Shown here in pieces: positions 1 to 64,000 of a stretch of 64,000 nt of DNA (the first letter of the stretch is position 1; each line of letters starts with the position of its first letter). This DNA is from an uncultured Pelagibacteraceae bacterium. Its GTDB lineage: Bacteria; Pseudomonadota; Alphaproteobacteria; Pelagibacterales; Pelagibacteraceae. The stretch lies in NCBI GenBank assembly GCA_902580135.1, contig CACHJL010000001.1:38424-102423 (forward strand), in the 5' to 3' direction. Under the pieces are notes generated by a model. It saw only the letters and a list, made by a program, of their open reading frames with translations, was not told the DNA's origin and did no database searches. The translations under genes and the position numbers were made by a program.

Positions 1-871
1 GTACATTAGCTAAAACATTAAGTCTACCCCTATGAGACATTCCAATTTTAACTTCTTTAATTTTATATTGTCCACCTATTTTAATTATTTGCTCTAAAGC
101 TGGTATTAAACTTTCAGCACCATCTAAGCCAAATCTCTTTGTTCCTACAAACTTTGTATTTAAAAATTTTTCAAAACCTTCAGCTTGTATGAGTTTATTT
201 AAAATTGCATTTTTTCCATTTTGTGTAAACTGAAGAGAATTTTCATCTTTTTCAATTCTATCTCTGATCCATTTTCTTTCTGTTGGATTTGAAATATGCA
301 TATATTCATAACCAATTGGGCCACAATAAGTTTGTTTTAAAAAAGATAACAATTCCTTAATATTAGAATAGTCTTTATTTGTAATTCCATCTAAATAAAT
401 TTTACTTTTATAGTCTTCTTTATTAAATCCGTAACTTTCTGGATGAAGTTCGTCTAAATATTCAATTTCTCTTAACTCTAAAGGATCAACTTTTGAAATT
501 AAATGGCCTCTTTGTCTATAAGACCTAATTAAAGAAACTGCTCTGATTGAATCCCTATTTGTTTTTTTTATATCTATATTATCAACAAATTGGTGTTCTT
601 TTAATTTTGAGATATTTTGATCATTAATATCTATTTTTTTTTGCAAATCTTCAAAACTAAATTTTTTTTTATTTGGACTCCATGTAGGTCCGTTTATTTC
701 TTTTATTACTAAATCAATTTCTTCACCTACATCTAAAAAATAATTTTTCCAACTTTCTGGTAGGTCAGATTCTTTATTAATAAATTTTAAATACATTTGC
801 TCAATAAAAGTACTATTAGACTTGTTAAGAAATGATGTTTTATTGTAATCTAAATTTTTTGATGACGTCAT
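1..871 (-). CDS. sucA: 2-oxoglutarate dehydrogenase E1 component, N-terminal part (runs off the left edge)
   Basis: Manual reverse-strand translation gives MTSSKNLDYNKTSFLNKSNSTFIEQMYLKF...SWKNYF...IGMSHRGRLNVLANV, typical of E1o; adjacent to sucCD; not in the ORF track because it is truncated. Confidence 0.93.
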   Translation of the reverse strand, partial: MTSSKNLDYNKTSFLNKSNSTFIEQMYLKFINKESDLPESWKNYFLDVGEEIDLVIKEINGPTWSPNKKKFSFEDLQKKIDINDQNISKLKEHQFVDNIDIKKTNRDSIRAVSLIRSYRQRGHLISKVDPLELREIEYLDELHPESYGFNKEDYKSKIYLDGITNKDYSNIKELLSFLKQTYCGPIGYEYMHISNPTERKWIRDRIEKDENSLQFTQNGKNAILNKLIQAEGFEKFLNTKFVGTKRFGLDGAESLIPALEQIIKIGGQYKIKEVKIGMSHRGRLNVLANV

Positions 872-909
872 CTATGTTATTTTTTCAATATAATACAAGA
901 AAAATGACT

Positions 910-1785
910 TTATTTGGACAATTTATTAAATAATGTTTTCCCAATTTCAGAAGGTGACTTTGCAACGGTAATGCCACATTCTTCCATTTTATTAATTTTT
1001 TCCTTAGCTCCTCCTTTTCCACCTGAAATTATAGCTCCAGCATGACCCATCCTTCTTCCTGGTGGGGCGGCCAATCCTGCAATAAAACCTACAACTGGTT
1101 TTTTAATTTTATGATTTTTAATAAATTCTGCAGCTTCTTCTTCGGCTGTTCCTCCTATTTCTCCAATCATTAAGATAGATCTAGTCTCCTCATCGTTTAA
1201 GAACAAATCTAAACAATCTATAAAGCTTGTACCATTAATAGGGTCTCCTCCAATACCAATACAGGTTGTTTGTCCTAATCCATTTTCACTAGTTTGTGCA
1301 ACAGCTTCATAAGTTAGTGTACCTGATCTAGAAACGATTCCGACTGAACCTTTTTTATGGATATTTCCAGGCATAATACCAATCTTGCATTCATCTGGAG
1401 TTATAATACCAGGACAATTTGGACCGATTAATCTTGAATTAGATTTTTCTAATTTCTGTTTAACTTTAAGCATATCGAGAACTGGAATTCCCTCAGTAAC
1501 ACAAATTATTAATTCTATAGATGCATTAATTGCTTCAATTATTGCTGCTGCAGCAAACTTTGCTGGTACATAAATCATAGAAGCAGTGGCTCCTGTGTTT
1601 TCTTTTGCTTCTTTGACAGTATTGAATACAGGTCTTTCAAGGTGAACTTGTCCTCCTTTTTTTGGTGTAACTCCCCCAACTAAATTTGTTCCATATTTTA
1701 TTGCTTGCTCAGAATGAAAAGTTCCATGAGATCCTGTAAAACCTTGACATATAACCTTGGTATTTTTATTTACTAAAACTGACAT
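910..1785 (-). CDS. sucD: succinyl-CoA synthetase alpha subunit
   Basis: [29 protein letters not shown]; phospho-His region [18 protein letters not shown]. Confidence 0.97.
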
Positions 1786-1788
1786 AAT

Positions 1789-2949
1789 TTACTTTATTGA
1801 CATAACTACTTTTTTTGCTGCATCTCCAAGATCTGATGCTGAAATAATTTCTAGTCCAGAATTATCTAAAATTTTTTTGCCTTCTTTATAATTAGTTCCA
1901 GCCAATCTAATTACTAAAGGTACATTTATTTTAATTTCTTTTGCTGCTTCAACTAATCCTTTTGCAAGAACATCACATCTCATTATCCCCCCAAATATAT
2001 TTATTAATATGCCTTTAACATTTTTATCAGATAAAATTATTTTAAAAGCTGCTGAAACTTTTTCTTTTGAAGCTCCACCACCTACATCTAAAAAGTTTGC
2101 AGGTTCTTCTCCGTATAATTTAATAATATCCATTGTTGCCATTGCAAGACCAGCACCGTTTACCATGCATCCTATTTTTCCATCTAACTTAATATAGGCT
2201 AGATCATATTTACTTGCTTCTATTTCTGTTTGCTCTTCTTCATTTAAATCTCTTAGATCTATTATTTCTGGATGTTTAAAAAGGGCATTATCATCAAAAT
2301 TCATTTTTGCATCTAAACAGACAATTTTATTTTCTTTGGTTAAGATAAGTGGATTAATCTCGACTAAGCTTGCATCTTTTTCAATAAACATTTTATAAAT
2401 TGATTTAATTAATTTTTGTGCTTCTTCATATGCATCCCGGTCTAAGTTAAATATTTCTATAATTTTTTTACAGTCATCATCAGAAATTTGGTCTCTAAAT
2501 TCGACTTTAGTTGTTAAAATTTTTTCTGGATTATTTTTTGCTACTTCTTCTATATCCATTCCTCCTTGATCACTCGATATAAATGCAATTTTTGAACTCT
2601 CTCTATCTACTAGACATGACAGGTAAAACTCTTTACTAATTGATGATGCTTCTTCTACATAAAGCTTACGAACCTTTCTTCCATTAGGACCTGTTTGATG
2701 TGTTACCAGAATTTTTCCAATTAAATTTTTTGCTTCTTTTTCTAATTCCTCTAAATTATTTACTAATTTTATACCACCAGCCTTTCCTCTGCCTCCTGAA
2801 TGAATTTGAGCTTTTAAAACATATTTTTCTGTATCTAAAACTTTAGCTTTTTCTAATAAATCTTTTACATCTGAGGCAAAAATACCATTGGGAACTATTG
2901 CGCCGTAATTTTTCAATATTTTTTTTGCTTGGTACTCGTGAATATTCAT
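1789..2949 (-). CDS. sucC: succinyl-CoA synthetase beta subunit
   Basis: MNIHEYQAKKILKNYGA... ATP-grasp; QIHSGGRGKAGGIK; FGGIMRCDV. Confidence 0.97.
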   Translation of the reverse strand: MNIHEYQAKKILKNYGAIVPNGIFASDVKDLLEKAKVLDTEKYVLKAQIHSGGRGKAGGIKLVNNLEELEKEAKNLIGKILVTHQTGPNGRKVRKLYVEEASSISKEFYLSCLVDRESSKIAFISSDQGGMDIEEVAKNNPEKILTTKVEFRDQISDDDCKKIIEIFNLDRDAYEEAQKLIKSIYKMFIEKDASLVEINPLILTKENKIVCLDAKMNFDDNALFKHPEIIDLRDLNEEEQTEIEASKYDLAYIKLDGKIGCMVNGAGLAMATMDIIKLYGEEPANFLDVGGGASKEKVSAAFKIILSDKNVKGILINIFGGIMRCDVLAKGLVEAAKEIKINVPLVIRLAGTNYKEGKKILDNSGLEIISASDLGDAAKKVVMSIK

Positions 2950-2952
2950 TAA

Positions 2953-5411
<2,459 letters not shown>

Positions 5412-5434
5412 CTGTAAATTTTTTAAATAAGTAA

Positions 5435-6208
5435 TTAAGTCGTTGCAAGCATTTTTTTTATCTCAGCGATAGCTTTTGCTGGATTTAAACCTTTAGGGCA
5501 AGCATTTGTGCAATTTAAAATAGTATGACATCTATAAAGCTTCAATTCATCAGCAACTTTTTCAAGTCTCTCTTTTCTATCTTCATCTCTGCTATCGATT
5601 ATCCATCTATATGCCTGAAGCAAAACTGCAGGACCAAGATATTTATCTCCATTCCACCAATAGCTTGGGCAAGATGTAGAGCAACAGGCACACATAATAC
5701 ATTCATAAGCACCATCTAATTTTTCTCTATCTTTTTGAGACTGATAAATTTCATCATTCTTATCTTTAGAATTATTTTTTAACCAAGGTTCAATTGACTC
5801 ATATTGTTTATAAAGACCATCTAAATCACCTATTAAATCTTTTTTTACTTTTAAATGAGGTAAAGGAAATATATCAATGTCTCCATTTATGTCAGCATGA
5901 GAAGTCGTACAAGCTAATCCATTTTTTCCATCCATGTTCATCGCACATGACCCACAAACTCCATGGGCACATGACTTTCTATAACTTAATGATGGGTCTA
6001 TTTCATTTTTTATTTTATTTAGAACATCCAAAACTTTAGAAGGACAATTATCCATATCAACTTCATAAGTATCTATTCGAGGATTTTCTCCTGAAGAAGG
6101 ATCCCATCTATATACATTTATTTTTCTAATATTTTTTGATCCAGTTTTATCTTTATAATAATGTCCTTTTTTTACTTTTGAATTTTCTGGTAAGTTTATC
6201 TGAACCAT
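5435..6208 (-). CDS. sdhB: succinate dehydrogenase iron-sulfur subunit
   Basis: [50 protein letters not shown]. Confidence 0.97.
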
Positions 6209-7983
6209 TAATATACTCTTTCTTGTGGTGGAAAATATTGAACATCATTAGTAAGTGTTGATTTATGAACATCCCTATATTCAATTTTAGTCTCTTTGCC
6301 ATTGCACCATGTCAATGTATGTTTCATAAAATTGTCATCATCACGTTTTGGAAAATCTTCTCTTGCGTGAGCTCCTCTACTTTCTTTTCTATAATAAGCA
6401 GAGTCCACAGTAGTAATTGCTTGTCTTATTAAATTATCAAACTCTAAAGTTTCAACTAAATCAGTATTAAAAATAAGAGATCTATCTTTTACAGATATAG
6501 ATTTCATTCCATCGTATGTTTTTCTTATTTCGTAAACTCCCTCTTTTAGATTTTTTTCTGTTCTAAACACTGCGCATTTTGATTGCATGGTTTTTTGCAT
6601 TTCAAGTCTTAGTTCTGCTGTTAAAGTTTCTCCTTTAGCATTTCTCAATTTATCAAATCTATCAATACATTTTTCTGTCTCTGATTCATCTAAAACTTCG
6701 TGTGGAGCTCCTGGTTTAACAATTTCAGCTGCTCTTTTTGCAGCCGCTCTTCCAAAGACTACTAAGTCAATCAAGGAATTTGAACCTAGTCTATTTGCTC
6801 CATGAACAGAAACACATGCCGCTTCTCCTATAGCCATTAGCCCTGTAACTACTTTTTCAGATCCATTTACAGTTATTACTTCAGCTTTATAGTTTGTTGG
6901 TATTCCTCCCATATTGTAATGTACCGTGGGAACTACTGGAATTGGTTCCTTATTTACATCTACATTAGCAAATAATCTTGCAGCTTCTGTTATGCCTGGA
7001 AGTCTATTTTCAATTACATTTTTATCCAAATGGCTTAAATGTAAATGAACATGATCTTTATCTTTTCCAACTCCTCTGCCTTCATTAATTTCTATAGACA
7101 TTGATCTGCTAACTACATCTCTTGATGCTAAATCTTTGGCATTTGGCGCATATCTTTCCATAAATCTTTCACCTTTTGAGTTTACCAAATATCCTCCCTC
7201 TCCTCTAACTCCTTCTGAGATTAGAGTTCCATGACCATAAATACCGGTTGGGTGGAATTGAACAAATTCCATATCTTGTAATGGCAAACCAGCTCTAAGC
7301 ACCATTGCATTTCCATCACCTGTACATGTGTGTGCTGAAGTTGCAGAATAATATACTTTACCATAACCGCCAGTAGCAATAATTGTAATGTGAGATCTAA
7401 ATCGATGGATAGTACCATCATTTAAATTCCAAGCAATAAGACCTTTGCATTCGCCATTTTTCATAAGTAAATCTAAGGCAAAGTATTCAATAAAAAATTC
7501 AGTTTTATGTTTTAAAGCTTGACCATATAAAGTATGTAGAATTGCATGGCCAGTTCTGTCTGCAGCCGCACATGTTCTTTGAACAATACCATTTCCATAA
7601 TTTTTAGTCATACCTCCAAAAGGTCTTTGATAAATTTTTCCTTCCTCTGTTCTGCTAAAAGGAACACCATATTTTTCTAATTCAATTACAGCCTTAGGGG
7701 CTTCTTTACACAAGTATTCGATGCTATCTTGATCGCCTAACCAATCAGCTCCTTTTACAGTATCGTACATATGCCAACGCCAATCATCTTCCCCCATATT
7801 TCCTAGAGCAGCAGAAATTCCTCCCTGGGCCGCTGAAGTGTGGCTTCTTGTTGGAAATACTTTGGAAATACAGGCAGTTTTTAACCCAGCTTCACTTAAT
7901 CCAACTGCAGCTCTTAAACCAGAACCACCAGCACCTAGTACAACAACGTCATACTCATGATCTATAATGTTATATTCACTCAT
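6208..7983 (-). CDS. sdhA: succinate dehydrogenase flavoprotein subunit
   Basis: [48 protein letters not shown]. Confidence 0.98.
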
Positions 7984-8309
7984 AAGCTTAAATTTAATAA
8001 TACAATAATAGTAAATAAAGGTAATAATATAGCAAAAATATTTAACGTTTTGTTTGCGGCATTTTTGATTTTTTCATCATTTATATAGTCCTCAAATACT
8101 TCACTTATGCTTAATGCTGAAAAAAAGTAAGCAAATATTAAAAATAAACTAATAAAAAATTTTGAAACTTGTGATGATAAAAAGGTAATTATTTCATCAT
8201 AATCTTTATCATAGAAAGATACAAAATTAATAATAAACCAGAGCATTAATGGAATTAATATCAATGAACTTATTTTTAAAAATAACCATTTTTTTGTTAT
8301 TGCCCTCAT
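7980..8309 (-). CDS. sdhD: succinate dehydrogenase membrane anchor subunit
   Basis: Small 3-TM protein directly upstream of sdhA; SEVFEDYI motif. Confidence 0.85.
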
Positions 8310-8707
8310 TATAGAAACTGTCTCCCCAATGAATAAATAAGGATTGTTAATATAAATGAAAAAATAATAACAATTATACCTGTAATATTAGTTGTTTTTA
8401 TTTCAAAACCATAACCAAGATCCATAATTAGATGTCTAATCTCACTTAATACTTGAAAACTGAATGACCATGTAATTCCTAATGCTATAAATTTTCCGAA
8501 GAAAGAATTTAAAAATAATTTAATAATTTGATAATTATTTTCTCCTAAAAGCAAAAATGTAAACCAAAAACAAATTAATGTTATTGCTAAAATATTTATT
8601 ATTCCAGTAATTCTAGTCACTATCGATACTAAAGAAGAAATGTGCCACTTATAAATTTGAATATGTGGAGATAATGGATTGTTATTTTCCATAAAAATCC
8701 TTTTCAA
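8309..8707 (-). CDS. sdhC: succinate dehydrogenase cytochrome b556 subunit (likely start at MENNNPLSPH, about 8692)
   Basis: PLSPHIQIYKWHISSLVSIVTRITG and HLIMDLGYGFE motifs. Confidence 0.92.
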   Translation of the reverse strand: MKRIFMENNNPLSPHIQIYKWHISSLVSIVTRITGIINILAITLICFWFTFLLLGENNYQIIKLFLNSFFGKFIALGITWSFSFQVLSEIRHLIMDLGYGFEIKTTNITGIIVIIFSFILTILIYSLGRQFL

Positions 8708-9692
8708 TTAAGGACTCTGCAATTTCTACAGCATTTAAAGCTGCACCTTTGAGCAAATTATCAGACACAATCCAAAGATTTATTGAGTTGGCTTGTGACT
8801 TGTCTTCTCTAATCCTTGAAATAAATGTTTCAAATTTATTTTCAGCTTCAACTGGGGTTATGTAGCCACCATCTTTATGCTCATCTACTAATTTACAACC
8901 TGGAGAGGTTGATAGAACATTTTTAATTTCATTCAAATTATATTTTTTATTAAATTCAACATTTACACTTAGAGAATGTGATACTAATACCGGTATCCTG
9001 ACACAGGTAGAAGTAATATTAATTTTATTATCTAAAATTTTTTTTACTTCATCATTAGTTTTTTGCTCTTCTTTTGTATAGCCATCTTCTAAAAAACTAT
9101 CAATGTGAGGTATTGCATTAAAAGCAATTTGTTTTGTAAAATATTTTGATTCTAATTTTTTATTTATAAAAAATTCTTGCGTTTGACTTAACAACTCATC
9201 CATCGGATCTTTTCCTGCTCCTGATACTGATTGATATGTTGAAACGACAATCCTTTTTACATTATATAAATCATGCAAAGGCTTAAGAGCAACTACAAGT
9301 GGGATGACCGAACAATTTGCATTTGCAATTATATTTTTATTTTTTACATGAATTAATTCTTTAGAATTTACTTCTGGTACTACCAAAGGTATATCTGGAT
9401 CTTTTCTAAAAAACTTTGAATTATCTATTACAATTGTTTTTTCAGCTGCAACATGTGCCCACTTTTCTGCTATCGCACTTCCTGCTGCAAAAAAAGCAAC
9501 TTTAACTTTTGAAAAATCAAATTTTTCAAGATCAATAACTGTATATTCGTTTCCAGAAAAACTAATTTTTTTTCCTTCACTTTTAGATGATGCAACGAGA
9601 AATAATTCAGTTATTGGAAATTTTTTTTTTTCCAATACTTCAATTAATTTTCTACCTACGTTACCAGTGGCTCCTACAATCGCAATATTCAT
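8682..9692 (-). CDS. asd: aspartate-semialdehyde dehydrogenase
   Basis: MNIAIVGATGNVGRKLIEVLEKKKFP; NANCSVIPLVVALKPL. Confidence 0.97.
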   Translation of the reverse strand: MNIAIVGATGNVGRKLIEVLEKKKFPITELFLVASSKSEGKKISFSGNEYTVIDLEKFDFSKVKVAFFAAGSAIAEKWAHVAAEKTIVIDNSKFFRKDPDIPLVVPEVNSKELIHVKNKNIIANANCSVIPLVVALKPLHDLYNVKRIVVSTYQSVSGAGKDPMDELLSQTQEFFINKKLESKYFTKQIAFNAIPHIDSFLEDGYTKEEQKTNDEVKKILDNKINITSTCVRIPVLVSHSLSVNVEFNKKYNLNEIKNVLSTSPGCKLVDEHKDGGYITPVEAENKFETFISRIREDKSQANSINLWIVSDNLLKGAALNAVEIAESLIEKDFYGK

Positions 9693-9713
9693 GGTGTTAT
9701 TAGAACTTTTATA

Positions 9714-10823
9714 CTAAATGAAAGGTAAATCACAAACTTTTCCATCAAAAGTTTGATCATTTATATCAATTTTTAGTGTTTGTGACACTTCCCAAAAAGG
9801 CTTTTTAATCATTGCTATTCCAATAACTTTTCCAAAATAGGGCGAATAACAGCCAGATCTTAATTCTCCAATTTTATTGTTATTTTCATCTTTTAAATCG
9901 ATGGATCCTGAAACATTTATTGATTTAGCATCTATTTGAACTCCCATTAATTTTCTTTTAATTCCTAAAGATTGAATTTTTTTTAAATTTTCTTTTCCTA
10001 AAAAAACTACATTAGAATCTAGATTAATATATTTATCGAAACCACATTCGAAGGGATTGTCATTATTATCCATATCATTTCCATATGATAACAGTGCGCT
10101 TTCAATTCTTTCAATAAGATTTGGGCACCCTGGTTTAACATCGAATTCTTTTCCCATATCAAAAAGATGATCATACAATTCTAGACCTGAACTAGTATTT
10201 TCAACATAAACTTCATAACCTCCTTGCTTAGACCAGCCTGATCGAGCAATCAAATGTTTCGTTCCTTTAAACTCAAAGTAATCAAAATCAAAAAATTTCA
10301 ATTTTGTTATTTTTTCCCCAAATATTTTTTCCATTAGCTTGAATGATTTTGGTCCTTGAACGGCCATTATATTTACATCTGGCTCAAATATATCAACCTC
10401 AAATTTATTCCCTATTGCCAAACCTTTCGCAAATAATATTACGTCTGAATCTGCAATAGAAATCCACCATCTGTTTATATTAAATCTAAGAATAACTGGA
10501 TCATTAATTAAACCTCCCTTATCATCTATGATTGGGCAGTAATAACATCTTCCATCTCTAGATTTAGATAAATCTCTACAAGTCATTAACTGAACAAGCT
10601 TTGCTGCATCATTTCCAATAATTTCGACTTGTCTTTCGCCAGCAACATCCCAAACTTGTACATTTTTTTTAAGATGATTATAAGAATCTTCAATAGATCC
10701 AAAAGCTGCGGGCAATAACATATGATTATATATGCTGTAAGCCGTAACACCTTGTTTCTCTATTCTAGAAGTATAAGGCGTGCTTCTCAATCTTCTTGAT
10801 TTAGCAATAGAAAATGTTTTCAT
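9714..10823 (-). CDS. dmdA: dimethylsulfoniopropionate demethylase (GcvT family)
   Basis: [30 protein letters not shown]...[14 protein letters not shown]...[16 protein letters not shown] resembles DmdA; followed by dmdB- and dmdC-like genes. Confidence 0.85.
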
Positions 10824-10858
10824 ATTTAAGTGCTTAATATTTTTTTGTTATTTAAAAA

Positions 10859-12487
10859 TCAAGATAATTCCTTGACTTTTTTTCTAAGTTCAAATTTTTG
10901 GATTTTGCCCGTTGAAGTTTTTGGCAATTCACAAAAAACTACATTCTTTGGAACTTTAAATTTAGCAAGAGTTTCTTTACAAAAATCAATTAATTCTTTT
11001 TCTGTAACAGGTTTATCTTTTACAGATTCAATAAATGCACATGGCACTTCACCCCATTTTTCATCTGGTTTGGCTACTACTGCAGCAATAGATACCGAGG
11101 GATGTTTTGATAAAGTGTTTTCTATTTCAATTGATGAGATATTTTCACCCCCTGAAATAATTATATCTTTAGATCTATCTTGAATTTTTACGTATCCATC
11201 TGGATGCATAACAGCTAAATCTCCACTATGAAACCAGCCACCTTTCATGGCTTTATCTGTAGCTTCTTTATCTTTAAAATATCCTTTCATAACTACATTT
11301 CCTCTTATCATTATTTCTCCAATTGTTTTTCCATCTTTTGGGACTTCCTGCATAGTTTCTGGGTCCATGATAGTTACTCCTTCTGTATTAGGATATCTTA
11401 CTCCTTGTCTAGCCTTAATCTCATTTTGTTTTTCCTCTTCAAATTCATTCCATTCTTCGTTCCATGCACATTGTGTTACATGACCATAAGTTTCAGTTAA
11501 ACCATAGACATGCATTACTTCAAAACCAAGACTTTTCATTTTTTTAAAAATTATACTTGGCGGAGGAGCTCCTGCAGTTAAAACATAAACTTTTTGTTTT
11601 AACTTTTTACGGTCAGTTTCTGGTGCCCCTGTAATCATATTTAGTACTATTGGCGCACCACCAAAATGAGTTACATTATGTTCTTCAATTAATTCAAAAA
11701 TTTTTTTAATATCAATGTTTCTTAGACAAATCGTTTTTCCATTTAACATTGGTACTGTCCAAGGATAACACCAACCATTACAATGAAACATTGGTACAAC
11801 AGTTAAAAAATTAAGTCTATTTGGCATATTCCATGCGGTCGCGCTTCCTGTTGACATTAAATATGATCCTCTATGATGATAAACAACACCTTTTGGATTT
11901 CCAGTTGTTCCAGAAGTATAACTTAATGAAATAGCTTGCCATTCATCTTCGGGCATTTTCCAATTATAATCTTCATCACCTGTATTTAAAAATTCTTCAT
12001 ATTCTAAATCACCAATTTTTTCTAATTTAGATTGATCGGCATATTTATCATTTATATCAATTATAGTAATTTTTTTATTTAAAGCGCTTAAAGCTTTTTT
12101 AACTTCTGCGTGAAGTTGTCTATCCACAATCAAAACTTTAGCTTCACTATGATCTAAAATATATGCAATAGTTTTAGCATCTAACCTAATATTGATTGTA
12201 TTTAATACTCCTCCAGTCATCGGAATTGAATAATGAGCTTCAAAAATTTCAGGAGTATTAAAAGCTAGGACTGAGACTGTATCTCCTTTGCTAATACCAA
12301 TCTTTTCCAATGCACTTGCAAATTTAATACATCTTTTATACACCTCGCTCCAAGTATATTTTCTATCTTCATAAATTAATGCTTCATAATTGGGATAAAC
12401 ATCTTTTGCTCTTTGCAAAAAAGAAAGTGGGGTCAAAGGAACAAAATTTGCTACATTTTTATCTAAATTTGTATCATAATTACTCAT
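10859..12487 (-). CDS. dmdB: acyl-CoA ligase, likely 3-methylmercaptopropionyl-CoA ligase
   Basis: ANL superfamily: SLSYTSGTTGNPKGVVYHHRG, GWFHSGDLAVMHPDGYV; context dmdA/dmdC. Confidence 0.8.
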   Translation of the reverse strand: MSNYDTNLDKNVANFVPLTPLSFLQRAKDVYPNYEALIYEDRKYTWSEVYKRCIKFASALEKIGISKGDTVSVLAFNTPEIFEAHYSIPMTGGVLNTINIRLDAKTIAYILDHSEAKVLIVDRQLHAEVKKALSALNKKITIIDINDKYADQSKLEKIGDLEYEEFLNTGDEDYNWKMPEDEWQAISLSYTSGTTGNPKGVVYHHRGSYLMSTGSATAWNMPNRLNFLTVVPMFHCNGWCYPWTVPMLNGKTICLRNIDIKKIFELIEEHNVTHFGGAPIVLNMITGAPETDRKKLKQKVYVLTAGAPPPSIIFKKMKSLGFEVMHVYGLTETYGHVTQCAWNEEWNEFEEEKQNEIKARQGVRYPNTEGVTIMDPETMQEVPKDGKTIGEIMIRGNVVMKGYFKDKEATDKAMKGGWFHSGDLAVMHPDGYVKIQDRSKDIIISGGENISSIEIENTLSKHPSVSIAAVVAKPDEKWGEVPCAFIESVKDKPVTEKELIDFCKETLAKFKVPKNVVFCELPKTSTGKIQKFELRKKVKELS

Positions 12488-12489
12488 AA

Positions 12490-14253
12490 CTAATTAAATT
12501 TAAAATCCATTATGTAATTACTTCCTGTTATCGCTGACTTAAAATGACTTTCAGCCTTTGGTAAAACTCTATTAAAATAAAAGTTAGCTGTTTGTATTTT
12601 GTCTTCATAAAAATCTTTATTATTGTCATAATCTTTAAAACTAACTTCTAAAACTTTTATCCAGGCATGGGCTGTTGCTACTAATCCTAAAACTTTTAAA
12701 TAATCATTACAAGCTGCACTTACATCATCTTTGGAATCGTTTATTTTTTCTTTAATCCAGTCAGTAAACTTTATCAACATATCTAAATAATTATCCAATT
12801 GCTTTGTAAATGATTGAATTTTTTCATCTTTAATATTTATTTCTTCTTTAACTAACTTTAGATATTTATCAATTATGTCTCCATTTTTAGTTACAAGTTT
12901 TCTAAAAACTAAATCAGCAGCTTGTACTGAGTTTGTGCCCTCATAAATTGGAGTAATTCTATTGTCTCTATATAATTGTTCAATACCAAGATCTTTTGTA
13001 AAACCATATCCTCCATGAATTTGCATTGCTTCACTTGTAATTTCCATACCCATATCAGTAAACATTGATTTAACTACAGGAGTCATTAATGAAACAAAAT
13101 CAGATGCCTCTTGTTTTGCATTTTCATTACTATGATGAAGACTAACTTCTGTCTGTTGCGATAGCCAAAAGCATAATGCTCTTTCTCCCTCAATTATTGA
13201 TTTCATATTTAATAATGATCTTCTTATATCTGCATGGTCGATTATAAAATCAGCACCATTTTGAGACTTCGTATTATTTGCTTTTCCTTGTTTTCTTTCT
13301 TTTGCATAAGAAAGTGAATTTTGATATGCAATTTCAGATATTCCAAGACCTTGTATTCCAACAACAATTCTTTCTAAATTCATCATTGTAAACATTGAAT
13401 TAAGTCCTCTATTTTTTGGCCCAATCATATAACCAGTGGCTTCATCAAAATTTAGAACACATGTTGCCGATCCTTTAATGCCCATCTTATTTTCTATAGA
13501 TCCAGTTGATACACCATTTCTAGAACCTACATTTCCATCTTCTTTAACAATAAATTTAGGAACAAGAAAAAGGCTTATACCTTTTGTGCCTTTTGGTGAG
13601 TCAGTTGCTCTTGCTAAAACTAGATGAATTATATTTTCAGTTAGATCATGATCTCCTGAAGTAATAAATATTTTTTGTCCACTAATCTTGTAAGTGCCAT
13701 CGGATTGTTCTTCTGCCTTTGTTTTTAATAGACCTAGGTCAGTACCACAGACTGGTTCGGTAAGGCACATAGTACCACTCCACTTACCTTCAACCATCTT
13801 TGGTAGATAAGTATTTTTTATTTCTTCGCTAGCATGACGCAATATACAATTATAAGCCCCTATGGTTAACTCACTATAAAGTTTAAATGCAAGGGATGTC
13901 GATGATAACATTTCATCAAAGAAAGTACTGACAGTTTTCGGCATTCCTTGTCCCCCATATTTAGGGTCACAAGACAAAGAAATCCATCCATCTTCAATAA
14001 ATTTTTTATATGCCTCTTTATACCCAGGAGAAGTTCTAACTACTCCATTTTCTAAAACAGGAGGGCTCTCATCTCCTGATTTTGCTAAAGGTAATATTAA
14101 ATTTTGACTAATTTTTGCAGCTTCTTCTAAAATATCTTTAACTAATTCTGAATTTACTTCTTTATATTTTTCAATTTCATTATATTTTTCATTGTTTCTC
14201 AACTTATTAAAAAGAAACATCATGTCTTCTAATGGAGCAATATAATTTGGCAT
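12490..14253 (-). CDS. dmdC: acyl-CoA dehydrogenase, likely 3-methylmercaptopropionyl-CoA dehydrogenase
   Basis: Long (587 aa) ACAD: MCLTEPVCGTDLGLLKTKAE; QIHGGYGFTKDLGIEQLYRDNRITPIYEGTNSVQA; context dmdA/dmdB. Confidence 0.8.
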   Translation of the reverse strand: MPNYIAPLEDMMFLFNKLRNNEKYNEIEKYKEVNSELVKDILEEAAKISQNLILPLAKSGDESPPVLENGVVRTSPGYKEAYKKFIEDGWISLSCDPKYGGQGMPKTVSTFFDEMLSSTSLAFKLYSELTIGAYNCILRHASEEIKNTYLPKMVEGKWSGTMCLTEPVCGTDLGLLKTKAEEQSDGTYKISGQKIFITSGDHDLTENIIHLVLARATDSPKGTKGISLFLVPKFIVKEDGNVGSRNGVSTGSIENKMGIKGSATCVLNFDEATGYMIGPKNRGLNSMFTMMNLERIVVGIQGLGISEIAYQNSLSYAKERKQGKANNTKSQNGADFIIDHADIRRSLLNMKSIIEGERALCFWLSQQTEVSLHHSNENAKQEASDFVSLMTPVVKSMFTDMGMEITSEAMQIHGGYGFTKDLGIEQLYRDNRITPIYEGTNSVQAADLVFRKLVTKNGDIIDKYLKLVKEEINIKDEKIQSFTKQLDNYLDMLIKFTDWIKEKINDSKDDVSAACNDYLKVLGLVATAHAWIKVLEVSFKDYDNNKDFYEDKIQTANFYFNRVLPKAESHFKSAITGSNYIMDFKFN

Positions 14254-14279
14254 AAATATATTCTAGAATAAATGATTAA

Positions 14280-15386
14280 TTATTGCAATTTTGAAATTAT
14301 CGCATCACCCATTTCTGATGTTGAAACTTCTTTTGTGCCTTTTGATAATATATCTTTAGTTCTTAATCCTTCATCTAAAACACTTTGAACCGCTTTTTCC
14401 AAATTATTGGACTCTTTATCTAAGTCCAAAGAATATTTTAACGCCATAGCAAAACTTAAAATTGTTGCAATTGGATTCGCAATTCCATTGCCTGCTATAT
14501 CAGGTGCAGAACCATGAACTGGTTCATATAATGATCTCATATTTCCATTTTTATCTTTAGCTCCTAATGATGCAGAAGGTAAAAGTCCTAGAGAACCAGT
14601 CAACATTGCTGCCTCATCTGACAACATGTCTCCAAAAAGATTATCAGTAACAATTACGTCAAATTGCTTAGGGTATCTCACTAATTGCATGGCACAATTA
14701 TCTGCAAGCATATGTTTTAATTCTATATCTTTATATTCCTTTTCATGTAAAGTTTTAACTTCTTCTTTCCAAAGTTGGCCTGCCTCCATAACATTTGATT
14801 TTTCACAAGATGTAACTTTTTTGCTTCTTTTTCTCGCAAGATCAAAAGCGACACGAGCAACTCTTTCGATTTCACTTGAAGTATATACATGAGTATTAAT
14901 TCCTTTTCTTTCTCCATTATCAATAGGTTTAATTCCTCTTGGCTCCCCAAAATAAATTCCTCCGGTTAGTTCTCTCACAAAAAGTATGTCTAAATCTGAT
15001 ATTAAATCAGGCTTTAAACTTGAAGCATCTACTAATTGCTTAAAGCAGATTGCAGGTCTAAGATTAGCAAATAATTTTAATTCTTTTCTCAATTTTAATA
15101 ATGCTCGTTCAGGTTTTTTTGAAAATTCAAGATCATCCCATTTAGGTCCCCCAACAGCTCCTAATATTACAGCTTCACTTTCTAATGCTTTATAGAATAC
15201 TTCGTCTGTAATTGGTGTTCCATTTTTTTCGTAAGAAGCACCTCCTACTAGTTCTTCCTCAATTTCAAAATCTAATGATTTATTTTTGTTAAACCAGTTT
15301 ATTATTTTTTTTACTTCACCTATAACCTCGGGGCCAATACCATCACCTGGTAATAATAAAAATTTTCTTTTTTTAACTTTAATCAT
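14280..15386 (-). CDS. leuB: 3-isopropylmalate dehydrogenase
   Basis: [51 protein letters not shown]. Confidence 0.97.
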
Positions 15387-15984
15387 TAAAAATCCATGGT
15401 TTATTAGATTTTATCTCTTTTTCAAATGAAACAATATTATCTATTTTTTCTAAAGATAAGGCAATATCATCTAAACCTTCCATCAAACATTTTTTTTTAA
15501 ACTCATCAATTTCAAAATTAATTTCTTTATTACCAAATTTAATTTTTTGATCAGATAAATTAACTGATATTTCTTCTTTTCTATTTGAGTATTCTGAAAT
15601 TTCCTTTATTTCTTCTTCGCTTAGAGTTATAGGTAAAATTCCATTTTTAAAACAATTACTATAAAAAATATCTGCAAAGCTTGAACTAATAACGCAAGTA
15701 ATTCCAAAATCTAAAAGTGCCCATGGCGCATGCTCTCTTGATGAACCACATCCAAAATTTTTTCCTGCAATTAATATTTTAGATTTTGTAAATGGATCAT
15801 TATTTAAAATAAAATTATTTATTTTATTTCCTTTTTCATCATATCTCATTTCAAAAAATAAATTTTTTCCTAAACCAGTTCTTTTTATAGTTTTTAAAAA
15901 CTGTTTAGGAATAATCATATCTGTATCAATATTAACTATTGGAAGATATGCAGGTATACTTTTAACGGTTGTAAATTTTTTCAT
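15379..15984 (-). CDS. leuD: 3-isopropylmalate dehydratase small subunit
   Basis: [38 protein letters not shown]. Confidence 0.97.
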
Positions 15985-17388
15985 TTAATTTTGATACTTT
16001 CTGACATCATCTAGGTTTCCAGAAATGGCTGCTGCTGCTGCCATTGCAGGACTTACAAGATGAGTTCTGCCACCACGTCCTTGTCTTCCTTCAAAATTAC
16101 GATTTGATGTTGAGGCGCATCTTTCTTCTGGTTTTAATTTATCAGCATTCATTGCAAGACACATTGAACATCCAGGTTCTCTCCATTCAAATCCCGAATT
16201 TATAAATATTTTATCTAAACCTTCTTGCTCCGCCTGTTCTTTAACTAATCCTGAACCAGGAACAATTATTGCATTAACATGGGATGCTATTTTTTTATTT
16301 TTTAAAATTTTTGCTGCTTCTCTTATATCTTCTATTCTTCCATTGGTGCAGCTACCTATAAAAACCTTATCAATTTTTATATCCTTAACGTTTGTATTGG
16401 GTTTTAAACCCATATAATTTAATGATCTTTGTATTGAACTTTTTCTATCTTCATCTTTCTCATTATCTGGATTAGGAACTTGACCATCTATTTCTATAAC
16501 ATCTTGTGGTGAAGTTCCCCAAGTTACCATTGGTTTTATTTCTGAGCCTTCTAAAATAATTTCTTTATCAAATTTTGCATCAGAGTCTGTTTTTAATTTA
16601 CTCCAATATTCTACTGCTTTTTCCCAATTTTCATTTTTTGGAGACATAGGTTTATTTTTTAAATATTCAAATATTTTTTCGTCTGGCTGAATTAATCCAG
16701 CTCTAGCTCCACCTTCAATTGTCATATTACAAATTGTCATTCTTTGCTCAACACTTAAGACTGATATTAAATTTCCAGAATATTCAATTACATATCCTGT
16801 TCCACCTGCTGTTCCTATTTTTCCAATAATTTGTAAAATTACATCTTTTGCAGTAACTCCAACTGATAATTGACCGTTAACGCTTATTCTAAAATTTTTA
16901 GATTTTTTTTGCACTAAAGTTTGGGTTGCTAAAACATGTTCAACTTCGGATGTTCCTATTCCAAATGCTAAGGCACCAAAAGCACCATGAGTAGCAGTAT
17001 GGCTATCTCCACAAACAATTATATTTCCAGGTTGAGTAAATCCTTGCTCTGGTCCAATTATATGAACAATACCTTGTCTTTTATCATCCATACCAAACAA
17101 TTTAATTCCAAACTCTTCACAGTTTTTATCTAAAGTTTCTACTTGTATTCTAGAGTCTTCATCCGATATCCCTTTTGATCTATCAGTTGTAGGAACATTA
17201 TGATCTGCTACTGCAAGAGTTAATTTTGGATGTCTAACTTTTCTATTTGATGTTCTTAATCCTTCGAAAGCTTGTGGGCTTGTAACTTCATGAATTAAAT
17301 GTCTATCCACAAAAAGAAGGGAAGTTCCATCTTTTTGTTCATGAACCAAATGTTCATTCCATATTTTATCGTAAATTGTTTGTGACAT
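15985..17388 (-). CDS. leuC: 3-isopropylmalate dehydratase large subunit
   Basis: [59 protein letters not shown]. Confidence 0.98.
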
Positions 17389-17398
17389 TAAGAAAAAA

Positions 17399-17968
17399 TT
17401 ATTTTTTCTGCTCTGCTTTTTCTTTTAATTGTTCTTTTTTTTTTTCGTCTTTTTCAGGAGCTTTTTTTTGAGCAGGTTTAGCTTCTGCTTTTGGTGCCTC
17501 TGCTTTAGCTTCTGCTTTTGGCGCCTCTTCAATTTTTTCTTCCGTTGCAGGCATTACATTTTCTTCGGTAACCTGCTGAATTTTTGTCTCAACATCTATA
17601 CCAATTTTCTTTTTAATTTTTTCAGCTATTCTTGCAGACTTTCCTGTTCTATCTCTCAAATAATATAATTTTGCACGTCTAACTTTTCCTGATCTAATTA
17701 CTTTAATAGTATCTACTATAGGACTATATAATGCAAAAGTTCTTTCAACTCCTTCACCAAAAGAAATTTTTCTTACAGTAAAAGAAGAATTAATATCTCT
17801 ATTTTTTTTTGCTATGCAAACACCTTCGAAGTATTGAATTCTATCTCTTTTTCCCTCTGTAATTCTAACTCCAACTTTTATAATATCCCCAGGAAAGAAG
17901 TCTGGATGCTTTCTTTCTGAAATTATTTTTTTAACGTTGGATTGATTTATTTCTTCTATTGTTTTCAT
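17399..17968 (-). CDS. rplS: 50S ribosomal protein L19 with extended Ala/Glu/Lys-rich C-terminus
   Basis: [34 protein letters not shown]...[18 protein letters not shown]; tail [23 protein letters not shown]. Confidence 0.96.
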
Positions 17969-17969
17969 T

Positions 17970-18656
17970 TTAATTTTTTTTATATTTTTGCCATAAATCT
18001 GGTCTTCGGTCGCGTGTTATAGCCTCAGATTGGGATAAACGCCAGTCTTTAATTTTGGCATGATCACCCGATAATAGAACATCTGGTACACCTTTATCTT
18101 CCCAAATTTGAGGCTTGGTATACTGAGGATATTCTAAAAGTCCATTCTCAAAACTCTCTTCTTCAGAAGAATTTTCGTTTCCTAAAACACCTGGAAGAAA
18201 TCTTAAAATTGCATCAAGAATAACAAAAGTTGCTACTTCTCCTCCTGATAAAATAAAGTCACCTATACTAACTTCTTCTATATCCCTACTTTGAATTATT
18301 CTTTCATCAATACCTTCAAAATGACCACATATAAAATTTATAGTTTTTTCATGTGAAAGCTCTTTAGCATATTGGTGATCAAATAATCTTCCTTTGGGAC
18401 TTAAATAAATTATTTTTTCTTTTTTCTTAATATTATCATCTAAAGATTTGGCCAAGACATCAGCTTTTATTAACATTCCATTTCCACCTCCATAAGGAGT
18501 GTCATCAACTGTCTTATGCTTATCAAGTGAATAATCTCTTATATTTACTGTTTCTAAATTCCAAATTTTTTCTTTCATAGCTTTTCCAAATAAACCTTTA
18601 ATCAAATAGCCCGGGAAGTATTCTGGATATAATGTAAATATTCGAGACAAAAACAT
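17970..18656 (-). CDS. trmD: tRNA (guanine-N1)-methyltransferase
   Basis: [45 protein letters not shown]. Confidence 0.97.
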
Positions 18657-19055
18657 TTATTTTTTTTCTTCTTTAGGTGCTTCTGCTTTAGCTTCTTCTT
18701 TAGGTGCTTCTGCTTTAGCTTCTTCTTTAGGTGCTTCTGATTCTCCTTCTTTTTTTCTATTTTTTTTAGGAATTGCTTTTTGAGGATTATTACCTTTGGC
18801 TGGCATAGGCATTATTTCTTTTTCACCTAAAATTCTTGCTACTCTGGTTGTAGGTCTGGCTCCTTGGCCTAACCAATATTTGATTCTTTCAATATCTAGT
18901 CCTATTCTTTCTTTTTTATCTTTTGGTAGCAATGGATTAAAAAATCCTAATTTTTCTATAAATCTTCCATCTCTGGGAAACCTACTATCTGCAACTACAA
19001 TTTTGTAAACGGGTCTTTTTTTTGTTCCACCCATTGATAACCTCATTTTTAACAT
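18657..19055 (-). CDS. rpsP: 30S ribosomal protein S16 with repetitive C-terminal extension
   Basis: [41 protein letters not shown]; tail (KAEAPKEEA)n. Confidence 0.97.
18668..18740. repeat. 27-bp tandem repeat (about 2.7 copies) in the S16 C-terminal tail
   Basis: cttctttaggtgcttctgctttagctt repeated at 18668, 18695 and (partial) 18722. Confidence 0.9.
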
Positions 19056-19071
19056 TCTTTCTCCTTTTATT

Positions 19072-20430
19072 TTATTTAAGTTGATTAAAAAGTTCAGGCG
19101 GAATTCCTTTATCTGCCATTCCTTTCATATTTCCTTTAGACATCTTTTTCATCATTTCAGACATCATTTTAAATTGTTTTAACAATTTATTGATCGTAGC
19201 TACATCAGTACCAGAGCCACTAGCAATTCTTTTTTTTCTAGATCCATCAATTATTTTAGGATTTTCTCTTTCTTTTTTTGTCATTGATAAAATTACAGCT
19301 TCATTTTGAATAATAATTTTTTCATCAACACCTGCTTGATCCATTTGAGATTTAATTTTTGAAACGCCGGGAAGAAAAGACATTATACCTTCTATGCCTC
19401 CCATTTTTTTCATTTGTCTAAGCTGTGAAAGATAATCTTCTAATGAAAACTGGCCTTTTTTTAAATTGTCTTCTGTTTTTTTTAAATTTTCTTGGTCTAA
19501 ATCTTCAGAGGCTTTTTCAACAAGAGAAACTATATCTCCCATACCTAATAATCTATTTGCTATTCTATCAGGATAAAAAACCTCAAAATTTTCTATTTTT
19601 TCACCAACACCTAAAAATTTGATTGGAACATCAGCAACATATTTCATACTTAATGCTGCACCACCTCTACCATCACCATCTGATCTTGTAAGAACAATTC
19701 CTGTTAAATTAACTGTGTTTTTAAATTCTTTTGCTACATTAGCCGCAACTTGTCCTGTTAATGAATCTGCCACCAATATTGTCTCTGATGGATTAATTAT
19801 GCTTTCAATTTGTTTGATTTCATTCATCATTTGAAAATCTATTTGAGTTCTTCCCGCTGTATCAAACAAAATTACTTCTGATCCATTTAAATTTGCAGCA
19901 CTTATTGCTCTTCTACAAATATCTGCTGGAACTTGTCCTTCTATTGCTGGTAAAGTTAAAATATTATTTTGTTCTCCTAATAATCTTAATTGTTCTTGGG
20001 CTGCTGGTCTATAAACATCAAGACTAGCCATCATTACTTTTTTTTTATTATTTTTTTCTAAAAATCTTGCTAATTTTGCTGTTGTTGTTGTTTTTCCAGA
20101 TCCTTGAAGTCCAACTAGCATAATAGGCACTGGGGGTACTGCATTTAATTGAATATCTGAAGTTTTATCTCCTAGAAAGGAGACTAGCTCGTCATAAACA
20201 ATTTTGACCACCATTTGTCCTGGTGATGTTGAGCGAACTATTTCTTGTCCTAAAGCCTTTGGTTTAACTCTATTGATAAATTCTTTTACAACTTCAAGAG
20301 ATACATCTGCTTCTAGAAGCGCAAGTCTAATACTTTTTAAACCTTCATCTACCTGATTTTCATCTAAGGAAGGTGCTTTTTTTAAAGAAGAAAATATTTC
20401 TTCAAATTTATTCGTTAAATTTTCAAACAT
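19072..20430 (-). CDS. ffh: signal recognition particle protein Ffh (start revised to [11 protein letters not shown])
   Basis: SRP54: [39 protein letters not shown]; track start at 20511 adds 27 non-homologous residues from a structured leader. Confidence 0.95.
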
Positions 20431-20533
20431 AATTTTACACAGCAAGTATCGCACCAGTGGGCGAACCCTCGCTGACTGGTGTCGATCTCTTTGTTTCCAA
20501 AGACACCGCAAAATGCTGTATTTGCGGAAATTG
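20431..20533 (-). ncRNA. Candidate structured 5' leader / cis-regulatory RNA of ffh (hairpins plus pseudoknot)
   Basis: Minus strand: CCGCAAA-TACAGCAT-TTTGCGG; CTTTG-GAAA-CAAAG; CACCAGT-CAGCGA-GGG-TTCG-CCC-ACTGGTG; loop ACAGCA pairs with TGCTGT ending 8 nt before the ATG. Confidence 0.75.
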
Positions 20534-20539
20534 CGATAA

Positions 20540-20565
20540 ACTATAATAGAGGTTCAAAAAGTCAA
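20540..20565 (-). promoter_or_regulatory. Possible sigma70-like promoter for the ffh leader
   Basis: Minus strand TTGACT ... TATAGT, short 14-nt spacer. Confidence 0.35.
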
Positions 20566-20587
20566 TAAATAAGTTAAATAACTATAT

Positions 20588-21406
20588 ATGGACATAAAAG
20601 CTTTTAAAATGGATGGGTTAGGAAATGATTTTCTAATTGTTGATAGAAGAAAAAAATCTATTTCCATTAAAAAAGAAAAGATTATTGAATTAGGGAAAAG
20701 CGATAGTATCGGATTTGATCAATTAATTTTTATTGATGAAATTGACAATGTTACTCCGAGTTATAATCCAATAACAATATATAATTCTGATGGAGAAAAA
20801 GTTGAAGCATGTGGAAATGGTAGCAGGTGTGTAGCAAAAATTTTATGTGATCAAGAAAAAAAAGAGGAAGCTGTAATTGTAACATCGAACAGAATACTAA
20901 AAGCTCAAAAAATTTCTGAAAATAGTATAAGAATTGAAATGGGGGAACCTATTTTTGAATGGAAAAAGATTCCTTTATCAAAAGATATAAATCATAAAAA
21001 GATTAATATAAAAATTGATGATTTTGAATTAAAAGATGGTTTCGCAATAAATGTTGGAAATCCTCATATAGTTTTTTTTGTAGATGATTGTTTTAAATAT
21101 GATTTAAAAAAATTAGGGCCATTAATTGAAAATTATGAGTTATTCCCTGAGAAAATAAATGTCACATTTGCTCAAATAAAAGATTCATCAAATATACTAG
21201 TCAATGTTTGGGAGCGTGGAGCGGGTTTAACAAAAGCTTGTGGAACAGCTGCGTGTGCAACTGGAGTTGTTGCATTTGAAAAAAAATTATCTGGAAACAA
21301 TACTAACATTCATTTTAAAGAAGGTATTTTAAATATTAAATATAATAATGTAATTTCAATGGCAGGCCCCGTTTCAAATATTAAAGAAATAGAAATAAAA
21401 TTATAA
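20588..21406 (+). CDS. dapF: diaminopimelate epimerase
   Basis: KMDGLGNDFLIVDRR; CGNGSRCVAK; ERGAGLTKACGTAACA. Confidence 0.97.
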   Translation: MDIKAFKMDGLGNDFLIVDRRKKSISIKKEKIIELGKSDSIGFDQLIFIDEIDNVTPSYNPITIYNSDGEKVEACGNGSRCVAKILCDQEKKEEAVIVTSNRILKAQKISENSIRIEMGEPIFEWKKIPLSKDINHKKINIKIDDFELKDGFAINVGNPHIVFFVDDCFKYDLKKLGPLIENYELFPEKINVTFAQIKDSSNILVNVWERGAGLTKACGTAACATGVVAFEKKLSGNNTNIHFKEGILNIKYNNVISMAGPVSNIKEIEIKL

Positions 21407-22323
21407 TGGGAATTTTTGAAAAATTTAGATTAGGTTTTAAAAAAAGTGCTAATAATTTTACATCTGGATTAAGAGAAATAATAATTAAAAAAGAAATAGA
21501 TGATAGTACATTAAACAAAATAGAGGAATTTTTAATAAGCTCAGATGTTGGAATTGATGCAGCTTCTGATATTAGAGATATAATTGCTCAAAAAAAAATT
21601 GATCCTAAAGAAGATCCGATTTCAGAAGTAAAAAAAATTTTAAAAGAATACATAATCAAACTAATGCAGCCATTGGAAAAACAAAAATTTTTCGAAAAAA
21701 AGGAAAATTTAAATGTTGTTTTAGTCTCAGGAGTAAATGGGGTCGGGAAAACAACTACTATAGGTAAAATAGGAAAAATTTTTAGAGAAAATAGTAATGA
21801 AGTTTTGTTTTCAGCTTGCGATACATTTAGAGCTGCCGCTATTGATCAATTGGAAAAATGGTCTGAAAAAGTTAATGCTAAAATTATTAAATCTGATCCT
21901 GGATCTGATCCTGCCTCCGTTGCTTATAAAGCAATGGAATATTCAAAAAAAAATAATATTAATCAAGTACTTATCGATACAGCAGGAAGATTACAAAATA
22001 AAAAAAATCTTATGGATGAATTCAAAAAAATAGCAAATGTTGTTAAAAAAATTGATGAAACTGCGCCACATGAAGTCATTTTAGTTTTAGACGCAACATC
22101 AGGACAAAATATTATTAATCAATTGGAAGAGTTTAATAAAATTATACGTATAACAGGCTTAATCATGACAAAACTAGACGGTACAGCAAAAGGTGGTGTT
22201 TTAATTGCTATATCTAAAAAATATAAAGTTCCAATTATAGGCTTGGGATTGGGAGAAAAAGAGGATGATTTACAAATATTTAATGCTGAACAATTTGCTA
22301 ATGCATTTATTCAATCGAATTAA
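21406..22323 (+). CDS. ftsY: signal recognition particle receptor FtsY
   Basis: GVNGVGKTTTIGKIG; FSACDTFRAAAIDQLEKW; LIDTAGRLQNKKNLMDE; TKLDGTAKGG. Confidence 0.97.
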   Translation: MGIFEKFRLGFKKSANNFTSGLREIIIKKEIDDSTLNKIEEFLISSDVGIDAASDIRDIIAQKKIDPKEDPISEVKKILKEYIIKLMQPLEKQKFFEKKENLNVVLVSGVNGVGKTTTIGKIGKIFRENSNEVLFSACDTFRAAAIDQLEKWSEKVNAKIIKSDPGSDPASVAYKAMEYSKKNNINQVLIDTAGRLQNKKNLMDEFKKIANVVKKIDETAPHEVILVLDATSGQNIINQLEEFNKIIRITGLIMTKLDGTAKGGVLIAISKKYKVPIIGLGLGEKEDDLQIFNAEQFANAFIQSN

Positions 22324-22876
22324 TTAAATTTTTTGAAATTAAAGGCTTATAAATATTACATTCAAAGTTATTTTTAAGAGATTTATAACCACAATTTTGT
22401 GCATAAGTAGAAATTATAAAATTTAATTTTCCCCGATTTTTTTGAATTCCAAGTTTTTTTTTCTGTATGTCGAAAGTTAAATTTTGATTATAATCTTTGA
22501 AAGCGCTTACAAGAATTAAAGTATTGTTATCATTTAAAAGATAATATGCAAAATCTTCTGGGAAGACTGGATACTTATAACTTTTAAAAAATTTTTTAGC
22601 ATTTTTGGGAAACCAATCATAAGAAATTAGGGAATGTTCTTTTTTTGTTAAATGATCATAAATATACAAATCTTGTGGATAGTCAGTAATATAGTTTGAA
22701 TATTGACCTTTTGCTATAATAGGTTTTTCTCTGGTCTTAAAATATAATGTAAATTTATCATGATGAGATTGCATCTTTCCAATATAAAAATATTTTCTAT
22801 AGTTTTGATCATTTAAATCTGCAAACGATAAATTAGCATAAAATAATATGAAAATTATAAATATTAATTTTTTCAC
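22307..22876 (-). CDS. hypothetical secreted protein
   Basis: Intact 189-aa ORF with N-terminal signal-like segment MKKLIFIIFILFYANLSFA. Confidence 0.7.
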   Translation of the reverse strand: MKKLIFIIFILFYANLSFADLNDQNYRKYFYIGKMQSHHDKFTLYFKTREKPIIAKGQYSNYITDYPQDLYIYDHLTKKEHSLISYDWFPKNAKKFFKSYKYPVFPEDFAYYLLNDNNTLILVSAFKDYNQNLTFDIQKKKLGIQKNRGKLNFIISTYAQNCGYKSLKNNFECNIYKPLISKNLINSIE

Positions 22877-22925
22877 AATATAAAATTAATATGCAAAAAT
22901 GATGGGCATTTGTTTAAATTGTGTC

Positions 22926-23741
22926 TTAATTTAAACTTTGAATAAATGATTTTATAGAATTAATCAGATCATTATTAAAGTCCATCATATGATCGTCATA
23001 TTTAGAAAAATAGGAGTATTTGGGTTCATTTGCTAATTGAAAAATTTTTTCTCCCATCCAGAATGGAACTATTTTATCTGCTTCACCATGCATAACTAAT
23101 ATTGGTGAAATAATATTTTTTATCTTCTTGTCGCTTTCATATTTATCTTTTAGTAGCAATTTGATTGGAAAAATTGGGTACTTAGATTTACCTGCCGCAA
23201 TCATAGAAGTAAATGGAGATTCTAAAATTATTCCTGCAAAATTTCTATTTTGTGCTATTTCTGTAGCAACACCAGTACCAAGGGACTCCCCGTAAATTAT
23301 TATATTTTCTTCATTAATACCATCATTTATTAGCCAATTGACAGCACTTCTGGCATCTTCATAGAGACCTTTCTCAGTTGGTTTTCCTGCATTACCATTA
23401 AATCCTCTCCATGAAAGTAATAGAAAATTAATATTCATATCATTGAAGTGATTAATTTTATGTATTCTATTTTCTAGCGATCCTGCATTACCATGTAGGT
23501 AAAGTATAGTTTTGAGTTTTGTATTATCCTTTTTATGATACCAGGCTATTAAATCGATATTATCTTCTGTTTTAATATTAACCTTCTCAATTTTTACAGT
23601 TAATTTATCTCCAGAATAATTATTTTCTGTTGGATGATACAATAGACTTCTTTGAAAAAAATATAGTCCAAGTGTAACTGATAAATATACCAGAACTACT
23701 AAACTAATTAAAAACAAATTATACATTTTTGTATTACGCAT
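22926..23741 (-). CDS. alpha/beta hydrolase (Bem46/YfhR-like)
   Basis: YLHGNAGSLENRIHKI; IIYGESLGTGVATEIA; MHGEADKIVPFWMGEK. Confidence 0.85.
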   Translation of the reverse strand: MRNTKMYNLFLISLVVLVYLSVTLGLYFFQRSLLYHPTENNYSGDKLTVKIEKVNIKTEDNIDLIAWYHKKDNTKLKTILYLHGNAGSLENRIHKINHFNDMNINFLLLSWRGFNGNAGKPTEKGLYEDARSAVNWLINDGINEENIIIYGESLGTGVATEIAQNRNFAGIILESPFTSMIAAGKSKYPIFPIKLLLKDKYESDKKIKNIISPILVMHGEADKIVPFWMGEKIFQLANEPKYSYFSKYDDHMMDFNNDLINSIKSFIQSLN

Positions 23742-24948
23742 TTTTATTTTTCATCAAAAAATATAAATAACTTAAAATACAAATTATTAAATAAACTGTA
23801 AAAGAAATTTTAAAACTTTGAACTTCTTCTTTTCCTAAAAATTGGCAAAAATCGATAACTAAACCAATTCCCCACTGCATAATAAAGGTACCCACAAATA
23901 TGAGTAAGTTAAATGATGTTAGCGATTTGCCCGCTAAACTTGTTGGAAAAGATAAAGCTACAGCGGGTTGAGTAAGTGTTAATACTATTGAAGTAAGTAA
24001 GTAAATTGTAAAATGTATTGCTCCTGCATTTTCTCCTGAAATAATAATAATAAATAATGACAAATAACTAATTGGTAATCCAAATTTAATTAATTTCATT
24101 GTCTTAAATCCAAGTTTTGTAATTTTGGGTAAAATGTATCCAAATATAAAAAAAGCAAATAGCATCGTTACATTTATCCAAAAAAGACCTGTTGCACTTT
24201 CTAAAGGATTATATCCAGCAACTCTAATCATCCACGGCCCTGCCCATAAGGTTTGGACTGCAACCATTCCTCCATAATTAAATAAACCTAGAGGAATTGT
24301 GCTTATAAAAAATTTATTTTTCCAAACATCTGATAAGGATCCAGCATTTATTTTTTCGATATTATTTTCTGTTTTCCATTTAGGAATAAAAACTAATGTT
24401 AATACTATAACAATAAGTATTAAAATAGATATTAAACCAAAAATCCATCTCCATCCAATAATTGGTAATAGAATTTGAACTGGCAAAGTTGAAAAAACAA
24501 ATCCCATCGAAAGCACCATTAGCATCCAAGCATTAGCTCTTTGCTGATACTCATCTGCAAACCAAATTCTGTAACCGGTTAAAGGTGCCATTAAACATGC
24601 ACTAACCCCAACTCCAATTAAAATTCTTGATATAAGTAAACCAGAAAAACTTTGCGCTAAAGCAAATGCAACTGTTCCAATTATTGCAATTAATAAAAAT
24701 GATGAAACAATTTTTTTAGGACCATGCCTATCTAGCAAATAACCAAGCGGTAATTGCATGGTTGCAAATCCTAAAAAATAACCACCGGCTAACAATCCTA
24801 AATTTCCAGCAGTTAAATTAAACTCTGTAGTTAGTAGTGGAGATAAAGTTGCAGTAATTGCTCTTAAAAGAGCAGATATAAAGTAACCACAAGCAAATAC
24901 AAAAAATATCAAAACCGCTTTTTTAATCGGTAAAATATTTTTCTCCAT
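23734..24948 (-). CDS. MFS transporter
   Basis: 12-TM MFS pattern; GYLLDRHGPKKIVSSFLLIA. Confidence 0.88.
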   Translation of the reverse strand: MEKNILPIKKAVLIFFVFACGYFISALLRAITATLSPLLTTEFNLTAGNLGLLAGGYFLGFATMQLPLGYLLDRHGPKKIVSSFLLIAIIGTVAFALAQSFSGLLISRILIGVGVSACLMAPLTGYRIWFADEYQQRANAWMLMVLSMGFVFSTLPVQILLPIIGWRWIFGLISILILIVIVLTLVFIPKWKTENNIEKINAGSLSDVWKNKFFISTIPLGLFNYGGMVAVQTLWAGPWMIRVAGYNPLESATGLFWINVTMLFAFFIFGYILPKITKLGFKTMKLIKFGLPISYLSLFIIIISGENAGAIHFTIYLLTSIVLTLTQPAVALSFPTSLAGKSLTSFNLLIFVGTFIMQWGIGLVIDFCQFLGKEEVQSFKISFTVYLIICILSYLYFLMKNKNA

Positions 24949-24957
24949 TAACTTAAA

Positions 24958-27609
24958 TTAGAAATTTAAAGATATATCTCTGTGAACTGCATTGCAACTT
25001 GCAACCATTTTAGCTTGTTCTTTAGTTAAACGCGACTGCAGCCTTAAACCTATATTATTGTTTATAACTGAATTATATTTTTTTATTTCTGGCATTAAGT
25101 TTTCAGCAGCACTTTTTCTCCATTTGACTTCTTGGTCAAACAACATAATAGCTTCTGAGCTTGCATCTGAAACTTTGCTATCATCTATTTCATCACTATC
25201 AATCAAAGAATATAAATCATCTAATCTATTTGCAAATTCTTCTGCTCCCGCAATCTCTCCAAGTTTTTCAAATAAATTATCTATAATTGAAATAGAATTT
25301 TCATAATCTGCATTGGTAATATATTTCTTTAAATTATTAATTTCTGAGGAAAGATCATTTAATTTTTCGTGATCATTTATAAACATCACAATTTGCTCTA
25401 GATTATCGTAAGCTTGATCAACATTTTTTCTATATCTTTTTGTTTGAGTATTTTTTGTTTTCTTAAGAATTTCAAATTCTTTATTTCTAGAAGTCCAATT
25501 TTCTGGGATACTATTATTTATTTCTTCAATTTCTAATTTATAATCTTCTATTTTAAGTTTAATTTTATTTTTTTGAGATAAATCGTCTTTATCTAAATTC
25601 CTAATTTGAGCCTCTGATTTTTGTATTTTCTTTTCTATAGTTCTTATTTTCTTTTGTTTTTTTCTTACAATATAGTGAAAATCTCTATAATCTTTTGCAT
25701 AAAGATTGTATTCATTTTCTGTTTTTTGAAGTTTTTTAACTAAAGCAAATGTTCCTAATGCATTTTCAAAATGTTCTTCAAAAATATCTAATTTATCAAT
25801 AGGGATATCAGATGGAATTTTTGATTGGAAGTTTGTTATTGCAAATTTAATTTTTTGTTCATCATTATTATAAATAGCAAATTTATATTCTTGTAAACAT
25901 TGTTGAAGTTTAGGATTCATTGGGGGTGGTGCTACATTGGAAGTTAAATATGTTCTTGCTGGCAAATAATTTACTAAACTTGGATAAAAACCTACAATAC
26001 CAAGTCCAACAAGTTGTAATACTATAAAAGGGACAACGCCTTTCCATATATTTAAAGTAGTAACATTTTTAGGAGCGACACCTTTTAAATAAAATAATGC
26101 AAAACCGAAAGGAGGAGTTAAAAAAGAAGTTTGCAAATTAACCCCTATCATCACACCTAACCAAATAGCGCTTACGTTTGCTCCCGTTTCAGCTAACAAT
26201 ATAGGAGCAATAATAGGTACTACTACTACTGCAATTTCAATAAAATCTAGGAAAAAGCCTAAAAGAAAAATTACTGCCATCACAACAATAAATTGGACCC
26301 AAAATCCTCCTGGCAAATCTTGCAGAAAATCTCTTACTAATTCTTCACCGCCAAAAGCTCTGAAGCCAGAAGTTAACATTGCTGCTCCTAATAAAATTAT
26401 AAAGACCATTGAAGTGGTAACACAAGTTTCTGTTACAACTTCTTTTAGAACATTATCTATTTTAAAAGCTCTCCAAAAACTCCAAACTACACCGATTAAA
26501 AATGTAAATGTAAAAAAACCAGCAATTAAAATTGCAGTCAAGTTTCTTGTCTCAATAGCTTTAATATTTAAATTAAAATTACTTGAAATATAAAAAATAG
26601 GGACTAAAGAAACAACGCTAATTATTAATGGATAGAAAGCATCTTTTCTACCTTGATGAAGTCTATAACCTGCCATCATAGTGGCACCTATAGCTCCAAT
26701 TGAACCTGCTTGATTAACTGTTGCGATACCCATTAATATAGAGCCAAGCACTGCAAAAATTAATGCAAGTGGCGGTATAATTACCCAAACAACTTTTATC
26801 CAAAATTTAAAATCGAATTGGCCTTTAAATGGAACAGGTGGAGCTGCTTTAGGGTTTAATCTTGCATATATAAATACATACAACATATATAAACCAACTA
26901 ATACTAATCCAGGTAATAGTGCTCCAAGAAACATATCTCCTGCACTTGTAGAACCAACTCTAAATTCTCCTGGCATATTAAATTCACCGGTGATTAATTT
27001 GTAATCTGTCTGTCTAATTGTGTTTGCAACATCAGCAGCACTTGCTAGTTGATCGGCTATTATAATTAGTACAATAGATGGAGGTATTATTTGTCCAAGT
27101 GTTCCTGATGAACATACAATCCCGCTTGCAAGGCTCTTATCATATTTATTATTCAACATAGTGGGCAATGAAATTAAACCCATAGCAATTACTGTTGCTC
27201 CAACTATACCCGTAGTTGCCGCAAGAAGTGCTCCTACGAAAATTACTGAAATACCTAATCCTCCTGGAATAGGACCAAATAACTGACCCATGGTAACTAG
27301 AAGGTCTTCTGCAATTTTAGATTTTTGCAGCATTATTCCCATAAAAATAAATAGAGGTATTGCTATTAAAGTATCAGTTTCTACATCCCAATAGTTACTC
27401 CTAAAATTTGTAATACCTGCTGTAAGCCATTCAATGGGGCCATCGGTTGCAAAATAAGCTCCTACATCTTGTTCAAATAAATATCCAAAAAAAGCCGCAA
27501 AACCTATAGAAATAATTGCAGAACCAGGCAATGCAAAAGCAACGGGATAACCTGATGCCAATGCTACTATCATTATAATTACAAGAAGAGCTAAAAATAA
27601 ATGTTCCAT
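24958..27609 (-). CDS. TRAP transporter large permease (DctM) with long C-terminal coiled-coil-like tail
   Basis: DctM motifs LIAIPLFIFMGIMLQKSKIAEDLL, SSGTLGQIIPPSIVLIIIAD, FLTPPFGFALFYLKG; residues after about 563 are charged and helical. Confidence 0.93.
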   Translation of the reverse strand: MEHLFLALLVIIMIVALASGYPVAFALPGSAIISIGFAAFFGYLFEQDVGAYFATDGPIEWLTAGITNFRSNYWDVETDTLIAIPLFIFMGIMLQKSKIAEDLLVTMGQLFGPIPGGLGISVIFVGALLAATTGIVGATVIAMGLISLPTMLNNKYDKSLASGIVCSSGTLGQIIPPSIVLIIIADQLASAADVANTIRQTDYKLITGEFNMPGEFRVGSTSAGDMFLGALLPGLVLVGLYMLYVFIYARLNPKAAPPVPFKGQFDFKFWIKVVWVIIPPLALIFAVLGSILMGIATVNQAGSIGAIGATMMAGYRLHQGRKDAFYPLIISVVSLVPIFYISSNFNLNIKAIETRNLTAILIAGFFTFTFLIGVVWSFWRAFKIDNVLKEVVTETCVTTSMVFIILLGAAMLTSGFRAFGGEELVRDFLQDLPGGFWVQFIVVMAVIFLLGFFLDFIEIAVVVVPIIAPILLAETGANVSAIWLGVMIGVNLQTSFLTPPFGFALFYLKGVAPKNVTTLNIWKGVVPFIVLQLVGLGIVGFYPSLVNYLPARTYLTSNVAPPPMNPKLQQCLQEYKFAIYNNDEQKIKFAITNFQSKIPSDIPIDKLDIFEEHFENALGTFALVKKLQKTENEYNLYAKDYRDFHYIVRKKQKKIRTIEKKIQKSEAQIRNLDKDDLSQKNKIKLKIEDYKLEIEEINNSIPENWTSRNKEFEILKKTKNTQTKRYRKNVDQAYDNLEQIVMFINDHEKLNDLSSEINNLKKYITNADYENSISIIDNLFEKLGEIAGAEEFANRLDDLYSLIDSDEIDDSKVSDASSEAIMLFDQEVKWRKSAAENLMPEIKKYNSVINNNIGLRLQSRLTKEQAKMVASCNAVHRDISLNF

Positions 27610-27612
27610 AAA

Positions 27613-28596
27613 TTATCTATTCAAAAGTTTATAACTGCTCCCCATAAAATAACTCGTAAATTGGATTAACATAGTTGTCGCAAATACTGCTAAATAAACT
27701 GCCATTAAATATAACAAATATAATCCGTTAGATCCTTGCTGAGTTATTTCAAAAGAAATAACTGGTCCATTAATAATACTGGCTTTGCCACCCATTCCTA
27801 AAAATAGAGTTATAAGACAAAGTGGAATTCCTAATATCAAAGATCCAATTGAATTTGTCCAAGCTTTTTTTCTTTCACTAAAACCAGTATATAAAACATC
27901 AACTCTTACATGTCCTTCATGCATTAAAGCATATGCGCTGGCAAAAAGATATAGGGCCGAATACCAGAAACGAACTAAATCTCCTTGAAAAGCCTGTTCA
28001 TATTCAAAAATAAATCTAGACAAAACAATAAAAAATTCACTTGCTACAACTAGAACAGCCAACCAAATAAAACCTACTGTTCTCGTAAAGTATCCAATTA
28101 TAAATGATATTAAAATTAAAGGAAAATGAACAAAAGTAATTCTAAAAGCTGGAACAACTAATTTTACTTTTAGAGTTTCACCTAAAATTGGTTCTACTAA
28201 TTTTTCTACAACCATAAACGAAACTATTAAATCTGCAATTCCAACAATTAAAACAGCCCAAAAAGATGAACGAATAATATAAGCAGTAAACTTTGTGAGT
28301 ATTTCTGAGTCAGTTTCCAGAGTTTGTTTAATTGACCTTAATACATAAAAAATAGCCAATACTACAGAAGCAAAATAAAAAAATAATTGTATATATGAAA
28401 AAGTTAAAGCAGAATCTTCTAAAGGTTTGCTTAATTTTTTAAATCCAAATAGGCCATAATTTGAAAATAATTTTTTAACACCGGGCCATTCAAACCAAAC
28501 AGTTAAAACATTATTAATTAAAAAAACAAAAGTAATAGCTAATATTGAATAACTAAATATTCTAATTAATATCGGTAAATTACTTTTTTTAACCAT
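27613..28596 (-). CDS. TRAP transporter small permease (DctQ), N-terminally extended
   Basis: C-terminal half HEGHVRVDVLYTGFSERKKAWTNSIGSLIL is DctQ-like; position between DctM and DctP. Confidence 0.88.
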   Translation of the reverse strand: MVKKSNLPILIRIFSYSILAITFVFLINNVLTVWFEWPGVKKLFSNYGLFGFKKLSKPLEDSALTFSYIQLFFYFASVVLAIFYVLRSIKQTLETDSEILTKFTAYIIRSSFWAVLIVGIADLIVSFMVVEKLVEPILGETLKVKLVVPAFRITFVHFPLILISFIIGYFTRTVGFIWLAVLVVASEFFIVLSRFIFEYEQAFQGDLVRFWYSALYLFASAYALMHEGHVRVDVLYTGFSERKKAWTNSIGSLILGIPLCLITLFLGMGGKASIINGPVISFEITQQGSNGLYLLYLMAVYLAVFATTMLIQFTSYFMGSSYKLLNR

Positions 28597-28612
28597 AAAA
28601 TAAAAATTTTTA

Positions 28613-28640
28613 TTAAAAAAGGGCCCTAAAAAGGGCCCTT
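28613..28640 (-). terminator. Rho-independent-type hairpin between dctP and dctQ
   Basis: Minus strand AAGGGCCC-TTTTTA-GGGCCCTT followed by TTTTAA (continuous T-run). Confidence 0.8.
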
Positions 28641-28667
28641 AATATTCATTTACTTAAACTTTAATTA

Positions 28668-29798
28668 TTATAATCCTAAAGCTCTGTTTCTTTGACTGAT
28701 ATATGGTGAGTCAGATAAGTTAGTCCAAGCACCAATCTCTGTACGAGCTTTAACGAAAGCTTTATGAACTCTAGCAGCTAAATCACTATGTTGTTGCACT
28801 TCGTCATAGACTTCAGCAGCACCTTTAGCAAAAGCGTCATAAACTTTGTCATTAAACTTCTCAAGTTTAACGCCATTCTCATTTACTAAACGAGCTAATG
28901 CAGCACCATTTTTAGCGTTGTACTCAGCCATTGTAATTTCATCTGCCCAAGCACACGCAGTTTTAATTATGATTTGGTCTGATTTTGACAAGCTAGTAAA
29001 CCATGATTTATTAACACCACATGCTAACATCGAACCAGGTTCGTGCATACCAGGATAGTAATAATATTTAGCAGCTTCATGGAATTTCATTGCTTCATCA
29101 TTCCAAGGACCTACCCATTCTGTTGCATCGATTGCTCCTGAAACAAGGTTTTCATAAATTTGTCCACCAGGAAGTGAAATTGGAGAACCTCCAAGTTTTC
29201 CTAAAACTTGTCCTCCTAATCCAGGCATACGCATTTTTAAACCTTTTAAGTCATTAGCTGATCTAATTTTTTTGTTAAACCAACCACCCATTTGAACTCC
29301 TGTGTTACCAGCAATAAAACTTTGAGTACCAAAATCGTCGGTTAGTTCATCCCAAAGCTCTTGTCCTCCAGCGTGGTGGATCCAAGCGTTGATTTCTGAG
29401 TAAGTAAAACCAAACGGACATGCTGTAAAGTAACCAAAAGCCGGGTGTTTCTTAACCCAATAGTAATCGGCACCGTGATACATTTGAGAGTTACCAGAAG
29501 CAACTTCATCAAATGAGTCAAATGCTTTTACTCTTTCATTAGCAGCATAATATGTGACTTGGATTCTTCCATCACTCATATCGCTTAGTCTTTTTGCAAG
29601 TCTTTGTGCACCAGTACCTAGACCAGGAAAGTCTCTTGGCCAAGTAGCTACCATTGCAGCTTCTACTCTATCAGCAGCAACAGCAGGAGCAGCTAAAGAT
29701 GATGCAGCTACAGCAGCAACACCAGTTGCAGCAGCAGCTTTAAAGAACTTACGTCTTGAAGGTAATTTTCCCTTCAATGATTTTTTTTCTTTAATCAT
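28668..29798 (-). CDS. TRAP transporter substrate-binding protein (DctP/TakP-like), Tat-type signal
   Basis: SRRKFFKAAAATGVAAVAASSLAAPAVAA; LKGLKMRMPGLGGQVLGKLGGSPISLPGGQIYENLVSGAIDATEW. Confidence 0.93.
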   Translation of the reverse strand: MIKEKKSLKGKLPSRRKFFKAAAATGVAAVAASSLAAPAVAADRVEAAMVATWPRDFPGLGTGAQRLAKRLSDMSDGRIQVTYYAANERVKAFDSFDEVASGNSQMYHGADYYWVKKHPAFGYFTACPFGFTYSEINAWIHHAGGQELWDELTDDFGTQSFIAGNTGVQMGGWFNKKIRSANDLKGLKMRMPGLGGQVLGKLGGSPISLPGGQIYENLVSGAIDATEWVGPWNDEAMKFHEAAKYYYYPGMHEPGSMLACGVNKSWFTSLSKSDQIIIKTACAWADEITMAEYNAKNGAALARLVNENGVKLEKFNDKVYDAFAKGAAEVYDEVQQHSDLAARVHKAFVKARTEIGAWTNLSDSPYISQRNRALGL

Positions 29799-29938
29799 TT
29801 ATTTCTCCTCTTTAGTTAATTAACTATATGGATTTAAGCATATTATGGACCAAGAGTCCTTGATAATATGTCTCAACTAAATAAATTTTGAGAGAATTTT
29901 TACAAATTAGTTTAAAAATACAATCTATAATTGAAGTT

Positions 29939-31312
29939 CTAGTTTAGATCAAATACTTTTCCGGGGTTCATGATGTTGTTAACATCCAAGCTTCTCTTGA
30001 TTGCTTTCATAGCAGGGAGATTATCAGGGTGTTCCTTTAATAGATAACTTTTTTTTTGCAATCCAATTCCATGTTCACCAGTTATTGTTCCTTCTAATTC
30101 TAAAGCTTTTTCTATAAGTTTATCACTATAATCTCTTATTAGTTTTTGTTTTTCTTTATCTTTAGGATCGTACAAAATAATAGAATGAAAGTTGCCATCT
30201 CCAACATGACCAACCATTGGTGCTATTAAACCATTATCTTTAACATGTTTCTCTGCCCAAGAAACACACTCAACAAGTTTTGAAATTGGAACGCATATAT
30301 CTGTCGAATAAACTTTCATATTCTTACCTAGAGCTTTGACTGAATAATATACATCGTGTCTTGCTTTCCATAATTTGTTTCTTTCCTCAATTGACTCGGC
30401 CCATTTAAAATCACTTCCTCCGTTGTTTTTTGATAATTCTTCTACAATTTTTATTGCCTCTTTATTTGACTGTTCACTACCATGAAATTCAAAAAAAAGA
30501 GTTGGAGAAGCTTTTATGTTATCTAATTTTGAATATTTAATACTTATTTCCATTTGATCTTTATTTAACATCTCAATTCTTGCAATATTAACTCCATATT
30601 GAATTACTTCTTGTGAAGTTAAAACAGCTGAGTCTAGATTAGGAAAATAACATACTGCACTAATTATATTTTCAGGAATTGGAGATAATCTTAATTGAAC
30701 TTCAGTAATAATTCCTAGTGTACCCTCTGAACCAATAAATAAGTTTGTTAAATTATATCCTGCAGAAGATTTTTTTGCTCTACTCCCAGTTTTAATTATA
30801 TCACCATTTGCCAGAACAACTGTTAAACCCGAAACAACTGTACGCATTGTTCCATATTTTACTGCCATAGTCCCAGAAGCTGACGTAGCAGCCATACCTC
30901 CTAATGCTGCATCTGCTCCAGGATCAATCGGAAAGAAGACTCCATCTTCTCTTAAGTATTCATTAAGTTGTTTTCTTGTTACGTTTGCTTGAACTCTACA
31001 ATCAAAATCACTAGCATTAACATTTAATACCTTGTTCATTTTTTCTAAAGATATTGTGACTCCGTTTGAATTACCCACAGCATTTCCTTCTAAGGAAGTT
31101 CCAGTTCCAAATGGAACAACTGGAATTTTATGTTCATTGCATATTTTTAATATTTTGGAAACTTCATCATTTGTTTCTGGAAAAACTACAGCTTGGGAAA
31201 GAACTGGATCGAATGTATCTTCACCACGTGCATAATTTCCCCTGGTTGATTCAGATGTAGAAAATCTTCCATTAAAAATTGATTTAAATTGCTCTTGAAT
31301 TTTTTCATTCAT
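29939..31312 (-). CDS. FAD-binding oxidase (GlcD / D-lactate dehydrogenase-like)
   Basis: VPFGTGTSLEGNAVG; IDPGADAALGGMAATSASGTMAVKYGTMR; GHVGDGNFHSIIL; TGEHGIGLQKKSYL. Confidence 0.9.
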   Translation of the reverse strand: MNEKIQEQFKSIFNGRFSTSESTRGNYARGEDTFDPVLSQAVVFPETNDEVSKILKICNEHKIPVVPFGTGTSLEGNAVGNSNGVTISLEKMNKVLNVNASDFDCRVQANVTRKQLNEYLREDGVFFPIDPGADAALGGMAATSASGTMAVKYGTMRTVVSGLTVVLANGDIIKTGSRAKKSSAGYNLTNLFIGSEGTLGIITEVQLRLSPIPENIISAVCYFPNLDSAVLTSQEVIQYGVNIARIEMLNKDQMEISIKYSKLDNIKASPTLFFEFHGSEQSNKEAIKIVEELSKNNGGSDFKWAESIEERNKLWKARHDVYYSVKALGKNMKVYSTDICVPISKLVECVSWAEKHVKDNGLIAPMVGHVGDGNFHSIILYDPKDKEKQKLIRDYSDKLIEKALELEGTITGEHGIGLQKKSYLLKEHPDNLPAMKAIKRSLDVNNIMNPGKVFDLN

Positions 31313-31358
31313 ATTAGCTTAAAGTAGCATATTAATTGCACAATTAAATGTACTAAAA

Positions 31359-32519
31359 TTACCCTACAATTTTCTTAATATTATCTAATGCTTTAGAGAT
31401 ATTATCTTGTGAAGCTGCAAAACTAAATCTAACATAATCTATAGCTTTTTTACCAAAAGCTGTGCCTGGAACAACAGCAACTCCAGCATCATAAAGACAT
31501 TTTTTTGCAAAATCTGTACCATTCATTCCTGTGCCTATTACTTTAGGAAAAGCATAAAACCCTCCTCCTGGCATGATACATTCAATTCCCTCGATATCAT
31601 TTAAGCCGTCATGAATTAGTTTTCTTCTTTTTGTAAATTTTTCCATCATTAAATTTATAGAATCATCAGGACCATCTAGCGCAGCAATTGCACCATATTG
31701 AATTGCTGCATTTACACAAGAATGATTGTTTACACAAAATTTAATCACATGTTCAATGAGTTTTTCAGGCCATACTGACCAGCCCAGTCTCCAGCCTGTC
31801 ATTGAATATGCTTTACTCCATCCATCAAGAACAATTAATCTGTCATATAATTCAGGGTAATTAAAAAAAGAGGGCATTTTTTTTCCATCAAAAATTTGCC
31901 TACTATAAATTTCATCACTTAATATCGCTAAATTAGGAAATTTTTTTAAACCATCTACTAATTTATCTATTTTGTTTTTTTCAGTAAACGCGCCAGTTGG
32001 ATTATTAGGATTATTTAGTATTAAAAGACGAGTATTTTTATTAATCAATGACATTATCTTTTCAGGATTTAAGGAGAAATCGTTATTCTCAAGCATATTA
32101 ATTGGAACTGCTTTTGCTCCAGTATAATTTATCATTGACTCATAAATTGGAAAACCAGGATCTGGATAAATGATTTCTGCACCTGGTTCTCCAAACAATG
32201 TTATTGCATAATACATTGTTGGTTTACCCCCTGGCATTATAATTACTCTTTCTGGATCAATATCCTTATTATAAAGTTTTTTTATTTTTCTGGAAACTGC
32301 CTCTCTACATTCAATTATTCCATTTGGCAAAACATACCCATGATGTCCATCATCCAATGCTTTTTTTGTTGCATCAATTATATGTTTTGGTGATTTAAAG
32401 TCTGGTTGACCTAAACTTAAGTTAATTATATTTTTTTGTTTTTCTAACTTCTTTACTTCTGCTAATATTTTAAAAGCAGATTCCGTACCTAATCTTTTAA
32501 GATTTTTTGCAAGTTTCAC
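31359..32519 (-). CDS. pyridoxal-phosphate class I/II aminotransferase
   Basis: LSLGQPDFKSPKHI; LNNPNNPTGAF; LDGWSKAYSMTGWRLGW. Confidence 0.92.
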   Translation of the reverse strand: MKLAKNLKRLGTESAFKILAEVKKLEKQKNIINLSLGQPDFKSPKHIIDATKKALDDGHHGYVLPNGIIECREAVSRKIKKLYNKDIDPERVIIMPGGKPTMYYAITLFGEPGAEIIYPDPGFPIYESMINYTGAKAVPINMLENNDFSLNPEKIMSLINKNTRLLILNNPNNPTGAFTEKNKIDKLVDGLKKFPNLAILSDEIYSRQIFDGKKMPSFFNYPELYDRLIVLDGWSKAYSMTGWRLGWSVWPEKLIEHVIKFCVNNHSCVNAAIQYGAIAALDGPDDSINLMMEKFTKRRKLIHDGLNDIEGIECIMPGGGFYAFPKVIGTGMNGTDFAKKCLYDAGVAVVPGTAFGKKAIDYVRFSFAASQDNISKALDNIKKIVG

Positions 32520-32521
32520 TT

Positions 32522-33673
32522 TTATTTTCTGTAAATAAGTTTTGAACTGTTTAATTCACTAAGATTTTTACATCCCATCAATATCATATTTCTATTTATT
32601 TCATCATGTAAATTTTGAAGTACTTTTTCAACTCCTTCTTGACCACCTACACTTAAACCAAATAAAAACATTCTTCCAAAGCTACATGCTTTTGCTCCAG
32701 CAGCTAATGCTTTCAGCACATGCGTTCCTCTTCTAACTCCACCATCTAATATGATTTCCAATTTATCTCCCACGGCATCTGAAATTGCTTTTAATTGGTC
32801 AAAAGGCGACCTAGATCCATCTAATTGTCTTCCGCCATGATTAGAAATCATTATTGCTGTACATCCTATATCAATTGCTCTTTTTGCATCTTCAATTGAC
32901 ATAACTCCTTTTAAAGCGAATGGACCATCCCATTTTTTTACAATATATTCTGCGTCTTTCCAATTCATTGAGGGGTCGTATTGTTCATTAACATATTTTA
33001 TAACTGAAGTTGTAATATTTGTTCCTTTGTCAGTTTTTTTTGCAACATTAGCTAGTTCAAACTTTGCATGGGTTAAATAATCAAAAACCCATTTAGGATG
33101 AAGTGCAAAACTCATCAAGCTTTGAAGTGTTAACTTTGGTGGCGTAGTAAATCCTGTTCTATGATCTCTTTCTCTATTACCTGCAACAAGTGTATCAACT
33201 GTTAAACACATTCCATCAAATCCTGATCTTTTACTTCTTTCAATTAAATCGTCTGTTATTGATTTATCTTTATGAACATAAAGTTGAAATAATTTTGGAC
33301 CACCAGATATGTTAGAAATTTCTTCAATTGTTGTATTTGCCATAGATGACATACTATAAAATGTGCCAAATTTTTCAGCAGCTCTTGCTGAAGCCTTGTC
33401 GCCTTCATGATGGTATAATCTTTGCATAGCAGTTGGCGATAGAAAAACTGGTAGATTAATTTTTTTTCCAAAAATTGTTGTTGATAAATCTGGTTTACCT
33501 ACATTTGCAAGTACATTTGGAATTAAATCACATTCATCAAATGAATCAGTATTTCTTTTTAACGTAATTTCATCATCTGATCCTCCATCTATGTAGTGAA
33601 AAATTGGAGATGGTAATTTATTTTTTGCAAGATTTCTAAAATCTTCAAAATTATAACAATTCTTAATGCTCAT
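32522..33673 (-). CDS. FMN-dependent alpha-hydroxy acid dehydrogenase (LldD/glycolate oxidase family), paralog 1
   Basis: SPIFHYIDGGSDDEITLKRN; LSPTAMQRLYHHEGD; SNHGGRQLDGSRSPFDQL; DGGVRRGTHVLKALA. Confidence 0.93.
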   Translation of the reverse strand: MSIKNCYNFEDFRNLAKNKLPSPIFHYIDGGSDDEITLKRNTDSFDECDLIPNVLANVGKPDLSTTIFGKKINLPVFLSPTAMQRLYHHEGDKASARAAEKFGTFYSMSSMANTTIEEISNISGGPKLFQLYVHKDKSITDDLIERSKRSGFDGMCLTVDTLVAGNRERDHRTGFTTPPKLTLQSLMSFALHPKWVFDYLTHAKFELANVAKKTDKGTNITTSVIKYVNEQYDPSMNWKDAEYIVKKWDGPFALKGVMSIEDAKRAIDIGCTAIMISNHGGRQLDGSRSPFDQLKAISDAVGDKLEIILDGGVRRGTHVLKALAAGAKACSFGRMFLFGLSVGGQEGVEKVLQNLHDEINRNMILMGCKNLSELNSSKLIYRK

Positions 33674-33681
33674 TTGATAGA

Positions 33682-34836
33682 TTAAATATTTCTAAATCTT
33701 AAATTATTTCTATTAAGTTCACTTATTTTAGTGCAACCCATTAATTTCATATCTCTTTCTAACTCTGCCTTATACTGTCCTAAAGCTCTTTCAACACCAG
33801 CTTGACCGGCTGCAGCTAAAGCGTAAAGGTATAATCGACCTCCTGCGCATGCTTTAGCTCCTATGGATAAAGCCTTTAACATATGAGTGCCTCTTTGAAA
33901 TCCACCTTCACAGATAACATCTATTTTGTCTCCGACTGCATCTACTATTTCTTTTAATTGATCAAATGGAGATCTTGATCCATCTAGTTGTCTTCCTCCA
34001 TGATTTGAAACCATTATACCTGAACATCCAATATCAACTGCTTTTTTTGCGTCTTCAACACTCATAATACCTTTTAAAGCAAAATGACCACCCCATTGAG
34101 AACATAATTTTTCTGCATCATTCCAATTCATAGATTGGTCTAGCATAGTAGAAAAATAATTACCAATAGAGGTATTGGTACTTGTACCTTCTTTCACATA
34201 ATCTTGAAGATGGGGTAATTCGAACTTACCTTTTGTTAAATAGTTTATTCCCCACATTGGCTTTGTGGCAAAACTAAATAAACTTGATAATGTTAATTTT
34301 GGAGGAGATGTAAACCCAGTTCTTAAATCTCTTTCACGATTTCCTCCCGTTATTGTATCTACTGTTAAAGCCATAACATCAAATTTAGCTGCTTTAGCTC
34401 TTTCCAAACAAGAATCGTTTAACCCTCTGTCTTTATGAAAATAAAACTGGAACATTTTTGGAGTATCAATCATTGAAGATATTTCTTCAACACTGACTGT
34501 TGCTAAAGCAGAAACACCAAACATAGTATTAAATTTTTTAGCAGCTTTTCCAACTGCTCTTTCTCCATCATAATGAAAGAGTCTTTGTAAAGCTGTTGGA
34601 GCACAATAGAAAGGAAGATCTAATTTTTTTCCAAATATAGTAGTTGATAAATCAATATTTTCTACACCTCTTAATACATTTGGGACTAAATCAACATCAT
34701 TAAATGCGGAGGTGTTACGTCTGTATGTAATTTCATCATCTGCGGCTCCATCTATGTAATGAAAAATAGGAGATGGTAATTTTTTTTTAGCTAATTTTCT
34801 AAAGTCATAAAAGTTATGACAGTCAGTTAGTTTCAT
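33682..34836 (-). CDS. FMN-dependent alpha-hydroxy acid dehydrogenase, paralog 2
   Basis: SPIFHYIDGAADDEITYRRN; APTALQRLFHYDGE; SNHGGRQLDGSRSPFDQL; EGGFQRGTHMLKALS. Confidence 0.93.
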   Translation of the reverse strand: MKLTDCHNFYDFRKLAKKKLPSPIFHYIDGAADDEITYRRNTSAFNDVDLVPNVLRGVENIDLSTTIFGKKLDLPFYCAPTALQRLFHYDGERAVGKAAKKFNTMFGVSALATVSVEEISSMIDTPKMFQFYFHKDRGLNDSCLERAKAAKFDVMALTVDTITGGNRERDLRTGFTSPPKLTLSSLFSFATKPMWGINYLTKGKFELPHLQDYVKEGTSTNTSIGNYFSTMLDQSMNWNDAEKLCSQWGGHFALKGIMSVEDAKKAVDIGCSGIMVSNHGGRQLDGSRSPFDQLKEIVDAVGDKIDVICEGGFQRGTHMLKALSIGAKACAGGRLYLYALAAAGQAGVERALGQYKAELERDMKLMGCTKISELNRNNLRFRNI

Positions 34837-34842
34837 ATTTAT

Positions 34843-35334
34843 TTAATACTTTTTTATAAAATTAATCATATAACTGTTCGCTCCAGGATTTTTGTCTCCT
34901 AAGCTTGCGTTTGATATATGATTATACGACATTCCAATTTCACTATTGCTTGATAATTCATAAGTAATTTGAATTTCTGTTTTAAATTCAATTACATGAC
35001 CAAGGTCTTTTCCATCACCCTCACTATATAAACCTGGAGTAAAACTTGGAGTAAAAGTTAATGCACCTGATTTATTAGGAATCTGAAAACCAGTATAAAG
35101 ATAGCCAGCGTTATCTGCAGTTATAAAAGCTCCAGTTACTGGCTGCAAAGTTCCTAAAAAACTCTCTCTATATAAATTTTCATTTATATGTTGAATTCCA
35201 AATAAGTTTGATTTTTTACCATCATCACTAAAATCAAACATGCCTGTATAAAAACTCCATTTATTTCCTGTATCAGCATTTGAAGACGTAATTACAATAA
35301 AAATAATAGTAAAAGTTTTTAATAATGTTTTCAT
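34843..35334 (-). CDS. lipid A 3-O-deacylase (PagL)-like outer-membrane protein
   Basis: Signal peptide; C-terminal SYNHISNASLGDKNPGANSYMINFIKKY matches the PagL H-x-S-N-A-x-L-G...NPG pattern. Confidence 0.78.
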   Translation of the reverse strand: MKTLLKTFTIIFIVITSSNADTGNKWSFYTGMFDFSDDGKKSNLFGIQHINENLYRESFLGTLQPVTGAFITADNAGYLYTGFQIPNKSGALTFTPSFTPGLYSEGDGKDLGHVIEFKTEIQITYELSSNSEIGMSYNHISNASLGDKNPGANSYMINFIKKY

Positions 35335-35349
35335 AAATAAATTTTTAAA

Positions 35350-35715
35350 CTACTTTATAGATACTTTTCTAACAATTAAAATACCGCCAAATATAAACAA
35401 AATCAAAGGAATTACCCAAAGTAAAATAGTATTTTGGCTAATTTCTGGTTCATAAACTATCCATTCACCATATTTATTTTTTAGAAAATCATATATTTCT
35501 TTCTCATTTTTTCCTTCATTTATTTTTTTATTAATTAATATTTTCATACTTAAAGCAAAATCTGATTGTGAATCATAAACTGACTGGCCTTGACAAATCA
35601 AACATCTCAAATTTTTGGAAATCTTATCAACTTGTTGGGAGTTAGCAGCGTTTAAATTATTTAAAAAAAATAATGTAAAGCTAAAAATATATAATATTAA
35701 TTTAATTTTTTTCAT
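35350..35715 (-). CDS. ccmH: cytochrome c maturation protein CcmH/CycL
   Basis: LRCLICQGQSVYDSQSDFA; YGEWIVYEP. Confidence 0.93.
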   Translation of the reverse strand: MKKIKLILYIFSFTLFFLNNLNAANSQQVDKISKNLRCLICQGQSVYDSQSDFALSMKILINKKINEGKNEKEIYDFLKNKYGEWIVYEPEISQNTILLWVIPLILFIFGGILIVRKVSIK

Positions 35716-36232
35716 TTTTAATAAGATTAATTATCTCTTTAAATTTTGCGTCATCTAAAGGACCAATATATTTTTTTACTAATATTTTATTATTAATTAA
35801 GTAAGTTTCTGGAACTCCTATGGCTCCTAATTCAATTGATTTAGTTCCATCTAAATCTACTAAAACTTCATGATATGGATTTCCTAAATCAGATAAAAAT
35901 TCAATTGCATTTGATTTTTTATCTTTATAATTAATTCCAATAATATCTATTTTATTTATATTTCTTAATTTTAATAAATAAGCATGCTCATCTCTGCATG
36001 GCAAACACCAAGATGCCCAAATATTAATTATTGAAAAACTATTATTAGTAATTAAATCTCCTAATAAAATTTCTTTTTGATCATTAAGATTTTTAAAAAC
36101 TAGACTAGTCTCAATTTTGTTTAAATTTTTTTCTGGTAAATAATTCTTCGGTTTTTCTAATCCCTTATAAAATACAAAAAAAACAAATAAGCTAAACAAT
36201 ATAATAATTATAAACTTTATATTTTTATTCAT
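35702..36232 (-). CDS. ccmG: thiol:disulfide interchange protein CcmG/DsbE
   Basis: IINIWASWCLPCRDEHAYLLKL; IGVPETYLIN. Confidence 0.93.
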   Translation of the reverse strand: MNKNIKFIIIILFSLFVFFVFYKGLEKPKNYLPEKNLNKIETSLVFKNLNDQKEILLGDLITNNSFSIINIWASWCLPCRDEHAYLLKLRNINKIDIIGINYKDKKSNAIEFLSDLGNPYHEVLVDLDGTKSIELGAIGVPETYLINNKILVKKYIGPLDDAKFKEIINLIKNEKN

Positions 36233-38096
36233 TTTTTTTTAAATAACTTAAAATACCACCAGCAGATATAAGTATTATAGAAAACCAAATCCACATCATT
36301 AATGGTTTAAACTGATATCGAACATTATAATAGCCATCATCTTTTATGACATTAAATACTAAAAAATTATCCGAATAAATAGTTGAATTTATAGCTGCCT
36401 CACTTGTTAAAGTTCTTGGTTGATTATAAATTCTTACTTCTGGATTCAAACTTATACTACTTTTTTCATCAGATATTTTAAAGTTTGCTACTAAAGATTT
36501 ATAATTATTTTTTTCTATAATTTTTATATTTTCAAATTTTATTATTTTATTTAAAAATTTTCTTTCGTCTCCAACTTTCATATTAGAAGAAAATTCTTTA
36601 GCTAAAGTTCCATTGAATAAAATACTAAGGATAAATAAACTAAAACCAAAATGAGATATTTTTTGTGATAAGGTTGAATTCTTTGAAAAGAAATCTTTTA
36701 TTGTTAAAAAAAATAAAAAAAAACCTAAACCAAATAAAGGTAAAATAAGCAGATAAGAAATTCCGTATAATTTTACTAATAAGTAAGAAATTGCAATTGA
36801 TAAAATAAATAAAATAAATTGATTATAGTTAATTTTACTTAAATTATCTTTAATCCATTTTATTTTTGGTCCCACTGCCATAAATAACAAAAATGGTATT
36901 AAAAAAGGGACTATTAATTTCTGATAAAATGGAGGTCCAATTGAAATTTTTGACCCATTAATTACTTCTAAAAATATAGGATATACAGTCCCAATTAAAA
37001 CAACTGAAAGAAAAAACATCATAAACCAATTATTAACTATAATAGCTGTTTCTTTACTAACTAAAAAAGTCTTAGTAAAATTTTTTAATAATTTTTTTTG
37101 AAATATAAAAAATATAGATATGGCTAATAAAACCAAAACAAGCAAAAAACATAAAATAAATATGCCTCTCGATGGATCATTTGCAAAAGTATGTATGGAA
37201 TTTAATATGCCCGATCTAACTAAAAAAGTTCCACCCATGCTTAATGAAAATGTGGCTATAGATAAAATGATTGTCCAAGATTGATAAATATTTCTTTTCT
37301 CAAGAACTATAATTGTATGAAATAATGCAGTTAAACAAAACCAAGGCATTAAAGATACATTTTCTACTGGATCCCAAAACCAAAAACCTCCCCAGCCAAG
37401 TTCATAGTAAGCCCAAATTGAACCTAACAAAATTCCAATAGTTAAAAATATCCAAGAAATAACTATCCATTTTTTTATATGTTTAGCCCAAATTTTATTT
37501 ACCATTCCATAAACTAAAGCGGCTAATGCTGAAGAAAAAATTATAGATGTGCCAACATAACCTAGATATAAAATAGGTGGGTGAATTGCTAATGCTGGAT
37601 CTTGTAAAATTGGATTTAAACCTGTGCCTTCTTTTGGAATTGGAAATAAATGTAAAAAAGGATTCGAAGTAAAAATAATAAATAATAAAAATCCAATTAT
37701 AATCAATTCCTGAAATAATACTGTTAATATTCTATATTTATTTAGTAACTTTTTCGAACTAATAAAAAAAATAAATAAAAAAATGTTTAAAACTAATAAC
37801 CATAAAAGCAAACTTCCTTCATGGTTTCCCCAGGACCCTGAAATTTTATAAAATAAAGGTTTGGTTGTATGTGAATTATTATAAACAGTTTCGTTGCTAA
37901 AATCAGAAACAATAAAAGCATAAATTAAGCTAAAAAAACTTATAAGGACCATTAAAGATTGAACTGATAATGCTGAAAATATTTTACCATCTAAATTTTT
38001 GGATTTATTCCTAATTACATTGGATGATTGAAATATTAAAAAAATAGAAGCAAATAATGCAATGAATAGTGAAAAATTACCAATTTGATTGATCAC
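36225..38096 (-). CDS. ccmF: heme lyase CcmF
   Basis: [49 protein letters not shown]. Confidence 0.97.
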
Positions 38097-38518
38097 TTTT
38101 TGTTATCCTTCAAAGCTTCGTTAACTTCAGGAGGCATATAATTTTCATCATGTTTTGCTAAAATTTTTACTGCCTTTAAATAAGATCTATCTTTTAAAAA
38201 TCCTTCAGCAACAACTCCCTTGCCTTCTTCGAATAAGTTTGGCACAGAGCCTTCAAAACTTACTAATAATTCATTTTTAAAATCTGTTATTATAAAGTTA
38301 ATTACAGAATCATTTGTTTTAATTGAACTTTTTTTAACCATTCCACCAACTCTGATTTTTTTATCTCCTAATTCAGTTAAATTTTTTATTTCAGATGGAG
38401 ATTTAAAATATACAACATTTTCCTCTAAAGCTTTTATAACAAGAAAAATAGTTAAGATTGCAGATAGAAAAATTAATAATATAAAAAAAGCCCGTAATTT
38501 AACTTTCTTACCATACAT
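38093..38518 (-). CDS. ccmE: cytochrome c maturation protein CcmE
   Basis: [44 protein letters not shown]. Confidence 0.95.
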
Positions 38519-38529
38519 GAAAAGAAAAC

Positions 38530-38763
38530 TTAAATTTTAGAGACAGAAGTATTTGGCAACAATTCTCTGTAAGTTTCTTGTTTTTTTGCTAACTCAACTT
38601 TTTCAGATGATAAATTTTTAAATTTTGCATCAAATTTTTTCTGTTCTTTGATTAACTGAAGTTTAATTGCTGAGTATAAAATAAAAAAACCAATTAAAGT
38701 AAATATAAATGATGACCATACATATGCTCCGTAGCCATTCATAAATAATATTTCATTTATCAT
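38530..38763 (-). CDS. ccmD: heme exporter protein CcmD
   Basis: Small single-TM protein [22 protein letters not shown] between ccmC and ccmE. Confidence 0.85.
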
Positions 38764-39485
38764 AATCTATCTAATCCTTTGTTCTTAATTTTTATCAGTT
38801 CTGTATTATATTTCATTAAAAATATCAAAAGCGAAAATAGAGCAAATGCCGCAGTCATTATGGCCAAAGGAACAAGCATTGAAGAGTGAATTGTACTCTC
38901 TTTAAGCAAATTAATTGATGCAGGTTGATGCAAAGTTGACCACCAATCTACTGAAAACTTAATGATTGGAACGTTGATTAAGCCAATTATTGCGATAATT
39001 GAACTCGTCTTTATTGCTTTATCATTATCATCAATAACCCTCCAAGATAAAATATATATAAGGTAAAATATTGCTAATAATAACATGGAAGTAATTCTTG
39101 CATCCCAAGCCCACCAGGTACCCCAAGTAGGTCTACCCCATATAGACCCTGTAACAAGAGCAATAATATTAAATAACAATCCGGAAGGTGCTAGGCTTTT
39201 TGCAATTAACGAAAAATTTTTATTTTTAAAAATCAAAATTCCAAATGATAAAATTGATATTAAAGAAAATATTCCTAATGAAATCCAAGCTGACGGAACA
39301 TGTACATACATTATACGTACTGAATCACTTTGTTTATAATCTTCAGGCGACAATATCAAAGCCTCAGACAATCCTATTAATAAAACAATTATAAAAAGAG
39401 CAAAAACAAATTTTCTCAATCTGTTGATTATGAATAATGTATTATTTAGATTAAAATAATTTAGCATTAGTTTTTTATAGCACAA
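38760..39485 (-). CDS. ccmC: heme exporter protein CcmC
   Basis: RIMYVHVPSAWISLG; GRPTWGTWWAWDARITSMLLL; DWWSTLHQPASI. Confidence 0.96.
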   Translation of the reverse strand: MCYKKLMLNYFNLNNTLFIINRLRKFVFALFIIVLLIGLSEALILSPEDYKQSDSVRIMYVHVPSAWISLGIFSLISILSFGILIFKNKNFSLIAKSLAPSGLLFNIIALVTGSIWGRPTWGTWWAWDARITSMLLLAIFYLIYILSWRVIDDNDKAIKTSSIIAIIGLINVPIIKFSVDWWSTLHQPASINLLKESTIHSSMLVPLAIMTAAFALFSLLIFLMKYNTELIKIKNKGLDRL

Positions 39486-39514
39486 ATTTTTATGATTAAT
39501 ATTTTTAGATAATC

Positions 39515-39572
39515 ATTCTGATCAAGAATAAAGAGGGAGATAAAAAGAAGAATTATTATCCTTGATCAGAAT
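39515..39572. other. Intergenic inverted repeat (12-bp perfect arms) forming a candidate RNA hairpin
   Basis: ATTCTGATCAAG (39515-39526) and CTTGATCAGAAT (39561-39572). Confidence 0.7.
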
Positions 39573-39637
39573 ATAGCTATTTATAATCATCTGATGTGAC
39601 GAAGGTTTGAAAGAATTGTGTTTAAAAGTAGGCTAAT

Positions 39638-39958
39638 TTAGTTAGAAGGCTTAAAATAGCTAGAACCTTTTCTGCCTGAAAAAATCTCATTAATTAATGG
39701 ATGTTTTATTGGTTCCTCAGAGTCGTCTACTAACAAATTCTGTTCAGATACATATGCTTCATAGGTAATCTCATCATTTTCAGCTAGCAAATGATAAAAG
39801 GGTTGATCTTTTCTAGGCCTAACATTCTTAGGTATAGATTGATACCATTCTTCTGAATTATTAAATTCAAAATCAACATCGTAAATCACACCTCTAAATT
39901 CAAAATGTCTATGTTTAACAATATCACCTATTGAAAATTTTGCTTTTTGAATACTCAC
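39638..39958 (-). CDS. hspQ: heat shock protein HspQ (hemimethylated DNA-binding YccV-like)
   Basis: KFSIGDIVKHRHFEFRGVIYDVDFEF; QPFYHLLAEND...AYVSEQNLL. Confidence 0.92.
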   Translation of the reverse strand: MSIQKAKFSIGDIVKHRHFEFRGVIYDVDFEFNNSEEWYQSIPKNVRPRKDQPFYHLLAENDEITYEAYVSEQNLLVDDSEEPIKHPLINEIFSGRKGSSYFKPSN

Positions 39959-40035
39959 ATCCTAAATATGGATATTTGAAAAAAAAAATCAATAAAAAAA
40001 ATATGATTGTTTTGTTAATCTGCTAATATGTAGCA

Positions 40036-40587
40036 GTGAATAAATCATTTTTGAAATTTGTGACCGATATTGGTCCATTAGCAATATTTTTTTATTTTTA
40101 TTATATGAATGATAAAAATCTAAAAATAGCCATTCCTCCACTGATAGTTGCAACAATAATATCAGTATTATTAGTTTGGATTATTGAAAAAAAAGTTCCA
40201 TTAATTCCACTTTTAAGTGGAATTTTAATCTCAATATTTGGTGGATTAACAATTTATTTCGACAACCCAATTTTTATTTATATGAAGCCAACAATAATAA
40301 ATATTTTATTTGCTCTAGCTTTGTTTTTTGGAAAATATTTTACAAATGAACCAATTTTAAAAAAAATATTAGGAAAATCTATGCCATTAAGTGATGAGGG
40401 ATGGAAAATTTTAAATAATAGATGGATGTACTTCTTTTTTGGCTTAGCTATTTTGAATGAGTTAATTTGGAGAACACAGTCTGAGGAATTTTGGGTAAAT
40501 TTTAAAGTGTGGGGAATGTTACCAATTACATTTATTTTTACAGCTTTTCAAATAGGATTAATTAATAAATATAAATTAAATGAATAG
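40036..40587 (+). CDS. intracellular septation protein A (YciB/IspZ family)
   Basis: KFVTDIGPLAIFFYFYY; LNNRWMYFFFGLAILNELIWR; no canonical ATG alternative needed. Confidence 0.9.
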   Translation: MNKSFLKFVTDIGPLAIFFYFYYMNDKNLKIAIPPLIVATIISVLLVWIIEKKVPLIPLLSGILISIFGGLTIYFDNPIFIYMKPTIINILFALALFFGKYFTNEPILKKILGKSMPLSDEGWKILNNRWMYFFFGLAILNELIWRTQSEEFWVNFKVWGMLPITFIFTAFQIGLINKYKLNE

Positions 40588-40924
40588 AAATTTAAAGCTT
40601 GTAATAAATAATGTTTCTAAAGAAGAAAATCAAAAATATTTTTTCGAAAAAAAAGAGCTCAATATAATTCTTAACTTATATGCCAAAATGGTTTCGGAAG
40701 GATCTTGGAAGGATTATGGCCTATCTATTTCTAGTAAACAAGTAAGCTTTATAGTTTTTAAGAATGCAGCAGAAAATGCAATGTATAAAATTTGCAAAAA
40801 TTTTAAACCTACAAATAAAAATCTAAGATATTTAATCACAGATACAAATGGTAAAATATTAAAAAATTCTTTTGAATTAAAATCTTTACTAAACAAAACA
40901 GATTGGAAAAAATTAAAAAAATAA
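40580..40924 (+). CDS. DUF2794-family protein
   Basis: FEKKELNIILNLYAKMVSEGSWKDYGLSISSKQVSFIVF pattern. Confidence 0.82.
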   Translation: MNRNLKLVINNVSKEENQKYFFEKKELNIILNLYAKMVSEGSWKDYGLSISSKQVSFIVFKNAAENAMYKICKNFKPTNKNLRYLITDTNGKILKNSFELKSLLNKTDWKKLKK

Positions 40925-40925
40925 G

Positions 40926-41687
40926 TTATCTTCTTTGACCAAATAATCTTAGCAACATAATAAATAGATTAATAAAGTCTAAGTATAAAGTTAATGCACC
41001 CATAACAGCTTTTTTACCCATTAATTCACCTGTGTCTGAGGCAGCATACATATTTTTAATTTTTTGTGTGTCATAAGCTGTAAGGCCTACAAATATTAAA
41101 ACACCAATAATTGATATCGCAAAGTACATCATTGAAGACTTTAAAAATATATTAACGATTGAAGCAATTATAATTCCGATTAATCCCATCATTAAAAAAG
41201 ATCCAAGCTTTGTTAAATCTCTTTTAGTTGTATAACCATAAATACTCATTGCCCCAAAAGTTGCTGATGAAATAAAAAATACTCTAGTTACACTTAAACC
41301 GGTGTAAACTAATAAAATTGAAGAAAGTGACAGTCCCATTAAAGCTGCAAAAACCCAAAAAGTAGTTTGTGCTTTTGATGCGCTCATTTTATTTATTCCA
41401 AAACTCATATAAAAAACTATTCCTAATGGAGCCAACATTACAATCCATTTTAATCCTGATAAATAAATTGCATTTCCAAATTCAGTAAGAGCAATTATTG
41501 ATCCATTTGCATCTGTCACAACTGACATCTTGAATGAAAGTAGTGCTATAATTCCAGTTAATAATACTCCAGTAGCCATATAATTATAAACTTTAAGCAT
41601 GTAGGCTCTAAGGCCCTCATCCATAGCTACTGTAGTTTGTTGGGCTTCTTTTACTTTGTTTAATATATTTTGTTTATTAAAATCCAT
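40926..41687 (-). CDS. Bax inhibitor-1/YccA family membrane protein
   Basis: Seven-TM; GLTAYDTQKIKNMY; GALTLYLDFINLFIMLLRLFGQRR. Confidence 0.95.
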   Translation of the reverse strand: MDFNKQNILNKVKEAQQTTVAMDEGLRAYMLKVYNYMATGVLLTGIIALLSFKMSVVTDANGSIIALTEFGNAIYLSGLKWIVMLAPLGIVFYMSFGINKMSASKAQTTFWVFAALMGLSLSSILLVYTGLSVTRVFFISSATFGAMSIYGYTTKRDLTKLGSFLMMGLIGIIIASIVNIFLKSSMMYFAISIIGVLIFVGLTAYDTQKIKNMYAASDTGELMGKKAVMGALTLYLDFINLFIMLLRLFGQRR

Positions 41688-41758
41688 AACATTTATATAA
41701 TAGCCTTTTACTATTTATTCAAGATATCATAAAAACCTTAAAAAATATTTAATATTCA

Positions 41759-42793
41759 ATGAATTATAGAAAATTAGGCAATACAGATCTTAAAGTAAGC
41801 ACTATTTGTTTAGGAACTATGACTTGGGGAGAACAAAATACCCAAGAAGAAGGTTTTGAACAAATGAATTATGCATTAGATCAAGGAGTAAATTTTTGGG
41901 ATACAGCAGAACTTTACGCGGTTCCTCCAAAAGCAGAAACTTTTGGTCATACAGAAACAATAATAGGTAACTGGTTTGAAAAAAATAAAAAGAGAGACAA
42001 AGTTATATTGGCAACAAAAGTAGCAGGACCTTCGAGAAAATATATCAGAAATGGTGAAAATAGTTTTGTTGGAAAAAATTTAGATGAAGCAATCAATAAC
42101 AGTCTTAGAAGACTTAAAACAGATTACATAGATCTTTATCAACTTCATTGGCCTGAAAGAAATGTTAATAATTTTGGAAGACTTGGATATACTCATAAAG
42201 AAAATAATTGGAATAAATTTGAAGATGTTTTAGATAATTTAAAAAAATATATTGATAGTGGAAAAATAAGATACGTTGGGTTATCTAATGAAACACCATG
42301 GGGTGTAATGAGTTATCTTAAATTATCAAAAGATAAAGATTTACCAAGAATGATGTCAATTCAGAATCCTTATAGTCTATTAAATAGATCGTATGAGGTG
42401 GGATTAGCAGAAATTTCTATAAGAGAAAAAATCGGATGTCTTGCTTATTCACCTTTGGCAAGTGGGTATTTAAGTGGAAAATACAGAAATGGTAATTATC
42501 CTAAAGGGTCAAGAATAGAGAGAGATTTCGATTTTTGGACCAGATATAGAAATCCAAATGTAGAAAAAGCCGTAGATGAATACTACAAGATCAGTAAAAA
42601 ATATGCTCTTAACTTTGCTCAAATGTCCATAAAATTTTGTGAAGTTCAAGATTTTGTAACAAGTGTCATAATTGGTTCCACAACTATGGAGCAGTTGAAA
42701 ACTGATATAGAAAGTGTAAAAGTTAAATTAGACAAAGAGGTTATAAAGGAAATCAATGAAATTCAAAAAATATATCCAAATCCATGTCCATAA
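41759..42793 (+). CDS. aldo/keto reductase (Tas-like)
   Basis: RKLGNTDLKVSTICLGTMTWGEQNTQEEGFEQMNYALDQGVNFWDTAELYAVPP. Confidence 0.93.
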   Translation: MNYRKLGNTDLKVSTICLGTMTWGEQNTQEEGFEQMNYALDQGVNFWDTAELYAVPPKAETFGHTETIIGNWFEKNKKRDKVILATKVAGPSRKYIRNGENSFVGKNLDEAINNSLRRLKTDYIDLYQLHWPERNVNNFGRLGYTHKENNWNKFEDVLDNLKKYIDSGKIRYVGLSNETPWGVMSYLKLSKDKDLPRMMSIQNPYSLLNRSYEVGLAEISIREKIGCLAYSPLASGYLSGKYRNGNYPKGSRIERDFDFWTRYRNPNVEKAVDEYYKISKKYALNFAQMSIKFCEVQDFVTSVIIGSTTMEQLKTDIESVKVKLDKEVIKEINEIQKIYPNPCP

Positions 42794-43296
42794 TTAATCA
42801 AATTTTATTTCAATTATTAATATTATTTATTATTTCTTTTAAATTTGTAATAGCTGAAGATTTACAAAAGGTTGGAAAATTTAAAGACTGGGAAGTAATT
42901 ATGATTTCAGACGAAATGAATAAAGTTTGCTTTGCTCAATCGAAACCTGTACTACAATCTCCAAAAAAAAGTGATAGGGAAGCTAGATTATTTGTAACTT
43001 TTAGACCATTAGAAAAAATATCAGATGAAGTAAGCACTACCTCAGGCTATGAATATAACAGTCAAAATTCAATAATAGCATCTTCAGGAAAATCAAAATA
43101 TAAATTTGATATTGCACAAGATAATTTTGCATGGATATCGAGTAATAAAATAGAAAAAAGAATTATTAAAAGAATGAAAAAAGCATCAAGAATTATGATT
43201 ACTGCTTATAATAAATCAGGATCTCAAACAATCGACCATTATTCTTTGATGGGATTTACTAAAGCTTATAACGCTGCAAAAAAAAGCTGTACTTAA
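42784..43296 (+). CDS. invasion-associated locus B (IalB)-family periplasmic protein
   Basis: Signal peptide; KVGKFKDWEVIMIS...KVCFAQSKP; F..AYNAAKKSC. Confidence 0.75.
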   Translation: MSIINQILFQLLILFIISFKFVIAEDLQKVGKFKDWEVIMISDEMNKVCFAQSKPVLQSPKKSDREARLFVTFRPLEKISDEVSTTSGYEYNSQNSIIASSGKSKYKFDIAQDNFAWISSNKIEKRIIKRMKKASRIMITAYNKSGSQTIDHYSLMGFTKAYNAAKKSCT

Positions 43297-43300
43297 AATA

Positions 43301-44485
43301 ATGAAATCGAAAAAAAAAATAGTTCTCGCCTACTCAGGCGGATTAGATACATCTATAATTCTTAAATGGCTGCAAGAAAATTATAATGCAGAAGTGATTT
43401 GCTATACTGCAGATATTGGCCAAGAAATAGATAGAAAAAAAATATTTAAGAATGCAAAAAAATTCGGAGTAAAAAAAATTATAATTCAAAATCTTCAAGA
43501 TACTTTCGTTAAGGACTATGTTTATCCAATGATTAGAGGGCATGCAATTTATGAAGGCGTCTATTTATTAGGTACGTCAATTGCAAGACCATTGATTGCA
43601 AAAGACCAAATAAAAGTTGCAAAAAAATTTAAGGCATATGCAGTTTCACATGGAGCAACAGGAAAAGGAAATGACCAAGTTAGATTTGAACTTGGATATC
43701 ATTATTTTGGACCAAAAATAAAAATAATAGCGCCTTGGAGAATATGGAAACTAAAGTCTAGAACTGACTTAATTAATTATGCAAAAAAGTACGGAATTCC
43801 TATTCCAAAAGATAAAAAAGGTGCACCGCCTTTCTCTGTGGATGACAATTTATTTCATACATCGACTGAGGGTAAAGTTTTAGAAAATCCAAAAAATTCA
43901 TCACCTGAATTTATTTTTCAAAGAACTACTTCTCCTGAAAAAGCACCTAATATTCCAACATTTGTAACAATTAATTTTAAAAATAGTGATCCAATTGGAA
44001 TTAATGGAAGAAAGTTGTCTCCATCTAAACTTTTAGAAAAACTTAATCAATTAGCTGGAAAAAATGGAATAGGTAGAGTTGATTTAGTAGAAAATAGATT
44101 TATTGGTATAAAATCTAGAGGTGTTTATGAAACTCCTGGAGGAACGTTATTATTAAATGCTCATAGAGCAATTGAGTCTATAACGCTTGATAAAGAAACA
44201 ATGCACAAAAAAGACTCGGTAATGCCTAGATATGCAGAGTTGATTTATAATGGTTACTGGTACTCTAAAGAAAGATTTAAACTTCAAAAAATTGTCGACC
44301 TTAAAAGAAGTAAAGTAAACGGATCAGTTAAACTTAAGCTTTATAAAGGTAATATTACTATTCATTCTAGAATAACTAAAAGTAATGCTTATTCGATGAA
44401 AAAAGTATCATTTGAAGAAAATAAAACTTTTAATAAATCTAATGTAGAAAGATTTATTAATTTTCACAAAAAAAAACTTAGATAA
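43301..44485 (+). CDS. argG: argininosuccinate synthase
   Basis: KIVLAYSGGLDTSIILKWL; SHGATGKGNDQVRFE. Confidence 0.98.
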   Translation: MKSKKKIVLAYSGGLDTSIILKWLQENYNAEVICYTADIGQEIDRKKIFKNAKKFGVKKIIIQNLQDTFVKDYVYPMIRGHAIYEGVYLLGTSIARPLIAKDQIKVAKKFKAYAVSHGATGKGNDQVRFELGYHYFGPKIKIIAPWRIWKLKSRTDLINYAKKYGIPIPKDKKGAPPFSVDDNLFHTSTEGKVLENPKNSSPEFIFQRTTSPEKAPNIPTFVTINFKNSDPIGINGRKLSPSKLLEKLNQLAGKNGIGRVDLVENRFIGIKSRGVYETPGGTLLLNAHRAIESITLDKETMHKKDSVMPRYAELIYNGYWYSKERFKLQKIVDLKRSKVNGSVKLKLYKGNITIHSRITKSNAYSMKKVSFEENKTFNKSNVERFINFHKKKLR

Positions 44486-44498
44486 AATATTTTATAAA

Positions 44499-45566
44499 TT
44501 GATGAAAAAAATATTTTTATTAATATTAATTTTTTTTAATTTTTATTCATTTTTGTTAGCAGAAAATTTAAAGTTTAAAAAAATTGCCTCTTTAGATAAA
44601 CCTTGGGGATCATCATTTATTAGTAATAATGAAATAATAATAACTGAAAAAAGTGGAAAAATTAAAATTGTAAATATACTTACTGGTAAGCTAGCCGAAA
44701 TTGAACATAATCTTAATTTTTTAGAATATGGACAAGGTGGATTACTAGATATTCTTCATAAAGACAATTTTATTTACATATCTTATACAGAAAATAGGGA
44801 AAACTGGAAAACTAGCACTTCAATTGCAAAAGCCAAACTAAATAAAAAAAAATTATTATTTAAAAATATATTTCAAGCGAATCCACCTATTGACTCTGGT
44901 TATCATTTTGGATCAAGATTAGCTATAAAAGACAATTATCTTTTTGCATCTGCTGGTGAAAGAGGGATGGGGATGATTGCTCAAGATGCATCCAAACATC
45001 CTGGTAGTATAATAAGAATTCATTTAGATGGAAGTGTTCCTAAAGATAATCCAAGGTTTCAAGATAAACAAAAATGGTTACCAGAAATATATCAAATAGG
45101 AATTAGAAATCCTCAGGGCTTAACTGTATCCCCATATGATGGAAAAGTTTATATTAGCAATCATGGAGCTAAAGGTGGAGATTTTTTTGGTGAGGTTAAA
45201 AAAGGAGAAAATTATGGTTGGAAAATTTTAGGTTGGGGAGGAAAAAATTATTCAGGGATACCAATTGGACCAAAATGGAAGCCTGGCTTTACGAAAGCTA
45301 TTCAATATTGGGTGCCATCAATAGCAACTAGTGCAATTAAAATTTATAAAGGCGATGAATTTAAAGAGTGGAATGGACACGCTTTAATTACTTCTTTGAA
45401 AGATCAATCATTAAGAAAATTAATTTTTGATGATTTATCTAATATTAAAGAAGAAATTATATTTAAAGATAAAATAGGTAGAATAAGAGATATCATTATA
45501 CATCCTGAAAATGGAAAAATTTTCTTTTTAAACCCAGATGGATTACATTTAATGGAAAAGAATTAA
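44499..45566 (+). CDS. PQQ-dependent/soluble aldose sugar dehydrogenase family protein
   Basis: EHNLNFLEYGQGGLLDILHKDNFIYISYTE; GSIIRIHLDGSVPKDNPRF; QIGIRNPQGLTVSPYDGKVYISNHG. Confidence 0.88.
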   Translation: MMKKIFLLILIFFNFYSFLLAENLKFKKIASLDKPWGSSFISNNEIIITEKSGKIKIVNILTGKLAEIEHNLNFLEYGQGGLLDILHKDNFIYISYTENRENWKTSTSIAKAKLNKKKLLFKNIFQANPPIDSGYHFGSRLAIKDNYLFASAGERGMGMIAQDASKHPGSIIRIHLDGSVPKDNPRFQDKQKWLPEIYQIGIRNPQGLTVSPYDGKVYISNHGAKGGDFFGEVKKGENYGWKILGWGGKNYSGIPIGPKWKPGFTKAIQYWVPSIATSAIKIYKGDEFKEWNGHALITSLKDQSLRKLIFDDLSNIKEEIIFKDKIGRIRDIIIHPENGKIFFLNPDGLHLMEKN

Positions 45567-46567
45567 TTATAAGAAAGTAAATTCTTTAAAGATTGGAACT
45601 CTCCAATTTTAAAAATAATAGCATCTTCCCTTGTAAAACCAAATTTTTCTGCATTATCTTTAAATCTATTTCGCGGTTCCATAATGGGCTCTAATGATAA
45701 GACAAAAGTTCCCCAATGCATTCCAATTGCTTTTTTACTTTTTAAATCTTTTGCAATACTCAATGCTTCTTCTGGATTTGTATGATAAGAAGATTTATCT
45801 TTGTATGGCATCATTGGATAAAAATTATATGCACCAATATTAATTAAAGTTAAATCAATCGGCCCAAATTTATCCCCAAGTTCTTTATAAATATTTCCAA
45901 CTCCCGTATCACAAGCAAAAAGAATTTTTTTATCTTTATATTCAATTAAAAAATTTCCCCAAAGTGTTTTATTAGTATCTGTTAAACTTCTTTTTGACCA
46001 ATGAACTGCGGGCAAAAAAGTAACTTTTAATTCGTCATTAATTTTGATCTCATCATACCAATCCATTTCGCTAACATCACTATATCCATTACGAGTAAAA
46101 TATTTCCCAAGTTTTAAAGGCAATAAAACTTTGCTATCCTTAAATGGAAATTTTTTAATTGATCTCATATCTTGGTGATCATAGTGATTATGAGTTAATA
46201 AAAATAAATCTGTTTTTGGAATTTCATTAAGTTTTAAAGCTGGTTCAGTAAATCTTTTGGGTCCAAAAAATAACGGTCCAGCATTTTTTGAAAAAACAGG
46301 ATCTGTTATAATTGTTGTATTTCCTAATTTTAGTAAGAAAGTAGCATGACCAATCCATCCTATAAAATCATCATCTTTAAATCTTTCTAAATCTGATAAA
46401 ATTTTTTTTTTTTCGACAATATGATCTTTGGGAATATTCATATTGAGTTTTTTTTTTTCTTTATTAAAAATTTTAAAAGACCATTTGAAATTAGAATTAC
46501 GTTCAGGAGAACCTTCTGGGTTTCTAAATGTACCATCAGGTAAATGATGAAAAGGTTTTTTCTCCAT
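45563..46567 (-). CDS. MBL-fold metal-dependent hydrolase (UlaG / NAPE-PLD-like)
   Basis: IGHATFLLKLGNTTIITDPVF; LLTHNHYDHQD; FACDTGVGNIYKELG. Confidence 0.9.
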   Translation of the reverse strand: MEKKPFHHLPDGTFRNPEGSPERNSNFKWSFKIFNKEKKKLNMNIPKDHIVEKKKILSDLERFKDDDFIGWIGHATFLLKLGNTTIITDPVFSKNAGPLFFGPKRFTEPALKLNEIPKTDLFLLTHNHYDHQDMRSIKKFPFKDSKVLLPLKLGKYFTRNGYSDVSEMDWYDEIKINDELKVTFLPAVHWSKRSLTDTNKTLWGNFLIEYKDKKILFACDTGVGNIYKELGDKFGPIDLTLINIGAYNFYPMMPYKDKSSYHTNPEEALSIAKDLKSKKAIGMHWGTFVLSLEPIMEPRNRFKDNAEKFGFTREDAIIFKIGEFQSLKNLLSYN

Positions 46568-46597
46568 AGTAAAATTAAATAATTTTATATAAAAAAA

Positions 46598-47443
46598 TTA
46601 ATTTTGCGATCTTTTAAAGCAATCAATAGTATTTTTAAGCAAACACGCAATAGTCATAGGCCCAACTCCACCAGGAACAGGTGTTAACGCTTTTGCAACT
46701 TTTGATACTTCTTCAAATGCAACATCACCTACGATTCCTTTTTCTGTTTTATTTATTCCTACATCAATAACAATTGTGTCTTTTTTAACCCAATCACCTT
46801 TTACAAGTTCTGGAATTCCAACTGCTGCAACAATAATATCTGCTTCCAAGCATTCAGCTTTTAGATCTTTGGTTTTTGAATGGGTTATTGTTACTGTACA
46901 ATTTTCTTTCAAAAGAAGCTGTGTCATAGGTTTTCCATTTAAATTTGACCTTCCAACCACAACTGCTTTTTTTCCACTCAAGTTTGGTTCAATTTTTTTT
47001 ATTAATAAATAACATCCAAGAGGTGTACAAGGAACTGAGCTTTCATAGCCTGAAGAAAGATTTCCAACGTTCATTGGATGAAAACCATCAACATCTTTGC
47101 CTGGTGAAATTTTTTCGATAACTTTTTGTTTATCTATATGTTTTGGTAAAGGCAACTGCACTAGGATTCCTGAAACAGTATCATCTTTATTTAATTCATT
47201 TATTTTATCTAATACAATTTTTTCTTCTACTGAGTCTGGATATCGTATTACTTCTGATTTTAAGCCTACTTCATTTGCTGATTTTTCTTTATTACGAACA
47301 TATATTTGACTAGGAGTTAAGTCTCCAATCAAAATTACGGTTAGTCCTGGAACTTTATTATATTTTGATTTCAGTTCCGATACTTCTTGTTTAAGTTCTT
47401 CTCTAAGTTCTGCTGCTGCTTTCTTTCCGTCAATCAAGATCAT
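46598..47443 (-). CDS. folD: methylenetetrahydrofolate dehydrogenase/cyclohydrolase (start revised to MILIDGKKAAAEL)
   Basis: VSGILVQLPLPKHIDKQKVIEKISPGKDVDGFHPMNVG; VVGRSNLNGKPM; track ORF starts at 47485. Confidence 0.96.
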   Translation of the reverse strand: MILIDGKKAAAELREELKQEVSELKSKYNKVPGLTVILIGDLTPSQIYVRNKEKSANEVGLKSEVIRYPDSVEEKIVLDKINELNKDDTVSGILVQLPLPKHIDKQKVIEKISPGKDVDGFHPMNVGNLSSGYESSVPCTPLGCYLLIKKIEPNLSGKKAVVVGRSNLNGKPMTQLLLKENCTVTITHSKTKDLKAECLEADIIVAAVGIPELVKGDWVKKDTIVIDVGINKTEKGIVGDVAFEEVSKVAKALTPVPGGVGPMTIACLLKNTIDCFKRSQN

Positions 47444-47448
47444 GATAA

Positions 47449-47739
47449 TTAAAATATTAATGGTGCCACGTAAAGCTTCATACACATTTCTATAAACCAG
47501 ATCAACAAAAGAAGAATTATTGGAGATATGTCAAAAGCTCCTAAATTGGGCAAAAAACTTCTTATTCTATTATAAATGGGGTCTGTAAGCCTGTAAGTGA
47601 ATTCTAAAATTGAATAAACAAACCTATTAGAAGTATTCAAAATATTAAATGCAATTAGCCAACTTATTATCACATTTGCTATTACAACATATGAATATAA
47701 TTTTAGTAATTGAAGAACTAAGTAGAAAACTGCAATCAT
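47449..47739 (-). CDS. YggT family membrane protein
   Basis: YRLTDPIYNRIRSFLPNLGAFDISPIILLLLIWFI. Confidence 0.9.
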   Translation of the reverse strand: MIAVFYLVLQLLKLYSYVVIANVIISWLIAFNILNTSNRFVYSILEFTYRLTDPIYNRIRSFLPNLGAFDISPIILLLLIWFIEMCMKLYVAPLIF

Positions 47740-48821
47740 TTTTTTTCAACATAAATGGACTGACTAGGAAATGCAAATGATGCACCATTTTTTTCAACTA
47801 TTTGTTTTATTTCTAATGCTAACTTTTCTTTTACAGAAAGCCACTCTTCCCAATCATCAGTTTTACTAAAACATCTAACATACATGTCTATTGAACTATC
47901 AGAAAATTTATCAACTCTTACTGCAATTCCAATAGAAGTATCAAAATCCTCGTTATTAGTTATGTGTTCTTCAATTTGATTTCTAATTGTTTTTAGTTGA
48001 TCTACAGTGGTATCATATTGAAGAGTAATCATCCAACTGATTAACCAGTTTGTTGTTTGGCTAACATTAATTACGGCATTTTCAGCAAATTGAAAATTTG
48101 GAATTATTGCAAGCGATTTATCAAATTTTCTAATTACTGTTGATCTAAAACCAATTCTTTCAACTATACCTTCAATTATCCCTTCAACTAATATCCAATC
48201 TCCCATTTTAAATCTTTTTTCAACTAAAACTAAAATTCCAGAAATCAAATTTTTAAATAAATCTTGAGCACCTAGAGCAACTGCTACTCCAAATAACCCT
48301 AACCCAGCAATAATTGGACCTATTTTAATTCCCCACAATTCAAGAACTGCGGCGGCTCCTAAAATAAATATTAATATTTTTAATGACTTGATAATCCAAC
48401 CAATCAACTCTCTAGTCAGAATTTTATCTAAACCACTTAGAATGTATGAAACTGGTTCAATAATTTGATGGATTATCCAAAAAATTAATACTGTAATTAA
48501 TGTTCTATTTATATTGTCTATAAAAGATCTCATTTCATCAGAAAAAGACATGTAATAGCTTGCAAAAAATACTCCTAGAACAATTGGTAAAAATCTTGCA
48601 GGACCTTGCATTGCTTTGACAAAAGTATCGTCAAGTTTGTTTGTTGTTCTTTTAGAAATCAATTCTAGTTTTTTAATTATTAGTTTGCTGATTAGACCTC
48701 TAAAAACCAAAAAAATAAAAAATATTACTAGACCAATTATAATTTCTAGGAAATTAATCCCCATTATTCCTTTATCCCATACAGATAGAAATAAATTTTT
48801 AAAATTGTTTAAAACTTCCAT
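47736..48821 (-). CDS. MscS-family mechanosensitive channel
   Basis: GLGLFGVAVALGAQDLFKNLISGILVLVEKRFKMGDWI; VERIGFRSTVIRKFD. Confidence 0.95.
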   Translation of the reverse strand: MEVLNNFKNLFLSVWDKGIMGINFLEIIIGLVIFFIFLVFRGLISKLIIKKLELISKRTTNKLDDTFVKAMQGPARFLPIVLGVFFASYYMSFSDEMRSFIDNINRTLITVLIFWIIHQIIEPVSYILSGLDKILTRELIGWIIKSLKILIFILGAAAVLELWGIKIGPIIAGLGLFGVAVALGAQDLFKNLISGILVLVEKRFKMGDWILVEGIIEGIVERIGFRSTVIRKFDKSLAIIPNFQFAENAVINVSQTTNWLISWMITLQYDTTVDQLKTIRNQIEEHITNNEDFDTSIGIAVRVDKFSDSSIDMYVRCFSKTDDWEEWLSVKEKLALEIKQIVEKNGASFAFPSQSIYVEKK

Positions 48822-48823
48822 TT

Positions 48824-49522
48824 TTAAATTTTATATAGCAAAAACTCTTCTTCACCAGGGTTAAATAAAAAAATTTTTTTCCATTTAATCTCGTTTAATA
48901 CAGAAGATGCACTTTCACCAATACACATTAAGTTAGTTTCCATCCATTCATCTTGCAAATCATGCTTTTTCAAAATATTTAAAAAACTTCTTGCACTGTT
49001 TTCTGAATAAATAAAAACTATATCAGGAATTAATGATTTGAGATCTTTAATAAATTCCTCCCTTATATTTTGATTTGATTTAACTGTATAGTTAACTAAC
49101 CTTGATACTGAATATCCTTCAGAAATTAAATCTTTATCAAGATTATAAGAAACAATTTCACCACTAATATAAATAAGAGAACCATTTTTTTTATCGAAAT
49201 TTTGTATAATAATTTCTTTTAAATTATTTACATTGCCTTCTGCACAAAAAATATTTTGGAAACCATGTTTTTTAGCAATTTTTTCAGTTGAAGATCCAAC
49301 ACAAAAACATATGATATTTTTATTTATTTTTGAAGTATTCAAATTTTTTATGGCATTAGCACTTGTAAAAATAATTCCTTTAAACTCATTGTATTTTGGT
49401 TCACTATATTCAATTGCATCAACATTTATTACTGGAAGATGAGAAACTTTATGACCCAAAAATTTAAATCTTAAAATTAATTCTTTGCAATCATCAAGTG
49501 GTCTAGTTAATAATATGTGCAT
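48824..49522 (-). CDS. hemD: uroporphyrinogen-III synthase
   Basis: ILLTRPLDDCKELILRFKFLGHKVSHLPVI; GIIFTSANAI; next to hemC. Confidence 0.9.
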   Translation of the reverse strand: MHILLTRPLDDCKELILRFKFLGHKVSHLPVINVDAIEYSEPKYNEFKGIIFTSANAIKNLNTSKINKNIICFCVGSSTEKIAKKHGFQNIFCAEGNVNNLKEIIIQNFDKKNGSLIYISGEIVSYNLDKDLISEGYSVSRLVNYTVKSNQNIREEFIKDLKSLIPDIVFIYSENSARSFLNILKKHDLQDEWMETNLMCIGESASSVLNEIKWKKIFLFNPGEEEFLLYKI

Positions 49523-50433
49523 TATTTTTTATAAGATCCTTTCGATTGTGATTTTAATCGTTCACCTATATTTTTACTTAAATTTAAAAATGATTTTTTT
49601 TCATCACTTTCAGTTATAAAATATCTTTCATTTCCATCCACTGAAAAAAGTTCGGTTTTTAGATTTATTTTTTCATTTTTAATTTTAGCATAAACTCCAA
49701 TAGCGGTATCACAATCACCTTCTAAAATTTTTAAAACTTCTCTTTCAGTATTAGCTAAAATTCTGGAATCTTCATTATTAATTTTTTCTAATATATTTTT
49801 CATCTCATTATCATTGTCTCGACATTGTATAGCTATAATTCCTTGCCCTGCACAAGGTATTAACTCGTCTACATTAAACTCTTGTGTTATTTTTTCATTA
49901 AAACCTAATGCATCTATTCCAGCTTTTGACAAAAGAATTGCATCATATTCACCACTTTCTAATTTTTTAATTCTTGTGTCCACATTCCCTCTTATTAACT
50001 TATAGTTTAAGTCAGTTCTTTTCTGTTTAAGTTGAAATTCTCTTCTGTAAGAAGATGTTCCGATAATTGAATTAGGTTTTAAATCTTCAAATTTAATATT
50101 ACTTTTGCTTATCAAAATTTCATTTGGTGAATTTCTTTTTAAGAAAAAATTTGTTATTAGCCCTTCAGTTTCTATTGAGGGCATATCTTTTAAAGCATGG
50201 ACTGCAATATCTATATGATTGTTAATTAATTCATTCTCAATTTTTTTTGAGAATAATCCTTTGCCACCTAAATTTGATAATCTATCTTTTTGATTTTCAT
50301 CTCCTGAAGTCAAAATTTTTTTGATTTCAATCTTTTTCAAAAATTCTTTTCCAAGCTCTTTTTTCACTTTCTCCGCATAAATCAAAGCTAACTTGCTGCC
50401 TCTAGAACCAATAATGATTTTATCTTTTTTCAT
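49522..50433 (-). CDS. hemC: porphobilinogen deaminase
   Basis: IIGSRGSKLALIYAEKV; HALKDMPSIETEGL; GTSSYRREFQL; LEGDCDTAIGVYA. Confidence 0.97.
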   Translation of the reverse strand: MKKDKIIIGSRGSKLALIYAEKVKKELGKEFLKKIEIKKILTSGDENQKDRLSNLGGKGLFSKKIENELINNHIDIAVHALKDMPSIETEGLITNFFLKRNSPNEILISKSNIKFEDLKPNSIIGTSSYRREFQLKQKRTDLNYKLIRGNVDTRIKKLESGEYDAILLSKAGIDALGFNEKITQEFNVDELIPCAGQGIIAIQCRDNDNEMKNILEKINNEDSRILANTEREVLKILEGDCDTAIGVYAKIKNEKINLKTELFSVDGNERYFITESDEKKSFLNLSKNIGERLKSQSKGSYKK

Positions 50434-50491
50434 AAATCTTATTTTTATTTCATTCTTATAGTTTAATTATATTAATAAGAAAAAATTATTT

Positions 50492-51565
50492 ATGGCTGAA
50501 AAACCAATAATATTAGGCATAGAAACAAGTTGTGATGAAACTGCAGTGTCACTGATACAGGATGATGAAAGTAATTTACCAAAAATTTTATCGAATGTTA
50601 TTTCAAGTCAATTTAACATTCATAAAGAATACGGTGGTGTAGTTCCTGATTTAGCTGCTCGATCTCACGTAGAAAAAATTGATATAATCACAAAAAAAGC
50701 AATAAAAGAAAGTGGTGTTGGCTTAGACAAAGTTTCTGCAATTGCCGTAACTGCAGGACCTGGATTAATAGTTTGCTTAACAGTTGGTTTAAATTTTGGA
50801 AAAGCAATGGCGATGTCTCTCGATATTCCTTTCATTGGTGTGAATCATTTAGAAGGACATGCTTTAAGTCCAAAATTACACTCTAAAATCGAGTATCCCT
50901 ATTTACTCCTTTTAATTTCTGGTGGTCATAGCCAATACTTAAGTGTTAACAATCTAGGTAATTATAAAAGACTTGGCACTACAATTGATGATGCTCTAGG
51001 AGAAGCGTTTGATAAAACTGCTAAACTTTTAGGTATTGAGTTTCCAGGTGGTCCAAAATTAGAAAAATTTTCAAAAAAGGGCGACCCAAATAAATACAAT
51101 CTTCCTAAGCCAATTATAAATAAAGGTGGGTGTAATTTATCATTTGCTGGATTGAAAACTGCAATTTTAAGAATAACAAAGAAAATTAAAACCGACCAAG
51201 AAAAATTTGATCTTGCAGCTTCATTTCAAAAAACAATTGAAGAAATATTATATATAAAAACAAAAAAAGCTTTTCAAGAATTTCAAGAAATACATTCTAT
51301 AGAAAATAATAATTTTATAGTTGCTGGAGGTGTTGCCGCTAATGAAGGAATAAGAAATAAGCTTATTAAAGTAAGTAATGAAAATAATTTTAAATGTATA
51401 TTTCCAGATCTTAGGTTGTGCGGTGATAATGCCGCCATGATAGCAATGGTCGGTTTAGAAAAATATAAAATTAAGCAGTTTGATAGTTTAGATTTACCTG
51501 CAAGTCCTAGATTACCATTAGATGAAAATGCAAAATTTTTGAAGGGAGCAGGGATTAAATTATAA
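50492..51565 (+). CDS. tsaD: tRNA N6-adenosine threonylcarbamoyltransferase TsaD
   Basis: ILGIETSCDETAVSLI; GVNHLEGHALSPKL; LISGGHSQYLSV; VAGGVAANEGIR. Confidence 0.97.
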   Translation: MAEKPIILGIETSCDETAVSLIQDDESNLPKILSNVISSQFNIHKEYGGVVPDLAARSHVEKIDIITKKAIKESGVGLDKVSAIAVTAGPGLIVCLTVGLNFGKAMAMSLDIPFIGVNHLEGHALSPKLHSKIEYPYLLLLISGGHSQYLSVNNLGNYKRLGTTIDDALGEAFDKTAKLLGIEFPGGPKLEKFSKKGDPNKYNLPKPIINKGGCNLSFAGLKTAILRITKKIKTDQEKFDLAASFQKTIEEILYIKTKKAFQEFQEIHSIENNNFIVAGGVAANEGIRNKLIKVSNENNFKCIFPDLRLCGDNAAMIAMVGLEKYKIKQFDSLDLPASPRLPLDENAKFLKGAGIKL

Positions 51566-52429
51566 ATGAATTATTCAAATAAATTTGAAAGTATACTAAA
51601 TTTAATCAAAAGTTTTGATAAATCATTAAAATTTGAAATAATTGAAATTGGTGCTCATCCTTACGATGCAAAAGAAGAACCATTTTATAAACTATTGGAA
51701 TTTTTTCCAGAATCAAAAATAAATGCTTTTGATATCGATAAAAATGAATGTGAAAAATTAAATGCAGTATCAAAAAAAGGAGTTAAATATTTTCCATTTG
51801 CATTAGGGAAAAAAAAAGAAAAAAGAAAATTTTACGAGGCTAATCACCCTATGTGCAGCTCTCTTTATGAGCCTGATGAGAAATTACTTAAATTATACAA
51901 CAATTTTAAAGTGGCATATTTGAAAAATATTACTGAAATTGAAACAATTAGTTTAGATCAATTTCTCGAAGATCAAAAAATAAGCTCTATAGATTTTATA
52001 AAAATTGATATTCAAGGTGCAGAATTAGATGTATTTGAGGGAGCCAGAAAATCTTTAGAAAATGTTTTGACTATAGTATCTGAAGTTGAATTTATGCAAA
52101 TTTATAAAAATCAACCACTTTTTGGTGATGTTTGTTCTTTTTTAAATAAAAAAGATATTATGTTCCATAAATTCTTAGGTTTATCAGGCAGAACTTTAAT
52201 TCCTGTTACTGTAAAGAACGATATAAATTTTGCTACACAGCATATTTGGTCTGATGCTGTATTTATAAAAAATATTTTAAAAATTCCCAGTCTTGATAAT
52301 TCTAAACTACTTAAACTAGCTATATTTTCTTACATGTATGGAAGTCCAGACTTAACGGTTTTTTGTTTATTAAATTATGACAAAAATAATAAAACAAATT
52401 TAACAGAATCTTTTAAAAAAATAAGTTAA
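51566..52429 (+). CDS. FkbM-family methyltransferase
   Basis: FEIIEIGAHPYDAKEEPFYKLLEFFPESKINAFDIDKNEC; SIDFIKIDIQGAELDVFEGA. Confidence 0.88.
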   Translation: MNYSNKFESILNLIKSFDKSLKFEIIEIGAHPYDAKEEPFYKLLEFFPESKINAFDIDKNECEKLNAVSKKGVKYFPFALGKKKEKRKFYEANHPMCSSLYEPDEKLLKLYNNFKVAYLKNITEIETISLDQFLEDQKISSIDFIKIDIQGAELDVFEGARKSLENVLTIVSEVEFMQIYKNQPLFGDVCSFLNKKDIMFHKFLGLSGRTLIPVTVKNDINFATQHIWSDAVFIKNILKIPSLDNSKLLKLAIFSYMYGSPDLTVFCLLNYDKNNKTNLTESFKKIS

Positions 52430-53275
52430 ATGCATAAAAAAATTACTCCAAAAATAAACTTTAATGGGAAAAAAACAAACTTTTTCGCAATAGCTACTTT
52501 AGTAAAACAGAATAATTTAGATCATGCAAATGTCATGGAGCAAGCATTTCAGCAAAATGTATTTATTGATGAAAATAAAAATTTACTTGAAAATTTTATT
52601 AACTCCATAAAATATAACAAAATTATAAAATCTCAATTATATCAGGATGTATTTGCATCTTTTATAGTAGGAGAAAAATTTGAAAAATCTTTTTTTGAAT
52701 TCGGAGCAACCGATGGAATTGATTTATCAAATACATATATTCTTGAAACATATTTAAATTGGACAGGAGCGCTATCAGAACCAAGTCCTCAATGGCATAA
52801 AGAACTGAGAATCAATCGACCTGATGCTAATATTATTACAGAATGCGTCTGGTCTGAGAGTAATAAAAATTTAGATTTTTTTGTTTCTGATGTTGGTGTT
52901 CTATCATCTCTATTTGATTTCAAGGAAAGTGACAAAAATTCTATGCCAGGAAATACACAAGCAAGAATAAAAAGTGGAAAGGTTATATCGGTAAAAACTA
53001 TATCTCTAAATGATGTTATTGAAAAAAAATTTGGATCAAAAACACCTTCTTATATATCTATAGATACCGAAGGATCTGAATATGAAATTTTAAAAGCTTT
53101 TGATTTTAAAAAATTTAGACCCATCATTTTTACTGTAGAACACAATTATACTGAGCTTCAGTCAAAAATTGATAAGATTATGAATTCAAATGATTATATT
53201 AGAGTGTTTAAATCTAATAGTGCTTTTGACGCATGGTATATTTCAAAAGAAATTTTTGATAAAATAAATAATTAA
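52430..53275 (+). CDS. FkbM-like methyltransferase domain protein
   Basis: FFEFGATDGIDLSNTYILE; TPSYISIDTEGSEYEILKAFDF. Confidence 0.85.
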   Translation: MHKKITPKINFNGKKTNFFAIATLVKQNNLDHANVMEQAFQQNVFIDENKNLLENFINSIKYNKIIKSQLYQDVFASFIVGEKFEKSFFEFGATDGIDLSNTYILETYLNWTGALSEPSPQWHKELRINRPDANIITECVWSESNKNLDFFVSDVGVLSSLFDFKESDKNSMPGNTQARIKSGKVISVKTISLNDVIEKKFGSKTPSYISIDTEGSEYEILKAFDFKKFRPIIFTVEHNYTELQSKIDKIMNSNDYIRVFKSNSAFDAWYISKEIFDKINN

Positions 53276-53276
53276 G

Positions 53277-53690
53277 ATGAACTATTGGTTATTAAAATCA
53301 GAACCGGATGTATGGTCAATAGATCAACAAATTAAGGCAGGAAAAAAAGGTGCTGATTGGGATGGCGTAAGAAATTATCAAGCAGCAAAAAATTTAAGAA
53401 ACATAGAAATGGGTGATTTATGTTTTTTTTATCATTCAAACATTGGAAAAGAAATTGTGGGAGTTGTTGAAGTAATAAAAACTGCTTTTACAGATCCTAC
53501 AGATAAAAAAAAAAAATTTGTAGCTGTTAAAGTAAAGTTTAAAAATAAACTAAAAAACCCGGTTTCCCTTGAAAAAATTAAAAAAAATAAGGATCTAAAA
53601 GACCTTCCTTTGATCAGACAAAGTAGACTATCCGTAATGCCGATAGATACTAAAAGCTGGAAAATTATTTTGAAGATGGGTAGTATCTAG
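53277..53690 (+). CDS. EVE domain-containing protein
   Basis: [66 protein letters not shown]. Confidence 0.95.
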
Positions 53691-53703
53691 TAAAAAAAAA
53701 TTC

Positions 53704-55692
53704 ATGCCAAAAAAAAAATCAATTAAAAAACGAAAAAAAGCTGAAAAAAAAATAGAAAAAGAATTAATTTATAAAACTAAGAAAGATTGGATTAGTAAAG
53801 CAACGGTAAACAAATCCCAGTACGAAAAAAAATATAAAACATCGATTTCAGATAACGATAGTTTTTGGAAAAAAGAAGGAAAGAGAATTAATTGGATTAA
53901 ACCTTATTCAAAAATTAAAGATGTCAAATTTAGCAAAACAGATGTAAGAATAAAATGGTTTTATGATGGTAGTTTAAATGCTTCTGCTAATTGTATTGAT
54001 AGACATTTAAAAAAAAATAAAGACAAAACAGCAATCATTTGGGTTGGTGATGATCCAAAAGTTCAAAAAAAAATATCTTATAAAGAGCTTCACAAAGAAG
54101 TTTCAAAAGCAGCAAATGGATTAAAAGAAATTGGAGTTAAAAAAGGTGATAGAGTTACTATTTACTTAACAATGATACCCGAACTAGCATACACAATGCT
54201 TGCTTGTGCTAGAATTGGAGCAGTTCATTCAATTATATTTGGAGGATTTTCACCAGATAGTATTTCTGGCAGAATCAATGATTGTAAATCTGATTATGTA
54301 ATTACTGCAGATGAAGGTGTAAGAGGAGGAAAAACAATTCATCTTAAATCAATTATGGACGAGGCTTTAGTAGATAGTCCAAAAGTAAAAAAATGTGTGG
54401 TAATAAAAAGAACAGGAAACAGGATCAATTGGGATCCTAGTAGAGATGTTTGGTATCATGAAATTATTAAAAATGTTTCTAACAAATGTGAACCTGAAGA
54501 AATGAATGCAGAAGATCCATTATTTATATTATATACATCTGGATCGACAGGAAAACCAAAGGGAGTTTTACATACAACTGGTGGTTATATGGTTTATGCT
54601 TCAATGACTCATCAGTATATATTTAATTACAAACCTAAAGACATTTATTGGTGTACAGCTGACATAGGTTGGGTGACAGGTCATAGTTATATAATTTATG
54701 GTCCATTATCTAATGGAGCAACTACTATAATGTTTGAAGGAATTCCAACTTATCCTGACAATTCTAGGTGGTGGCAAATTGTTGATAAATATAAGGTAAA
54801 TATATTTTATACAGCTCCAACTGCAATACGCGCTTTAATGAGAGAAGGTGATAAACCAGTAAAAAAAACATCAAGAAAAACTTTAAAATTATTAGGAACT
54901 GTAGGCGAACCTATAAATCCAGAAGCTTGGCAGTGGTATTATAAAGTTGTTGGAGATTCAAGATGCCCAATTGTTGATACTTGGTGGCAAACAGAAACTG
55001 GTGGAATTTTAATTAGCCCTCAAACAGGAGCTATTAATTTAAAACCTGGTTCAGCGACAAAACCTTTTTATGGAATTAAACCACTAATAGTTGATAAGAC
55101 AGGTAAAGTTTTAAAAGGTGAAGCACAAGGTAGACTGTGCATAGCTCAGTCATGGCCAGGACAAATGAGGACTGTTTATGGAGATCATAAAAGATTTATA
55201 GATACTTATTTTTCTCAATTTGATGGAAAATATTTTACAGGAGATGGTTGTCGTAGAGATAAGGATGGATATTACTGGATAACAGGAAGAGTTGATGATG
55301 TAATTATTGTTTCAGGACATAACTTAGGAACAGCTGAAATTGAAAGTGCATTTGTAGCTCACCCTAAAGTTGCTGAAGCAGCAGTGGTTGGATACCCACA
55401 TGACATAAAAGGAAATGGGTTATACTGTTATGTAACATTAAATGTTGGAGAAGTACACTCCTTGGATTTAGAAAGAGAATTAAAACTTTGGGTAAGAAAA
55501 CAAATTGGAGCTATTGCAACTCCTGACTTAATTCAATTTTCTCCTGGTCTTCCAAAAACAAGATCAGGAAAAATAATGAGAAGAATTTTAAGAAAAATTG
55601 CTGCTAATGAGCATGATCAGTTAGGAGATACTACTACATTAGCAGATCCAAGTGTTGTAAAAAGCTTAGTTGAAAATAGGAAAAATATTTAA
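53704..55692 (+). CDS. acsA: acetyl-CoA synthetase
   Basis: [99 protein letters not shown]. Confidence 0.98.
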
Positions 55693-56315
55693 ATATCAAT
55701 TAATTTTATAAATTCCTTTTCAATATTTTCCCATTTTAAAATCATAGAATTTAAAACAATTTTTCTATCTAAAGTTTTTAATTCTTTTGCAACTGGTGCC
55801 CACTCATATAATGCTAAAGCACTTTCATTGAATGGCCATGACTTATAATAATTTTTCCATTCTATTTTTTGCAATCTTTTATTGAAAATTTCTTTTCCAT
55901 TTTTAATTATATCTTCGGGCATTTTATTTTTTAATTCTTCATTTAAGATTTTTTCGTAAATTCTTTTTGCATGGTCCATTTCTTGAAAATTATAAAAAAC
56001 GTTTAGATAAGAAAGTGTATAAAAAGTTAAGTCTTGTAATGCTATTGTATAAATATTCCATTTGGCTTTATTAATTGACGTTAGGAATATTTCATCATCA
56101 AAATGTAAAACATATTTAGTTCCCATTCTTGTTTTTAAATAACTATATAAGGTAACTTGAGATACCCAGGCTGACTTTTGCTGAATGAAACTCTCTAGAT
56201 CGTCAATATTTTTAATTTTTTTCTTAGGAATAAAAGCTTTGAATAAAGAAAAAAGATAAAGCCTAAAATCTTCAAGTTTGATATCTTTTAGGTTAAATCT
56301 ATATTTTAGGGCCAT
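55689..56315 (-). CDS. conserved hypothetical protein
   Basis: Intact 208-aa ORF lacking a confident family assignment. Confidence 0.75.
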
Positions 56316-56434
56316 TTATCTACTATTAGTTGTTATATATTACAAAAAGACTTTTAATTGGAGCATTTTTTAGGGTTTCAATCTATCACATTTTGAGTAT
56401 GTTAATTTTTTTTAACCTATAGGGAGTATAAAAA

Positions 56435-56698
56435 ATGTCAAAACAAGCTCAACACTGGGAAAAAACCAGAGGTTTGCTATTTGTTACTTTAGCGATCTGG
56501 TTCGTATTCTCAATTGGCATCTTTTTCTTCGGCGCCGAAATGAATGAATCTAACTTTAAACCTTTTGGTTATCCATTAACATACTGGTTTACTTGTCAAG
56601 GATCTCTTGGAATCTTCGTAATTTTAATTTTCTGGTTTGCAAACAGACAAGAAAAAATTGATGAAGAGTTCGGCTTTACTGAAAAGGAGGATGACTAA
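56435..56698 (+). CDS. DUF4212 small subunit of sodium/solute symporter
   Basis: WEKTRGLLFVTLAIWFVFSIGIFFFG...FPLTYWF-like segment (GYPLTYWFTCQGSLGIFVILIFWFANRQ) before an SSS gene. Confidence 0.93.
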   Translation: MSKQAQHWEKTRGLLFVTLAIWFVFSIGIFFFGAEMNESNFKPFGYPLTYWFTCQGSLGIFVILIFWFANRQEKIDEEFGFTEKEDD

Positions 56699-58513
56699 AT
56701 GATAAAAGGAAAATTTATAGATAATTTACCAAAAGTATATGGAATATATACTGGTGGTTTCCTTGCGTTCATTATTTTAATGGCAATAGCTGAGTCAGCT
56801 GGTATGTCTGCGAAATTAATAGGAATATTTTTCGTGGCATTTACAGTTGGTATCTATGCACTAATTGGTTATCTATCAAGAACACTTCAACTTGACGCTT
56901 ATTACGTAGCCGGAAGACAAGTTCCAACAGTATTTAATGGTATGGCAACAGCGGCAGACTGGATGTCTGGTGCATCATTTGTTGCTATGGCTGGTGGAAT
57001 TTACTTTAAAGGCTATGGATATATGGCCTTACTAGTTGGATGGACTGGAGGATATGTTTTAGTTGCATCTTTACTTGCGCCATATTTAAGAAAATTTGGA
57101 TGCTATACAGTTCCAGATTTTATCGGTACAAGATATGGTGGTAATTTAGCTAGGGTAGCTGCGGTTATAGTTCTAACAGTCGCTTCATTCACTTATGTGA
57201 CTGCACAAATTAATGCAACAGGAACAATTGCTTCTGTAGCTTTAGATATTCCATTTGGAATAGCTGTGTACGTTGGATTAGCAAGTATATTAATTTGTTC
57301 TATGCTTGGTGGTATGAGAGCTGTTACTTGGACACAAGTTGCACAATACATTGTATTAATCATAGCATATCTATTACCTGTATTTTGGATAAGTAATAAA
57401 ATGGGTGCTGGGTTCTTTCCACACTTAATGTTAGCAGATGAAGTTGCAAGAATTGCTGAATTAGAAGGTCAGTATGGATTCGTTAAAAATTCTGCAGCTG
57501 ATCTAAAAACAGTACCAAAAGGTTTGGCTGGAATAACTAAAGCACACTCTTCAGTTAATGCTACACCTTGGGCATTTATTTCATTAGCGGTTTGTATGAT
57601 GGCTGGAACAGCTTCATTACCTCACGTTATGATGAGATACTTTACAACACCAAGCGTAAAATCAGCTAGAAGATCAGTAGGATGGTCATTATTCTTTATC
57701 TTTTTACTTTATTCTTCAGCTCCAATGTTAGCGACACTATCTAAGTTATCTTTGATAGATCCTAACTTGGCGACTGGAATTATTGGTAAATCGATATCTG
57801 AAGTTCAATCAATTGATTGGTATCAAAACTGGAACCAAGCAAACTTAATGTTCATAAGCGACTTTAACCAAAATGGAAAACTTGAACTAAATGAGTTTTT
57901 CATGGGTGGTAAAGCCGTTGTATTAGCGACTCCAGAAATTGCTGGATTGCCTTATGTAATTTCAGGTCTTGTTGCTGCTGGAGGTATGGCTGCTGCCATG
58001 TCAACAGCTGATGGTTTAGTTTTAGCAATTGCAAATGCTTTATCTCATGACTTATACTATAAGATCATTGATCCTAAAGCAGAAACTAGAAAAAGATTAG
58101 TTGTTGCAAGGGTACTACTTGTAATAATTGGTTTTGCTGGAGCAACTATTGCAGCACTTGAAATTCAAGGTATCTTAGGCTCAGTTATCTGGGCATTTGA
58201 CTTTGCGATGTCAGGATTGTTCTTCCCACTTGTGTTAGGTGTATGGTGGAAGAGAGCAAATGCACCTGGTGCTGTTGCTGGAATGCTTCTAGGTCTAATC
58301 TCTGGTACAGCGTATCTAATTTGGGTACGTAACGGAGGATCTGGATTCTGGGGTATTACTCAACTTACATTCGGAATAGTTGGATCATTAGTTAGTCTAG
58401 TTTCAATGGTTGTTGTTAGTTTAATGACTAAAGAACCAGATAAGGCTACTCAAAAAATGGTTGATGAAGTACGTATACCTAGTGGTAGAACAGTACTTGG
58501 TAAACAACATTAA
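56699..58513 (+). CDS. sodium/solute symporter (VC_2705 / ActP-like, probably acetate)
   Basis: SSS motifs: LDAYYVAGRQVPTVFNGMATAADWMSGASFVAMAGGIY; GGMAAAMSTADGLVLAIANALSHDLYY; near acsA. Confidence 0.93.
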   Translation: MIKGKFIDNLPKVYGIYTGGFLAFIILMAIAESAGMSAKLIGIFFVAFTVGIYALIGYLSRTLQLDAYYVAGRQVPTVFNGMATAADWMSGASFVAMAGGIYFKGYGYMALLVGWTGGYVLVASLLAPYLRKFGCYTVPDFIGTRYGGNLARVAAVIVLTVASFTYVTAQINATGTIASVALDIPFGIAVYVGLASILICSMLGGMRAVTWTQVAQYIVLIIAYLLPVFWISNKMGAGFFPHLMLADEVARIAELEGQYGFVKNSAADLKTVPKGLAGITKAHSSVNATPWAFISLAVCMMAGTASLPHVMMRYFTTPSVKSARRSVGWSLFFIFLLYSSAPMLATLSKLSLIDPNLATGIIGKSISEVQSIDWYQNWNQANLMFISDFNQNGKLELNEFFMGGKAVVLATPEIAGLPYVISGLVAAGGMAAAMSTADGLVLAIANALSHDLYYKIIDPKAETRKRLVVARVLLVIIGFAGATIAALEIQGILGSVIWAFDFAMSGLFFPLVLGVWWKRANAPGAVAGMLLGLISGTAYLIWVRNGGSGFWGITQLTFGIVGSLVSLVSMVVVSLMTKEPDKATQKMVDEVRIPSGRTVLGKQH

Positions 58514-58527
58514 ATAATTTGATTTTT

Positions 58528-58560
58528 AAGGGGCGAATTTTTTCGCCCCTTATTTATTTT
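58528..58560 (+). terminator. Rho-independent terminator after the symporter gene
   Basis: AAGGGGCGAA-TTTT-TTCGCCCCTT followed by ATTTATTTT. Confidence 0.88.
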
Positions 58561-58579
58561 AAAATTTCTATATTTTTTT

Positions 58580-58930
58580 ATGTCAGCAAACTTTCACCCT
58601 CTTGTATATTTAATAGATTATATAATGGGTGTAATCATGTGGACATTAATTGGAAGAGTGGCGATGAACATTTTCCAAAAAGAAGACTCTGAATTTTTTT
58701 TTATGAAAGTTTTTGTAAAATTAACAGATCCATTAATTAATTTATTTAAAATTATAACGCCTTCATTCATAATTAAACCTCTAGTACCACTATACGTTGC
58801 TTGGTTTTTTTATATGTTTAGATTTTACCTCATGCCTTATATATTGGGCTATTCTGTAATGGGAATGCTATCTTTTCCTCTAGAAAGTGAAATTGCAATA
58901 CAAATTTATCAAATTTTTGGTAAAAATTAA
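58580..58930 (+). CDS. small integral membrane protein, weakly YggT-like
   Basis: Hydrophobic 116-aa ORF; KLTDPLINLFKIITPSFI resembles the YggT motif. Confidence 0.7.
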   Translation: MSANFHPLVYLIDYIMGVIMWTLIGRVAMNIFQKEDSEFFFMKVFVKLTDPLINLFKIITPSFIIKPLVPLYVAWFFYMFRFYLMPYILGYSVMGMLSFPLESEIAIQIYQIFGKN

Positions 58931-58974
58931 TTCAAAAAAAAAACAAAAATTGATAGTACTAAACATATCTATCA

Positions 58975-59634
58975 ATGAAAAAAATACAAATTTCACCATC
59001 AATTCTATCTGCTGATTTTAGTCAACTAGGTAATGAAATTAAAAAATTAGAAGAAGGTGGAGCTGATCTCATACATGTAGATGTAATGGATGGGCATTTT
59101 GTTCCAAATTTAACAATAGGACCTCCAGTTATTAAAACTTTGAGAAAGTATACAAATTTGCCATTTGATGTTCATTTAATGATTGCCCCTGTTCATAAAT
59201 ATATAAAAAATTTTGCTGATGCTGGATCAGACATAATTACAATTCATCCGGAGGCAACTGAAAACTTAGAAGAATCTATAAATCATATTAAAGAGCTGAA
59301 TAAAAAAGTTGGAGTATCGTTAAATCCAAATACTGAAATAAATGTTATTGAATCTCAATTAAATAACATAGATTTAGTTTTAATAATGAGTGTTTATCCG
59401 GGATTTGGGGGACAAAAATTTATAAATGAAACTATAAAAAAAATAAAAGATTTAAAAAAAATTAAAGATGAAAATAATTATAGATTTGATATTGAGGTTG
59501 ATGGAGGTATTAACTTCACAAATTCAAAAGATGTTATAAATGCTGGTGCAAATATTTTAGTTTCTGGAACAACAATATTTAAAGAAAATAACGGAGATAT
59601 AAAAAAAAATATAGAAACACTAAAGACAGTGTAA
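58975..59634 (+). CDS. rpe: ribulose-phosphate 3-epimerase
   Basis: ISPSILSADFSQLGNEI; LIHVDVMDGHFVPNLTIGP; MSVYPGFGGQKFI; EVDGGI. Confidence 0.98.
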   Translation: MKKIQISPSILSADFSQLGNEIKKLEEGGADLIHVDVMDGHFVPNLTIGPPVIKTLRKYTNLPFDVHLMIAPVHKYIKNFADAGSDIITIHPEATENLEESINHIKELNKKVGVSLNPNTEINVIESQLNNIDLVLIMSVYPGFGGQKFINETIKKIKDLKKIKDENNYRFDIEVDGGINFTNSKDVINAGANILVSGTTIFKENNGDIKKNIETLKTV

Positions 59635-59635
59635 T

Positions 59636-61261
59636 ATGCTATTGAAAAATTCTATAAGTTTAATTAATGAATTTTTCTCTTTAACGCTTAATCAAATAAG
59701 AAAACTTTATTTAAATTCTAGTATATATAATAAAAAAATATCTAGAAATGAAAATAAATCATTACATTACAAACCAAGCTTAAGTATTTTAAACTGCCTT
59801 ATAAGATATCAAGCTAAAAAAAATAAAATAGAAGACTATAATATTGATGAAATTTGGGAAAAAAAAACTAATGAAAAAGATTTAAAAAAATTACATAGTT
59901 TTTATTGGTTATTTACAATTGATTTAAAATCTTCAAAAAAAATTACTCATTTTATAATTCAGAATTGGATTAAAAAAAATCACAATTATAATTCTGACGT
60001 ATGGGAAGTAGATATTTTATCCAAAAGAGTAATTGCTTGGATTTCTAATTATCAACTAACATACGAAGAAACTAATGAAGAATATAAAATTAATTTTAAT
60101 AATATAATTATAAAACAGGTCAATCATTTGATTAATGAAATTAACAGATCTGAAATATTTGATGATAAAATGATAGGATGTACAGCAATTTTATTAACTG
60201 GTTTATCTTATAATAACGAAAGATTTATTTCATTTGGACTAAATTTGTTAAAAAAAATAATTAACTCTTCATTTGACAATGAATATTTTCCAAAATCAAG
60301 AAACATTCGTCAATTAGTTTTTTATTTAAAATATTTTGTTCTAATTAGAGAATTATTAAAAGAGTCCTTAAATGAAATTCCAGATTATTTAAACGAGATC
60401 ATTCATTATACTGGAAAGGCATATAATTTTTTTTGGAGTTCAATAAAAGAAAGTTTATTATTTAATGGAAATAATGAATCAGATTTATCTGATTTTGATA
60501 AATATTTGAATTTTTATAATTATAAATTTAATTATAATGGGAATGAATTAGGCGGGTATTCAATTCTAAAAAATAAAAATATAATTATGGCGATGGACAC
60601 TGGATCAACTCCAGATAAAAGATTTTCTGAAAATTACCAAAGCGGACCCTTATCTTTTGAGGCTATATATAAAGGTAATAAAATTATATGTAACTCAGGT
60701 TATTTTCAAAATCATAAGCATAAATTAAATATAATATCTAAATCCTCTGTTGCACATTCAACTTTAATATTAAATAACAAATCTGCAACTAATTTTAAAA
60801 AAAAGAATGGGCAAAATATTTTAGAAAATGGATTAAGGTCATTTAATAAAAATATATTATATGAGAAAAATTTTTGGAGCATAAAATGTTCACACGATGG
60901 ATATATAAAAGAATTTGGTACTATACATGAAAGAATTTTAGAATTTTATCCTGATTCGGAAAAATTTATAGGTAAAGAAAAATTAACAAAAAGAAAAAAT
61001 TTTAAAGCTGCAAGTTTTGAAATAAGATTTCATTTGATGCCAAATTCTAAAGTGACAAAAATACAGGATAACAGATCTGTTTTAATTGAATTAGAAAATT
61101 CTGGATGGAAATTTTTTACAAATCATGGTCTTATAGATGTTGAAACTGGATTATATTTCGGTAAAAAAAATACCTATAGTGAAAATCAAAATATTTTTAT
61201 ATCTGGCACTACCCAAAAAGAAGAACAGTTAATAGAATGGGAATTAAGTAGAATAAAATGA
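59636..61261 (+). CDS. heparinase II/III-like family protein
   Basis: 541 aa; YSILKNKNIIMAMDTGSTPDKRFSENYQSGPLSFEAIYKGNKIICNSGYF...SSVAHSTLILNNKSA; position upstream of purH. Confidence 0.85.
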   Translation: MLLKNSISLINEFFSLTLNQIRKLYLNSSIYNKKISRNENKSLHYKPSLSILNCLIRYQAKKNKIEDYNIDEIWEKKTNEKDLKKLHSFYWLFTIDLKSSKKITHFIIQNWIKKNHNYNSDVWEVDILSKRVIAWISNYQLTYEETNEEYKINFNNIIIKQVNHLINEINRSEIFDDKMIGCTAILLTGLSYNNERFISFGLNLLKKIINSSFDNEYFPKSRNIRQLVFYLKYFVLIRELLKESLNEIPDYLNEIIHYTGKAYNFFWSSIKESLLFNGNNESDLSDFDKYLNFYNYKFNYNGNELGGYSILKNKNIIMAMDTGSTPDKRFSENYQSGPLSFEAIYKGNKIICNSGYFQNHKHKLNIISKSSVAHSTLILNNKSATNFKKKNGQNILENGLRSFNKNILYEKNFWSIKCSHDGYIKEFGTIHERILEFYPDSEKFIGKEKLTKRKNFKAASFEIRFHLMPNSKVTKIQDNRSVLIELENSGWKFFTNHGLIDVETGLYFGKKNTYSENQNIFISGTTQKEEQLIEWELSRIK

Positions 61262-62799
61262 AGAAAATTAAGCAAGCACTTGTTTCTGTTTCTGATAAAA
61301 AAAGTTTATTAAAATTATTAAAAGTATTAAAAAAATTTAAAATAAAAATTATTAGCTCAGGTGGAACTTACAAATATATTCAAAAATTGGGATTTAAATG
61401 TTATGAAATATCTAAGTTTACTAATACATCCGAAATTTTAGAAGGACGAGTTAAAACATTACATCCAAAAATTTATGCTGGTATTTTAAATAAAAGGGAA
61501 AAAAAAACTCATAAGAAGCAAATGAAATTAAATAAATATGAGAATATAGATCTTGTAATAGTTAATTTTTATCCATTTGAGGAAACACTTAAAAAAACTT
61601 TAAATCATAAAAGTATAGTTGAAAATATTGATATTGGTGGGCCAACATTAGTCAGGGCTGCTGCAAAAAATTTCAATGATGTAACAGTGATTACAAGTTT
61701 AGAACAGTATGATGATTTACTTCAAGAGCTTCTTAAAAATAATGGATCAACTAGTGTTGAATTTAGACAAAAGTTATCTGAAGAAGCATTTACAAAAACT
61801 GCATATTATGACTCGGCTATAGCAAATTACTTTACTGATAAAACTAAAAACAGATTCCCAAAAAGAAAAGTGATTCATGCAAACCTAATAGAAAAATTAA
61901 GATATGGAGAAAACCCTCATCAAACTGCTGCAATTTATAGCTATGATAAATCTTTAAATATAATGCAATTAAATGGAAAAAAACTTAGCTATAATAACTA
62001 TAATGATATGTATGCAGCACTAAATATATCTAAAAGTTTACCTAAAAATTTAGGCACAGTAATTGTTAAACATTCAAATCCTTGTGGAGTATCAATTAAT
62101 AAAAATAAATTAGAAAGTTATAAGAAAGCATTAGCTTGTGATCCCATAAGTGCTTTTGGAGGAATAGTATCATGCAATTTCAAAGTTAATAAAAATTTAG
62201 CATTAGAACTCAATAAAATGTTTCTTGAAATTATTATTGGAAATGGATTTGACAAAGAAGCAATTACAATTCTTAAAAAAAAAAAGAAAATTAGAATTAT
62301 TGATGCTTCTAATTTAGAAATAAAAAATTTTTCTAATATTGTTTCAAATTTTAATTCAATTATGATTCAAAGTTCTGATTATAAAATTTTTACTGAAAAA
62401 AATCTTAGAATTGTTTCAAAAAAAAAACCTAGCAAGCGCACTCTTAATAATTTAATTTTTGCATTTAATATTTGTAGAAACGTAAAATCCAACGCTATAG
62501 TTTTAACAAAAAATGGCTCAACTATTGGAATAGGATCTGGTCAACCTAGTCGGCTAGATAGTTGTAAAATTGCCATTGAAAAAATGAATAAATTTCAAAA
62601 TAACAATGAAAATGATGAAATAGTTGCAGCCTCTGATGCTTTTTTTCCTTTTGTTGATGGGATAGAAAAATTAGTTCAATCTGGCGTTTCCGCAATAATT
62701 CAACCTTCTGGATCAATTAGGGATAAAGAAATCATAAAATTTGCAAATCAAACAAATACAATATTAGTTTTTTCAGGTACTAGACATTTTAAACACTAA
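61258..62799 (+). CDS. purH: bifunctional AICAR transformylase/IMP cyclohydrolase
   Basis: QALVSVSDKKSLLKLL; LEGRVKTLHPKIYAGIL; IDIGGPTLVRAAAKNF; KHSNPCGVSI; LRYGENPHQTA. Confidence 0.98.
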   Translation: MKKIKQALVSVSDKKSLLKLLKVLKKFKIKIISSGGTYKYIQKLGFKCYEISKFTNTSEILEGRVKTLHPKIYAGILNKREKKTHKKQMKLNKYENIDLVIVNFYPFEETLKKTLNHKSIVENIDIGGPTLVRAAAKNFNDVTVITSLEQYDDLLQELLKNNGSTSVEFRQKLSEEAFTKTAYYDSAIANYFTDKTKNRFPKRKVIHANLIEKLRYGENPHQTAAIYSYDKSLNIMQLNGKKLSYNNYNDMYAALNISKSLPKNLGTVIVKHSNPCGVSINKNKLESYKKALACDPISAFGGIVSCNFKVNKNLALELNKMFLEIIIGNGFDKEAITILKKKKKIRIIDASNLEIKNFSNIVSNFNSIMIQSSDYKIFTEKNLRIVSKKKPSKRTLNNLIFAFNICRNVKSNAIVLTKNGSTIGIGSGQPSRLDSCKIAIEKMNKFQNNNENDEIVAASDAFFPFVDGIEKLVQSGVSAIIQPSGSIRDKEIIKFANQTNTILVFSGTRHFKH

Positions 62800-63149
62800 T
62801 TAATCTTATCAACTTTTGCTGCTAAAATAAAATCACTTTCGTGCAATCCTTTAATGGCGTGAGTAAAAATTTTAATTTTTGCATAGCCCCAACCAAACCA
62901 AATATCAGGGTGATGTCCTTCAATTTCTGCTATTTCGCCAACTTTATTAATAAATTCTTGGCTTTCTTTAAAATCTTTAAAATTAAATTGTTTTATTAAG
63001 TAATAAATTTTATTTTCATCAGATTCAACTTTCCAACCATCAACCATCTTTAAATATTTATGAATTTCTGTTATATCGAAATTTGGTATTCCACCCTCAC
63101 AAGGTATACATTTTTTGTCAGCTAAATCACTCATTAATAAATCATTCAA
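62796..63149 (-). CDS. 4a-hydroxytetrahydrobiopterin (pterin-4a-carbinolamine) dehydratase
   Basis: KMVDGWKVESDENKIYYLIKQFNFKDFKESQEFINKVGEIAEIEGHHPDIWFGWGYAKIKIFTHAIKGLHESDFILA. Confidence 0.93.
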   Translation of the reverse strand: MNDLLMSDLADKKCIPCEGGIPNFDITEIHKYLKMVDGWKVESDENKIYYLIKQFNFKDFKESQEFINKVGEIAEIEGHHPDIWFGWGYAKIKIFTHAIKGLHESDFILAAKVDKIN

Positions 63150-63177
63150 TATTTAAAACAAAATTTCAATCAATATT

Positions 63178-63252
63178 TGGAGCGGGCAATGGGACTCGAA
63201 CCCACGACCTTCTCGTTGGCAACGAGACGCTCTACCACTGAGCTATGCCCGC
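63178..63252 (-). tRNA. tRNA-Gly(GCC) with encoded CCA
   Basis: GCGGGCATAGCTCAGTGGTAGAGCGTCTCGTTGCCAACGAGAAGGTCGTGGGTTCGAGTCCCATTGCCCGCTCCA; anticodon loop TTGCCAA. Confidence 0.98.
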
Positions 63253-63356
63253 TTGTTCTATAAATATTGAATTTATTAGCTTTTTTAAAATTATGCAATA
63301 GACAAAATTTCCAAAATTTGAACTGAAGCGTGTCGTGAGTGTGACAAAATGAAAAT

Positions 63357-64000
63357 TTATTTTTTTTTTATTTTAAAACTGTAATTAAAGTTCGAAACAA
63401 AATAAACTATAAAAATTGACAGACATAAGGATGATAAAAGTAAATAAGTATCCTTAGGAGCATACCCAAAACTGAAAATTCTATAAACAATAGCGTTTGA
63501 TATAAATGCAGAATAAATTAAATTTTTTTTACTTATTAAAAAAATTTTTTTTTCTATAAAGTTAAAAATTATAATTATCATAATCAAGAAAACTGAAACA
63601 AAATAGATATTTCCAGAATAATATAAAAAAGATATTAACCCTGGCAAAGTATTACCTTTCATAATAACAGCTCCTGCAGATATAGGTTTTTGTCTATTAT
63701 AATCAAAAAATTTTGTCTCATAAAATGTATTTCCTTTATTTACTTTTTGTTCCTTAAGAGCTTCAAATAAAAGACTAAAACTAAGCTCAGCAGATCTTGA
63801 GACATTAATAAGAGAATCTAAACCAACCCATCTGTTAATAAAAATAAAAGATGAAATTTTATTAGGTGATAAATTTTTTTTTATTTCACTTTCTTTATTT
63901 TCTTTTTTAATTTTATCTATAGGAATTGATAAGTTACTAGAATTATTTTTGAGTTGTTTTTGTTCTAATTCTAATTTTGAAAAATCATTACTTAATTCTA
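63357..64000 (-). CDS. membrane protein, C-terminal part (partial, runs off the right edge)
   Basis: Frame of the 101-aa track ORF is open upstream of its ATG to the window edge: ...ELEQKQLKNNSSNLSIPIDKIKKEN...FIFINRWVGLDSLINVSRSAELSFSLLFEAL...KPISAGAVIMKGNTLPGL...; several TM segments. Confidence 0.8.
   Translation of the reverse strand, partial: ELSNDFSKLELEQKQLKNNSSNLSIPIDKIKKENKESEIKKNLSPNKISSFIFINRWVGLDSLINVSRSAELSFSLLFEALKEQKVNKGNTFYETKFFDYNRQKPISAGAVIMKGNTLPGLISFLYYSGNIYFVSVFLIMIIIIFNFIEKKIFLISKKNLIYSAFISNAIVYRIFSFGYAPKDTYLLLSSLCLSIFIVYFVSNFNYSFKIKKK

Follow-up and report, generated by a model that had tools for sequence, protein, structure and literature searches.

The closest described relative of the RNA studied here is the ffh motif (RF01793), first reported in 2009 from the gap between dapF and ffh of Candidatus Pelagibacter ubique and from many Alphaproteobacteria (PMC2704228). 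Its authors drew it as one bulged hairpin, saw no resemblance to the part of 4.5S RNA that Ffh binds and remarked that control of ffh, whether at transcription or at translation, had not been described; its transcript was detected in marine metatranscriptomes (PMC2704228). In S. meliloti a 115-nt RNA, Sm5/SmelC778, is expressed from the dapF-ffh gap (PMC2573895, PMC2873474). Expression of the ffh-motif RNA has also been reported for M. huakuii (PMC5596092), and an expressed "ffH leader RNA" for Bartonella bacilliformis (PMC7717549).

The window, that is the whole stretch of 64,000 nucleotides analysed here, carries the same element. Rfam cmscan placed RF01793 at 20444-20496 on the minus strand with 58.2 bits (cut-off 35), upstream of ffh as in the described motif. 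The window element also agrees with the published description in its bulged hairpin, C-G first pair, covarying stem and two opposed conserved C residues in an internal loop. The leader element of ffh is the already known alphaproteobacterial motif, and the novelty considered possible in a first-pass annotation of this DNA is ruled out by the match. Within the same family 128 of 147 genomes carried RF01793, as did 133 of 148 in the order and 48 of 191 in the class, but not one of 14 controls. A further family, probably Rhodobacteraceae (assigned from named loci), carried it in 57 of 61 genomes, and ffh lies downstream of the element in 145 of 147 Rhodobacterales loci.

The leader heads an ffh-rpsP-trmD-rplS operon (Table 1). 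NCBIfam matches bear out this operon and place dapF upstream of ffh in divergent orientation; operon and ffh start (MFENL, ATG at 20430, minus strand) are as the first-pass annotation had them. Many bacteria encode rimM between rpsP and trmD. It is not found at that place in the operon (window 18656-18657), and RimM was missing from all 17 genomes of the same genus that were searched, near-complete ones included, while being present in other families of the same order and class. S16 and L19 both extend past their family domains in repetitive Glu/Lys/Ala-rich C-terminal tails. In sister family f148 (loci L316, L324, L329, L330 and L331) the apparent ffh start is GTG or TTG, not ATG. The lack of a Shine-Dalgarno (SD) sequence before ffh, remarked on earlier, is a weak argument: only 6 of the 57 window ORFs of at least 120 aa carry an SD-like 4-mer before the ATG, against 4.3 in shuffles, so that its absence from ffh tells little. 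SD-poor starts look like the apparent rule in this genome.

Table 1. Positions of the ffh leader elements and of the operon genes in the window
Feature	Position	Strand	Basis
Promoter-like region: TTGACT box followed, about 14 nt on, by a TATAGTTT box	20534..20571	-	conserved box; directly upstream of hairpin 1
Hairpin 1, CCGCAAA / TTTGCGG, loop TACAGCAT (8 nt)	20506..20527	-	swap tests, SAR11 and Rhodobacteraceae
ATACAGCA, hairpin 1 strand predicted to pair with the tail in the alternative fold	20514..20521	-	MFE; duplex prediction
Hairpin 2, TCTTTG-GAAA-CAAAGA, 6 bp	20488..20503	-	both-sided changes, 5/6 pairs; swap tests
Hairpin 2 outer extension, CGGT (20505-20508) with ATCG (20483-20486)	20483..20508	-	MFE prediction
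Hairpin 3 (RF01793 core), CACCAGT/ACTGGTG, CA/CC internal loop, GCGA-GGGT-TCGC	20452..20481	-	Rfam and covariation
Tail TGCTGTGT, 7-14 nt before ATG, predicted partner of 20514-20521 in the alternative fold	20437..20444	-	MFE of 103-nt transcript; genus-swap test
ffh, first gene of the operon	19072..20430	-	TIGR00959, 568 bits
rpsP (S16)	18657..19055	-	TIGR00002
trmD	17970..18656	-	NF000648
rplS (L19)	17399..17968	-	TIGR01024

The box of the promoter-like region is conserved in SAR11 leaders, and a TTGAC box occurs in 29 of 30 Rhodobacteraceae genera at a near-constant distance from the RNA. A simple sigma-70 scan made no call at this region because of its short spacer. We estimate that transcription would start at about 20530-20535.

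Leaders were gathered from SAR11 (88), from other families of the class (about 45) and from Rhodobacterales (147). The window leader folds better than its shuffles (z -4.1 for 20431-20533, z -4.7 for 20425-20545; 0 of 200 shuffles as good). The earlier claim of a structured leader transcribed from the minus strand is supported. Pairing was assessed by a swap test, in which each 5' arm (or strand) was paired with a partner from another genus and own pairing was compared with swapped pairing. Hairpin 1 was tested by anchored arms, since the MAFFT alignment misplaced its 5' arm. Its own arms scored 0.988 in SAR11, against a swapped mean of 0.928 and maximum of 0.980, and 0.943 in Rhodobacteraceae, against 0.889 and 0.914 (1000 swaps). 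Genus swaps in SAR11 reduced the pairing of hairpin 1, hairpin 2 and the lower part of hairpin 3; in 30 loci from separate genomes, probably Rhodobacteraceae, none of 1000 swaps reached the own pairing for any of the three hairpins. In the SAR11 alignment both-sided changes were seen in 5 of 6 pairs of hairpin 2 and 2 of 11 of hairpin 3, all 617 cells were paired, and the covariation score was 0.215 versus 0.099 in shuffles. Covariation was found, then, in all three of the stems proposed at first. The Rfam and published models hold hairpin 3 only. Judged by this comparison of arms, hairpins 1 and 2 are parts of the element though left out of the Rfam model, because own-arm pairing beats swapped pairing in SAR11 and in probable Rhodobacteraceae. 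Elsewhere in the class, hairpin 2 occurs commonly and hairpin 1 varies more.

Hairpin 1 proved to be exactly as first drawn. Hairpin 2 is present, with 6 bp, but its GAAA loop is not conserved. The lower stem of hairpin 3 also stood, but its tip did not: the GGG-UUCG-CCC tip with a CAGCGA bulge gives way to GCGA-GGGU-UCGC over a 2x2 internal loop (CA/CC). Relatives with tip loops such as UAU or GAAU are unable to form the former, and all 31 rows of the SAR11 alignment have the same GCGA/UCGC; the UUCG tetraloop was not supported. Within the internal loop the C-C opposition is kept, next to A-C here and next to C-G, G-C or U-A elsewhere. Hairpin 1 and the predicted outer extension of hairpin 2 draw on the same GG and so compete. 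In all 31 SAR11 rows the GGU/AUC of the extension is paired, though with almost no variation; equivalents are GGUACC/GGUGUC in sister family f148 and GGUCCC/GGGAUC in Rhodobacteraceae. A possible GGUGUC/GACACC antiterminator pairing, spotted by eye in the window, is not kept in other lineages and was discarded.

The minimum free energy (MFE) structure of the 103-nt transcript (-37.5 kcal/mol) differs from the three-hairpin fold. In it ATACAGCA is paired with TGCTGTGT, hairpin 1 has opened and CGGU/AUCG adds to the length of hairpin 2. The helix between 5' strand and tail is nested, not knotted, and is mutually exclusive with hairpin 1. For the window, the predicted energies are -31.8 kcal/mol for hairpin 1 with a free tail (fold A) and -37.5 kcal/mol for the alternative (fold B), single-sequence folding energies of this kind being within model error. 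Genus means of the B-A difference ranged from +1.5 to -10.5. The own difference was -4.0 versus -1.4 with shuffled tails, and 16% of single shuffles were as low.

The swap test was applied to the same pairing, taking as 5' strand the 5' arm and loop of hairpin 1 together with the 8 nt that precede this hairpin, and as tail the sequence up to the ATG. Over 14 genera own pairing was -9.80 and swapped pairing -8.08 (z -3.4, 0.001 of swaps as good), and with three genera of a second family (17 in all) -10.1 and -8.2 kcal/mol (z -3.7, 0.0003 of swaps); these swap probabilities are to be multiplied by about six, several region pairs having been tried before this one. Controls with a reversed tail, a reversed 5' strand, a shuffled tail, the ffh coding start or the -35 region gave |z| up to 1.7. 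Complementing both sides without reversal gave z -1.9, but this control cannot count as independent because the complementarity is preserved. Taken alone, narrower 5' windows showed no clear signal (z -1.1), and therefore the support stems largely from the extreme 5' end of the leader, whose presence in the transcript we infer from the predicted start site.

Individual lineages illustrate the pairing. In L003 UAUUCCCGCAAAA pairs with UUUUUGUUGGAGUA and in L319 UGUUUUCCGCAG with CUGCUGGAAAAUAG, the predicted folds of both containing 12-13 bp of 5' strand/tail helix, and L001 has a long helix of -18 kcal/mol. The pairing is weak or absent in genera g2, g4, g10 and g241, and its register shifts between lineages. 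On this view the 5' arm of hairpin 1 would have a second, imperfect partner in UGYUGG, the conserved motif of the tail. Comparison shows, within the reach of predicted pairing energies, that in Pelagibacterales the 5' strand and the tail before the start are complementary to each other within individual lineages. The pairing was not seen in Rhodobacteraceae (z 0.1), where the ffh ATG lies at a median of 72 nt from hairpin 3, and the predicted switch with its competing nested helix is probably restricted to Pelagibacterales.

The explanation that we favour, at somewhat under even confidence, is that the ffh-motif leader of the ffh-rpsP-trmD-rplS operon regulates in cis, as a 5' UTR that is about 100 nt long, has three hairpins and is predicted to switch between two folds. 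In fold A hairpins 1, 2 and 3 would be formed and the tail free, so that ffh could be translated. In fold B the 5' strand and the tail would be paired and the start region covered, and ffh would be repressed; hairpin 2 would be lengthened using the bases released by hairpin 1, and hairpin 3 retained. Hairpin 3, with its invariant C-C mismatch, might act as the receptor for a protein (Ffh or a ribosomal protein of the operon) or for some other signal that sets the balance. In its most specific form, a two-state translational switch in the Pelagibacterales ffh motif in which the 5' end and the 5' strand of hairpin 1 swap partners, the lengthening of hairpin 2 is coupled and hairpin 3 is the receptor, the proposal is possible and is to be held with more reserve. 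The mechanism of the leader is likely to be translational if the predicted folds are a guide.

Alternatively, the RNA could act on the polymerase. Hairpin 3 and the U-rich stretch after it might terminate or pause transcription, yielding an RNA of about 95-115 nt with limited read-through into ffh. The tail keeps a constant distance from hairpin 3 and a variable one from the ATG, as would suit an attenuator. In Rhodobacteraceae, moreover, T makes up 45-50% of the 12 nt that follow hairpin 3, compared with 17-18% further downstream. The 115-nt SmelC778 of S. meliloti ends within 4 nt of a predicted Rho-independent terminator in the dapF-ffh gap (PMC2573895, PMC2873474), a likeness of position in the gap. 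The U tract, however, is interrupted by G and C (it reads GATACTTGCTG in the window, which does not share the T-rich tail of Rhodobacteraceae), in SAR11 its T content does not stand out clearly from the AT-rich sequence around it, and a terminator scan of the window called none at hairpin 3. We consider attenuation at hairpin 3 unlikely and yet a serious rival, mainly through the T-rich tail of Rhodobacteraceae and the short RNA of S. meliloti.

A little less probable is a leader that works through protein binding at hairpin 3 alone, by putative autoregulation by Ffh or by S16/L19, the long-range pairing being incidental. Ffh and ribosomal proteins are RNA binders, and hairpin 3 is the most conserved part of the element. 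Its CA/CC loop occurs in 146 of 147 Rhodobacterales loci, which suggests recognition weakly, many of these loci having been fetched by a pattern that contains CA/CC. Against this reading, neither the 2009 authors (PMC2704228) nor our comparison by eye found a likeness to SRP RNA. Mimicry of SRP RNA was rejected when set beside the genome's own SRP RNA (CCCAGACUUGAAAAAGAGCAAGGG), as the symmetric loop and GNRA-type loop of domain IV were not seen by eye. A search of the assembly for rRNA, meant for a comparison regarding rRNA mimicry, obtained no match.

The tail might also pair with hairpin 1 while the latter stays folded. This was the form in which the first-pass annotation had proposed it, as a pseudoknot between ACAGCA (20514-20519) in the loop and TGCTGT (20439-20444). 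The two are indeed exactly complementary, a 6-bp match that by itself would arise in about 2% of shuffles, and five distinct leaders of the same genus with a CAGCA loop match over 5-7 bp. Conservation of the pseudoknot was not borne out, however. Loop/tail pairing was -3.15 for own and -2.91 for swapped partners over 14 genera, with 31% of swaps as good, and over 17 genera own equalled swapped (z 0.00); it is absent in Rhodobacteraceae. In the one subclade that has the match the loop is a constant CAGCA, so that compensatory changes are lacking. The tail motif is retained in genomes whose hairpin 1 loops cannot pair with it, and the nested alternative fold employs the same letters. We regard the pseudoknot as improbable; what survives of the original idea is a predicted pairing of upstream RNA with the region before the ffh start. 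Very improbable indeed is a trans-acting small RNA lying upstream of ffh by chance, for which the Rfam type (sRNA) and the discrete short RNAs reported from other alphaproteobacteria might speak, since the element precedes ffh in nearly all genomes examined and a single promoter would serve both.

If the two-fold leader is correct, a lineage-specific expression platform would have been added onto an ancient alphaproteobacterial leader, and the signal recognition particle (SRP) would be under the control of a leader RNA, which is not described in the literature that we found. Conservation of the leader across much of the Alphaproteobacteria, its fuller structure and a testable two-fold model in a dominant group of ocean bacteria make the question of control of the Ffh level approachable.

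Among known systems the ffh motif RF01793 shares with the window its gene, hairpin 3 and lineage, having been described from Pelagibacter itself (PMC2704228). Its models contain a single hairpin, and the present analysis enlarges what the database model holds by hairpins 1 and 2 and the pairing of 5' strand and tail. Sm5/SmelC778 resembles the window RNA in its place in the dapF-ffh gap, its direction toward ffh and its similar length (115 nt), and it is by these three features that the two are likened; unlike the window leader, it has been interpreted as an sRNA that has a Rho-independent terminator (PMC2573895, PMC2873474). The L19 leader and the SAR11 rpsB and rpsL motifs are likewise structured leaders of ribosomal-protein operons, and the window leader had no Rfam match to any of them. 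The ffh leader has no known aptamer, ligand or response to temperature of the kind found in SD-sequestering riboswitches and RNA thermometers. If the two-fold model is right, however, the ffh leader would work in the same way as they do, through one strand that takes part either in a hairpin or in a helix covering the start region.
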